DNA from: Tethya wilhelma
Lineage: Eukaryota > Porifera > Demospongiae > Tethyida > Tethyidae
Direction of reading: 5' to 3'
DNA: 64,000 nucleotides
NCBI GenBank assembly: GCA_964030475.1
Contig: CAXIPT010000001.1
Span: forward strand, 12,553,823 to 12,617,822
Made by a program: the position numbers and the translations under genes. Each line of letters starts with the position of its first letter. Position 1 is the stretch's first letter. Positions 1 to 64,000 of this stretch are shown in pieces. The notes under the pieces are model-generated. The model had not been told where the DNA came from. It saw only the letters and a list, made by a program, of their open reading frames with translations, and did not search any database.

Positions 1-881
1 CTACAATGTACAGATATTTCCATTCAAGATGACAGTATACTGGAAGGAACCGAAACCTTTACAGTCAGCTTGAGCACTGCTGACAGTGATGTGACACTGG
101 AACCTGCTATCAGCACTGTTTCTATTTCAGATAATGATGGTAGGTAGTAAGCCTATATAAAATAATTATAAAGGATTCAAGCATAAAGTACATGCCTGGG
201 TTTTTTGTGTTTTTCCCTAGTTGGTATCTTCTAGCATACGTATATACACCCTATAGTATGGCATGTGAGAAATTTTAACAATAGAAATAATTTCACCAAT
301 CTTTCATGTCTACCATAGTGCTGTTTGAAGGACTTTATGGCAGTTTTATTTGATATCATGTTATTATACAACTGACAGTGTTCTAAGAGAAAAAAACACT
401 AGAATTAATAGAAAACTTGTTTAGGGAGGAAGGCACCTACTTTACATATTCTCTGTGTGTTACAGATGTGATGGTTCATTTTGAGAATTCTATATACATG
501 GGCACAGAAGGATTACCTGTTGCAATTTGTGCAGTTTTGGTTGGGTCTTTTGAAAGAAATATAACAGTTTTGATTTCTACCCAAAATGATACAGCTGAAG
601 GTATGGAGCAGAGAAAAGACTAATGATCAGACAATTAAAATGATCTGTTGCTCATTAACTCCTGTCATTTTTCATTTTCAGAGGGTGTTGACTTTGAGGG
701 TCTCACTGCTGAGTCCCTCCACTTCTTTCCTCGGTCCCAGGGCCAGACAAACAGGAGCTGTACTTCAGTTCAGATTAAGAATGATACTCTGCTTGAAACA
801 GAAAGTTTTTTTGTTACCTTGGACACTCAAGACTCTGATGTGATCATCACTTCTTCACCTGCTACAGTGATAATCATGGAT
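1..881 (+). other. Calx-beta repeat exons of the adhesion GPCR
   Basis: Exon 1-139 is the back half of one Calx-beta repeat: it has the DDSILEGTETFTVSL acidic strand and ends SISDNDG. Exons 466-600 and 682-881 form the next repeat. The first carries the front strands up to NDTAE; the second opens with GVDF and carries NDTLLETESFFVTL. Calx-beta repeats are Ca2+-binding extracellular sandwich modules. The front-half/back-half exon pairing with phase-1 introns is the same as in the other two Calx-beta genes of this window. Confidence 0.85.
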
Positions 882-3800
882 GTAAGTGTCGTAGCACATT
901 AATGGTTTTTTGAAACCAATAATATTATTATGTACAGATATTTGGAACTGATGAACTGTCAGGGGAATTGTCAGAGATAGCCGAGTCTGATAACAGAACT
1001 GAATCTAATCTTAATACCATTTCAGAAGGTTTTGAGGATATTGCCAACTTTGCATCTCTTCCAGAATCTCAGATACAGAATGATGTACGTACATAAGTTG
1101 CCAATGTACATGGTCAATCTCAAAGATGCTAATACTTTGTATGATGCATTATGTAGACACTTGTTCAGCTTGTTGAAATTGTTGACTTTGTCACAACATG
1201 GCCACAAGAGATTCTTCAGAATCAATCTTCAAGGTTAGACTTTATGTGTATTCAGCTATATGCTTTGTTAGCTCTATTGTTTGTTTATCTCAAGTATATA
1301 AAGCAGCTTGGATTTTAAGAACATCACAATCTAATATAATATCTTGATATTATTGTATATATCTGTACAGGATTGTTTCAGCATTTGAACAAACAATTGA
1401 AGGATTTGTGCAAAACAAAAATTTTGCTCGATTTGAGGCATTGTCCAACAATACAGCTGTCCTGGCCCAACAGGTATGTTGCTATGAGTGTTACGCTATA
1501 ATATTGTAGGGATTGCACAATGCTATGAGGAATTTCTTCTTGTAGATAAATGAGAGTGGATCTGTTGATTCTGCGTACACCTCACCTTTCGATTCCTTTA
1601 CAAGTATCTTCCTGCCTTCATCTGCTATAAACAACCTCACTGAAGCTGTCTTCTTCACTACCTATGCCAACTCATCTCTCTTTCCACTCAGAGATTCTGT
1701 AGATTTCAACAATTTTAGAGTTGGGTTGCCAATTATTGGAGCAACAATAGTGGGAATAGCGGAACCACTCGGAGGATTTCTAGAGCCAGTCATTGAGCTT
1801 GTCTTTAAGCTCGACCAACCTGTAAGATTTTTTTTTGTTGTTTTCTTGCATTCAGCTCATTGTGATTTTTTGTCAACATACAGACAAGTAATGCTACGTG
1901 TGCCTTTTGGGATGCTTCATCCAATGGTTAGCAAGCTAAATACCAGGTCCACAACTGAAAGTCTTTCTCTTCTCTTCCAGATGGACTCGGTCAATGGAGT
2001 ACAGTCAACGTCACCACTCTCGAATTGCTACGGAATGGAACAGTCACCTGTCAAAGTAGCCACTTGACCAACTTTGCTGTTCTTGTTGTAAGTGTATTGG
2101 TTTATGAAATGGTCATTTTTGTAGTAGATGACATTGCCTTAATTTTCAATATCCATGGATAAAGAGTAATGATCCATTAACATGTGGAGAGAATGAGACG
2201 CGAGATGAATTCATTTGTGTGTGTAGAAGTGGATTCAGACGTAATGACTCACGCTCTGAATGCACTGGTGAGTTATAGTCACTTTTTATTTTTGTCTCTG
2301 CATGTAAAGACTTCTCTTCTTGTGCTTGGAACTCTGAAGAATATGTTGTGTTTATGTTTCTACCTGTATACCATGTAGATATTGATGAGTGTATTGAGAG
2401 CCAACCCTGTGGGGAAAATGATGTTTGTTCGAACAATAATGGCAGTTACACTTGTGAGTGTGTGTATGTAGGCTTTACTGGAGTTGGAGAAACTTGTACT
2501 ATGTGATGTGATAATTATTAGTGCTGCCTTACAATAATAAAATTTATGTTTTGTATCTCTTCCCATCCAGGCAAAGGTTTCTGTCCATTTGAAACAACTA
2601 ATAGTCCTTTTGGGGAGTATATCTGGAATACAACTGAGCCCAATACAATAGCCACCCAAAATTGTCAGTTTGGCAGTGATAATGATACAGTGAGTGTGAC
2701 CCGGCAGTGTGATGCATTTGGAAACTGGAGTGCAGTGGATGACAGCCAATGCTTCACAAGAATCACTAATATGTTTCAAACTTTAGAAAGTGTAGGTATA
2801 GTGTCTGTACAAACATGCATGGTATAATAATATGGTGAATGTCTGATTTTGTGGTTTGCGATGTGAGTATATACATGTATGAATTAATGTACAGGCTGGA
2901 GTGAGTGTAGACAACCTTGTTGGACCAGTAAGCCAGCTCAACATGGTCGTGAGTGTGACGCCGGGAATGGACCAGACTCCAATGAATTTTGAGGTGGTGG
3001 TGGACATTCTGGTCAACACTAGCAACCTCATTGGTGCTGCTCTGCAACAGGGGGAGCCACCAGTCATCACCATGGAAGAGGGAATAGCTGTGGGTTATTG
3101 ACAGTACAAATGATGTGAGCATGTGACAAGGAATGGTTTCTTTCTATTTCAGATCTCATCATTTTTCTTAGAAATTATTGATGATGTCAGTGATTGGCCT
3201 TCAAATGCTACAGTTGATGACTCCCCTGAGTAAGTAGTATTGTCAGTATTTTCTATGTACTACTGTAGATCAGGAAATTTTCGCCATTAAAAATTTTTCA
3301 TCACGTGCGTGAGTGGCGAAAATTTAAATTGTATGGTGATCTTTACCGAATCGGTCAAAGTGGCGAAAATTAAAGGAACTGTGTCACTATATAAGCGGTG
3401 TTTTGTTACTAAAAATAAAATGTGTGACATTTTATGATGTTCTATGACCGTTTGTGACGTTTTTGTTTTGTTTCTTGCACGATCTGGGTACCACACCCGG
3501 CTATTAGCCCTGTGTATGTACGTATATTGCGCATTTGTCAACAAAAAATATCACAAACGTCACGTATTTTATTTTTGGTAACAAAACAGTGCTTATAATA
3601 TTATAGTGACACAGTTCTTTTAAACACGCGAAAATTAAACAAGTGAAAATTTATAGCGGCGAAAATTTCCCGATCTACGGTATCCCTTGCAACAGTTCTT
3701 GTACGTTGACATTCAGAGGGGGTCAAAAGACTTTCAACGAATACTATCACAATCTACAATCACCACATTAGCATATGAAAGAAATGATTTACCAGTTAAT

Positions 3801-6800
3801 GTAACCCTATTATTTGTTTAAAGACTGTTTTCCACACAAAATTCTTGTAGATTCGAAAATCACTTTTTGTATTAATAATTGATCATTGTTTAACCTTTTG
3901 ACCCCTCTCAAATCTCCTCTAAGTAGAAATTCCATTCATATGCCAGAATATTGATATTTCAGAACAATTATTGAGTCTTTTGAGACTTTGCTCATGGCAA
4001 CAGCTCTGATTGCACTTGGAGGCAACGATACATCTTTCAATGAGACTGTTGTAGTGTTGGACTTGATCGCAAATGATACAGCTGCTACTGCTGAGATAGT
4101 GAGTACTCCTTGTCTGCATCGCTTGTAATTATTATTATAGTTGAAACTGTATTGTTGTATACATGCATGTCTATGATTATTATGTATGTATGTTTATACA
4201 TGGTGGTGTGTTGGGTTGGGAAGAACATGCTGGTCATGTATTTGCATCATGCCATCACATGTAGGCCTTGAAATCTAGTTTGGAAGTCGACTATAGTATC
4301 AATGGATAGTAGTATATATGCTACTATTAAGAGCTCCAATGCTAGTGAGCTCTAGTAGCTCAGTGGTAAGAGCATTCAACTAGAATTCAAAAGTATTGGG
4401 TTTGATTCCCAGCTAGATTTCAGATTTTTTCCAAAGAACTTTCATGTATGACTCATATAATAATGTCATGTCTATAATGGTTGTCAGGTACCATTGGAAG
4501 AGGTGCAACAAAATGGCAGAAATTTCACGATAACTAACACCCCCAATGGCAATGGTACATATAATAATGTCATAGATCGGGAAATATTTGTTGTTAAGTA
4601 TTTCGTCTGTAAAATTTTGGCATAATTTAAGTTTTGTAATATTGCGAATGGTTTAGTAAAGTTCATTAAATATTGCTGTGTTTAATTTTCAACAGTACTG
4701 GATGTTGACGAAAAATTTTTAGCAAAAATTTCTCGATATACAGTAGGTCTATACCGTACATCGGGAAATTTTTGCTGCTATAAATTTTCGCCACTCACAT
4801 CCATGGCGAAAAATTTTTAATGGTGAAGATTTCCCTATCTACGATATAATTCGCAATGCATATGTTCACCTTTGTTATCTTCCTACCCAGTGGATACTAC
4901 TACTGAAGGTGGTACCAATACTGAGGATATAGTAGCTACAATCTCCATTCCTTCAGCTCTTTATGAGTCTGACCTATTCAATTCCAGTGAAGTGGCCATT
5001 TCACATGTGTTCACCTATTATGGAACTCCTAGTTTGTTTCCTCCACCTTCGGATGACTCTGCTATAGCAACACCTGTCATTGGTGCTATAGTAGGAGGCC
5101 AAGTCTTCTCAAATCTCTCAGAACCGGTTGTTATCAATCTTCAGTTTCTACCTGTAAGAGAATTCTATATTATGTATTGGCCTTGATACAGTCTGAGAAT
5201 AATTTATTGTAATCTCTTACAGAATATGAATTTTACCAGGGAAAGATGTGTCAGCTGGAACTTTACTGCTGGAGGTACACATTCTTACACATATCATTGC
5301 CTGCTGCATCTGTTTGATAATTATTGATTTGGTATGTCATGCATGTGTTGATACAATGCCATGTGTCTTGAAGAATGGTCAACTGAAGGGTGTGCCACTA
5401 TGGTCAATGCTGATCAAACTGAAGTTGAGTGTCGCTGTAACCATCTCACAAACTTTGGCTGCTTGGTGGTTAGTATAGTACATGTACAGTATATAGTATA
5501 AATACTAGCTCAAAGAAATTTTTATGCCCTTGTTGTTTTAGGATATTTGTAGTCAAACTGGTGATTGTGAGCTTACTCCAGCTCAACAGGCTGGAATTAC
5601 AGCTATCTCTATCACCGGTACAGTACTCTCTATCATTGGACTGGTGATCACAATCTTCACTCTACTCTATTTCAGGTTCAGTTGTAAATCAATGAATCTG
5701 TGTAGATGTAATTTTTTTTTCTCTTTTCTGCTTTTTGTTTATAGAAAACTTCGTAAAAAACATGCCTCCAAATTTCATGTACAACTCTCCATTGCGTTAC
5801 TCCTCTGGCTCATTGTGTTTGTCGTTGGTCTGGACAGAACAACTGTTCTAGGAGTGTGTGTCACCATGTCTGCTCTCATCCACTACTTGACTCTGGTGTC
5901 TGTGATGTGGATGGGAGCAGAGGCTCTACTCATGTTCCAGAAACTGGTCATTGTATTTGTACAAATCACCACCAAGTACATCGTCACAGTGTCTCTGGTC
6001 TGTTGGCGTAAGTCATGATTTTTTCAGTCGCTCATTTTGTCTGTATAAAGGAGAAGCCTTATTTATTCTCTCACATACCATTATATTGGAGTGCATGTGA
6101 TTGATCGTCTGTCTGATAAGTCATGCATGAATTAATGCACACCATCTCTTCTGTGTACACACAGTGGTACCATTGGTACCAGTCATTATTTCTGTTGCTG
6201 TGGATCCTGAATTCATGGTGATGTATGATGAGTCTACCATTGCCGCTAACACCTCCCGTGAAATTCAATAGTAAGACTACAATAAGTCTGTAGAGAATCA
6301 ATACTTATAATCATGGTCATTTCAATTGTAGTTGCTTCATTGGGAGAACTGAAGTGTTCTTTGGTGCTTTTCTTGCTCCCATATTTGCCATTGTTATCTT
6401 CAACATCTTTGTCTTTGTGGTTGTGTTGGCGGTTCTCATCAAGCACACCAAAAAGAAGATTAATAGAGAGCGTCAACTCAAAGGCGAGACTCGAAAATCA
6501 ACCATCAAACTCATGATAAGTATCTTCTTGATCATGAATCTTTACGGACTCTCGTGGCTGTTTGGCAGTTTGACCTTCATTCGAGAAACTACTGTTGCCT
6601 TTCAGTACCTTTTTGCCATTTTCAACTCGTTACAAGGTTTCTTCGTGTTCATATTCTTCTGTGTTATTGGAACTGATGCTCGAGAAGCTTGGTACAACCT
6701 TCTGTGCAAGAGAATGAAGGAAAAGTCTATTACACGATCCTTGGGATCTTCTCACCATCATGCCAAACGATCGAGAAGGTCCAGCTCACTTGCTAGTACC

Positions 6801-7556
6801 TCAAATACTGGTGGTACTATGACCACTGGTGTTCAGGGCTCATCAAGGGGTACCCTCAATAGAATTGTTATGAGGTCAATGAGTAGGACATCAACTGACA
6901 GCGAGGCTTCTTTTGCTGACATGGTGCAAATGAATCCCGGCTTTAGGTTCAATGAGGGTCGTGAGAGCCGTGGCCCTGAATTGGGATCCCTCTACACTGT
7001 GCACGAGGAGGCTAGTTCAGAAATTGAAACAATTCAGGGCAACATTGAACAAGAAACTTCCCTTCAGCAGGAAAGAGCTTTGCAAGAAGAAGAAGAAGAA
7101 GAAGGGCTATCTCAGCCACAGCAAACATCTCTGCAAGAGGATGACACAGAAACTGAATTTGCACAACCAATGTTGATGATGAGTGATGGTGGTGCCAGCA
7201 ATATCACAGCTCCTGAAACTGGTTCTGATACCAGCGTCTCCAGTGGAGATGAATCTGGCATTCATGTTGATGAGACCAATGACAGTGGATTAGAAGATGT
7301 TATTCCAGCACCACTTGGAATGACACACACCATCCCAACTACTCCAATGGCCCAGGCAGTACTCCCTGTGGAAACAGACAATACCAGCTGTGTAAATCAG
7401 ACCGCTACAGGTGCTAGTGGAATGGACAACAATATCATTGATGAAGATGTGCCTTTTTTGCTATCAAGAATGCCCACAGTGAGAGGACGGAATGAGGTAG
7501 AAGTTGCTGAGTTAGCATTTGGTGCTGATTCTGATGAGGAGGAGGATAGTGACTAA
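1..7556 (+). CDS. Adhesion G-protein-coupled receptor with Calx-beta repeats and two GPS motifs (5' end outside window)
   Basis: Multi-exon gene entering from the left edge. Exons read from splice sites and frame: 1-139, 466-600, 682-881, 938-1083, 1157-1233, 1371-1473, 1546-1821, 1884-1926, 1981-2087, 2165-2267, 2379-~2502 (end uncertain), 2571-2791, 2895-3089, 3153-3229, 3963-4098, 4488-4554, 4891-5153, 5223-5274, 5374-5468, 5542-5675, 5745-6007, 6165-6270, 6332-7556 (TAA). Domain order is Calx-beta, GAIN-like with GPS1, EGF-like, EGF-CA, HRM-like, second GAIN/GPS2, 7TM and cytoplasmic tail. The family is autoproteolysed at the GPS into an adhesive ectodomain and a signalling 7TM part at the plasma membrane. 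Calx-beta repeats recall vertebrate ADGRV1, but the EGF/HRM modules and second GPS differ, so I assign no orthology. The join between the EGF-CA and HRM exons is the least certain splice. Confidence 0.9.
938..2087 (+). other. First GAIN-like region with GPS motif
   Basis: Exons 938-1083, 1157-1233, 1371-1473 and 1546-1821 encode an N-glycosylation-rich stalk (sequons NRT, NNT, NES and NLT are visible). It leads into exon 1884-1926, which encodes CAFWD, and exon 1981-2087, which encodes GQWST and then SHLTNFAVLV. CxFWD, W and HLT are the GPS hallmarks, and HL|T is the autoproteolysis site. The motif keeps only two of the usual four cysteines: the Cys after the Trp and one Cys before HLT are missing. 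EGF-like modules follow directly instead of a membrane segment, so this GPS lies mid-ectodomain. Confidence 0.75.
2165..2791 (+). other. EGF-like, EGF-CA and hormone-receptor-motif-like modules
   Basis: Exon 2165-2267 carries TCGENE...CVCRSGF...SECT, an EGF-like module. Exon 2379-~2502 begins DIDEC and has six Cys in EGF-CA spacing with NGSYTCEC. Exon 2571-2791 (GKGFCPFETT...W...C...VTRQCDAFGNWSAVDDSQC) resembles the HRM module before GAIN domains of adhesion GPCRs. The EGF-CA exon may end at a donor near 2503 or at the better-consensus GTGAGT at 2454. Only the second keeps phase with the HRM exon, but it removes the last two EGF cysteines. Confidence 0.7.
3263..3680. mobile_element. 418-bp MITE with TA target duplication in aGPCR intron
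   Basis: The ends CTGTAGATCAGGAAATTTTC and CCGTAGATCGGGAAATTTTC (the second read on the opposite strand) form terminal inverted repeats flanked by TA at 3261-3262 and 3681-3682. There is no ORF of its own. The TA duplication and lack of coding suggest a mariner-type non-autonomous element, related to other copies with ends containing GGGAAATTTTCG. Confidence 0.8.
4349..4419 (+). tRNA. tRNA-like sequence (tRNA pseudogene or SINE head)
   Basis: The A box TAGCTCAGTGG and B box GGTTTGATTCC are correctly spaced in a 71-base unit. The acceptor arms pair at five or six of seven positions, the D stem GCTC/GAGC is intact and the T stem is good. The anticodon stem carries two mismatches that look like lost CpGs. 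The loop would give anticodon AGA (Ser), but there is no long variable arm, so a functional tRNA-Ser is unlikely. It sits in an intron of the aGPCR. Confidence 0.5.
4570..4844. mobile_element. Two small adjacent MITEs of the GGGAAATTT family
   Basis: About 4570-4742 has ends ATAGATCGGGAAAT and TATATCGAGAAAT (inverted). 4754-4844 has ends CCGTACATCGGGAAATTTTT and TCGTAGATAGGGAAAT (inverted), flanked by TA at 4752-4753 and 4845-4846. Both are non-coding and lie in the intron before exon 4891. Confidence 0.6.
5542..7556 (+). other. 7TM (class B2) domain and acidic C-terminal tail
   Basis: TM1 is in exon 5542-5675 (ITGTVLSIIGLVITIFTLLY). TM2 to early TM4 are in exon 5745-6007, with the class-B2 signature HYLTLVSVMWMGAEALLMFQ. 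TM4 and the extracellular loop are in 6165-6270. TM5-TM7 and the tail are in the last exon; TM7 has NSLQGFFVFIFFCVIG. The tail is about 285 residues. It has a basic Ser-rich start (KRSRRSSS), then acidic Glu-rich stretches including a GAA microsatellite near 7087-7105, and ends EEEDSD. No PDZ-type C-terminus is evident. Confidence 0.92.
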
Positions 7557-9174
7557 AGTCTGTGATACATTTAAAATCATTGCTAAGTACAATAATAATT
7601 ATTTCTATTATTATTACAATGACAATAATTGAATTTGATCTAGAACATCAGCCTTTATCATTAGGCATGACATTGTGGTGTGTTTATTTTACTTTTGTGA
7701 CAAAATATTATTAAATTTTATGCTAAACTGTGAAATCTAATTATAAATTATTGTTATAATGTTTGTTAATTATGTCAATCTATTGAGGCCTATAATATTG
7801 TATCAGGCTTATATACCAACTGCCATGAAGCTATATATAAATTTCATGATAATTAATGCATGTGCCTATGTACAATGTCATAATCATACGTACGGTAGTA
7901 CGTATAGTAGGAATGGGCCGACTGTCCCATAGACACAATACAAAATATTAATCCCCATAAAAATCTAACAACACAAAGTAGAAGCTTCAAACTTGCTCAG
8001 AGGCTCTCCTTGACAGAAAACCAACTGCATGGAAGGCTTAAACTTTGCCAAAACTTTCCTGATCACTCGTAGAGAGAGCGCTTTCGGGAAGCCACACTAG
8101 TGCAATTTTGTTCTCCTAACTTACTTCCTTCTAACTGACTTACTTGAAAACGATTTCCAGAGAACCAGAAAGTGTTGATTCAACTTTGACGCCACAAAGT
8201 AAGTTCTTTTCTTGGGTAGTACGTTCCTTTATACTCGTTTTCATCATAAATAGGCCTGAACAAAAACTAGAAAGCTTTGAAACTGTTAATAGTATAAATC
8301 CACGTACTTCAATGTAGCCATTTTCTTGTAGGTAGAGTTCAAAGGTCGCTCTCTATCCACGTGGCGTGAATAAAACGCATGCGCATTGTATTACTCCACG
8401 TGGTCATTGGTAAAGGTCGTCCAAGATTATGCTCGTTGTCGACATGATATGACCCGCAGTGCAGTTTGGACCGGTTTCACTGCGGTTTTGACCAGTTTAA
8501 CCAGTTCAGTGACCAGTTTTGAGCAGTTTTGGTGACTTTTCTTGAGAGTTGAAAGTGTCATTTTGCGAGTTCTTCTTCAGGCGTCCCTGATCCCTGATCC
8601 TGTCTTGTCTCTCACAACTGAGTTGAGATAAGTTCAAGTTTTGTTCAGAATTTTAGCTCTTTCTAGCTAGTAAATTTGTTGCAACACTGAGTAGCTTTGA
8701 ATTTAATTTTGTGACATAGTTTTTGTGTCTATTTCTAGTGTTTCTACTGTAGCTGTGTCTCTGTGTCCATGCATGGTACTCAGGGGCGTACCTAGCATAG
8801 GGCTGAGCGGGCTCGAGCCCCCCCTTTGCTTGCCAAGCGCACGGCGCACGCTATAGCTCGCTAGCGCTAAATTAGAATACGCGTGTGCATGCTCAAAACT
8901 GCGCAACCTACATTTGCATGCATGGACAATAAATAAATAAGCTTACAGTCATACTCACTTTAATAATAATTTGGTAGTTTGACAGTCTTAGCCAAAGCTG
9001 ATCAAGACTAAAGTAGATCGATCGACAAGGCCACAAGGCCGAATGCACTGTGGTTCGGCAATGCCCAACCCACTAATTCGTGAGTTCAAAGGTCAACCAC
9101 GTGGTCATCTCAAAGTTTACCGNTATTTGAAACTACTTGAAATAACTAACAGATTGCAATGGAATGTCATATAC
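7557..9174. other. Non-coding 3' flank with repeats and a gap
   Basis: The aGPCR 3' flank is AT-rich; an ATTAAA near 7712 could be a poly(A) signal, but this is weak. A dispersed repeat occupies about 7885-8415. 8450-8540 has imperfect repeats of a GACCAGTTT-like word. A sequence at 8781 starting CAGGGGCGTACCTAG looks like a hAT-type transposon end, with no partner end found. The single N at 9123 cuts the region. Confidence 0.5.
7885..8415. repeat. Dispersed repeat R1, copy 1
   Basis: Starts near TCATACGTACGGTAGTACGT and includes GGAATGGGCCGACTGTCCCA, AGCGCTTTCGGGAAGCCACA and CTAACTGACTTACTTGAAAA, ending near a CACGTGG. The same blocks recur in inverted order at 32492-32876, 38390-39936, 48160-48806 and 48807-50269, and in the same order at 39937-41400. 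No ORF is shared between copies. Confidence 0.75.
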
Positions 9175-12100
9175 CTTCAGCTGTTCCAGACAGTGTTTGG
9201 ACTAAAACTGTCACATTTCTAGCTAGCACAACATTCTCAGCAACTGACACACAAACTTCAATCATCTCTCCTTCAATGGGAATGGATGGCACGATTTCCA
9301 ACTGAGGAGAGAAGAGCTCATTGTCTGTAATGGTGACAGTTGTTGTGGAAAGACTCAGAGTGACTCCTGAAATCATTGGGTCCATCATCATAATGGTCTG
9401 TGATTCATCATCTTCTACGATGTTGTCATTATTGACTGTTAACGTAATGCAAGTACGCTGTGCTCCAGGTAAAAACTCAAGGATAGGTTCTCCAGAAATT
9501 GACAAATCTAGAATATGATGATCAGATTATCAATTTTATGCTATAGGTGTAAGGTATGCAACTAACCAGCACTAGATGTGAAATTAACATCAATTGATAT
9601 TGAAGTGCCTAATACACCAGGTATGACTGCACAGATCTCACTTTCTCCCAATCCTTCATCAATAGTGTACGACTCTTGCTCAAAACCAATAGTGACTATA
9701 AAGTGGGTTGAATGTAAAACAAATGAAGGAAAATTAATGCACTTGATTCACTACATCTGTTCTACACAACTCACTGTTGTTGGCCAGGATGGTTATAGTT
9801 CCTGTGGAGCCCTCAATTTGAACATTGGGATGGGAAGAGGTCAGCATGACAATAAAAGACTCATCAGTTTCTAGAATGCTGTCAGTCAAAGTAGAAATTG
9901 ACACACACCGGACAGTGTCAGAAGTCTCAGCAGAGAAAGTGAGTTGAGTACTACCAATTGCTGTAAAGTCAGTGCCACCTGTAAATCACATAACACAAAA
10001 CAAGTTTTCATGACATTGTATGAATTAACACAGTGAACGTAGAAGCAAATGAAACTGCACATGTGTGTGCAAGTGTGCATGTCTGCATCAGCTCACCTAA
10101 CGCAGTACCATCCACAACAGACACCTGTGCTGTCACATCTGTCTCAGCAGCTGCATCAAGCTGAACACACACAGTGGCCACCTCACCCTCACTCACACTT
10201 AGACTAGTGGACACCAACATGGCTGTCACATCTATATGCATACAGACAAACATAAGGTCACATCACATCGATTTACATAATGCATAATCTGACATGCATG
10301 AAAATGGTATCACTTACCATCATCATTCAAAATGCTGACAATTGTCGATTCTGATATTACATCAGGATCTGTGCTAGTAAACAGAACTGACAGAACTTCA
10401 TCACTCTCTAGCACTGTGTCTGGAACAGTCAAGACTGATACACATTGAAGTTCATGAGCAAAACCAGGCAAATATGTGAGGGTGTCAGAGATGGGTTGAA
10501 AGTCAGTAGAATCTACATGTACATGACACAAAGCAATAAGATAACAAGATACTAGGGGCTCTAGTTAAGGTCTAAATGTCACCAAATATTGAGAAAGAGA
10601 AAGGTAAACCAGAAAAGGTTTCTCAGTATTTCATGAGAGATTGCTTAGAAAACATAATGCTCCTCAACGCTATTGCAAGCTCAGTGCAATGATATAAGTG
10701 TAATATACAATATTTACATGCAAAAAGAAACAACCCGGCTGTATAAGTAAAGTGTATGTATTCTGAGACGTACTAGCAGTATCTGGTTGTGTCGTTACAC
10801 TGATTGAGACATTCTGCTCAATCTCTCCAGTCAGATTGGCACATACCAGCACTGACTCTCCCTCCATCACTGTGTACACACTCTGCTCTGGAACTACGGC
10901 AACAGCTGAGGGCAAAACAGCATAGATATCAAAAACCAAATTTGACAACCAAAACAATCTGATTATATGCTCAACAAAGCACTTACTGTTGTTATCTAGA
11001 ATTCCAATTCTTGTTGGGGGTCCTAAAATGATCCTCTCATTGTTTGAAGTAGTCAGGTTGACAAAGAAGTACTCAATATCTTCAAAGATTCCATCAGTGA
11101 ATATAGAAATCTCCACACAATTTCTTAGTATGTTAACATCAAATGATAGTATTCCCGATGCAGCTTCATAATCAATGTTCTCTGCATGCAAAACGAAAAC
11201 CAATAGAAGACATTGCTACATCTTATGCAAGCATCATTGATAAAACGAAAGACAGAATAAAACTGGCCTGTATATACAAACCTTGAGCTGTTGATCCATC
11301 AGTAGAAGTTGAATACCCAACCGATATAGTCAACCCAGGGGCAGGCATCCCAGAAAGAAATAGACACACACTCTGAAATCCAGTAGCTTCATGGACTAGA
11401 TACTCAGCAGCTTCAAAAGCAACTGTCACAACTATTAAATGAAATGCAAAAGAGCTAAATCCAGCAGTAACTAATAATGAAAAAAAAGGACTGTATGATG
11501 TAAACATCAATGTTAGTACCATCATCATCTTGTATGATCACGAGAGCAGAGGAAGGTTGAAGTGTCACACGCTCTACTGCAGTACTCAGCTCGACCACAA
11601 GAGATTCAGAGTTTTCATAAACACTATCATCAACCAGCATGAGCTGAGAGCACAGCCTTGATGCAGCTGGTAGTAGACTAGCAATAAATGTGACAGTGTG
11701 CATCACATCAATATAGTCCACTCCAGCTATAATAGAACAAAAATAAGGATAAGTTCATAGAGAAAACGTCTCAGCAGTGATTCAATCCTTACGTAGAGCT
11801 GAGTTGGGTTGTGGAGCAAACGAAACAATTACATCACGTCCAATTTCTTTTGATAAGACCACACACACTTCCACAACCACTTCTGATTCCATCACTTGCA
11901 TAGTCTCTTCTTGTGTGATGGTGACAGCTGCGTGATGAAAAATTCAAGAAAATTCAAACAACAAAAAAACTCCTAACGATTGCTATACACAGCATTGTAT
12001 GATAATATATATAATATATACATATGTCCTACCATCATCATCTAGGACGGTGACTGGGACTAGATCAGAATCTACTGTGACATCAATATTGCTGCTCTGC

Positions 12101-12948
12101 AGGCTCACAAAAAAACTCTCATCAGCTTCCAAAAGAGTATCGTTGGTGATATTAATAGATACACATTCTCTTGGGATGCCATCAAAGGGAGCTTGAAAGT
12201 TGAGCTGTTGAGAAACAGAGGTGAAGTCAGATCCCGGATCCGCTCCTGTGAAGAGCAAAACAAAGATTCATGGTACTGTACAGCACATGAACAGCTGAGA
12301 GATAGTGCTGACCTGGAGAAGCTCCAGTGACAGTTGTAGAGACAGAGACAGTGATGGCTGCTTCAATATCACTATTGACAACCACACACACTTCCACCAC
12401 TTCATCACTTTCCACAACAACATAGGATGGTTGCTCAAATGAGACAAATACCTCTACAGGTGCACAGAATAGGTACAAAGCTAGAACTGTATAACAGGTT
12501 TACATGAATCCACTCACCATCATCGTTCAAAACGGTTATTGTAGCTATGGAGATACCAAACATGACCGTCTCATCCACTGCGCTGAAAGACACAGTAAAC
12601 TGTTCATCCTGTTCATAGACATTGTCTCCCCGTACTGCAACTTGATGGCAAATGTCATCAGATGACTCAGATGTAAAGTTTAGACGTTGAACCAAGGCGA
12701 TGTAATCTTCACCAGCTCTTGCAGTATCTATGAATGAGTGTTACACCAACTCATGTATTCATGAGTTAAGATTTGGACCAAATTCACAACAATACCTGAT
12801 GATTCGGTAGATGTACTGAGTGTGACTTCTACATCTCTATCAAGTCCACTACTGCCAGTTAGGCCAACACATACACTCACAATTGAAATCATTGTGCTAT
12901 TACCCTCAGCAATAGAATAACTTGACTGGCGAATCGTAACTGTCACAT
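9175..12948 (-). other. Calx-beta exon block (last 14 exons before the gap)
   Basis: Exons on + coordinates: 9175-9507, 9567-9695, 9775-9978, 10097-10231, 10318-10512, 10774-10905, 10987-11181, 11282-11431, 11520-11726, 11793-11927, 12033-12245, 12313-12453, 12518-12727, 12796-12948. Each is bounded by AG and GT on the minus strand, and front and back halves alternate. Exon 9175-9507 (333 bases) is odd: it fuses a back half (ISGEPILEFLPG...VTITDNE) with the next front half, so one intron has been lost. Confidence 0.88.
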
Positions 12949-15900
12949 CTATACAAGCATACATACATATAGTGAACAGTAACATTGAACTGGTGTATCA
13001 TATTAAATTCACTATCCAGACTACTGAACTTAATATTGCTATAATATATGCATCGTGAGTACCATGACTGAAGTAGTTGACTACAATTTAGATCTATAAT
13101 TATATTCGATCTTTCTGTGCATTACATCAGTTAAAGTCAGTGGCAGCATAAATTGTTACCATCACACACTTGAGGAGACCTAGTGGCTGGGCAACTAGAC
13201 AATGTTTACACACATGACTGTTACACTATCTACCAGCCCAACCTCTATAATTTTATGTTACTCTACAAAACATATAGTAGCATAATCAGTCAGATCACCA
13301 GTGTCACAATTTCCAGGTTTTTATTTACACTTCCCGGAAGTTTGGAAGTAAAAAATGGCCGCTTTTTGTGTAGTAGCTACACAGTTGGAAAATGACTTTG
13401 TGCAAACACACAAACGAAAAAGAGGGAGCGGCAACGATACTTGCAGGAAGAAATTCTAGTTATGATACAGTTGTAACAAAAGTCTATTTGTAAGATACAT
13501 CCCAGAAAAGCGGCTATAATAGTGAATCACAATGGCGGAAATTTTGACCTAGTCAAATACTCATTTGGTTTTTGACTCGAGTTGCCAGGACACCCACAGA
13601 TTTCTCTCAACTTGTAAGTCGATCAGTTAATAAAGTAAATATAAATGTCCATAAAATGACAATAATGTGTGGGGGACAAAAATGTATCCATTGTAAAAAG
13701 TGTTGGGTTTATTTCACATGTAAATACTAGCTTATAAATCTTCATAGTCGCTTTCAAATACATCATACATTATACATCTTCAGTTTCTTCATCACCATCA
13801 CCACTCCCTGACGAATCAAGATCACTAGAGACCATCTCTCCCAGTGCCATATCATCTGATTCTTCTGCTTCTGAGTCTATGTTCATGTTCATACTATCGT
13901 CATGCTGTTGCAGTTGATCTCTATGTGGTTCACGTGCCTGGGGTAAGTTCACACAACCTATACAGTTGCATCCTGGTCCACAGGATCGTTCTCCTTTGAC
14001 ACACTTGCATCTTCTGTTCTTGCAACCTGTTTTACACCTACAGCCACCAAGAGTGATTTCTTATCGCCTCTTGACTTTTGATATGTTGTTTGGATCTTAA
14101 TTCCCATACAACTTCAAGTAGACCTTCTGTGTTACGTTGCCATCCATAATGAGTGAGTGCTGGGAGTGATATGTCATTGTTCGCTCTTGTTTCCATAGTT
14201 GAAGGACCCACAAGCACCTAGACCAGTGCAGGTGTAGTGCTTCAGTGGATGGGAGTGTGTGACGTTCAGAATCAGCTCTCTCCCATGCTACTTCTCGGAT
14301 CTTGTGTAGCCAACGAGAGTGTTGCTCCAAAGATGTGAGAGAAGATTGGTGAATAGATTTGAATAGTTCTTCAGGTGTGATTTGTTTGAAACCAGACTAA
14401 TATTTCTTGAAATAAGCTGATCCAGCAAGTCAAATGAATGACAAGAATGCAGGACTGTCAAGGTCTGTTGATGTTTGAATACATTAGAACTTGGGTAAGC
14501 ATCACCTCCAATAATGAACGATGCATACTGAAGGAATATATGGTCAAGAAAGTGACTCTTCCTAGCCCTTGAAATAACGACACATAGTCACATCCTGTGT
14601 AATGTTTGAATAGCTTGTATCCACTCATTCTCAGGAACACTTCCAAGGTCTGGATCCTTTGAAATAGCATGCATCAATTTGTTCAAATGCATCAATCTTG
14701 GAGACTCTGTAATATCCTTACTGAGTTGGATGTATACATCTACATCCTGTATATTTTGACACATTGTTAAACCAACATGGTATACATCAGTATCAGGGCT
14801 AAATATAAGCTTTCTGTCTCCACATGACTCCTTACAGTGAAATACTTGGTTGCAGAACCTGTAAGAAATCACTAACCTCATTTATTGCAGATGAAATGCT
14901 GACAATTTGCCCTTCATACCTTCAAGAAGATCAGTCTTTCATAACCAACATAAAAGAAGTGGCTTTTAGTACATAACCATCAAGAGAGAGACTACCGCAG
15001 CCTCAATTGCGGACAAACGCAGATGAGGGGGACTTCAGAGTTTGGCTTCTCTCCATTTTGAAGGAACAGGGGACATTGCAGTGAAATCTCCATTACATGT
15101 GTGGTCACCATCAGAACTCTTTATCTCTCTGAGTTTGCTCAATTACCTTTGATGTTTCAGATAGAGAGCCAGGACTGTCAAACACCACATGCACTTGTTT
15201 CGATCCAGCCAATAGGTGAGGTTTAACATATTTTACAATTAGGAATCGAACATATATTCCTGCATGTTTTACATTGTAGCTATCGGGGGTGTCTGTATCA
15301 TAAACATCCCTTCTAAAATGACTGCTTCTGGTGTCCATTGAGAGGGAATGGTGTGTAGTACAGCTGACTCTTGGCTATATCTTTTTTCAAGATATTGTGT
15401 AGTTGTAGACTTATTGGACTTGTACGGAAACCCATTTTCACCAACAAGTGCTCTTGGGTTGGGTGACATTGGGCAGTATAGCAAGTCCATGTCTATTCCA
15501 TCTGTTCCATGTTGGGCAATCCATGAAAGCTGCTGCTTGAGAAATCGCTGGAACAACATTTTTGTTCTCTCTCTACTTGCTTTATTTGTTTATTTTTTGT
15601 GACTGATACACTGAATGTATAGCCTCGTCCCCAGGCCCTCTGCGCGCGTGCTACTATTGTTGATTTATTACGTTGACGATCTTTACCAGATAATTTTATT
15701 TAAGCACGCAGAGGGCCTGGGAAACGAGGGTAGACGCATGGTAGACAAGCAGTCTGCGGTAAGACCCCCAATTTTCAAGGACACCCGGAAGTGAAAAATG
15801 CACCCGGAAATGAACTTTGCTATAGGGAATTTTGTATGGGGAAAATTCAAGATGGCCGACTGAATTTCAAGTTGTCTTAGGCCAAGTCTACTCAGTTTTC

Positions 15901-18900
15901 ACTCCTTCACGATGACTTTTGCGTATTGCTCTGATGAAAATAGTTGCACTAGAATTGCCAGAAAGCTAAATTAACAATGAAGCTCAACTGACAGTGGCAA
16001 AAAGGCCTCGTGACTACTTGGACTTTTGCTGGAAGGAGCCAACTTCACATTTTTTGGGCAAGCATTTGCACTTTTGCAAATCACTTCAAACTTGGTAAGT
16101 ATGTTTAACTAAGATAGTTTTACAATTTTGTATAGTATCACAGTAGCCACAATTAATTGGTTGCATTATGCATGTACTTGAAAATAGGGGTTTTATAGAT
16201 ATTGTTTACATCATTTTCACTAGCTTTTGAGGGTAAACTTGTTCAAATAACCTGTCATCAACATTTAGCAATTCATTCTCTCTCAATAAATGTCATAAAC
16301 TAAGTCTATCTACCTTTCTTTTTCATACAGGTACCTGTTCTTTGTTGTGCTTTTCTGCAAAGTTTCAATATTCATCATTTTCATATTTTTTGGGCAAGGT
16401 CTTAGAGCTTGCCAAATCCACTCAAAATTGCAGAAGGAAGAGATCATGGACTGTAGATTAATATTTATAAATGTATGTTGTTTGCAGTACAGTTTGTAGC
16501 CTGCAAAATCTCACTATTTGTGTACCCCTCTCTTGTTTCTGCCATTTTTCTGCTCATTAACTGCTCACGTGATAGCCGTGGCGCGATGTTTTGATAACTC
16601 GTATTTTAATTTTTGACAGCTGCTAAATTGCCGTGCTTTATTAATCTGTATTTCGCAGTCAGTATCCAATTAGCGCCATATGATATTACGTAATAAATGT
16701 CATAGAAACCAAGTAAACACCTACTTCCGGGGTGTCCTTGAGAAAGTATGGGAAAAGGTGGGTCTTACCGCAGACTGAAGTGATTTTGCGCGTGGGCAGG
16801 ACTGCTTAGACGGCGCCCACGTATTTTGCATATGACATCATCAGTTTGTGAATAATTTTGTGAGCCAATGCTGCGCGCTACACGCTAGCGCTTTGGTCTG
16901 GAGCTAGACTACAAGCGCAGCCAATCTGAGCTTGAAGGCCAGATGACAGAAGTCAAAAGATCAAGACCAGACAAAACAGCCAAGTAAACATAAATTTGGA
17001 CTTAGTTTGACCTTAGATATGAGTGATATGTCCAGACATCGGTTCTTTTTGCTCAAACTTTCTTGCTGCTTTGAGACATTTTGGTAGGCATTGCCTAGCG
17101 CAGTGCTGTGCTACTCTGACAAAAAACGCTGCTCTTTTGTCTTGCTTCGCGGGCTTGTGCACAAGAAAAAAATCTTCAAGTCTTGCTTGCGGTTAGGCCG
17201 CCTACGCTACAAGTTTTCTGATGTCATTCACGTGATTTCGTTCACCAGGCCTTCTGCGTGCTAAAAAATTACGAAAATGGTAAAGATCGTCAACTTAATA
17301 AATCAATACTAGCAGCACGCAGAAGGCCTGGGAACGAGGCTACTGAATGTACATATCGTCTTCTTTCATACAGGAGCATTTTTACTAGGAATGTTAAGAA
17401 TTGCTCAAATGATGTTTGATCTATAGATTGAAGTGACATCATATCAACAGATTGCTCCTGTGTGGCTTGTTTACCCTCGAGAAAAAGTTCCATAGCCCCA
17501 TGTTATTTGGACACTTGATAACATACCATGCTCTTCTATGGCTTGTTTCATTGATTGAACATTGTTGTCTTTTGTCTTGTTTTTATACCTGTTACTTTGT
17601 AGGTAAATGAGTGACTATCATCCTCATGTCGTGGCTGAACTTGTCTCAGATTGTTCACACACTTGGCAGTCAATTGTATGTGGTTTGTGATGTACTCCAT
17701 TCTCTTTTCATTTGGTCTACTGACTGCTGTTTTAGAGTCCTTGTTAATCTTCATCTCATGGCATTCATCTCGGGCCACAGCACACCAGTCAGTTTCACTC
17801 AGTCGCACACTGAAGCCTCCATCTTCCAAATGTTGCAGAATACCAGTTGGCATCTTGGCTAGGTCACTAAAGTGTTGGGGAATCAGTCGCTGGTATGTTT
17901 GCCTATCCATGGCCATGAAAATAGGAGCCATGAGTTTAAGACTTGCTAATCGTATGTGCCAGTTTCGATTTCTAGTGCTGTGGAACAAGGCTAGGTATAT
18001 AAGCAAACAAATCATTGATTAAGAAAGAAAACCAAAATTTAACTGTGTCTTGTTTGCTTCCTAAATCGTCCACGAAATCGACAAAATCTGAATAAGAACA
18101 TGGGAGGTCTGAAAGCAAGTCTCCAGTACAGATTGGATTTGAGCATCCTGAGATGCATGTGAATCTGTCAAGTAAAGTGATACAAAATACTGGTACAAGG
18201 CTTGACATACTTGAATGAAAAATCTGTATGTTCTCCTAAAATTTGAACACTGCACAAGGGATGTTAGTATTTCAGCCCTTCACTTTGTTGCCCTAGTTGC
18301 TTAAGGCCTGCATCTGAATAGGTTTTCATTAGGCATTTTTGGTAGTTGAGAAGAATGTGCCAGTCACTTGGCCAAGGCAAGAGCCATTTCAAATGACTTC
18401 CATATTCGGCTTAAAGACTCAAGAGCACATCATAAATTTTTGCATCTCCCACCACAATGAGCCACTAATGACCAAGGGTAACAACAAACTGCTGATATAG
18501 GTTATAGATAAAACTGTGCTCAGAGTCCAACTTGCTATCAGCCTTCTCACTGCGAATCTAAACACAAACAATGTTGCTTTTCTCCTTATCTGTAAGACGA
18601 GTCTGCATACAGCTCAACAAAGATGAGAGTCCAGGGAGTTTGATGGGTCACACTGATTCTCATGTTGTTTCAGTAGAGTGGAATGAAACAATGCCTCATG
18701 GAGTGAAGATATGGATTGGTGTTCTACTGTATTGAGTACAAAGTTGTTTAGACTAAGTGAGCCTGAAAATGAAGGATATAATTCCTGAACTAGTGTGATA
18801 TTATCAATAGCCTGGGTACAGGTTTCTGGTACCACAATTGTGGAATGAGGTAAGGGGCGTTCTGCAAGCGTCCTACGTCTACGTTTTGCACATGAGAGCA

Positions 18901-21900
18901 CTATAGGAGAAGCTATAGGTGATGATCTATGGTGCCTCTGAGGACCAATAGGTAGCATTTCTTCCTGTGATAATGTGTTAAACTGTGGTCTTGGCTGAAC
19001 ACACTGTACAGATGTACGATGCCAGCTTCTGGTTGCATCAGTACTGGATACCACTGCATGTGGTTGACGGATATCAATGTTGTCAATGGACACTACTGTT
19101 AATGCGTTCATTGACAGTTGTGGTATGATACCACGGCGAATTTGGCTCTGAGCAATGGTTGCTGATAACCTATTGGCAGTATCCAATGATGCACATGCCT
19201 CCCACTCTATTCATTAGCTTTACAAGCTCTGTTGATCCCCCCACTACATATCATTGCTTGTGTCAATAACACATGAATAGGCATTGTACATGTGTTATCT
19301 GTGCAGAATAGGAGCACAGAAAGTACATACAACTGTATAATTTGTCTAGATTTTCGAGGTTGTTGACATGAAGAGGAGTTAAACAGTGATCTTCTTCCAC
19401 TCCTCACAGATTGGGTCATTGTTTGGATGCAGGTGACAAGTAATGGATCAAGACTGTCTTCAAAATCACTAAAACTGAAAGAAGAATACTTGTCTGTATC
19501 CTCCTTGTAGCTACTCACCAGTTTCTTAGCTTGTTTTTGTAGGGCTCTGTTGATATGCATACTTACCTTCATTGCTTTATCATGAATGTCAGCTGATTCT
19601 TCGGTAACTGGTGATTTTTTGGGGGTTCCTTGGTTTGCATTGGTTGTGGCTCTTGGCAAGAGGCATGACTCTTGCGCTTTTTGCTAAGTGCAGAGGATAG
19701 TGCCTTTAACAAATCACAGTTTTGTAGGTATACTATACTGATCCATATATACGATGCTTAACATTGTATTTGAAGCAGATTTTCAAAATAATGGAAAAGT
19801 CGGGAAACTTAACCACCTCTTACCTGGAATTGTCCAACTGTATAGGTAGTTGCTCAGGAGGCAGATAACTACTACAATGTGTGTGGATATCCTCAACCAG
19901 CTCTCTGTGTATGTCTGGCAAAAGTATAGCTTCATCATTTTGGAGTCGCGGTAGCCATAATCGTAATGCCAATCTACAAAGAAAAAGCTCCGAAAGTTCA
20001 GATAAGCCAAGAGTTTGGGATGTTGCAACTATAAGCTATGAAAATATTTATAGCAGGCTAGACAGATGTAAGAGTCAGCTGTTAATTTCCCTACCCCTTG
20101 TGTGATTTGGTCAAGGTGGTTATTTACTATTAGTGGTGATGGGCAATGGCGATTGAATCTCTTGCCTTTCTTGGTTTTGCATTACAGGATGCGCAGCCTG
20201 ATTGAGTAGTGATCCCTTTGTTTAGATCTCTGTAATGCTCCTTGCACAAGCCTATTGCTGTGCCTGAATCAGTGAGGGTAAGGGCTGCCACTTTACCTTG
20301 CAAAACTTCCTCACAATGATTGCATTTGTTACCCATGCTCTATGCACGTTAATCAAAATAAACACACATGTCCACATAAACCTCGCTGGATTCCAAAGAG
20401 AGAAAGAGTATAGGGTGTAGTATGAAAGCCTGCAAATACCCTTGGCGTACAAATACAACTGTTTCAGTAGAGACTATAGTCACTGATACCTGGTGAAAAA
20501 GAGTGTACAATGGTCTTTACTGTCATATCTAGACATCCAAAATGTTTGTATTTGCTTCCATTTTCTTTGCATAATACACATGGGCCACATGTACCTTCAT
20601 GCCATTTTTTGGGCATGTTGGGATTTATCCTGTGGAACAAAGTATTTAATATGTTTATGCAGGTCATCCACTCTGTTCAGTGAAGAATGCATTAATGCAG
20701 TATGATTAATGGTCTAATCTAATTTTATTGTTTATCATTTATTTGTATGCAGATGTATGTATTAATGATTTAGGTGTTATCCTATTTCAGTTTTTTCTTT
20801 TAAAGGTACCCATTTGGCACCCTGCTGACGTGGAACTTTTCCATAATTATTCAATTATTATGCCCGATTTTCTGTGTTTGATAATTAATGCTGTAATAAT
20901 TGGACACAAACTATTTTGTGCATAGATATTGTACTATACTTAGGTAACATAAATATACCTTTAAGGAATCTCTTTGACTGTCATGACAAAAGTGTACCCA
21001 AATTAATTTTTTGTTTGTACAAGTACTCTCTCTACACGTGGCCTATGCAAATCAAAACTGGTTTGTCCTGTTATATGATATTCATGCATAATTGTAAACT
21101 GTAAAACTCCAAGTATTAAAGCCTAGAACAGGAGTGAAACAGCAATTTCTGAAGAAGTATGCAAGAAACAAGTCCGTAAACTTCTGTAAACGTCTGGAAA
21201 TTTTCCGTGACATAATTTTATGTGTGTGCAAATAAATTTGTACATGCGGTATACAACTTCCGTGACACTGCCGATCTGACCGTAATACTGTATAGCATAT
21301 TCGATGGTTTGATGATCAAAGTCTAAACTGTAAAATTTAAATCTGCCAATATTTTGGCCGCAATATATGCATGTACTATGCACACGCACAAATCATCAAA
21401 ATTTAATTTAAATTCATCAATATTTTTGTTTATAGTTCTGTGGAACAAACTGTCAAATTTTTTACTTGACCATCAATATTTCCGCCTATAGTATTATACG
21501 AAGTCTAAAATTGTTTACAACCATACTGCCATGGAGACACACCTTCAAGGAGTCCAGTACTCATAAAACTTCAGTCATTAAAAAAAAATGTTTACCTCAC
21601 AGTGATTTGGTAAACAGGAAGTTACATGATCCTACTGAGGCCATATCAACTTAATAGTAACTTAATTGTTTACAGGAAAAGTGTCTGAGTACTTGAAACC
21701 TTGAACATGACATTGTGCGGTTATCTGTCTCGAATGGAAACAAAATAGATATACATCAGGTGGGATTTAATCAGCTTAGGAAGTTTTGTGAGGATCTGGT
21801 AAGGCTATGTATATGTTAGAACATGCCTATTAGGGCGTTATCGGAAATACACGATCCGCCCGAGGGTTTACCAATATTACCGAGTGTATTTCAGATAATG

Positions 21901-24900
21901 CCTGTCAGTAGACATGTTCTAAAATGCTTGTACCCAGTGCTTAGACTTGTCGCTAGTTTCTTACCACTTTTGAGCTGTTTGAGAGCAGTTTTGACTTGAG
22001 CAAGAGTTTTAGTCAACTTCGGGTTTATACGCTAAAATTCACTCTTGAAACAGAGAAAAATATTATCTACGAGGAAAAGCAACACTAACACTGTCTTCTT
22101 GAAGTCTTCCGAAGTTTCTTTGAAGCGCTGGAGTATCTTTTCAGAGTCTTGAACAGCTCCCAGGGTAATATGAAGGGGAAAACCGAGGGAAATATACATA
22201 TTGCCTTCGGTTTTCCCCTTGCTCACGTTTCTTCACGTTATACACCGTGAAAAAATGTGTTAGTACTACGGCTTCCCGGGATACAAATGTGTACGTGGAC
22301 ACTCGCAGTTTTATAATCCCATAAAACCTATAAACCCACATGCCAGGTCCTCATAAACTTTCTAAAACCGATTAAATCCAGTAAAGTTTTATGATGATTT
22401 ATATAGGTTTTAGTTGGTCAACAAGGTTTACAAGTGAACTGATTAGCATTGTTTCATAGGTTTTACTCAAATTCCCACAAAATAAAACTTTGTTATTTGG
22501 GACATATTTTGTTTCAGATTTGAAGTTTTATGAGGACCATGAATGAAAATAATTATGACTAATGTTTGTGCATTTGCATATGTTCTAGCTACATGTGCAC
22601 CACATCCACCATTCCTAAAAGTAGTAAATCCAATGAAACTAGGATTATAGAGAATCAATTGCTTTTATTTCCCGCTATTATAAGCAAAATATGCTGACAA
22701 AACTACATTACAACTAGTAATAGTAATACAGCTAGTGCTCACAGAAATCAATAAATTCACCCCCCGCCCTCACCATCATTGTCGATGATAGAGACGGGAA
22801 CAAGACTGGAGCTGTCCACAATGACAGAGGCCTCCGATGTCACACTGAGAGAGAGGTCAAAGGTCTCTGGCTCCTCAACGACATCATCATGTAGTACTAA
22901 CACGAATACATCAGCTGCTGCACCATTGGCAGCACCAGAAGTAAAGGTTGTGGTGAAAGGAGATAGTTGAGTAAAATCAGCAATGGCTAGAAGAGCACGG
23001 TATATGTGGGTGAGAAAGAAAGACATGAAACCTCAGCTATGGTTACATAGCTATCATCTTACTTGCAGATCCAGGTATAGCAGTGACAGTGACTTCAATG
23101 GGAGTGGCCAGCGATAGGGTAGGGTTGAGAGTTAGCCTCACTGTGCCTACCATCATCAGTTGGTCTGAGATGGGCTCGACCACAGTAGTACTGGTGATCA
23201 CCACAGTAGCATCTGAATATTGGTATAATTATTATGGTGTATTTAGTGAGGTGTTTCACTAGTTGTTTTTTTTTTGGCATAATAATAGCTCACCATCATT
23301 GTCCGCAATGGATATTACAGTAATATTAGCTCCAATTCCAATGTTTATGTCTGGTGTGGTTCCTCCGATTGCCACTCCAAAGTTGAGTGTACCTTCTACC
23401 AGGTCATCTTCAAGAATGGACACCATGAAACATTCTTGATCATCTGACAAGCTACCAGTTTCAAACACAACATCCGCTGAACCAACAATGGCAAAATCCA
23501 CATCTATAGCAGCTGTATGTGGGAAGTACAGAGTAAACAAGCATGAGGATGTATTTTTAACGCACAATCATAAAATTATCTGCATGACATACTTCTACAT
23601 CTAAGATAGTTGCATTACTTTTGTTGTGAGTCCATCTAAAGCAACATGGCCTACCTTCCATGGGGTCTGTTGGACCAACTGAAACAGCCACTGGACTGGA
23701 CATTCCTCCACTTGGAATGTCAGATATTACCACACAAACATTTAGGGTCTGTCCTTCCAGTGCAGAAATTGATGACTGCACAAAGCCAACAGTAGCATCT
23801 ATAGTGTTTGAACCAATAACGATGATGAAAGTCTTACAGCAATACTATACAGGACATGAATTATAGCATGCATGGACTGTGGTGCTCAACAACCAGTGTG
23901 AGTGTGTGTACCCATCAGCATACCCTTGTCATGTACAAAACCAAATGTGACGATATTGAAGCATGCACTGAAACCCAGACAAACTGAACACAGACTACAA
24001 GCTTGCCAAAACATACCATCTGTAGCATCATCAGCAATAGTCACTAATGTAGGTAATCCTGGCATGACATTGCTGGGGTTGACAGCAGTGATTTCAACAG
24101 AGAAGACTTGGTCATCTCCCTCCAACTCATCATCATTGATAATGGAGATATTGACACACTGCTCATTGCCATCCCCAGTAGTGAAGGCAGGAAAGGTGAC
24201 CTCAGTAGGACTTGAGATCAAAAAATCTTCACCCAACACTGCACAAACAAAGATGTACATGTAAAGCACACAAGCACTTGATATAGAACCTCTAGTGATG
24301 TATGCATACCTGTTTGTCCTTGCTCTGTTGTGTTTAGACCAATTACAACATCAGTCTCCAAACCATTTGCTGGCAAATCTATAATCTGTACACACACTTC
24401 CAGAGGTTCAACCTGGTCCTCTTGAGCATTGTAGAATGATGATGAAAAATTGACCGTGGCAGCTAATAGTCAGACAAGAGTTGATCATACAACAAGTAAA
24501 AAAATTCCAAGGTGTCACAATGGGCATGCAGTATGTGCTGCCACAAGTAGTGAAAGAAGAAATTCAGTACATTATTATATACATGATTACTTTCAGAGTC
24601 TGCATGGTTAAAGCTGGCTCAGTATATGTGTACTGATTAAAGTATCTATACATAAGTTTGAGGAGCTTTTTTGTTGCATGAAGCTAGTAAAGTCCATAGC
24701 AAAAAATTGTGAGTAATTTTTAAAAGTCCACCCCTCTAAAATATAGAGCTACATTCCCCTATGATGGCTGCTATAAAGGGTATCCTATAGCTAGCAATTA
24801 AGAAGTATTCTGAAAATAAACATGCATACATAATTATAGTAACAAAACATCTTACCATCTGCTGTGTCCAAGATAATGACTGTCAACACATCACGATCCA

Positions 24901-27900
24901 TATCAAGAGTGTAGCCACCAGCTATAGCATCAGCAACACTCAAAGTCATAGTGAATGAATGGGCACCTTCCAGAGCCAGGTCAGCAATAATAGAGACACT
25001 GTTTGATGAGGAGATGGCACCATTGGAATCACCAACAGCAAATTGAGCAGTAAGGGTCTCTTGGTCAAAGTCTTCACTAAATGCTATACCAATAACAGTA
25101 TGATATACAACAATTAAAGGGTGAAAAAAAGGTAAGTTTAAACAAAACCCTCCACCTGTCATATCTCCATCAACCAGTGTTACAGTGACATCAAGTGCAA
25201 TCTGTAGTTGACCAGGTGTACTCAGAAGGAGGTCAAAGGTGACATCAGTTCCCTCTTCCACCTCCACCATGAGGTCATCATCAGCAAATCCAATGGTTGC
25301 ATCTATTAGAATCAAAGATAATCAATAGCAATCTTTACAGGTACATGCATCTATCCTAGCCTCGTCCCCAGGCTCCCCTTTGACCTTTCACTCACGGAAA
25401 GGAGAAGGGGAGCTTGGAATCCGAAATCATGTGTATGACGTCAACGGTTGCAAAAGAGCAAATTCGTGGGCACAGCGGTTAGATAAATGACGTCAAACTC
25501 TTGGTTCTGCGCACACAGCAATATTCGCGATCACTGAGCACTACAAGAACTTACAAAGAAGGGCAGTTGCTAGTAGCTTAAGTAGTCTATAGTTACAGAA
25601 CAAAACTTACTGATGCTGCTCAGGTGCATTAAGGACTGGGACCAGCTAAAATTTTGATATCAAGGTGGTTATTCATGGTGCTATACCAGAAAATATATAC
25701 ATTATTTAGACTTCTTTTAAAAATACTATGAAATGGGAATGTTTAATAATTAAAAAATTGATTTAATTAGCCACGCCCACCACAAGGATGAGTGGGTGTG
25801 GCACTATAAAGTGATGGAGGTCGATAGGCAAATTTACACAACACGGAATATAAGCGCCTAAGCTAGAGCGGTTTTACTGTGCTCAGCAGACTCTGCAGTT
25901 AATGTGGACAATAGCCTCTACTGCGCTTTAGCTGGAAGTACACAGAATGCCAATTATGAGACAAAAAGTTGTTTTTTTATAAAGCTAATTAACATATTTT
26001 GCGCTGTACGAGCGTAAATATGTTTATTTTCTGAAAAGTAAAGACATATTCTTGTTTACAGCCTAGTTTAGATCATACTTACCTCATTTACTGACCTTCA
26101 CAAGCGTCGTAAGAATTCCGTTCAAAGATTCTTGACTTTAGTGAGGCTACTTATCAGGTCATCTAAAGACCACGTGATCACTACAAACGCTGTACATACC
26201 AATATGAGCAATAGCTTAGAAATAACTACCAAAAAGAAGCTAAATTAGCAGCAAAACTAAAAATACCTCTCACAAACTTTCATAAGCAGCTCACTTTCTT
26301 TTCTAAATGAGTCAATAAATGAACAGTCACACAATGATCATATGACAAAAAAGGGCATGTACTATAGATACTTACGGGGCGCGCGCCGTTTTTGCTGACT
26401 CAGCAATAATTCGTGGTCCCAGTCCTTAATGTACCTGAGTGTAGACTACCAAAATCAGATGAAAAGACGGGCTGAGCCGGTTGCACGAACGTTTCAAGTT
26501 GCCAGGATGTCAGCAGGGCTAGTTCTGTCCATACAGCTACTGTTTGGCAAAGTTCACTCTGTATAGACAGCCTAAAATAATTCTCTTACTATCTGCTTAC
26601 TGTTTTTATCTGACAAAAACACAAAATCTACCGTACATTTCATTTTGACATACTAGCCTCACATGGCAAGAAGCGTTACAACGTGAGCAGAGTCATTGAC
26701 CACACTACATTATGCCCACACACAATTTTCACTGTTCTACCCTGTTCTATCTCCACATGATCTCGGATACCAGGCTCCCCTTCTCCTTTCCATGAGTGAA
26801 AGGTCAAAGGGGAGCCTGGGGACGAGGCTACATCTATCCAACACTGTACTGTATTTTAAACTGGCTTTATACCTTGTTCATCTGTGATGGTAATGGTGAC
26901 TGAGGAGGGATCTCCAAATGTCAGAGAAGAAGGACTTTGAGTGCCTGGAGACAAACTCACTTCAAATGAGTGAAATCCTTCCCATACATCATCATCCACT
27001 ATTGACACATCAGTACATGCTTGGAGTTCAGTGCTTGGTGGGACAGGATTGACAAAGTTGAGTTGTGGAGAAGTTCCAAACATAACATCTTCAGGAGAAG
27101 CTGCATAAAAGATTATAGCTAAGCATTAAGTACATCAATAAAGATTGATGGATTAACACTACCATTGCTGAGGGTAGAAAGAGTGAGGGGTCAACAACTA
27201 TAATTATTGTAAATTTTTGCTGAAAATTTTTTCGTAAAAGGTCGCCGTGTACGAAGATTAATGCACAAAAATCTAAAATAGTAGGTGGGGCTGTGTAACA
27301 TTGTGCAGTCATATGAAATTTAATGTACAAATGGATATTCAGAGTTGATTTTGACTTACTTGCTAAACCAACACCACCTATTGCCAAGGAAACTCCTACA
27401 GAAATATTGACATCACTCACACCACTGATAGTAGCACACACTTCAAGAAGTTCTGCCAAGTTTTCATCTGTTTGTGTCACTCCAGCCGAAACTGTTATCT
27501 CATTGAGACGTTCTACAAAAAAGTTTAGACACACAGATAGAGAAATAAATAAATAGGCACATTATTAATCTAATTGATCTTACCATCATCCAATATTGTC
27601 ACAGTGCTTATCGATGGAGGACCAACTGTAATACCAGGAGGAGTGGTTAGAGGACCAAAGGAAACTGTAAAGGATTCATCATCTTCTAGAATGATGTCAT
27701 CATCAATACTGATGGTTGCACAGGCAGTTTGTCCAATTGAAAATGGCGCATCAAAGACAACCATCGGTAGATCAGTAAAACTAAAGTCTGTATTCTCCAC
27801 AGCAGTGTCTGCAAGCAAACAATTGCAGAAGATGTTACAACAAAGTATCTTAGCTATAAGATCATACTCATGCAGTCACTGAGTGTACAGTGGGAGAGGA

Positions 27901-30900
27901 GTAGTTGCTTGTTTTGCTCTAACCATTAGAGTGATTACTATTATCACAATTTAACCTACCAGACACAATGGAGAATGGTACTGATACCGAAGTAAAACTT
28001 GAATCCAACAAGTCTGGTAGACCAGAAATCTCTGCACACACACTGACTGAGGCATTGGACTCTAGTCGCTGTATACTCTCCTGTTCAGCCACTATCACAA
28101 ACTCCCCAGCTGTGACAAATGGTATATGTACACATGTCATAAATCCAATATTTGTCTATAAGCACACTATTAGCCTCATTACAAAGGGTCTTCCCTTGCA
28201 AGTATTTTTGCAAAGGAACAACCTAGGAATGATGTAAAGAGTAACAACATTAATGAATGTTTGCAAGAGTGTGCAAGAGTGTTCATCAAACTTACCATCA
28301 CTGGCTAGTATTGTAATGTCAACTGATGAAGATGATCCAGTGATGACACTTGGACTACTGCTGGTATTGATGTTAACTGAAAATATTTCATCAGGCTCCT
28401 TTATCTCATCTTCAACTAGTGAAACTGTTAATGTTTGCCTCAGTAGTCCTCCAGCAGCAAACAGAACATCAGATATAGCATTGAAGTCTTCAAACTCTAC
28501 AAAAATATAATGATAACAATGTGTATCACAACAGAAATCATTCCCACCATTACAAAATCAAACTCCAACGAAGGTTAGAACACAACCACTTTACCTGCTG
28601 AATCCAAACTGAAGAAGAATGCTACAGGTACGCCAACATCAAGGTCAGTTATTCCAGAAAGAGAAATATCAATGCTAACATTAGCACCCTCAACATCAGA
28701 CAAGGCAGATGGTCCAACAAAGTTCACAGTAGCAACTACACAAAAAGAGGATGAAATGATTTTTCACACACAAAAATACATTCTGAGATAATGCAGATGT
28801 TAGAGTGTCATGTTACTCGTATATTGTACACAAAATGCTCTATACAGCTTGGCAATTTGTCTACAGCACATGCTGCCCATTCCTGCATAAATATTTAACA
28901 TAGTTACCGTCATCATCTTCAATAGACACTACAGTGGAGGAGGCAGCTGGATCAATGTTGATGTCTGGAGAGGTGGCAGCAATTGATACAGTAAATCCAT
29001 CAGTGTCCTCCAACACACTGTCATCAATGATAGACACCACAGCACAGTTTTGATCACCGTCGACACTACCAGGATTGAACGTGACTTCAAATGGAGTAAT
29101 AAGTTCAAAATCAGATCCTTCAATGGCTGTTATTACGTGTGTAGTGAGGTACACAATTCAGGCTACACAAAACACACACAAACACTATATTGTTGCTATT
29201 CCTACCTTCCACTAAACCTGAACTATTCTCCTTTGTAAAAGTCACAACCACAGGACATGATAGTCCTCCACTTGGTATCTCCAAAATTCTGAGGCAAATT
29301 TCTACATTGTCAACTTGACCTTCCATTGCACTGATTGATGGCAGGACAAATCCAACAGTGGCATCTATAAATACAAAAAAAAAAGAACATCATCACACAA
29401 CATTTTACTAGCAAAGCTACTACTTGTCCCATACCGTCATCATCATCATCAGCAATAGTCACATTAACTACATCAGCATTAGTATCAGCAACAACATTGG
29501 TGGGGGAAACACTCAATATTCCAACAGTGAAGGTCTGTTCATCACCCTCCAGCTCTTGGTCATTCACAATGGTGACATTAACACACTGGTGATCATTGTT
29601 GAACGTTTCAAAGGCAACAAAACTGACGGAGAACGGACTTGGTAGGGAAAAATCTTCACCAACAACTGTAGCATAACAAAATTTAAGTGTAGTATAACAG
29701 AGTTAGTTTTGCATAGTTTACATGCGGAATTAAAGTACTGGAAAGCAGCAAAAAATCAATACTATATCTTATACCAGTTTTGGCTCCATCAATAGCCTCC
29801 AATATAACTGTAACATCAGATTCCAAGCCATCAGCAGGTACGTCTGAGATGACAACACACACTTCCAGAGGGTCAGGCTGGCCTTCTTGGACATTGTGGG
29901 TTAGCAGTGAAAACCCAACAGTGGCAACTGTCACACAAAGATAGCTAATTGTCAACAAGATCGGACTTACAAAAATTCTTACTAGTTGCACGTATGTATG
30001 GGTATACCCTTTTTCATAGAGACATTGATGTACAATTTGAATGAATTATACAAAAACAAATTACTTCATCAATACAAAGAGCCCAATCATTGACAACACT
30101 ACTATGGGGCTCACTTGGCCTCACAAACCAGGCCCTGGCACATGTGCTTAGCAATAAGCAAAGTGTGGAGGGTCTGGTTCATTAGGCTAGGGTTCACTAC
30201 CAACTAAAATTTAATTATTCCTACCATTAATGTCTTCAATGTTGATGGTTGTGATATCCAAAGGCACATTAATGGGAAGTTCTGGAGCGAGCCGTATTGT
30301 AAAGGAGTGATCTCCTTCAATTGTGGAATCAGTCAACAGAGATACATTAATACATAGTTGAGTATTGAGAAGAGAAGCTTGATCTCCAGCCATAAACACC
30401 AGTGGGTTTGGTCCATTCAATTCATAGTCTGATGATATATCTAGAAAGTTGTGAAGTGGCACATGTCTAGCAGTGAATCAACATACAGCATACATTATAC
30501 AGTGCAACAAATCCCATGTATGCATGCACTCACCAACTACAAGCATCAGGTTGATAACAATGTCTACTTCAGACCCTCCAGCTGGAATAGCACTCAATAC
30601 CACACACACTTCCAAAGGTGGACCACCTTCTACTCCAGAGTAAGAGCTCTGGACAAACTCTACACTGGCATCTGTGAGAGCAAAACAAAGTCATAAATTA
30701 ACCAGCCAATAACTATGATTCATGGATATACCTAGAAAATTATCGTCAATTATAGTGATGGCAGTAGAACCTATAGCAGAGCTCTCTATGATGACATCAG
30801 GTGAAGTTGACAATATCACTCCTTCAAACGTCTGATCTCCTTCCAGTATGTCATCATTGAGGAGAGATACTTCCACACAGGCCTCAGCTCCATCAGTAGC

Positions 30901-32597
30901 TCCAATACCAAATTGAGCAGCTAGTCCAACAGAACTGAAATCATTGCCACCCAGCGCTGTAGTGATAGGAGACTAATGTCAAAAACTTATCTAGTGATAC
31001 CTAGCCTATGTCTTCTATGAAAGAAGACACATGCACAGTAAATTTAGTTATATAGGAACTGGAATTGTATTGTAGCATATGCAAACACTTATGTCAGGTT
31101 ACCCAGACTGCACATCAATAATGCCATGGATACTGACTATAACTTTACATAACTGACATACTTGCTGTTCCATCCACCAAGCTTAATGTCACATTGATTG
31201 GTGCTTCAATCGCTAACACTACAAAGAGGGTAGCGCACAGCATAACTGGTGAACCTTCAGAGTCAGATAGCTCTGCCACACTCAGAGACAAAGTCGCATC
31301 TATATGGAGGACAGAAGAGTCTGGTAACCCAATCACAGTATAAACTGTATTTATGTCATCTCTGACTGTATTAAGATTTTGATATTGTGATATCAATTGG
31401 ACTAGAATTTACATTCATATCACTACTTTGCTACTCAATTTGCCTTTCATGCATGAAAATTCTGAAGCACAAGTTATTGATGATCAACAATGATCACAAT
31501 TAACATTTATAAACAATACCTTGTTCATCTGTGATGGTAATGGTGACTGAGGAGGGATCTCCAAATGTCAGAGAAGAAGGACTTTGAGTGCCTGGAGACA
31601 AACTCACTTCAAATGAGTGAAATCCTTCCCATACATCATCATCCACTATTGACACATCAGTACAGGCTTGCAGTTCATTGCTTGGTACGACAGGATCAAC
31701 AAAGATGAGTTGTGGAGAAGTTCCAAACATAACATCTTCAGGAGAAGCTGTATAAATCATAACATTCTTTACAACTGAGCATATATACACAACATCAATT
31801 CACAATTAGCATTAATGGATTAACACTGCCATATCATACTAAGAGGAGAGAGGGGAGGTGGAAAGGGGTCAAAGTTCAAAACAACTATATTCATTTTGAC
31901 TTACTTGCTAAACCAATACCACCTATTGCCAAGGAAACTCCTACAGAAATATTGACGCCACTCACACCACTGATAATAGCACACACTTCAAGAAGTTCTG
32001 ACAAGTTTTCATCTGTTTGTGTCCTTTCAGCAGAAATTGTTATCTCATTAAGACGTTCTACAAAAAAAAATTTTACACACATGCACAGACAGAAGTTAAT
32101 AATGGGCATATTATTAATCTTACCATCATCCAATATTGTCACAGTGCTTATCGATGGTGGACCAACTGTAATACCAGGAGGAGTGGTTGCAGAACCAAAG
32201 GAAACTGTAAAGGACTCATTTTCTTCAATAATGCTGTCATCCTCAATACTGACGGTTGCACAGGCAGTCTGTCCAATTGAAAAAGGAGCATCAAAGACAA
32301 CCATCAGTAGATCCAAAAAGCTAAAATCTGTAACCTCCAATGCAGTGTCTGAGCAAAGAATTGCAAAAAGATGTAATCACAAGCAATAGTGAGAATATAT
32401 AAGTATTCAGAATTTTAATTCCAGTTCTCAATCCTAAAAAAGGACCCTCACATATTTATTCACTACATTGTGACTATATATAGAAGCATGNAGTATCAAG
32501 GAATGTAGTACCTATGAGAAGAACTTACTCTGTGCTGTCAAAGTTGGCTCAACACATTCTGGTTCTCTGGAAATCCTTTTCAAGTAAGTCAGTTAGG

Positions 32598-32638
<41 letters not shown>

Positions 32639-35600
32639 CGTTAGCAGAACAAAAATGGCACTATGGTGGCTTCCCACTAGCGCTCTCTACGAGTGCTGAG
32701 GAAAGTTTTTGTGAGATTTAGACCTTGCATGCAGTTGGTAATCTGTCAGTGAGAGCCTTTGAGCAACGTTGAAGGCTTAATTTTGTTTGACTAGATTTTT
32801 ATAGTGAGCAACATTTTGTATTGTGTCTATGGGACAGTCGGCCCATTCCTACTATACGTACTACCGTACGTATGATAGAAGCATGCATTTGACATACCAG
32901 ACTCGATGGTGAATGGTACTGATACTGAAGTGAAGCTTGGATCCACTGAGTCTGGTAAACTAGAAATCTCTGCACACACACTAATTGAGGAATTAAACTC
33001 CATTTCTTGTATATTAACCTCTTGAGCAATTATTACAAAGTCATCACCTACAAATCACAAAAGAGAAGCATAACACAATTATTACTATATGTCATTCCAA
33101 AGCAGCACAGGTAATATATATAACCATGCATGCATTGTAACATTCAGGATGCACAAACACATATAACTAAATATGCATGCAACTGTACCAAATACTTACC
33201 ATCACTGCCAATAATTGTGATCTCAACTGATGAAGACAATCCAGTGTTGACACTTGGAATGCTACTTGTATTAATGTTAATCAAAAATGATTCATCTGGC
33301 TCATTGATTTCATCATCAACTAACAAAACTGTCAATGTTTGCATCAGTGGTCCTCCAGGAGTGAATTGTACATCAGGTAGAGCACTAAAATCGTCAATCT
33401 CTACAAATGCACATCATACTGATCACGTATACTGACCATAAGTCTCTACCAGTTATAACTGAATTTACCTGCTGAAATTAAAGTGCTAGAAAATGTCACA
33501 GTTATGTCAACATCAAGTTCAGATATTCCGGAAAGAGAAACCTCAATGTCAAGAGTTGTACCCTCAATATCAAACAAAGCAGATGGTCCACCAAAGTTCA
33601 CAGTAGCAACTACACAACAAAAGAGATCCACATTACAGAGTAATTAATATTGATAAGTTTTTTTTTTTTGGTTCAAAACCTGGCCTCATCCACAGGCTGT
33701 CTACGTGCTGCTATTGCTCAATAATAATTGACGTTAATGATCACGCACACGTTTGAAAACAATGCAGAGGGACTGGGAATCGAGGGTAGAACCATAGTAA
33801 AATGAAAGAGCACCTAACTATTGGCACCTTAACAATAGTACAAGCTCACACATGACAATGTAATATTAGCTACCAGAACAAACAGTGACAAAATGGGCAT
33901 GATTAGTAGGTGTGGCCTCAAAGCTTAGCACTCAGAGAAGCATTTGGATGAATGTCTCACAAATGCACACAATCACTTTATTCAGCACTTTTTGCAATGC
34001 CAAATGTGGATTGGACGTCAGGTGCTAAACTTTGTTGAATGAAGCCGTATAACATAAAATGAAAGCTTATTTCTTTTTTATGCTTTAACACTATGTATCA
34101 TATAGTGGGAAATTTTCGTTGGTACAAAATTTTATATAAATCGTTAAAAATATGCCAGAAAAATTTTCATTGTTATAAATTTTGTACAGTGCTTCCAAGG
34201 TAGTCAGGGAAATTTTTTAGCGAAATGAATTTAGTAACAATTCAAATGCATGCATTTACCAGTAAAAACATTCAAAATCTTGTCTCTTCAAGAATTTTTG
34301 CTTGCCAGTATAGCCAATACTTAAACATGAGTGCAGCGTGACGTCACTATGAAATTGTGATGTCTATTTTCTCTGTTTGATCAATTGACTACGTACGAGT
34401 ACAATTGTACGTGCGTGATGTCATGTATTTTGCTAGTTACATGCACACGTCATCAAATTTGTGCAAACATAGCTGGATGTGAATAGATCATTCCGTTTTC
34501 CAGCCGTGTTCTTGCTACGAATGAAACAAAGTTGATGAGACTTAGACTTAGACTTAATTAGGTTTTTTTCTTAACTTGTTTTGGTTTGCTTATACTGTTC
34601 TAAAAACTTTTGCACCTCAAAATTACATTTTTGCTACGTTCTACACAACTATCCACATATACTTTGGAGTTAAGAGTTCGGACATTTTTAACACCAAAAG
34701 TTGACCACCTACAGTATCTAGTTGATGCTCAAGGCTTTTTCTTAACGCGAAACGGTTCACTTATACCGTTCTAAAAGTATAGAGCAAGATCACTGCAATA
34801 ATTGAAGCCATATCTTGTACAGGAAGTAGCGATACGCCCCCTCAGTTTCCTGGTGAAAGCACCACACTGCAGTTACATGCCATCCTGTATTTTGCAAAAA
34901 AAATACAAAATCAAAAGTTTCCCAAACTATCTTGGAAGCACTGTTACAGTATACACGGCGCACGCTTGTATTGTGCATAATGTGGAAGTTAAATTTTCAG
35001 TTATAATTTTTGTATATTTGAAGGGCATACGAAAAATACAAAAATTTGCACCATACAAAAATTTCCCACTATACGGTAATTTATTTTGAAGAATAAGCAA
35101 GTTATGAGTGTTTAAATATAGACAGGTAGGGCAGATATCTGGGAAAAGAAAATCTAACATTCAGGGGGCTTTTTCCAGGAAACTATACAATTACTGAACT
35201 CAGCACTCTGGCTACTAACACAGAACCATGAGGGTTACAAACATACCAAGTTTCGTCAAATTCTGAGAAGGTCATGTGTGAACTTTTGTTGAACTGAAAT
35301 GGAATGATCCTAGAAATATACATGTGGGCGCTGGGTGGTAGCTTGTGTGCAGCTATAATATAACCACATATTTTACAGCTAAAGTATGGTAGTTTATCGA
35401 AGAATTTTTGAGCTTTTATACTCAACAAATGCTTGAAGACAGTCTTAAATGTCATTCCTGTTATAGAGCTGAGGCATTCATCTTTGCAATTAATTGCAGC
35501 ATGTATGGAGCAGATTCTACCAGACTACCTGGTTAGTCTATTAATTTCTACTGTCTCAAAAACGAATTTGTGACTATCAAAGGCTCTATCCTGGTACTAG

Positions 35601-36168
35601 CAGTGCTTTTTAAGCTGCAAATCTGCTTTGTTGCCCTGTATACTGTTGTTTTATAAATATTATGCACTGTCAATGCACATTTAATTCTGCGTTTATATTA
35701 ATTGAATTTTGAACGTGACCTTTGCTTGACCTTCTCTCTCGGCATGTGCCATGTGATGAAGGATAAGGACCTGCTGTCTTAAGTTTCGTACTATAAGATG
35801 GCCTATGAAAAATTACCTGGGTTGTGCTAACTTCTCGTCTATCGAGCTAGATCCAGCACACATGTGCAATCAGAATCCGTATCCAAAATAGATGGTGGTT
35901 GATAATTGGCTTATACTCCATAACTATTAATTGTATCAGTTAACATTAGCAAAAGTACCTTCATCATCTGTGATGGTCACAGTAACATCATCGTTAGAAT
36001 CAAACACAATAACGTCAGGTGATGGACTTCCAAGAGTCACAGTAAACTGATGATCAGCTTCCAAGGAGGTATCAGAAACAATCATTATGTCAACACAAGC
36101 TGGACTGGCTGCTCCCACTGAGAATACAGCAGCTGTGCCTCCTGGTATCATGATGTCCTCTATTGGAG
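9175..36168 (-). CDS. Large Calx-beta repeat gene, about 43 exons, both ends missing
   Basis: Transcribed right to left; exon details are in the block entries. Exons alternate between a front half (typically VxFxxxxxxVxEG...VCV) and a back half (GxDF...CxxIxIxDD...ExFxVxL...VTIxDDDG), with introns almost always in phase 1. About 22 Calx-beta back halves are present. Such arrays are extracellular Ca2+-binding stalks of adhesion proteins. No signal peptide, membrane segment or stop is seen: the last exon (9175-9507) abuts the N at 9123, and nothing upstream of 36168 is recognisable. Whether it is another adhesion GPCR, as in 1-7556, cannot be told. It is closely paralogous to the + strand array at 42-48 kb. 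Confidence 0.88.
13770..14065 (-). pseudogene. C-terminal CXC (tesmin/TSO1-like) motif and acidic tail of the decayed gene
   Basis: In one minus-strand frame, GGCRCKTGCKNRRCKC and GPGCNCIGCVN give a CXC-type cysteine pattern that in other proteins binds zinc and DNA. It is followed by an acidic Ser/Asp/Glu-rich tail (SEAEESDDMALGEMV, GDGDEETEDV) and a stop at 13770. The frame upstream of the motif is shifted, in line with decay. Confidence 0.6.
15620..17342. mobile_element. Fold-back transposon with 9-bp target duplication, interrupting the decayed gene
   Basis: It begins TAGCCTCGTCCCCAGGC and ends with the inverted equivalent GGGAACGAGGCTA. The flanks 15611-15619 and 17343-17351 are both CTGAATGTA, a perfect 9-bp duplication. 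Each end is itself palindromic: CCTCTGCG/CGCAGAGG at 15636-15727 and CCTTCTGCG/CGCAGAAGG at 17248-17330. No ORF is convincing. A 9-bp duplication fits Mutator-like transposition, but no transposase is present to prove it. Confidence 0.85.
15750..16777. mobile_element. Element with TIR CAGTCTGCGGTAAGACCC nested in the fold-back element
   Basis: The left end CAGTCTGCGGTAAGACCC is matched inverted at 16777. Similarity continues inward for about 50 bases (AAGGACACCCGGAAGT versus AAGGACACCCCGGAAGT). It is about 1.03 kb and non-coding. An AAG flanks both sides and may be a 3-bp target duplication, which is too short to be sure. Confidence 0.7.
20668..22773. other. Non-coding stretch with two fold-back structures
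   Basis: No gene is recognised. 21821-21918 is an imperfect inverted repeat with TTAGAACATG outer arms. 22173-22220 is a tight hairpin of AAGGGGAAAACCGAGGG paired with CCTTCGGTTTTCCCCTT. The rest is AT-rich. Confidence 0.5.
22774..25302 (-). other. Calx-beta exon block, 8 exons
   Basis: Exons 22774-22986, 23063-23212, 23294-23512, 23655-23798, 24017-24238, 24310-24462, 24856-25083, 25156-25302. Front halves show ALEGQTLNVCVVISDIPSGG and VEPLEVCVQIIDLPANGL; back halves show DFAIVGSADVVF and NDDELEGDDQVFSVEI. The exon pair 24856-25083 and 25156-25302 has a close paralogue on the + strand at 43147-43305 and 43379-43606. Confidence 0.9.
25357..26830. mobile_element. Fold-back transposon with 9-bp target duplication in a Calx-beta intron
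   Basis: Long terminal inverted repeats of about 70 bases start TAGCCTCGTCCCCAGGCTCC. The flanks at 25348-25356 and 26831-26839 are both CATCTATCC. A second inverted pair, 25621-25644 and 26414-26437 (containing ATTAAGGACTGGGACCA), lies inside and suggests a nested element. There is no ORF. Same family as 15620-17342, 49221-50168 and 60882-60966. Confidence 0.87.
26873..28735 (-). other. Calx-beta six-exon module, copy B'
   Basis: Exons 26873-27100, 27360-27512, 27584-27808, 27960-28109, 28296-28496, 28595-28735, with lengths 228, 153, 225, 150, 201 and 141. The same six lengths, in the same order and with very similar proteins, occur at 31520-33609. Five of the six lengths recur in the + strand paralogue; the sixth is one codon shorter. 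Key strings are TACATISIDDDIILEDDESF and WEGFHSFEVSLSPGTQSP. Confidence 0.92.
28908..31299 (-). other. Calx-beta exon block, 8 exons between the duplicated modules
   Basis: Exons 28908-29126, 29206-29364, 29435-29665, 29775-29927, 30225-30440, 30534-30671, 30732-30956, 31162-31299. Back halves show FELITPFEVTFNPGSVDGD and NDQELEGDEQTFTVGILSVS; front halves show VQEGQPDPLEVCVVISDVPA. Exon 29775-29927 matches 24310-24462 in length (153) and type, and 28908-29126 matches 23294-23512 (219), hinting at an older, larger duplication. Confidence 0.9.
31520..33609 (-). other. Calx-beta six-exon module, copy B (tandem duplicate)
   Basis: Exons 31520-31747, 31905-32057, 32124-32348, 32898-33047, 33200-33400, 33469-33609, with lengths 228, 153, 225, 150, 201 and 141, the same as copy B'. 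Exon 31520-31747 is almost identical to 26873-27100. An R1 repeat and the N at 32491 lie in the intron between the third and fourth of these exons; the word AGAAGCATG occurs on both sides (32482-32490 and 32876-32884). Confidence 0.92.
32492..32876. repeat. Dispersed repeat R1, copy 2 (truncated at N), with (AAGT)n run
   Basis: Inverted relative to copy 1. It includes TATCAAGGAATGTAGTACCT, a tetranucleotide AAGT run at about 32598-32638, and ends CCGTACGTATGATA. The left side is lost at the N, so it is partial. Confidence 0.7.
33610..34097. other. Non-coding, with a degenerate fold-back
   Basis: 33681-33788 resembles the ends of the TAGCCTCG fold-back family (GGCCTCATCCACAGGC at the left, GGGAATCGAGGGTAG at the right) but is decayed. 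Nothing else is recognised. Confidence 0.4.
34098..35076. mobile_element. MITE (TATAGTGGGAAATTT ends), split by a second element
   Basis: The ends TCATATAGTGGGAAATTTTC and CCGTATAGTGGGAAATTTTT (inverted) are flanked by TA at 34096-34097 and 35077-35078. Without the inserted element it would be about 222 bp. It lies in the large intron between Calx-beta exons 33469-33609 and 35959-36168. Confidence 0.75.
34187..34943. mobile_element. Non-autonomous deletion derivative of the HIRAN-carrying transposon
   Basis: The ends CAGTGCTTCCAAGGTAGTCA (34187) and the inverted, slightly diverged TTCCCAAACTATCTTGGAAG...CACTG (34943) match the autonomous element at 55085-59130. Its first about 200 bases align to the left end of that element and its last about 500 to the right end; both ORFs are missing. 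TA precedes it at 34185-34186; the right-hand TA appears mutated. It is inserted in the MITE 34098-35076. Confidence 0.85.
35077..35958. other. Non-coding stretch
   Basis: I see no exon, element end or RNA gene here. Short ORFs on both strands have no recognisable content. Confidence 0.4.
35959..36168 (-). other. Calx-beta back-half exon, most upstream recognised exon
   Basis: 210 bases, encoding IPGGTAAVFSVGAASPACVD and SLEADHQFTVTLGSPSPDV. The + strand exon 45661-45870 has the same length and differs by only about three residues over the shared stretch, so duplication is very recent or the two are alleles. Confidence 0.9.
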
Positions 36169-36208
36169 CTGTGAGTAAATATATTAATATATCAACTAAC
36201 CGCAGGTA

Positions 36209-36412
36209 CAGTATAGCTAGAAATTTTCGAGGAGTAAAATTTTCACAGAAAAACGATTGCCAAACTATTTGCAATTTATTTTTTGAGGATAGCAGTCCCC
36301 TCTATACATTGCAATACAATGCCCAAATTCTTGCAGGGTAAAATTTTCGCAGACTGCTGATGATTCATGAAAACCACGAAATTTATACTCTTCGAAAATT
36401 TTTAGCTATAAT
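36209..36412. mobile_element. MITE of about 204 bp
   Basis: The ends carry TATAGCTAGAAATTTTCGA and TATAGCTAAAAATTTTCGA (inverted), flanked by TA. Non-coding. Similar in design to the GGGAAATTT MITEs. Confidence 0.65.
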
Positions 36413-36420
36413 TATGGTGT

Positions 36421-36750
36421 CACAGTGAATAATGTCCCCCCCGTGAATTTCGTCCCCCCGGACATTATTTACTAGTGAATATTGTCCCCCTTAGTGAATA
36501 ATGTCCCCCCTCCAAAAGTATACTGTAGCGCTCAGGCATAGATAAAACAGTCTCAATTTAGACTCTTGCCAGCTTTTCAGTTTAGCCAGTAGTCACTGCA
36601 GCGCTGTGCACCATGCACCATACTAAGAACGTGTGGCACTTGGCAATCTTATATAGCCCCTCCCACTTATTGTGCAGCCGCTTAGATCAGTATAATAATG
36701 CAGCTACCATAAGCTAGCCTAACTTTGTAAGTCATGCATGCAGTGACTGA
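36421..36750. repeat. C-run / ACTAGT element, copy 1 (left part)
   Basis: Repeated words GTGAATAATGTCCCCCC, GTGAATTTCGTCCCCCC and ACTAGTGAATATTGTCCCCC, followed by about 230 bases shared with 40250-40460 (ccaaaagtatactgtag...). No right end was found. Confidence 0.75.
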
Positions 36751-36755
36751 TAATT

Positions 36756-37329
36756 AAAGATCTTACTAGCATCTGAAAGATGTGCTGTATGATCAGAATT
36801 CCATTAGTTATAAGGCAAGTATATTATGACAGTGTATTTGGCCAACAATAATTGCATTCCACAGCAAGTTCAAAGTTCAATCACAAAGTTCACTGGTCAC
36901 GTGACCAAATCTGGTCTCAATTTTTGACGAAAATTTGTTAACACAATGAACGAGATTGCATGCTTACCCTATAACTATTATCACGGATATTATGATGTTG
37001 ATTTTAATCAATTATAATAGATCACGAAACTCAAAAGAACCAATAAAATATTACAATGTATACGAAAGTGGCATTTTCATACAGCACTATTATATAGATT
37101 CTGAGGAGTACGTATGCACAAACGATTCTCAACTTGCAAGAAGGAGTCTTGAGAGCACTACTCCTGAAAAATTATGAGAATGAGACAATGAGGGATGGGA
37201 ATTAATCTTTGGGACCTTCTCTTGGAAGGTCAAATTCTCTTGGGTGGGAAATACACTGTCATATACTTGCCTTATAACTAATGGAATTCTGATCATACAG
37301 CACATCTTTCAGATGCTAGTAAGATCTTT
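36756..37329. repeat. Inverted repeat, about 80-bp arms
   Basis: Arm 36756-36837 (AAAGATCTTACTAGCATCTG...) is matched in inverse by 37251-37329, differing by a 3-base indel. The 410-base centre has no convincing gene. Probably a fold-back MITE. Confidence 0.7.
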
Positions 37330-38389
37330 AATTCCACATCGTTATAAGGCTGCGTATATGACAGTGTATGGTTCAAAGCTCTTAAGAAAATTTCTACTTA
37401 CTTGTTTCTCTTTGTTGAACCCAAATTAACATAATTGGTATCATTAGAGACAGTCTTGTTATAGAATCGTTGGAACGTCTCTCGACCAGTTCCCTGCTCT
37501 CATGTCTCCAACCGAAACCCCTCTCTGTTTTGCAGCAGAGGCCGAAGCTGCGCGAGTGGAATGTGCAGTGCAGGATGAATTAACACCTGCCATCTTCAGC
37601 ATCTCTTTAAGCCATCTGCTGATGGATGTGGTACTAACCGAGAGATGAGGTTTCCTGAAAGAAATGAATAGTCTAGTCTCTTTGGGACTCCNTTTATGAA
37701 TCTCATTATCTACAGATGGTTAGTATAATGTGTTTACTATATGTGCGTTTCTATGTCCGAGCACCCTTAATAAACTAAAACAACATTACCTAGGTTGCCT
37801 GCTTATACCCAACGTACTGATTGGCGTGCACAATCTATGACTTCAATCATGCACAGAATCATAAATTTTATTAATATTTAATATGACAGCTAGGATGCAC
37901 GAGGAATTTAAAATAGAAATGAAGTAGTCATGTGCCGAAATTGGGACATGCATGCCTTGTTTCTTTACTTTTTACAGCACTGTCCATTCCTACACTGCTC
38001 TTTTGTATGAAATTTTTACTATATCACAAGTAGTAAAAATTTCAAAAAAATAGGCAGTGTAGGAATGGGCAGTGCATTAAAAAGTATTGGAACAAGGAAT
38101 TTAATGGTCTCAATTTCGGCAATGACTACTTCATTTTCATTATTATCCCTCATGCATAGCTATTTATGTCGTAAATGGTTCAAAGAATGATCATGATTTG
38201 TACTTGAATAGCTTATCAGTATCACATTTAATTTTTATCACATTAATGGTTCAAATTCCTGCCAATCTTATCACTTGGCTGGAATAAAGTATAGCATGCA
38301 GGATTAGATTAATACCAGCCAAGAGTTGGGCACAAAAACGAAGTAGTCATGTGCCAAAATTGAGACCTTTAAATTCCTTGTTCCAATAC
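37330..38389. other. Non-coding, with a palindromic repeat and a gap
   Basis: The N is at 37692. About 37916-38140 is an imperfect palindrome: GAAGTAGTCATGTGCCGAAA ... TTTCGGCAATGACTACTTC, with an inner CACTGTCCATTCCTACACTG arm matched by CAGTGTAGGAATGGGCAGTG. No gene is seen. Confidence 0.55.
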
Positions 38390-39936
38390 TTTTTAATGCA
38401 CTGCCCATTCCTACATGCACTGCATGCTTATTTTTTTGAAATTTTTACTACTTAATTGTTCATTCACTTTTTTCAACACTACAGTGAAAAGACTATATCA
38501 GAGACTGGTTAGTCCCTATAAAAAGCTTGAGTTATCTGAGAAGCAGCTACATTGGCTGCTAGAGCAGCTAATGCGCATGCGCATTTAATGCCACGTGGAT
38601 GACCTTTGAACTCTACGTACAAAAATTGCTACATTGAAGTACATGAATTTATACTCTAAGTTTCAAAGCTTTCTAGTTTTTGTTTAGGCTTATTTGTGAT
38701 GAAAACAAGTATCAAGGAATGTAGTACCTATGAAAAGGAGTTACTTTGTGCTGTCAAAGTTGGCTCAACACTTTCTGGTTCTCTGGAAATGCCTTTCAAG
38801 TAAGTCAGTTAGGAAGTTAGATGAACAAAAATGCCACTATTGTGGCTTCCCACTAGCTCTCTCTACGAGTGCTGAGGAAAGGTTCTGTAAGTTTTAGGCC
38901 TTGCATACAATTGGTAGCTAATCTGTCAGTGAGAGACTGTGAGCAAGTTTGAAGACTCAATTTTCAGGTTTTGTTAGATTTTTATGATCATAAACATTTT
39001 GTATTGTGCCTATGGGACATTCAGCCCATTCCTACTATACGTACTACCGTACACGATTTTTTATCTGACGTACACTTTTTGGACTTAGAAGATTTCACGT
39101 CAACATCACTTGGAAATGGTCATCACAATTAAGTGCGAGCATAGGTAGGCATTGCCAATACTTTCTTATGCAGCTATTTTTAGGTCTAGGTAACTCGATC
39201 TATATCTACTAAATCTCTGCCTATTGTGGATGTCTAGAATAATTTATTATGTTATTTTTTTAAACAAAAACTATATGCAGATAATTCTTCAATGACTGTC
39301 ACAATGACTATGATCTGCCGCCATAATGGCACCAAATTGAATGCCTATACTCTGGTACAATGTACTCTTGGTGGCACTGAGTGCAATTTACATCATCAAA
39401 ATTCTGAGCTGCTTGATATAACTCAGTGTAGCCATTGAGTAGCTACAGTTCTCCCTCAGCCCTGAGTCTGCAAATTTGTCACCATTTTAGGTGAAGCAAC
39501 GTTGCCTTTTGATTGCCTATATATATAATATAGCCTTCAAAGGCATCTACCAGGATAACAACAAAATTCAAATGTTATAAACCTAGGCTGGCAAACTCCA
39601 TGGCTTAATTGGGTGTATGTTATTATGTACTAAATAAAGAAGCTCAGTTACTTTATTCTGGTCAAGTTAGCAGCAGCATCTTCATGCTTGTGAAATGCTA
39701 GCTGATAGCTTGCCACCTAGCTGAGCAATTAAGATCCATAGCTGTCTGGTTGGATAGTGGCATGCTAAAGTGCAGCGCAGCTCAGCTTACTGTCAGCTAT
39801 AGCCTCAGCAAAGTTGAATTCCACAGCTATGCAAATATGCATGACGACCTTTACCGAAATGTTGACCGCTTGAAAATTCTCTTAAGTCCAAAAAGTGTAC
39901 GTCAGATAAAAAATCGCCTACCGTACGTATGATACG
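38390..39936. repeat. Dispersed repeat R1, copy 3, split by an inserted element
   Basis: Contains CACTGCCCATTCCTAC, TATCAAGGAATGTAGTACCT, GTCAGTTAGGAAG and GCCCATTCCTACTATACGTA, in the same orientation as copies 2, 5 and 6. The 866-bp element 39052-39917 is inserted in its last few bases. Confidence 0.7.
39052..39917. mobile_element. 866-bp element with about 33-bp TIRs and 8-bp target duplication
   Basis: CGATTTTTTATCTGACGTAC near the left end is matched inverted at the right end. The flanks 39044-39051 and 39918-39925 are both CTACCGTA. An 8-bp duplication fits hAT-like or P-like insertion. No transposase ORF, so non-autonomous. Confidence 0.8.
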
Positions 39937-41400
39937 TAGTATGGTAGTACGTATAGTAGGAATGGGCCCACTGTCCCATAGACACCATACAAAATGTTAG
40001 CCACTGTAAAAATCTAGTCAAAATTAACCCTTCAAAGGTGCTCAGAGGCTCATACTGACAGATTACCAATTGCATGCAAGGCCTAAAACTCACAAAAACT
40101 TTCCTCAGCACTAGTAGTGCATGCATGAGCGCTAGTGGGAAGCCACCATAGCCGGTGTTGCAGTGAATAATGTCTCCCCGTGAATTTTGTCCCCCCGGAC
40201 ATTGTTTACTAGTGAATATTGTCCCCCTTAGTGAATAATGTCCCCCCCTCCAAAAGTATACTGTAGAGCTCAGGCATGCATAGAACAGTCTCAAGATTCT
40301 TGCCAGCATTTTTAGCCAGCAGCCTGTACAGCACTGTGCACAATACACCGTACTATTAGAACGTGTGGCTATCTTAGCCCCTCCCACTTATTGTGCAGCA
40401 TAGATCAGTATGCAGCTACTATTAGCTAGCCTAACTTTGTAAGTCATGCATGCAGTGACTGATATAATTGTGCACCATCAGTGTTGACAATATAATGCTT
40501 ACTTGTATACTATGCCCTGTCTTTAAACATATAGATAATCAATATTAATTTTCAAGTAGGCTACAGCAAAGACTCGCGGCACATTAAGCTTTAAAGTTGG
40601 GAGGCGAGGCAGGTAGTACTGAAGTTTAGCCTACACACTATTACATACTGCAGGTAATTTGGTCTTCCAGGCCTTCCTAGCTGCGTAGCTAAGCCTATAG
40701 AATGAGGCTAAGCTACATGCAGTTTGTGTGGAAGAGTTTGGGAGGAAGGGGGGGGGACAAAATTCACTAGTGAATTTTGTCCCCCCTTAAAAAACCACTG
40801 TTAGCGCATCATTCACATCATTTGGCATCATTTGGAAGGGGGGACAATATTCACTAGTGAATAATGTCCTAGGGGGGACAAAATTCACTAGTGAATAATG
40901 TCCGGGGGGACAATATGAGGGGGGACATCCCACACTAGGACACCAGTGCCATTTTTGTTCTGCTAACTTTGACGTACGTACTTACTGACTTACTTGAAAA
41001 GGATTTCCAGGGAACCAGAATGTGTTGAGCAAACTTTGACAGCACAAAGTAAGTTCTTTTCATGGGTAGTACATTCTTTTATACTCGTTTCAATCTCAAA
41101 AAACTAGAAAGCTTTGAAACTTAGTGTATAAATTCATGTACTATATACAAATTATGCAGCCATCTTTGTATGTAGAGTTCAAAGGTCATTATCCACGTGG
41201 TATTATTATGCACATGCGCATTAGCTTCCTAGTATAATGATCAATGCATTGTAGCTGCTACTTAAGCTTTTTGTATAGGGACTAACCAGTCTCTGATAGT
41301 CTCCACACAGTAGTGTTGAAAGTGAATGAACAAGTAGTAAAAATTTCAAAAAAATAAGTAGTGTAGGAATGGGCAGTGCGGTAAAAAACATTGGAACAAG
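39937..41400. repeat. Dispersed repeat R1, copy 4, split by the C-run element
   Basis: Opposite orientation to copy 3, so the two are head to head. Blocks GTAGTACGTATAGTAGGAAT, GGGAAGCCACCATAG, then CATTTTTGTTCTGCTAAC and CTGACTTACTTGAAAA are split by 40148-40945. Confidence 0.7.
40148..40945. mobile_element. C-run / ACTAGT element, copy 2 (complete)
   Basis: The ends are inverted: GGTGTTGCAGTGAATAATGT at the left and GGTGTCCTAGTGTGGGATGT read from the right. C runs (CCCCCCGGACATT) on the left are mirrored by G runs (AATGTCCGGGGGGACAAT) on the right. Perfect palindromes around ACTAGT (for example CAAAATTCACTAGTGAATTT at about 40757) recur several times. Non-coding; target duplication not resolved. 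Confidence 0.75.
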
Positions 41401-42028
41401 GCTTGCTTTTGACTCCTAACTTGCTAATGCTATTAGCCTCTCAGAGACTAGCTGTACGCAATAGTTCTGTCAGGGTGGCCTTGGAATTAGCCAAGGATTC
41501 TGACAGACTGTATACCATGCAAGAAGCATGCACAGACCATGTAGAGAAGCTCTAGTAACAATTACTATCACATCTGGCCCCAGAAAAGTTCATCCTCTCC
41601 TTCGCTCATTCACTTTTCAGTCAGACCAAAATTTTTAGAGCGGGGCCAAAATATTTTTTTGAAAAAAATGGTCCGGGGGACCAAAAATTTCAGGACCAAA
41701 ATTTCAGTGACAGACCATTCCTACTATACGTGCTACCTTACATATGGGTCATTCCATGTGGAATCAACACAAAAAAATGATGCATGTCCTCAGATTTTAT
41801 CCAAAGTTGGTATGCACATAGTATATCATGAGATGTAAAACCACAACAAATTTTAGGTTCCAATGTTGTATGGCTTCCGAGTTATAACAGGTTAAATTTT
41901 TGATATTTTTGCAATTTTTCACTGACTCTGTGGTACAAAATATTGTCTATCTTCAACTAGGAGAAAGATATGAGGAAACCAACTAGATTTCCTAATAGCA
42001 CTTGAAACAAGCTTTGAAATGATGTATT
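41401..42028. other. Non-coding repeats up to a gap
   Basis: Contains a CCAAAATTT-rich patch at 41630-41710 and a block at 41750-41990 starting GGTCATTCCATGTGGAATCA with no ORF. Ends at the N at 42029. Confidence 0.4.
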
Positions 42029-42242
42029 NAGGAAGAATTCCTTACACACTCTAACAGCCATTCCATCTTGTTTGCGTTCTTTTTACGATTTATCCATTCC
42101 TGTGTCTCATTACATTTCCAATGTTTTTTGGGTCTTCTCTTACTTTGTAATAATGGAGTGATGGACTGAAGGTAGTATTATCCATTGAGATAAGAATAAC
42201 TGAATGGTACACTTTCATTTACTACCAGTCTTTTTTGTGCAG

Positions 42243-45200
42243 ACACTGCTGTGGAGAATACAGACTTTAGTGTTACTGATCTACTGATCGTTGTCTTTGA
42301 TGCTCCATTTTCAATTGGACAAACTGCCTGTGTATCTATAAGTATTGATGATGACACTGTTCTAGAAGATGATGAATCCTTTATAGTTTCCTTTAGTTCT
42401 GCAACCACTCCTCCTGGTATTACAGTTGGTCCACCATCGATAAGCACTGTGACAATATTGGATGATGGTAAGATAAATATTTTGTTTGTTTAAGCATTCT
42501 TTAGTTTTATGCATAATAATAATGTATTATGTGTATAAAATATCATCATCATTGTAGAGCGTAACAATGAGATAATGATTTCTGCTGAAGTAGCACTAAC
42601 AGAAGAAAACATGGCAGATCTGATTGAAATCTGTGCTACTATCAATGGTGTGAATGCTACTGCAGTATCTGCAGGAGTTACATTGGCAATAGGGAACTTT
42701 GGTTTAGCTAGTAAGTTGTGAATTAGTTCTTGTAGCATATACCTAACTTCAAAAGCATTTTAAATGGTTTCATACAGCTTCTCCTGAAGATGTTATATTT
42801 GCAACTTCTTCACAAATTGTTTTTGTCAATCCTGGGCCAACTAGTGAACTCCAAGCCTGTACCAATGTTTCAATAGTGGATGATGATGAATGGGAAGGTT
42901 TTCACTCATTTGAAGTGAGTTTGTCTCCAGCCACTCAAAGTCCTTCTTCTCTGACATTTGGAGATCCCTCCTCAGCCACCATTACCATCACAGATGAACA
43001 AGGTATCAATTAATTAGTATCATTAGGTGGTATGTAAATTTGCAAGAAGATATCGCACATGCAAATGCTCCAAGAGCCCAAAATGTTACATCCTCATGAC
43101 CTGTTTGTTGACTATCAAATTGTATGACATTGTATGATTCTATTAGATGCAACCATTGGATTTGCTGATGATGATGTAATAGTAATGGTGGAAGAGGAAA
43201 CTATTGTCACCTTTGACCTTCTTCTGACCATACCAGGAGATCCAGCAGGTCAACTACAGATTGCTATTGATGTCACTTTAACAGTGGTCAATGGAGAGAA
43301 AGCAGGTGAAGTTTTTTCCCCCCTAATTGCTGTAACTAATTGAACTGTGTGACTTTTAATGTAATTTTGTCTCTCCAGTGTTTAGTGAAGACTTTGACCA
43401 AGAGACCCTCACTGCTCAATTTGCTGTTGGTAATTCCAATGGTGCCATCTCCTCATCAAACAGTGTCTCTATCATTACTGACCTGGCTCTGGAAGGTGCC
43501 CATTCATTCACTGTGACTTTGAGTGTTGCTGATGCTATAGCTGGAGGCTATACTCTTGACATGGATCGTGATGTGTTGACAGTCACTATCTTGGACACAA
43601 CAGATGGTAAGACACTATAGCTATAGAATCCATGTGTTAGACCATACACCAGGAAGTTTGAAATTCTTATTTCTTTAGTATTATTTTTAGCGGAAGACCA
43701 TAGCCATTCATCTGCTTCATTTCAGATACCGTATGGCTCCAAATTTTCGTGGTACAATATTTTCGTGAATTTCGTGATTTGACCGTATATCACGAAAATT
43801 TTGTCCACGTAAATTTAGAAAACCGTATATTGGCAATATAATTTCAGAGATCGTGATTCACGAAAATTAGCTCAAAACGGCAGACAGACTTTTCACGAAC
43901 TTTTTGAACCACGAAAATTTGGAGCTATACGGTAATAGTATTGATAGCTCCGCAGTACTAATATTTATATGAAAACGCGTAGCGTATCTAAACACTAGCT
44001 TGCATGTTTGAATAACAATTAACACTAAATGGTTAGCTCTTGAATATATTAATATCTATTGTGGTTTCCCTACAGTGGCTGATTTCATGTTTAGCTTTGT
44101 ACCAGTGTCTCCCAACCCTGTTGAAGGTAGCAATGCTACTGTTGATGTTTGCAGTTCTGTTTCAACGAGTGGACTAGTGGCACTGGAGTGTGATGTCACT
44201 ATAACTGTAGAAGTCATTGATACTCAAACTGCAGGTTTATAGACTTTGTCAAGTCTAAATTTTGATGTTTACTTGTTTTGTTTATAGTTCATGTAATCAT
44301 TTTCATCCAGCTGAAGGTGTTGATTTTTCCTCTCCATCTTCCCTTGTCTATTCTTTCCCCTCTTCCTCATCATTTCCATCTGGGCCGTTCCCTTGCCTCA
44401 CATTCACCATCATGGATGATACCAACTTTGAGGGGGACCATTCTTTCTCAGTGTCTGTGACTTCAACCAGCCCTTCAGGAATTATTGGTTCTGATGCCAG
44501 TACAGCTGTTACTATCTCTGATGATGATGGTTAGTTGTAATCATGCATGTATAATACTGTTAATGTTGTTCTCCAAACATTCAGTATACTCTAATCCATG
44601 CAGTGACCATCCAGATGATAACAGAGGATATGACTGTCACTGAAGATACAGCTGGCACTCTCTCCATCTGTGCAGAGGGTGTTGGTATTGACATGTTTGA
44701 AGTTGAAGCAACTGTTAATATGCTGATCACAGGAGACTCTCAAATATGTAAATACCCACAAATGCAATTGTACAAAATGACTGTATAATTTCCCACCTAG
44801 TACTTTTTCTCCCATTGGCTTTTGGGTAATAAAAGTCATATTACCTTTATTTGGCTATTGCTTGTAGTGTATATTGTCCAATAGAACTCTGCTTTGCTCA
44901 AATTGTGTTTCAGACTAATATGCATATTGTTTCAAGAATGAAAACATTTAATATTGTTTCCAAAAATATATATAACTGTGCAATGGAAGCTACAAAGCTA
45001 AATCTCTATAGCAAAGCAAAAGCAAATGGGTCAGCTTCAAATTAATGTAGTTCAGTTGTCGCTCAAGGTTTGCTGCTTTCTGTGTTGTTTTGGCTATGTG
45101 TATTGAGTAGTAAAACTAGCCACAGTTATCCAAAATCAAGTAGCATTAAGTTAATTTACATAGTATAGTTTTGCTTGTTTATTTTCATTTTTGGTGGATA

Positions 45201-45383
45201 ATTTCCTGGTTGAAGGTTTAAATAATCATAACTTCTGTGTTTATACTTAGCACCAGACGGATGTGTGGATGCTGGATTCAGTGGGTGTTGCAACCCAGAT
45301 TCAGATTGTTTCGTACTAGAAGGAGAGTGTTATTGTGATCAAATCTGCTACAGCGTTGATGATTGTTGCCCAGACATCATGGA
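42243..45383 (+). CDS. Calx-beta gene, contig X (3' part of the + array)
   Basis: Exons 42243-42467, 42558-42710, 42778-43002, 43147-43305, 43379-43606, 44076-44234, 44311-44529, 44604-44747, then a Cys-rich exon from 45251. The first five match, in gene order, minus-strand exons 27584-27808, 27360-27512, 26873-27100, 25156-25302 and 24856-25083. Front and back Calx-beta halves alternate with phase-1 introns. Exon 44604-44747 (VTIQMITEDMTVTEDTAGTL) lacks a following back half in the printed order. Very probably continues from contig Y, because 47667-48024 repeats 42030-42387. Confidence 0.87.
43729..43932. mobile_element. 204-bp MITE with TA target duplication
   Basis: The ends CCGTATGGCTCCAAATTTTC and CCGTATAGCTCCAAATTTTC (inverted) are flanked by TA at 43727-43728 and 43933-43934. 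Same family as 61370-61552. Confidence 0.85.
45251..45383 (+). other. Somatomedin-B-like exon, cut by an assembly fold-back
   Basis: After an AG at 45249-45250 the frame reads PDGCVDAGFSGCCNPDSDCF, then GECYCDQICYSVDDCCPDIM. The dense cysteines with CYCDxxC and DDCCPD are typical of somatomedin-B modules. Just after CCPDIM the sequence folds back on itself (45384-45432) and stops at an N, so the exon's 3' end is unknown. Confidence 0.7.
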
Positions 45384-45432
45384 GTCTGGGCAACAATCAT
45401 CAACGCTGTAGCAGATTTGATCACAATAACAC
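45327..45432. repeat. Perfect 49-bp palindrome ending at an N (likely assembly or sequencing artefact)
   Basis: Arms 45327-45375 and 45384-45432 are perfectly complementary with an 8-base spacer, and the right arm ends at base 45432 directly before the N. The left arm is coding, so the right arm is most simply a fold-back read end. Confidence 0.85.
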
Positions 45433-45437
45433 NGCAG

Positions 45438-48024
45438 TGACCATCCAGATGATGACAGAGGATATGACTGTCAGTGAAGATACAGCTGGAACTCTCTCCA
45501 TTTGTGCAGAGGGTGTTAATATTGACATGTTTGAAGTTGGAGCGACTGTTGAAACTATAATCATGGAAGACTCTGAAATATGTATAAACATACTATAACG
45601 TACAGTACCTTTTTCAGAATTGACTCATATTTATGATGATATAATTATACACACACACAGCTCTGTCAGAAGACATCATGATACCAGGAGGCACAGCTGC
45701 AGTATTCTCAGTGGGAGCAGCCAGTCCAGCTTGTGTTGACATAATGATTGTTCCTGATACCTCCTTGGAAGCTGATCATCAGTTTACGATGACTCTTGGA
45801 AGTCCATCACCTGATGTGATTGTATTTGATTCTAATGATGATGTCACAGTGACCATCATGGATGATGAAGGTATGTGATTGCTACAGTACAGAAAAACTT
45901 GTTTATCAGTCTATCCTTATCATCTGAGTCTTTTTCATATTATGTAGTTGCAACTGTAAACTTTGTTGGACTATCTTCCTTGTCTGATGTTGAGAGTGCT
46001 AACGTTAGCGTTGATATTTCTCTTTCTGGAATAACTGACCTTGATGTTGATGTAACTGTAGCATTCTCCACCAGTTTGGATTCTGCAGGTTAAGTAAATG
46101 TATGCATAGGTTCAGCAGAACCTATTGTGTGATTACTGAAATAAACTATCATTTGTAGACCTTGAAGATTTTAATATTATATCTGATGTACTGTTTGCTG
46201 CTGGAGGACCATTGATGCAAACGTTGATAGTTTCTCTAGTTGATGATGAGATACAAGAGTCAAATGAAATATTTTCAGTTAACATCAATACCAGCAGTAA
46301 TCCAAGTGCCGTCACTGGGTCATCTTCATCAGTTGAGATAACAATACTAGCCAGTGATGGTAAGTTTGATGTGAATTAACTTTTGCTATGTATCAAGTGC
46401 AAGTCTCCATTCTTACTGAATTGTTACAGAATACATGGTGCTTTTTTATTTTTAGTCTGAATTCTATTATCATTAATGTCTTATGGTTTTCATTTGTCAT
46501 AGCTGAGGACTTTGTGATAGTTGTTGAACAGGAGAATATAGTACACTTGGAGTCCAGTTCTTCAGTTAGTGTATGTGCGGAGTTTGCTGATGTACCAGTC
46601 TTAGTGGATTCAAGCTTTACTACTGTATCAGTACCATTCTCCATTGTTTCTGGTATGTTTAATCCAGTAGTTTTAATGTAATCCATTCTTGTATGTATAA
46701 TAATTATCGTATATTCCCAGTATTGTAGTACTGGGTACACAGGAATGGCATGGATGGCCCATTAGCGCAATACAAATATTCACACTAATAACTCTGCAAA
46801 AACTGAGCGCTTAGCACTAAAAGGCTTCTAAAGCTACTATTTAGCTCTTTCTCTTTCTAATGAGCCCAAAACATGGCCTAAAAACATCGCTAAAGTAACA
46901 AACACAAACATGCCAAACCTCCAATTTTCTCCATCTTCTTCTTATTCTTCTTCTTTTTCTATCTTTTCTCAGAGACTATTCACTTTTAGAAGCTGATTCT
47001 TGAACGAACGAACTTGGTTTCTTCCGGTACAGTCGCTTTTGCCATCGGTTTTTAGCGCCTCTCATTGAGTAGCTAGATACAAGATGAAAAGCGCCTCCTC
47101 CATATGGCCGCCATTCATTTCTACACTCATGCCTAGTTCATTAGCTTCTAGAAAATTCGAATTGGCGACCCTTTCCACACACAAAAGTGTGCGTTATTGG
47201 GAATTAAATGCACTGAAGTTGCCTGGAACTCTTTTGTGATACCTGGTTGCTCTTCTTAAGAGATGAATCATGACTTTGATTATCATAACATATAGAAATA
47301 CAAGTAAATCTTATGATACAGCTCCTGCCTCCAAATGACTGAGATGTGTGTTTCACTTCAGTATCAAGCAGGCTACACAACTTGTGACTTCAAGTACCAG
47401 CTCAGCAGCCCGCCGCTGGCTCAGTGAGTCTGGCTTGCCAGACTATACTAGCTCAGTAGCTAGCTACACACACCAACTCAAATGTAATTTGTAGAAATAT
47501 GGAACAAACAAGTAAAAAAAAACATTAGAAATGTAATGAGACACAGGAATGGCTAAATCGTAAAAAGAATGCAAACAAGATGGAATGGCTGTTAGAGTGT
47601 GTAAGGAATTCTTCCTGTGGGCAAAATGAGAGACTCAATAAGGAGATTGTTAAATGCAGCCCATACAGGAAGAATTCCTTACACACTCTAACAGCCATTC
47701 CATCTTGTTTGCGTTCTTTTTACGATTTAGCCATTCCTGTGTCTCATTACATTTCCAATGTTTTTTTTTACTTCTCTTACTTTGTAATAATGGAGTGATG
47801 GACTGAAGGTAGTATTATCCATTGAGATAAGAATAACTGAATGGTACACTTTCATTTACTACCAGTCTTTTTTGTGCAGACACTGCTGTGGAGAATACAG
47901 ACTTTAGTGTTACTGATCTACTGATCGTTGTCTTTGATGCTCCATTTTCAATTGGACAAACTGCCTGTGTATCTATAAGTATTGATGATGACACTGTTCT
48001 AGAAGATGATGAATCCTTTATAGT
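45438..48024 (+). CDS. Calx-beta gene, contig Y (5' part of the + array)
   Basis: Exons 45438-45581, 45661-45870, 45948-46088, 46159-46359, 46503-46652 and 47880-48024 (cut by the N at 48025). Lengths 210, 141, 201 and 150 equal those of minus exons 35959-36168, 33469-33609, 33200-33400 and 32898-33047, in the same gene order. The last exon is the first 145 of 225 bases of the exon printed in full at 42243-42467; the frame breaks at DDESFI and unrelated repeat follows the N. Confidence 0.87.
46653..47879 (+). other. Long intron between Calx-beta exons, repeat-bearing
   Basis: 46690-46760 holds a word set (CCAGTATTGTAGTACTGGGT, GGAATGGCATGGATGGCCCA) that partly recurs near 57415-57475. 46760-47513 shows nothing coding. 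The inverted repeat 47514-47769 follows. Confidence 0.45.
47514..47769. repeat. Inverted repeat with 104-bp arms
   Basis: Arm 47514-47617 is matched in inverse by 47666-47769, with one or two mismatches and a 48-base spacer. Contig X starts at 42030 inside the equivalent of the right arm, so this hairpin is probably where the assembly broke. Confidence 0.8.
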
Positions 48025-48159
48025 NAGAGATCAGGAATTGAAGGTGCGCTGGTTTAAGTACCAACCTACTCTACATGTTGCATGAATTAATTGTTCAAAA
48101 GTCAAAAGTTGATTTTTCATATTGTACACCCTAACGTATGATAATAATACCTGGCTTTT

Positions 48160-48806
48160 TACAGCACTGCCCATTCCTACACTTCTAATTTTTATAAAAT
48201 TTTTACTATACTTGTTCATTCACTTTTTTAAACACCAAGGTGCTTAATTGCATGGAGAAAATCACACAGCAGAGACTATAGTCAGTCTCTATAAAAAGCA
48301 GGTGTGCGCATGCGCATTATATTATGCCAAACCACGTGGTCTATTGACGACCTTTACCTACATCAAAATGGCTAAATAAAAAGTACAGTATTTTATATCA
48401 AGAGTTTCAAAGCTGCTTAGATTTTGTTTGCTGCCTTTTCGCCAGCAAACGAGTACAAAAGGACGTACTACAGATGAAATGAAGTCTCACTATATAGTCA
48501 AAGTTGGCTCAATGCCTTTTGTTTGTCTGGAAATCGTGTTCAAGTAAGTCAGTTAGGAAGGAAGTAAGGAAGGGGAGAACAAAATTGCACTGTTGTGGCT
48601 TCCCACCAACGTTCGCTTTAGAGCGCTCTAAAAAGTTTCTGTGAGTTTTTTTGGTGCATACAGTTAGAAAAACTGTCTGAAAGAGGCTCTATATAAGTTT
48701 GAAGACTTAACTAACTTTCCTTAAAAGTTTATAAGCATGAACATTTTGTATTGTGTCTATGGGGCAGTCGGCCCATTCCTACTATACGTACTACCGTACG
48801 TATGAT
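48160..48806. repeat. Dispersed repeat R1, copy 5
   Basis: Runs from CAGCACTGCCCATTCCTAC to GTACTACCGTACGTATGAT, with CAAGTAAGTCAGTTAGGAAG and GTGTCTATGGGGCAGTCGGC inside. CCCATTCCTAC occurs near both ends in the same orientation. Directly abuts copy 6. Confidence 0.75.
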
Positions 48807-49220
48807 GAAATTTTTACTATACTTGTTCATTCACTTTTTTCAACACTAAAGTGAGGAGACTATATCAGGGACTTAGTAAGTCTTTACAAAAAGCTTGAGT
48901 AGCAGTACTATTAGGCTAATGCGCATGCGCATTAAATGCCACGTGGATAGAAAACGACCTTTGACCTCTACCTACAAAGATGGCTGCATTAAAGTGTATC
49001 AATTTATATACTAAGTTTTAAAGCTTTCTAGCTCTTGTTTTAACACATTTGGGCAGAAAGCGAGTGTAAAAGGCACTAGTCCAGATGAGAACAAGTTGTT
49101 CTGTGTAGTCAAAACAAGCTCAACGTCTTTTGTTTCTCTGGAAATCGCTTTCAAGTAAGTCAGTTAGTAAGTAAGTGAGAACAAAATTGCGTGGGTGTAG
49201 CTTCTAACTAGCGCTTGCTA

Positions 49221-50168
49221 TAGCCTCGTACCCAGGCTCTCCCCTTTGACCTTTCACTCACGGAAAGGACAGGGGGTGGCGACTCCCATATGTACTGTAC
49301 TTGGAGCCGCGACCGCGGTCAAGATCTTGACCGTCCAAAATTTCCATTTTGACCGTTGACCGTGGCTAAAAATTGATTTTGACCGTTGACTGAGCGACGA
49401 AATTCGCGCTTGACTGACGACCTTTACCAACTTTGATCGTCTAAATTTCATTTTGACCGTTGACCAGCACTAAAATCTCAATTTGACCGTTGACCGTCAT
49501 CTTGACCGCGGTCGCGGCTCCAAGTACAGTACATATGGGAGTCGCCACCCCCTGAAGGAAGGGGAGAGCCTGGGATCTCACGTCACGCACGTGAACCCCA
49601 AATAAATGAGCGTGGGCGAAATCGACCACAATCCACGTGCTGATCTAGATTTTTTCCCTCGAGTTTAGCGGCAAAGAAACAGAGCTGGTACTTTTTGTTA
49701 GTGCTCAGCTACAGCAGTCTAATTTTGCTTGCTAGCTTCTATTTAGTATCTAAATGCTGCTTCGTAGCTAACAGCGTGCTAATAGTGCATTATTTCGAGT
49801 GAGATACCGATCATACTGTTCAATCAACTCGTCATGCAAAACAAAGATGCAGGTAAGTTCTGTCATATAACTTACTCAAGAAAAGTGTCTTGTTGTTATG
49901 TATGGTGACTCTCTTAGTCCAAAGACTTAGCGTTTTGTTTCAGTATTGCTAAATTCTGAGTAGAACTGAACAGAACTAAAAATACGGCGACCTTTAGACG
50001 GAAAATGTGTGGGCAGTCTGATTGCCTGGACGTGATGTGCCCACGCTCAATTATCTGTGTTCTACTAGCGTTCTACCTGTAGAGTCACGTGCATGACGTG
50101 GGATCCCAGGCTCTCTCTTTCCTTACCGTTAGTGTAAGGTCAAAGGAGAGAGCCTGAGTACGAGGCTT
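49221..50168. mobile_element. Fold-back transposon of the TAGCCTCG family
   Basis: Ends TAGCCTCGTACCCAGGCTCT and the inverted AGAGAGCCTGAGTACGAGGC. The flanks CGCTTGCTA (49212-49220) and CGCTCGCTA (50169-50177) agree at eight of nine positions. Contains the smaller hairpin element 49272-49552. Confidence 0.8.
49272..49552. mobile_element. 281-bp hairpin element with GACCG-rich core
   Basis: GGGGGTGGCGACTCCCATAT at the left and its inverse at the right; TIRs of about 54 bases include GGAGCCGCGACCGCGGTCAA. The core repeats TTTTGACCGTTGACC several times. No coding; target duplication not clear. Confidence 0.75.
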
Positions 50169-50435
50169 CGCTCGCTACGAGTGCTTATGAAAGCTTCTGT
50201 GAGTTTTAGGCCATGCAAGCGTTTGTTAATCTGTCTGAGAGAGCTTCTGAGCAAGTTTGAAGGTTTAACNATCATTTGCGTTGAATGCGCTTTTGTCATG
50301 AAACCAAAAGATAGTGTTTTTTAAAGTTTGAGTCAACAGATTCATTAGGGAGCAATAGGGCAGCTTCTTCCGATAGTGCATTTGATTCATTAGGGAATCC
50401 AAGGGCTGACATTTTTTTTAAAAACTCTTTTCTGT

Positions 50436-50600
50436 CTAAATAACGTCCAATCTCTCATGCCCATCCGAATAGATCCATTTGGTTATCCTTTTTACTTCAA
50501 ACCCCATCTTGTGCAGCCACCTTCTGGCCACCTTGACAGATCTAGATATTTTCCGAGGTCGACATGATTGGTTGCGCTTCAAACAACCAACTGTTAGTGA
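50436..50600 (-). pseudogene. Transposase relic related to the 55-kb element
   Basis: The minus strand encodes KVARRWLHKMGFEVKR and KWIYSDGHERLDVI. This aligns with residues near 256-281 of the transposase at 55378 (ARAWMYNLGF, VYFDGHERDDVI). The frame then meets a stop; shifting one base would restore an RQK as in the intact protein. Only this region survives. Confidence 0.65.
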
Positions 50601-51479
50601 AGTCATTGAAGAGTTCCCATCATTGAAATCAAAGAGAATTGTAAGCCCTATAGTATATTGCTTGTTAATGCTTTTTGTATTACATACTACATGAAATGTG
50701 TACATGCAGTTTCGGATGGAGTTTAAAAGAGTTCTCCAAATGCCTGAAGACCAGACTGTGGCATCTTTCATGGATGACTGGCCAACATGGCAAAGGAGAA
50801 TCATTTCCTATGCCAAACTCGAAGTCGAAAACAGACCAAAGCTGAAGAGTTTGATTCAATCTCTGAAAGGAACTTCAGATACATTTCATGATGGTAAGTG
50901 TCAAGCAGCTGTTATGTGGTACAATTAAATATAATGTAGTAATGTTTGTGGTCTTGTACATCACTACATTCATGTATTATCTTACTTATATTCCTCTTTG
51001 AATTTACACAGAAATTGTAAGCCTGCAGTTGCTAAGTGAACTACTTATCCCTAAACAAAGCAGAGCAAGACTGCTTCATTTTGCAAAGGTAAGAAATTCA
51101 ATACATATAATGCAAACAAGATGCATTTTATGATCTTTTTTGTTTATTTTGACAGAATTCGGAAAGTCTGTATGACGTAGCAGAACAAATAGCTGACGAA
51201 GTAGAGACTACTGCTCCTATTCTTGTGATTACAGCAACAGAAGATGGGGTGCAGTTTCACGTAGTTGTGGAAAAAGAGCCGAGATGTGAACTGATCTCAT
51301 TCGCTCTAGCTGTGGTCCACCTGATTGGCACCTACTTCATTTATGACATATCCTACCCGTCACCATTCAAGTCTCTCCTGCTGATGATACAGCACCATAT
51401 TCTTGGCCTAAAGGATAGTGTAGCAGACACAATCCCTGTTGTGGAAATTGTAACTTCACTGCAACGTATGGACATTTAA
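50560..51479 (+). CDS. Fragment resembling the C-terminal region of SAMD3-like proteins
   Basis: Exons: about 50560-50640 (start uncertain), 50710-50893, 51012-51088, 51156-51479 (TAA), all with GT/AG introns and continuous frame. The protein reads TVSEVIEEFPSLKSKRI, FRMEFKRVLQ, then WQRRIISYAK, LLIPKQSRARLLHF, ILVITATED and ISYPSPFKSLLLMIQHHILG. This order (target strand, VxVVEKE-type stretch, then a Pro-to-FIQ-like helix) is what I recall from multi-copy proteins annotated as sterile alpha motif domain-containing protein 3-like. No SAM domain is seen. The first exon overlaps the transposase relic on the other strand, so the N-terminus is doubtful. Function unknown. Confidence 0.55.
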
Positions 51480-51589
51480 TTTTTTTTACACTCATGTACT
51501 GCCAACTACACATTGCTTTATTTGTCTTCCTTTGTTTTTATAGCTACAGCAGCTATTTTAGCTTCTAAACTAGTCAGATGGAAACATCG

Positions 51590-52199
51590 TTGGGCGAGCC
51601 TGAGCGAAGGATCTTCATTCACAGGACTATGCTATTACAAAGTAGATAAGAGCATGATTATATCTACTCTTGAAATGATTCTAGCCTATAGTTATAAGTA
51701 GATCTACAACTCAGTCAAGGCCACAAGCAGGCCGGCTGCCCATTCGCCTGGGAAGGAGTGAAGAAACAAGCTAGGCTTAGCTGACTGTGAGTGGCATTAC
51801 CGTGACTGTCACGCTGTGAGTGCCAGTACTGGCCAGGCTGCCGAGTGTGAGTGGGCTGTCAGGCTGAGCTGACTGTGAGTGGCAGTACTGTCATGCTTAG
51901 CTGACTGTGAGTGGTAGACTGCCAGTACTGTTAGACTAAAGCAGCAACTAACTTGAAGCATACGCTTGAAAGACTTATTCAGAGTCGATCTGTGTGCACG
52001 TCCAGCTCTTTCAATGTTCTTCGATTTTGCGTGCGGGCGTGTAAATAGAAATACCGTAAATAAATCTGAGGCAAGGTTGTTTATTTTTTTTTTAAATTTT
52101 TTCGCATAATTTGAGCATCATATTTCCGGTTTGGTCAACGCCGTTACAGTTGCCTCAATGTTTCACTGTTCCAATGGGGCTCGCTCAGGCTCGCCCCAA
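51590..52199. mobile_element. Element with GGGCGAGCCTGAGCGA inverted ends
   Basis: TTGGGCGAGCCTGAGCGAAG at the left; the right end read in inverse is TTGGGGCGAGCCTGAGCGAG. About 610 bp, with no ORF of its own, and includes the tandem repeat 51778-51935. Confidence 0.65.
51778..51935. repeat. Imperfect tandem repeats of a CTGACTGTGAGTGGCA-like unit
   Basis: AGCTGACTGTGAGTGGCA recurs with changes three to four times, separated by AGTACTG and AGGCTG words, in a short minisatellite. Confidence 0.65.
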
Positions 52200-52880
52200 T
52201 AATTTTGTGCATAGAATTCTGTATATAAAATTTGCTGCCTTATTATAAAAATTTACACCCATACTGTTCACAATTTACACCAATATTAGAGCACAGTGTA
52301 CACCCTGGTTTACACCCTGGGGTATAGTTTTTAAATGGCACGATGTGTACCCTTTGGGGTGCAAATTTACACTCCTGTACTAACAGCGCGCGTTTAGTAC
52401 AACGTGACGTAATAAGCTCAGTGCAAAATTTTACGTGACGTGAGGGGCAGCAAAAATTGACACACCCACAATTACGATGCATTCGTGTAGACTGAAATGG
52501 AGTTGAGAGCGTGCTAGTGCTACCTTAATTAGTCTCATTCCCAGGTTTAGAACTTCTCATGGAGATGCACATTTTTGCTACTGACTGTCTTTGAAATAAA
52601 TGCAAAGCGCTTACCATCTGCTGCTGCTGTGAGGACTCCAACCAAGCTGCCAGCAGCCCGGTATTTTGTTCAAAACTGCTGTAGTCGACGCAAACTTGTA
52701 CGCATAGTTAATTTTTGTGGGTACTAGTGTTTTTTTGTGGCTTCATTACGTAATGTAATTTTGAGTTTACTTCTGCTTCCATGAGAGAGCACCTTTAATA
52801 GCTGTACATAAGTATAAAGTTAGTAGATATAATAGCACATGCATATAAATTTAGGTTTTAGGAAGTACTGTTGATCAGGT
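52200..52880. other. Non-coding stretch
   Basis: No exon or element end recognised; 52290-52400 repeats TTTACACCCTGGGGT-like words. Confidence 0.35.
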
Positions 52881-52905
52881 TTGTGTTTGATTTTTAAATG
52901 ACGAA

Positions 52906-53148
52906 GGATGTGTGCACGGGGATCCTAAAACTCCTGCTTGGCTTGCACTCAAGTTGCTTTCATTACTCTTTACCAGAGAAGAAATAGCCAATGGAATAGG
53001 CACAACAGGAGAGTCTGATAGAACCCTACTAGAGCAGAACCTGATTGAAGGCATAGGTGTAAATTCTCTTTTGCAGTGCATGTCAATCATATCTTTCCTG
53101 TTGACACTGAACATGCAAAAGAAAGAGAGCATAAAATTCTCCATGTAA
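52906..53148 (+). pseudogene. Exon fragment weakly like a BEN-type domain C-terminus
   Basis: The frame reads HGDPKTPAWLALKLLSLLFT, REEIANGIGTTGESDR and LLEQNLIEGI, then a hydrophobic run and a stop. The LLSLLFTxEEhxNG...LxxxxLxxI pattern recalls BEN domains and transposon-associated proteins, but the match is by eye and weak. No neighbouring exon could be joined. Confidence 0.3.
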
Positions 53149-55084
53149 ATTTGAATAACAAGTGTAGAAACACGAAGAACAATTCAAAGAAATAATAAGC
53201 TCGTATAATACCAAGCAAGCTGTCAGCAAATAAAAACTAGTTGTATTCAAAACCAGTGATTTTTGAACATATAATGGTACAGAAACTCTGTGTTATGCTT
53301 ATAACTGTCCAGGAACTCTATTATCTCGTCTATGTTTAATTTTGTTCAGTTTAGATAATTTCCTTTTTTCTAAAATTAAAGTCAATTAATTGCAATTTTT
53401 CATTAACAAAAAAACGCAAAAAAAAAATCGGAAATTTTTCATTTTATTATGTTCACCTTTACTTGGGAAAGATGACGATACAATTCTACTGGAGACACTG
53501 TTCTCCCAGTTTAAAGGTGCGATGGGCTCAAATTTGAATTTCAGGATTCATTTTGTTCTGTTTGAGTTAAAAATGGTACCCTTGCCCCACCAAGATCAGG
53601 ATGGAGGGATAAAAAGTTTCATGTAATACTTCAAAATCAAGAAATTTCTCAGATCAACACTGAAGCTACCAGCAATGATCCTGTAATGATTGACGACACT
53701 GGAACTTCACATTAGAAGATGGGGCTGTAGTGGTTCTTGACAGCAATCTCGCAAGTAACCACCTCAGGCAGTGTGTCAATGATCTAAAGCGAGAGCGATC
53801 ATCATGTTCGTCATTTGGTTCTTTGACAGAAATCAAAGTAGAGGAGGGTGATGATGTACAGTCAGATGAGGTATGTCATATAATTATCTCTATAATAGTT
53901 CAATGCGGTATAGTTGCGATTAAATTATTGTGAGTAACAAAATTTATCATTTTATGATCAGAAAGAAAATACCAACCAGAATACACCTGCAAAGAATGAT
54001 AAGCAAAGTCATCTGCATGTATCTATGATATAATTTATTTTTTTTTGCCAGTGAAATAATATAATTTTATTACAACTATCGTACTAATTACTTTGTTTCA
54101 TGTCCTTTTTACTTAAGGAATCCATCGATAATCCAACATTTTATAATAGTATTGTTACAATCTTTGGAAATGTTAACAATTAATATTCCATTGATTGGAA
54201 TGTACAAAATCAATGGAAATTATGTATAGAAAAGTGATGGAAAAGTCTGTATTTTACATTACTTTTTCAAGGATATTTACAAAGTTCCAGTAAATCATAT
54301 TATAAGCAAAGTTTTGTCCGTCCGTGTGTCCGTCCGTCCGTCCGTCCGTCCGTGTGTTACGGAGGGTCACCGGAAGTGATGTGACCTCGAACTAAAATCT
54401 GCTTTTTTTCTGGACTGTGGAGAATACAAGCTAGGAAAAGAGTGTCTAGAAAGCTAGCTTAGACAGTGCTAGCCTAGGATAAAACAACAAGCAATATAAG
54501 TATGGCTAGCTGTTTTTGAGATCGCTGACAAGGCTTACCAGTGGCATCTGTATCCAACAAAGAAGCGGGCTATGGGAGCCAATCTTCACAAATGAAGCGT
54601 AACGAGGTGAGAACACTCACTACTGGAAGTCTGCTTCTCTGTCGCTGTACACGAAAAACAGCTAGCCAGATAACAAGTTTCTTTTGCCAGCTGATTGCAA
54701 AAATGGCGCAAGTCGGAAAAGGGTCGTCTGTGACGTCACGTATTGAGGTAAATTGCTGAACTGGCCAAGGCAAACCAGAGAGTACTACCAAAGCAGTGCA
54801 TATACACATGCAGCATTGCAAGTGCTTATGCTTGCCAGTATTTATGACCATATTAAAAACTTTTATAAATTGTTCTACATAAACTAGTGATTGTTGTGTG
54901 TTGCTTCAACTAACTGCAAAGGTTGTCCTAAGCCAACTGATTGCAGGATATTATAGCATAACAAAATGCTCATCAATTTTATCTATGTTTACTATTAATG
55001 TTCATTATAGTAACTGTTAATTCTGTAAACATACATAAACAAGGAGTGGGCGAGCGAAGCGAGCCCCACTCCTTGTATAATATA
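53149..55084. other. Mostly unassigned, with small ORFs, a TCCG microsatellite and a hairpin
   Basis: Short + ORFs at 53390-53626 and 53730-53933 (NHLRQCVNDLKRERSSC, EIKVEEGDD) may be coding fragments but have no recognisable domain. 54317-54352 is a (TCCG)n run. 55042-55075 is a near-perfect hairpin, ACAAGGAGTGGG ... CCCACTCCTTGT, around GCGAGCGAAGCGAGC, just outside the transposon. Confidence 0.4.
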
Positions 55085-55377
55085 CAGTGCTTCCAAGGTA
55101 GTCAGGGAAATTTTTAATTTTGTTATATTTGTATAAAAATGAACTTAGTAACACTTGAAATGTATAAATTTATCAGTAAAAACCTTCAGAATCCTGTCTT
55201 TCCGAAAATTCTTGCTTGCCAGTATGCCAATACTTAAGCGCCTGCAGCGACACGTCACTATGAAATTGCTGACGAAACCAAGACCGGCACGTGACTTAAA
55301 TAGCTGGAATTTCCCTACGTACGTCAACAGTATGGTTTGAAGTAATTAAGTTTGAATGCAAGAAACAGCTGATTACG

Positions 55378-57195
55378 ATGACTAGCGATTACAGCCAAGC
55401 TACTACAACCGGTTCTTTTCAGAACCAGACCACAGCATCCTGTGGTTTGAAGAGGAGGTCAAGAGGTCTTAATGCTTTTTTGAAGGATGTCAGCAATGGC
55501 CAGTCTCCAGACTGTGCACCAAGAGCCAAGAGGACATGCAGTTCAATTGCAGCAGACAAGATCATGATGCAGTCACTGAAAGGTGCTCGTAGAGGTGTGT
55601 CACTTGCAAGTTCAGACTGTACAGAAATGCCGGATACAGAGGTAGAAATCGACACATTACAACAATTATTAAAACATGACCAACATACATTTGAGCATGG
55701 AAGTGAAAGTGTAAGTATGTACATTGATAGGAATGTGTCGGTCGAGTTACACAAAGCATTTGCAATTCAAGTTTTTAGCATTGCTGTTTCTACATGGAAG
55801 TTAGGCATCATGGATGCCTCACAAAAGGCATCTGACCTATGTGGTGTCTCAGCAAAAAGTATTCGAAAATGGGCAGCAGAATATTTTTTGGCTCTTGTTG
55901 GTGTGTCTGGGAGCAATGTTGATGATGAAATGATTGAGGATTTATTGTCTTCTGAGCGTGGTAAATCCTGTCGGAATCCACACAGTATTATTCATGATGT
56001 TGACTTCCGTGTGAATGCTCGAGAATTTGTACATAAATCAGCATACCAACGTGGATCACCCAACATGACCCTTCAAGACTTCAGAGATTGGGTGCATAAA
56101 GAATATAGACAAAATATTTGTGTTGAAACTGCGAGAGCATGGATGTATAACCTTGGCTTCTCAAGAAAAAATCACAAAAAAACAGTGTATTTTGATGGAC
56201 ATGAGCGGGATGACGTAATCCAGCACAGGCAGAAATATGTGGATACAATTTCGGACCTTGATAGACGCTGTATGTATCCTGGCCACACCCCAGTGTTACG
56301 ACCAGGTGAGAAGGCATTGATTCAAGTACATCATGATGAGTCTACGTTTTATTCCAATGCGGACCAGTCTTGCTACTGGGATGATGGCTCTCTTAGTATA
56401 TTAAAACAGAAGTCCTTGGGACAGTCAATTATGGTGTCTGACTTTGTCGAGGAGAACAGCTGTGACTACTTGAAGCATGAAGGTGATCAGGCAAGGCTTC
56501 TTCTAGAAACAAATACCGAAGGGTACTTTGACAATGACATGTTGTTGAAACAAGTGGACAAGGCTGTGGATATTTTTGAAAAGAAATACCCGGATGCCAT
56601 AGGTGTATTTATTTTCGACAATGCTCCGTCCCACAAGAAGTGTTCGGATGATTCACTTAACGCTGAAAAAATGAATGTACGACCTGGTGGTAAACAGCCC
56701 ATAATGCGGGACACAGTATTCAACGGGAAAATCCAGCAGATGATTCTTCCTGATGGTACCCCAAAGGGGATGAAACTTGTCCTAGAAGAAAGAGGAATAA
56801 GCACATCAAATATGAACGCAAAAAAAATGAGAGAAGAACTGAACAAATTTGATGATTTTATAAATAAAAAAACACTTTTGGAGGAAAAAATCGAAGCACG
56901 GGGACACATGTGTCTCTTCCTACCAAAATTCCATTGTGAATTGAACGCAATTGAAAGGTGTTGGTGCCATGCGAAAAAGCATACACGGGCTTATGCTAAT
57001 GGAAGCATTACAAGGCTTAGGAAAATAATTCCAGAAGGTCTCGACACTGTAACCAGTGATATGAATCACAAATTTTTTAATACAGTTCGCGACTATGTAA
57101 AGGCATACAAAGGTGGCAGTACTTGTAGAGATGTAGACCAAGTAGTAAAGCTCTACAAGTCACACCGAAGAGTATTTGAGAGTGAACAACAATGA
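55378..57195 (+). CDS. DDE transposase, Tc1/mariner-IS630-like with long D-E spacing, 605 aa
   Basis: Cuts and rejoins the element at its TIRs in the nucleus. Residues about 30-65 are basic. A helix-turn-helix lies near 125-170 (DASQKASDLCGVSAKSIRKW) and a second HTH near 235-270 (MTLQDFRDWVHKEY, VETARAWMYNLGF). The catalytic triad is D320 (VHHDEST), D414 (FIFDNAPSHKK) and E526 (HCELNAIERCW). The 112-residue step from second D to E exceeds the 34-39 of classic Tc1/mariner. It carries an insertion with RPGGKQPIMRDTVF and GTPKGMKLVLEERG, a signature I recall from unplaced transposases of fungi and invertebrates. The start is the first Met of an uninterrupted frame 293 bases inside the left TIR. 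All catalytic residues are present, so it may be active. Confidence 0.9.
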   Translation: MTSDYSQATTTGSFQNQTTASCGLKRRSRGLNAFLKDVSNGQSPDCAPRAKRTCSSIAADKIMMQSLKGARRGVSLASSDCTEMPDTEVEIDTLQQLLKHDQHTFEHGSESVSMYIDRNVSVELHKAFAIQVFSIAVSTWKLGIMDASQKASDLCGVSAKSIRKWAAEYFLALVGVSGSNVDDEMIEDLLSSERGKSCRNPHSIIHDVDFRVNAREFVHKSAYQRGSPNMTLQDFRDWVHKEYRQNICVETARAWMYNLGFSRKNHKKTVYFDGHERDDVIQHRQKYVDTISDLDRRCMYPGHTPVLRPGEKALIQVHHDESTFYSNADQSCYWDDGSLSILKQKSLGQSIMVSDFVEENSCDYLKHEGDQARLLLETNTEGYFDNDMLLKQVDKAVDIFEKKYPDAIGVFIFDNAPSHKKCSDDSLNAEKMNVRPGGKQPIMRDTVFNGKIQQMILPDGTPKGMKLVLEERGISTSNMNAKKMREELNKFDDFINKKTLLEEKIEARGHMCLFLPKFHCELNAIERCWCHAKKHTRAYANGSITRLRKIIPEGLDTVTSDMNHKFFNTVRDYVKAYKGGSTCRDVDQVVKLYKSHRRVFESEQQ

Positions 57196-57634
57196 ACTAA
57201 TCATGTGACCCGGCTCAGTACATCTCTGATTTCATGGAAGAAGAACAACTAGTTGTGAAACAACCATTGTTATTTACATCATCGGTTTTTTTCAAAACCA
57301 CCACATTTCAAAAGATTTACCTTAATTTTGATTAATAAGTAAAAAGCAAGCTATGACTAGGTTCAAATACCAACTTAAGAATTGTAGAAAAAAGCAAACA
57401 TGAATATTTGTATTGTGCCAATGGGCCACCTATGCCATTCCTGCATGTGTACCCAGTACTATACCGTACTGGGAAAGTATAGAGTAATATTTCCCTCTAA
57501 ATGGAGCACCCCTTCCTCTTCTACTTCATACACTGTGCATGTGTAGAATAAAGGTGAACCTTTTGACAATGTGGTGGTTTTGAAAAAAACCGGTGTGAGT
57601 TTTGAAAAAAAAACTGGTTGGTTTGGGGTTTTCT
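57196..57634. other. Intergenic tail-to-tail spacer inside the transposon
   Basis: Contains an AATAAA at about 57547 on the + strand that could end the transposase transcript. Words shared with 46690-46760 (GTACCCAGTACTATACCGTA, AATGGGCCACC) suggest a small repeat insertion here. No gene. Confidence 0.45.
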
Positions 57635-58522
57635 TTAGTTGAAAAGTTCGTCCATGAAATCAGGGATGGGAGAAACAGAGAAAGAGTTTGGTGGAGTAGG
57701 GTAAGGATTTGGTGAAGAGGAAAATTTTGGTGGAGTAGGGAAAGGATTAGGTAGAGGTGAAGATGATTTAGAAACAGACAGCGAGCTACAGGGAGGGGTG
57801 GGAGGCAAACATGGGTAGGTAAATTCCTTTGAATTCGAACGAGGGATTGGCGATGGGAGTGAGGTCGGAAACAGTTCGTCAAGAAAACCATCATCCCATG
57901 ACAAACGAGGTAAGGGTGAACAAGATGGAAGGACTGCTTTGGGAGAGGTTATTAGTAATTCACTGTTTAATTCACGATCATGGAAATGAAACTGGCCAAA
58001 CTGTAAATGATGGAGAACAGCTGTGGCTCCCTCCAATGCTTCTTGAATTGGTTCGAGCAGAGATGGCTTCCCTGTAACTTGGACAGAGATGTCAACAACA
58101 CGAAAGCGCCAATTCCGGTTGCCATCTACTGCTCGAGAGTATGGCCTTGACAGGACACGTCTGCAAGAAATTGAAAAAAGGGCCTGGGTTCAAGCTGGCA
58201 CTACGCTGCATGCCAGTATGTACACTTTATATACTCACCCTGAGATGTGAAAGGGTCCAAGAAGCAATGGTGAGAGCCATTCAGCTGCCTCTGCTGCCAC
58301 ATGCCCAAGTTTCCAGCTACTACTGCCACTATTAATCACCCTGACCTCAACACAGTTAGGATCCAACAGATGGTTGGGCCTTCTTACAAACCTTAGTCTG
58401 TGTCCAAAATCCACCCCACCAGCCTCCATATCATAAAACTTCACTCCCCTGGACTGCGTAACGAAGTACGCCAGCTCAGTTGCCTCACCGTCCATTGCTT
58501 TGCATTCACTATTCACGATCAC
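57635..58522 (-). CDS. HIRAN-domain protein carried by the transposon, 269 aa, two exons
   Basis: Exon 1 is 58239-58522 and exon 2 is 57635-58160. Donor GTGAGT and acceptor TTGCAG are good, and the join keeps frame (ISGR). Residues about 20-95 carry FGHRLRFVRRPNHLLDPNCV, EVRVINSG and WKLGHVAAEAAEWLSPLL. This is the HIRAN pattern: a hydrophobic strand, RxPxNxxDPNxVxV and a GHV that opens the next strand. HIRAN domains (for example in HLTF) bind 3' ends of single-stranded DNA at stalled forks. A middle part (about 105-155, FRVVDISVQVTGKPSLLEPI) is unrecognised. The Ser/Pro-rich C-terminus has FLDELFP and ends FMDELFN. Possible roles are recognition of cleaved transposon ends or of host repair. 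A start at the internal MDGEATELAYF is also possible. Confidence 0.75.
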
Positions 58523-59130
58523 TGTACTGTACCCACGTGCGGTTGCTTGACGTCACTTATTTAGTTACGTATGTGCATACGTCATCAAAATGTGCAATAG
58601 GCGCACAAATTAGCTGGATGCGAATTAATCGTTCCGTTTTCCAGTCGTGCTCTTGCTACAAACGAAACAAAGTTGATGGAACTTAAACTACATGCACCCC
58701 CTATGCGCAACTGTGAAGTTTTTTCTTAATGCGTTTTAGTTTGCTTGTACTGTTCTAAAAACTTTTGCACCTCAAAATTACAACATTTTTGCTACGTTCT
58801 GCACAACTATCCGCATATACTTTGGAGTTAAGAGTTCGGACCAACGCCAAAAGTTGACCACCTACAGTATCTAGTTGATGCTCAAGGCTTTTTTCTTAAC
58901 GCGAAACGGTTCGCTTATAACGTTCTAAAAGTGTAGAGCAAAATCACTGCAATAATTGAAGCCATATCTCGCACAGGAAGTGGTCATACGCCCCCTCTTT
59001 CCTGGTGAAGCACCACAAGTGAGCAATGTTTGTATGTGTATCATCAAACTGCAGTTACATGCTATGAGTGTCTCTGTATTTTGCAAAAAGTACAAAATCA
59101 AAAGTTTCCCTGACTACCTTGGAAGCACTG

Positions 59131-59399
59131 TATGCAAGAATTTCCCCGGCTGTTAATTTGTGCATGCATGTAGTAAACAATAAAATCCCCATCAATATAT
59201 CCCAAAACTAGCTCTTCATCAGACACCGAAAGCAGTGAAGTTATTCCAATTAAGAGGAGGCACCTATCGAGTGACTATCAAATGTAGCAAATTAATCAGG
59301 GAAGATGTGAAAGATATCAAGATAGAGTTGTTAAGGGCTTTCACACTAACATAGTTTATGCGAATTCCTCTTGCATTGCGATGTCTTCTCTATGATACC
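59131..59399 (+). other. Flank of the transposon, probable upstream part of the RING-like fragment
   Basis: 59210-59283 can be read SSDTESSEVIPIKRRHLSSD before a stop. This resembles the low-complexity leader that precedes the RING-like domain in related invertebrate proteins. The frame is not continuous with the next entry. Confidence 0.35.
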
Positions 59400-59644
59400 T
59401 TTCGCTGTTGTATTTGTCAACGTACACCTATATGAAGCAACCTGTAATTTTCGCTGGGTGTTGTAAGACGTTGCTGGGCTGCCAGAGTTGTGTTGACACC
59501 TGGTACAGGGGAGAGGATGGAGAGCAACGTACATGTCCAAATTGCCAAGCTGTTCGAGTATATCCACAGACAACAAATTTAGATGATTTCTTGGTGGGTA
59601 TTAAGCCTCTTCTTGAAGATATGGATGACAGCAATGAAGATTAA
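59400..59644 (+). pseudogene. RING-like zinc-finger fragment with LDDFL tail
   Basis: One frame gives FRCCICQRTP. After a one-base shift another gives PVIFAGCCKTLLGCQSCVDT and GEQRTCPNCQAVRVYPQT, then NLDDFLVGIKPLLEDMDD and a stop. CxxC...CC...CxxC...CPxC is a RING/U-box-like cysteine order that I associate with multi-copy invertebrate genes ending in LDDFL. The frameshift makes it a probable pseudogene, lying 270 bases from the transposon's right TIR. Confidence 0.5.
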
Positions 59645-60881
59645 AACCAAATTTGAAGGTATAATTATGTTTACCACAGCCTGAAATCCAATCATACCAT
59701 TTATCCATCTGCTCTTTGGCTATTTAACCATCCTCAGAAATCATCAGTTATAGTTGTTAATCAATTATTGATGTTGTCAAATATTATCAATCACAATTTA
59801 TAGGACTCTGTGACACTTTTTTTTTGCTAGTTATTGTTGACCATTGAAAGCTATTGTTGATATTTCTCTCTTCACAGTAACAAAGCAATAGCACAACAGA
59901 TTCAATTTAATGAGCACCGGCCATCACCCCATGTAATGACATCACTATAATTACTATATAGCTAGCCTAACTTAATGCATGCAACTCGCGAAATATAAAA
60001 TACGCGTCATGCAAGGTTAGTGCTCACGAGCAATGCATACGGGAATTTTAATAACATAATGAATTTGGATTTATATTCAATTTTCAATTTAAATGGAAGA
60101 CTGATTTTAAGTAATGTTTCGAATTTGATCATAAAAATGAGAAACGAATTTTAATCTCGGCCACAACTTTCAATTTTTAATTTGGTGCAGAATCCTTTTC
60201 CATTTCATATGAACTGAAATCGCATAAAAATAGTAAAAACCAATTTTTAATATCAGTTAACTGTTGAGTGAACCAACTATACACTCACCCTACTTGAACA
60301 AAATACGGCTTTGTCCAGTCTTAGCTGACGAACAACAGACCAAGAGAATATCTTAATTGTTTTTGTAGCTCTTGGCACACAGTCCGTTGTAACTTCTAAC
60401 TTGGAAATTTAGTATAGGCTAAGCTGTTAACCACAACATGATACCAAAAAATTAGAACTTTTAAAAATTTTTCTCAGTATAAATATTATCGTTTGTAATT
60501 TTTATTTCTATATAGATCACACAATGCTTGTACGTGCAATGGGTCTGTGATAGTAGAAGCAATTACTCACAGTGCATATGGTGCTTTGAGAATAAAGATA
60601 ATTGCACATGAATCAAATAACAGTGTACACAAAGGCATGTATATTATAGTACTATATGACACCTGGAGAATTCGAAGTTAACTACAATGGTCAATTACAC
60701 TTGAATGCAATTACTAACTCGTGGGAATAACGTGTAAAAGCATTTTGTCATAAACAGTATGCAATAATTATTATGTGGCATACCTACAACTGTATACTAT
60801 AGTGAATAATATAAAAGTGATATTATTCAAGAATGGGTGTGCAAATTTGACATGCTTTTTATGGACTAAACTCAGCTGAAT
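59645..60881. other. Non-coding, AT-rich
   Basis: No gene, RNA or element end found. Confidence 0.45.
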
Positions 60882-60966
60882 TAGCCTCGTACCCAGGCCA
60901 CTCCCCCTTTTTAGTGTTTCAGCTAAACACTAAAATGAGCTAGGGAGTGGCCTGGGTACGAGGTTA
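60882..60966. mobile_element. 85-bp minimal fold-back element with perfect 9-bp target duplication
   Basis: TAGCCTCGTACCCAGGCCAC pairs with the inverted end GTGGCCTGGGTACGAGGTTA. The flanks 60873-60881 and 60967-60975 are both CAGCTGAAT. It is almost nothing but the two arms, the smallest member of the family. Confidence 0.88.
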
Positions 60967-61152
60967 CAGCTGAATAGTGTTTTGCAAAAAAAAAAAAAAA
61001 TTAAAAAAAAAAAACGGCAATCACATAATTTTATTATACACACTCCACATATAATAATCATGCAAGGAGAGCCTGGGATCAGCTAGGACTACTCTATATG
61101 CACGTTGAGTCATGTACAAAACTACAATCATTATGATGTGACTATCTTATAC
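60967..61152. repeat. A-rich simple sequence
   Basis: Runs of A at about 60987-61014, otherwise unremarkable. Confidence 0.6.
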
Positions 61153-63184
61153 CTGCTTGAAGCAGCTGTGCATATGTGATGTTTTGCAGTCCAGAATCTA
61201 GAGCACCAAGGAATGAGCCAAGAGTTGACTCACATTCATAACTGGCTTCAGCAATTCGCTGGGAACATTCAGATGCACAGAACTCCTGGGAATTCTAAAT
61301 GACAAACAGCAACAATTATGAATTCGTGCAAATATAACAATTCTTACACCGACTACATAATACAATGTACTGTGTAGCTCCAAATTCATGGTACAAAAAG
61401 TTTGTGAAAAGTCTGTCTTCGCTATTTTAAACTAATTTTCGTGAATCATGATCTCTGAAATTATATTATTGTCAATAATATTATATGGTTTTCTAAACAC
61501 TGAATCACGAAACTCCCGAAAAATTGTGCCACTAAAATTTGGAGCCATACGGTACATCATAGTACTGTTAGCCTTGTTCACAGGCTCTTCTCTGTGAGTT
61601 TGAGGTCAGAGAGGAGAGCCTGGGATATGTAACAATTAAGGCTAACATCAGAACACCTTATCACAATCACATCTTTTTTGTATGTGAGATAGCCAACAGC
61701 TTTTATGTGGGCTTGTACAAACAAGCATGCATGGATTGATATGAATCATATTAAAAAAATTACCACGTACTGTTAATTATCCATGTGTGGATTGCACAGT
61801 TATTATAATTCTCATAATAATTCATTGGGCTGACCAAAGTAAACCATACCTATCAACTAATTTTCTAAAAATAGTACAAATGTGAAACATAATTAATCTT
61901 GGACTGTGCAGGTGTTCAGAATCATGAGCTTTTAGAGCCTACTTCTGGTGATAGCTAAAAAAAACTCATACCCACTCATGTACGCTAACTATACCAGGCA
62001 ATGTTCAGTCAGGACATCCATTGCCCAGTCCATAAAGTTGCACCCTATATATAAGCTACGAATACCTAAACGGGTTTATTCTTGTTTATTCCAAGGCCTA
62101 GTAATATGGTCATGCACCTTAGCATATACATGCATGCATTGCTACAACTATACCTAACAACAACTATAATTTAGTTTAGTTGCATGAGAGGTTTCTTGAT
62201 AGAGCATCCCTTGGGCTAACTTTCTCACCACTATAGGGTCGTTTAATTATAGTGTACTAAGACAATTCTTGGTTCCCATGGTAAACCTCTCAATCCCTAC
62301 TGTTATAGCGTGAACACTTTGAACAGAACTTCCATAAAGAGAACAGTCTCTCTACAAACAAAGGACAACTATAAGTCTATTGTAGTACTGTTCACAATGC
62401 ATGATTGCCCTTTGCATGCATTGTTTTATGTCTATTGAGTCATATGATCAATACTCTGATATGAAATAATGTAAATGCATGCTAGCCTCGTTCCCGGGGC
62501 TTATTTCCCAATGCACATTTAACTCTAAACTTAGAGAAAGTAAAATTAAAACGCATGCATAAGGAAGGCTTGTATTAGATATACAAAGCTAGTATAGTGC
62601 TACTTATATACTTACCATACCAAGCAAATCATCTACTGAAGGTATCGATTCAAAACTTGGAATGTACTGTGAGCAAGATGCCTGGAGCTCTTGATTTAGG
62701 AAAATATTTGTGAGCAAACAGGTGAACACAGGAGGAAACTGAGTTACTTCTCCGGGGGCCACAGTGACAATAGTACCGGGAGGTCCAAGAACAAACGGAA
62801 CTGTACAGTTGGCCACGACACAGTTAGGATTGAAGCTATTAATGAAGCTATTAATTGATCCACAGCAACCAAGCTGCAAAATAAAATTCAACAGCAATAA
62901 TAATCGACCATATTCATTGATCAATGCATGGCCATATGGGCTCACTAAAGTGTTATAATTATAAGTAATACATGCTTCCAACTATTAAAAGTTATAGACT
63001 AAGTTTATGGTATGATTCCGAACAGCAGCTGGTACCTATAGACCTACCACTGTCTCTACAGTATCATTACACGTTCCATTGCAGTTGGAGTCTGTGCCAA
63101 TACAAGACCCAATGACGGCATCCACAGTTTCGTTTCTAGTAATGATATCCAGGCAAAAATTTCCTTGTTCATTCCTAGTGCAGG
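61153..63184 (-). CDS. Cysteine-rich extracellular protein, three exons seen, ends missing
   Basis: Exons 63048-63184, 62616-62873 and 61153-61294 (right to left) join in frame through consensus splice sites. The first reads CTRNEQGNFCLDIITRNET and CIGTDSNCNGTCNDTVETV. The second reads LGCCGSINSFINSFNPNCVV, GPPGTIVTVAPGEV and NQELQASCSQYIPSF. The third reads QEFCASECSQRIAEASYECE. Paired cysteines and several N-glycosylation sequons (NET, NGT, NDT, NCT, NIT) imply a secreted or membrane-anchored ectodomain. I do not recognise the family. No start or stop lies in the window; the last exon ends at a donor at 61152, so the gene continues left. Confidence 0.65.
61370..61552. mobile_element. 183-bp MITE with TA target duplication
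   Basis: CTGTGTAGCTCCAAATT and the inverted CCGTATGGCTCCAAATTTTA are flanked by TA at 61368-61369 and 61553-61554. Same family as 43729-43932; in an intron of the Cys-rich gene or beside its exon 61153-61294. Confidence 0.8.
61574..61631. mobile_element. Degenerate fold-back element
   Basis: TTAGCCTTGTTCACAGGCTC pairs with GAGAGCCTGGGATATGTAAC in inverse. Related to the TAGCCTCG family but without a clear target duplication. Confidence 0.5.
61632..62615. other. Intron of the Cys-rich gene, non-coding
   Basis: 62483 begins TAGCCTCGTTCCCGGGGC, a lone left end of the fold-back family with no partner found. Nothing else recognised. Confidence 0.45.
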
Positions 63185-63330
63185 CTGCATGTATGAAGAG
63201 AAGAGAAACAGTTCAACTCTACATGATGATTTGTAAAACCATAGCTTCATACACAGGCTACTCATGATGGCTCCATCAAGAAGGGAGAGGGCCTGGTAGG
63301 CTGGTACACACTGCTCTTAGACTATTTTCC

Positions 63331-63606
63331 TTGGAATCAATTTTGAATATCACTGTAACAGTTAACTTTGGTGCATTAAAAAAAATGGAGTGTGTAGTTT
63401 TTTGGGACACCTTTGCATGTGTATATAGTACAAGGAGAGGTCCTGGTACATTACTACAGGTGCATACTCATATTTTCCATAATGTTGGAAATTTGGATAT
63501 TTTTATTTGTAGCCATTTATCTTCATTCAAAGTCTGTACTATGGTATTTTCTCAATGCGCTGTAAAGGATTACAAAATTGAATTCACTTCTGGCCTACAA
63601 CAGTGA
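63331..63606 (+). pseudogene. Weak GPS-like fragment
   Basis: A + frame reads MECVVFWDTFACV and, 35 residues later, ICSHLSSFKVCTMVF, ending in a stop. CxxFWD and CxHLxSF are in GPS order, but the Trp and Cys in between are missing and HLT has become HLS. It could be a relic of an adhesion GPCR exon or chance. Confidence 0.25.
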
Positions 63607-64000
63607 ATGGTAGTCGTGACAAAGAAACTGTTTACCTTAGTGTTACAAATTTTTGCGGGTACTTAATTACGTTTGATATTTTTGCGGTGGGCTACAAAAA
63701 TAAAAAAAAAAAGTTACTGGAAAAATATATTTAGGAAATAAAATGTAATGAAAAATTATCATTATAAGTTGGTAGCAGTATAGCCTCATACCCAGGCCAC
63801 TTGTGTTTCATGTTAAACATCGCCACTCGAACCCTCTAATGAGTGTTTTACACAAAAAACAGAAGTAACCCTTAGGCAAAAGATATAGGTGTCAGTCTGT
63901 CAGATAAGGTGTATATGCTAAACTTATAATTAGCCATCTATAGTACAAGCCACTTCACCACACCCGTTGTAGTAATGTAAACCACTCTATGCTATAAAGT
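63607..64000. other. Non-coding right edge
   Basis: 63781 starts TAGCCTCATACCCAGGCCAC, the left end of another TAGCCTCG-family element; its right end would lie outside the window or is lost. Confidence 0.5.

Follow-up and report, generated by a model that had tools for sequence, protein, structure and literature searches.

A two-gene, Sailor-like transposon of Tethya wilhelma pairing a DDE transposase with a HIRAN-domain gene

The window, a stretch of 64,000 nucleotides from the sponge Tethya wilhelma, carries at positions 55085 to 59130 a two-gene cut-and-paste transposon with both reading frames open. Judged from related copies in the same genome, the DDE transposase gene and a spliced gene for a HIRAN-domain protein form a stable unit. 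The pairing described in the earlier note was seen in 14 of 16 sampled copies of the clade to which the window copy belongs, and there the HIRAN gene is under selection and diverges together with the transposase gene. Because selection maintains it in related copies and HIRAN genes recur next to another group of transposons, the gene is probably a working part of the transposon and not a passenger. No prior report on HIRAN with transposons, pogo, transposable elements or eukaryotic transposases was found in titles and abstract openings of the open-access literature.

Structure and family placement of the element

The boundaries that the earlier note had given, with near-identical TIRs and TA flanks, were exact (Table 1), and the termini read CAGTGC, abutting TA at either side. 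A search for an empty site of the window copy found none; the left flank is a repeat, and its copies stop near the insertion point. The transposase, previously called intact, is indeed open with all three catalytic residues present, D320 and D414 being separated by 93 residues and D414 and E526 by 111. All three are invariant in a 23-sequence alignment of the window protein and 22 of 325 protein-search matches.

Table 1. Features of the element in the window
Feature	Positions	Strand	Remarks
TA flank, left	55083..55084		read from sequence
Left TIR	55085..55131	+	begins CAGTGCTTCC; first 26 bases identical to right arm, 42/47 matching across 47 bp
Transposase	55378..57195	+	605 aa, D320/D414/E526 (DD111E), HCELN-x-IE motif
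Inverted duplication of HIRAN gene 3' end	57221..57323		partners 57568-57595, 57647-57668
Motif after HIRAN stop	57552..57585	-	TTTCAAAACCACCACATT..TCAAAAG
HIRAN exon 2 with stop	57635..58160	-	end of conserved core and Pro/Ser-rich tail, two DELF-type acidic motifs
Intron, 78 bp	58161..58238	-	GTGAGT...TTGCAG; same codon and phase in L015, L017, L018, L020
HIRAN exon 1, from first ATG	58239..58495	-	most of HIRAN domain
Right TIR	59084..59130	-	
TA flank, right	59131..59132		read from sequence

The transposase scored 26.2 bits against Pfam DDE_3, just below the curated cut-off of 28.6, and a PDB sequence search with it gave no match. Foldseek searches with a structure model (pLDDT 76.5, pTM 0.55) returned 11 matches at E ≤ 0.001, all of them Mos1, Sleeping Beauty or Metnase, and the predicted structure has the Mos1/Sleeping Beauty-like catalytic fold of the IS630-Tc1-mariner group. 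Membership in this group is supported. That the transposase is Sailor-like and not a standard Tc1/mariner enzyme had been missed by the earlier reading.

For Sailor (DD82E), PMC8533490 gives D-E spacers ranging from DD78E to DD111E, a target duplication that is mostly TATA and TIRs usually starting with GT or CC, and its listing includes one 4115-bp sponge element. The window element resembles Sailor in its long second D-to-E spacer, the HCELN-x-IE motif at the E and its size. Where Sailor transposases have the motifs I/VVYLDET, VIIMDNA and HCELNPIEL, the window transposase reads QVHHDES, VFIFDNA and HCELNAIER. It differs in its TA flanks and CAGTGC TIR starts and in its second gene, none being described for Sailor in the main text of PMC8533490, in which the terms "HIRAN", "accessory" and "second ORF" never appear. 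The D-E spacer and HCELN-x-IE fit Sailor, but the flanks (TA) and termini (CAGTGC) depart from it; within the IS630-Tc1-mariner group we therefore class the transposon, on these sequence characters, as Sailor-like without assigning it to Sailor proper.

TA was found at both sides of all four full-length clade copies (window, L015, L018 and L020) and TATA at both sides of none; their ends are CAGTG except for the left end of L020, CTGTG. The HIRAN-less copies L021, L023 and L024 have terminal letters unlike those of the HIRAN-bearing clade, namely TATA directly followed by GTGC. At the L021 site, the only one of its kind analyzed, all four fetched paralogous empty sites (75 to 77% identical, with other indels present) read only TG at the place where four bases stand in the filled site joined with one TATA, so that the duplication there is probably TA and the TIR probably starts with TAGTGC. 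If this were general, the TATA of Sailor would consist of TA and two bases of the TIR, and only those two letters would there distinguish the HIRAN-bearing from the HIRAN-less set.

The second gene was confirmed as convergent to the transposase gene, with a predicted structure of two exons. The 269 aa given in the earlier note, however, were counted from a GTG at 58522; translation from the first in-frame ATG, at 58495, yields 260 aa. Splice sites were picked by visual inspection, and the intron model is backed by conservation, because all five modelled copies accommodate a GT-AG intron at one codon and phase (78 bp in the window copy, 70 bp in L015, 65 bp in L017, 214 bp in L018 and 65 bp in L020). 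The spliced frames are open over 260 aa in the window copy, 153 in L015, 146 in L017 and 192 in L018, that of L020 stops at 97, and the HIRAN gene of the remaining copies has stops or gaps. Motifs resembling the one that follows the HIRAN stop were found in L015, L018, L019, L026 and L031 (HIRAN sense; 3 to 9 mismatches in 34), and positions 57290 to 57323 of the inverted duplication are a copy of this 3'-UTR motif.

The HIRAN protein and its pairing with the transposase

The HIRAN pattern noticed earlier was borne out by profile, the window protein reaching 33.1 bits against a curated Pfam cut-off of 24.7 (E 4.9e-8), and the protein has the HIRAN fold; the HIRANs of L015, L017 and L018 likewise exceed the cut-off. 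A protein search with the single HIRAN sequence gave one match and a profile search 222 at E up to 10. In the PDB, talin was the sole molecule matched by the single sequence (best E 0.08); with profiles only HLTF was matched, weakly.

By profile and fold, the domain is common to the window protein and HLTF/Rad5 (26% core identity). The window protein is small and stand-alone and, unlike HLTF/Rad5, matches neither the RING nor the SNF2 domain in Pfam. We take R71, D94 and H110 of HLTF to line its 3'-end-binding pocket. At the HLTF-equivalent positions of 125 Sailor-type HIRANs (the best 120 of the 222 profile matches plus five own copies), we found K at 71 in 115, F at 72 in 118, D at 94 in 121 and H at 110 in 105 sequences; position 91 is N in 65 and H in 50, and positions 90 and 93 vary, with Y93 in 11. 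Residues 71 to 73, 94 and 110 of HLTF/Rad5 are mostly kept or conservatively changed in the transposon HIRANs, and 90 and 93 are not kept. Y72, Y93, N90 and N91 are pocket residues of HLTF (PMC11237066, PMC4666394), of which Y72 and Y93 stack onto the bound dinucleotide (PMC4666394).

In the genome (124.6 Mb, 204 contigs), tblastn with the transposase gave 82 matches, and many, though not all, of these places were fetched; the pairing counts leave out the unfetched ones, one of which, on C93, has an adjoining HIRAN match. The transposase tree was built from sequences aligned over 150 residues or more (29 rows of loci, L035 included, and 68 public proteins) and contains a split with support of 1.0 between the HIRAN-less own copies with the outgroup P0120 and all others. 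The HIRAN-bearing side holds 16 own copies (W, the window copy, and L006, L015-L020, L022, L025-L027 and L029-L032), with a HIRAN gene downstream and convergent in 14. The remaining two are fragments, L016 ending at transposase residue 457 and L030 spanning residues 331 to 510. Besides that of the window copy, twelve of the 14 HIRANs were found by tblastn with the window protein, and that of L022 only by a custom profile (28.4 bits) made from public matches and five own copies. On the other side of the split, no HIRAN was found in 12 own copies, 10 of them fairly tested; L040 and L042 have less than 1 kb of downstream sequence. That full-length copies always carry both genes holds among the sampled copies of the clade, the exceptions with both TIRs (L021, L023 and L024) all lying outside it. 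The same location in diverged copies rules out a later insertion of the HIRAN gene within the clade.

Judged by its substitutions, the HIRAN gene is under purifying selection in the clade, as strict as that on the transposase. Between the window copy and L018, dN was 0.21 and dS 0.97 for the HIRAN gene; in the other distant pairs synonymous sites were near or beyond saturation (pS 0.77 to 0.95), with pN of 0.24 to 0.36. Compared with L015, the window copy showed a pN of 0.239 and a pS of 0.774 in the HIRAN gene and of 0.245 and 0.761 in the transposase. Bootstrapping yielded pN ≥ pS in 0 of 500 replicates for nine of ten HIRAN pairs and in 344 of 500 for the tenth, the near-identical L017 and L020. 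A chance open reading frame is excluded because purifying selection acts across copies. Furthermore, identities of HIRAN and transposase correlate over seven public and eight own pairs (r = 0.56; reached in 0 of 2,000 permutations).

Searches of public proteins covered the best 120 of 325 transposase matches and the best 120 of 222 HIRAN profile matches. Seven contig sizes are common to both lists, four small (2364, 3798, 6087 and 8041) and three large (524245, 1707656 and 1863786), where 0.47 and 0.0008 coincidences were expected with sizes jittered by up to 10%; the observed numbers were reached in 6 of 5,000 jitter trials for small and 0 of 5,000 for large contigs. This is indirect evidence that equal-size contigs are one contig carrying both genes, which on long contigs does not imply adjacency. 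The other transposase matches among the best 120 have no partner among the best 120 HIRAN matches, which does not imply absence, as both lists cover only the best 120 and exon reading frames may be uncalled. Of 241 public proteins compared with the fetched loci, P0097 alone has an identity of 95% or more, to L035. A scan of viral contigs found no relative, and one of genome contigs found three loci including L035, a sponge-symbiont MAG contig that stops 389 bases past the transposase match, too short to reveal a HIRAN gene.

HIRAN genes beside pogo-type transposons

Of the 45 HIRAN matches over the Pfam cut-off in the genome, 25 lie no more than 3 kb from one of its 150 scored DDE_1 matches (chance 0.35), in convergent (14), divergent (6) or tandem (5) orientation; nine lie within 3 kb of a Sailor-like transposase, all nine convergent, and 11 are near neither. 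The Sailor-like neighbours number fewer than the 14 clade copies because five clade HIRANs (L019, L022, L029, L031 and L032), found by tblastn or the custom profile, are absent from the over-cut-off Pfam matches. The association with pogo-type transposons had been missed by the earlier sequence-only reading.

Pfam HIRAN was confirmed in all seven pogo-type loci fetched, which are convergent (L046, L047, L051, L052), divergent (L048, L049) or tandem (L050). DDE_1 exceeds its cut-off in L048, L049, L050 and L052 and in one of two pieces each of the frame-broken L046 and L047 transposases, and that of L051 is among the scored DDE_1 matches of the genome. CENP-B_N and HTH_Tnp_Tc5 are present in L048 and L049, and in L049 the two genes are enclosed by TIRs CAGTGGAACCTCC that are flanked by TA. 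These pogo/Tigger-type elements resemble the window element in their association with a HIRAN gene but belong to a different transposase group. Because their HIRANs form a separate branch (support 0.999) and are only 20 to 29% identical to that of the window, two recruitments appear more probable than a single transfer; a tree built on some 60 residues cannot, however, prove this.

Possible role of the HIRAN protein

The cut made by a DDE transposase leaves 3'-OH ends. The HIRAN domain of HLTF binds the 3'-OH end of ssDNA and is required to remove Cas9 after cleavage, whereas the isolated domain blocks this eviction in a dominant-negative manner (PMC11237066). From this binding, the partial conservation of the pocket and the 3'-OH ends at transposase cuts, we infer an end-binding accessory. 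Once the transposase has cut, the HIRAN protein would bind the free 3' ends, much as the HLTF domain finds the end released by Cas9 (PMC11237066), and, by occupying them, would shield the post-cleavage complex from eviction by HLTF-type translocases and end-processing enzymes of the host; alternatively, it may bias repair of the ends to the element's benefit. We consider this a plausible role, if somewhat short of a probable one.

Its main rival is that the HIRAN protein recruits transposase or excised element to replication forks, stalled or reversed, or to nascent 3' ends and so couples transposition to replication. The HLTF domain serves fork remodelling (PMC4666394), and binding of a sliding clamp, PCNA, by a transposon protein was first found for the pogo transposase (PMC5371812), pogo-type elements being the second HIRAN-associated group in this genome. 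Replication coupling has already been proposed for clamp-binding transposases. However, no PIP-box pattern was found in the transposase or the HIRAN protein of the window, and the link between the two proteins is putative only; we regard fork targeting as rather unlikely. A regulatory or anti-silencing function, in which HIRAN binds element ends or chromatin and sets expression or copy number, would make the link to DNA ends ancestral only. It agrees with the partial retention of the HLTF pocket and with a tail that differs between copies and bears acidic DELF-type motifs in the window copy and L018, yet retention of K71, F72, D94 and H110 in 105 to 121 of 125 sequences would be unexpected if end binding had been lost, and we regard such a function as unlikely.

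Very improbable, finally, is a host HIRAN gene captured once that hitchhikes without function for the element. The separate HIRAN-less set manages without the gene and, to our knowledge, a second gene is no part of standard Tc1/mariner elements, but a passenger was rejected on the strong purifying selection and the co-divergence with the transposase, and the 14 of 16 clade copies and the second association also speak against it.

Extending the end-binding reading to both transposon groups, we offer the more doubtful suggestion that stand-alone HIRANs might be accessory proteins that cut-and-paste transposons of eukaryotes have acquired repeatedly, on at least two occasions (in Sailor-like and in pogo-type elements), and that guard 3' ends; they would blind host HLTF-type sensors or route breaks to favourable repair, in the manner of a counter-defence. 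By the usual view, mariner- and pogo-type elements of eukaryotes have a single gene and rely on the host to repair the ends. An accessory gene of DNA-end type that is under selection and recurs with two groups of transposases would turn the repair of transposon breaks by the host into a contested step and would offer a direct test of how elements manage 3' ends, and natural stand-alone HIRAN proteins would be possible HLTF antagonists.

Ends and insertion sites

Besides the element, the window holds a short relative consisting of the element's two ends only, and more copies of this end-only form, of about 800 bp, are present elsewhere in the same genome. On its left side the element is flanked by a repeat with 39 other matching rows, almost all of which stop no more than about 11 bases from where the element inserted (40 scored of 366 candidates). 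L021, a Sailor-like element without HIRAN from outside the window's clade, is hosted by a repeat family that appeared kelch-like by eye. Comparison with its paralogous empty sites suggests that the target duplication is TA rather than TATA (four of four, L053 to L056).

3' end of the HIRAN gene

One part of an inverted duplication of the HIRAN gene's end lies directly 3' of the transposase stop, and the HIRAN 3'-UTR motif also occurs, in HIRAN sense, in five further copies. The protein tail carries two acidic motifs, DDGFLDELF and DFMDELF, which look like short protein-binding motifs; DDGFLDELF is common to this tail and that of clade copy L018, and neither motif is present in the HIRAN proteins of copies L015, L017 and L020.

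Features in the window and at HIRAN loci of the same genome (G000)
Feature	Location	Strand	Pfam
End-only relative, 757 bp	window 34187-34943		
Left-flank repeat	window 54965-55084		
Inverted duplication of HIRAN end	window 57221-57323 and 57552-57668		
HIRAN tail with acidic motifs	window 57641-57895	-	
HIRAN gene with convergent ORF, family unassigned	L044, C43:137892; L045, C3:12363262		
Pogo-type DDE_1 transposase with adjoining HIRAN gene	L046, L047, L048, L049, L050, L051, L052		
Ulp1-type Peptidase_C48 ORF	L052:2849-3541	-	23.4 bits (cut-off 20.7)

HIRAN genes with other neighbours

At L044 and L045, the convergent ORF gave no match in Pfam and was judged PB1-like by eye; none of the transposase matches listed lies within 3 kb of either HIRAN gene. 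Across the genome, a DDE_1 match was found within 3 kb of 25 of the 45 HIRAN matches over the Pfam cut-off. The pogo-type pairs are arranged convergently, divergently or in tandem. In L052, the Peptidase_C48 ORF is placed between transposase and HIRAN gene, with a small overlap with each, and is possibly a third component.
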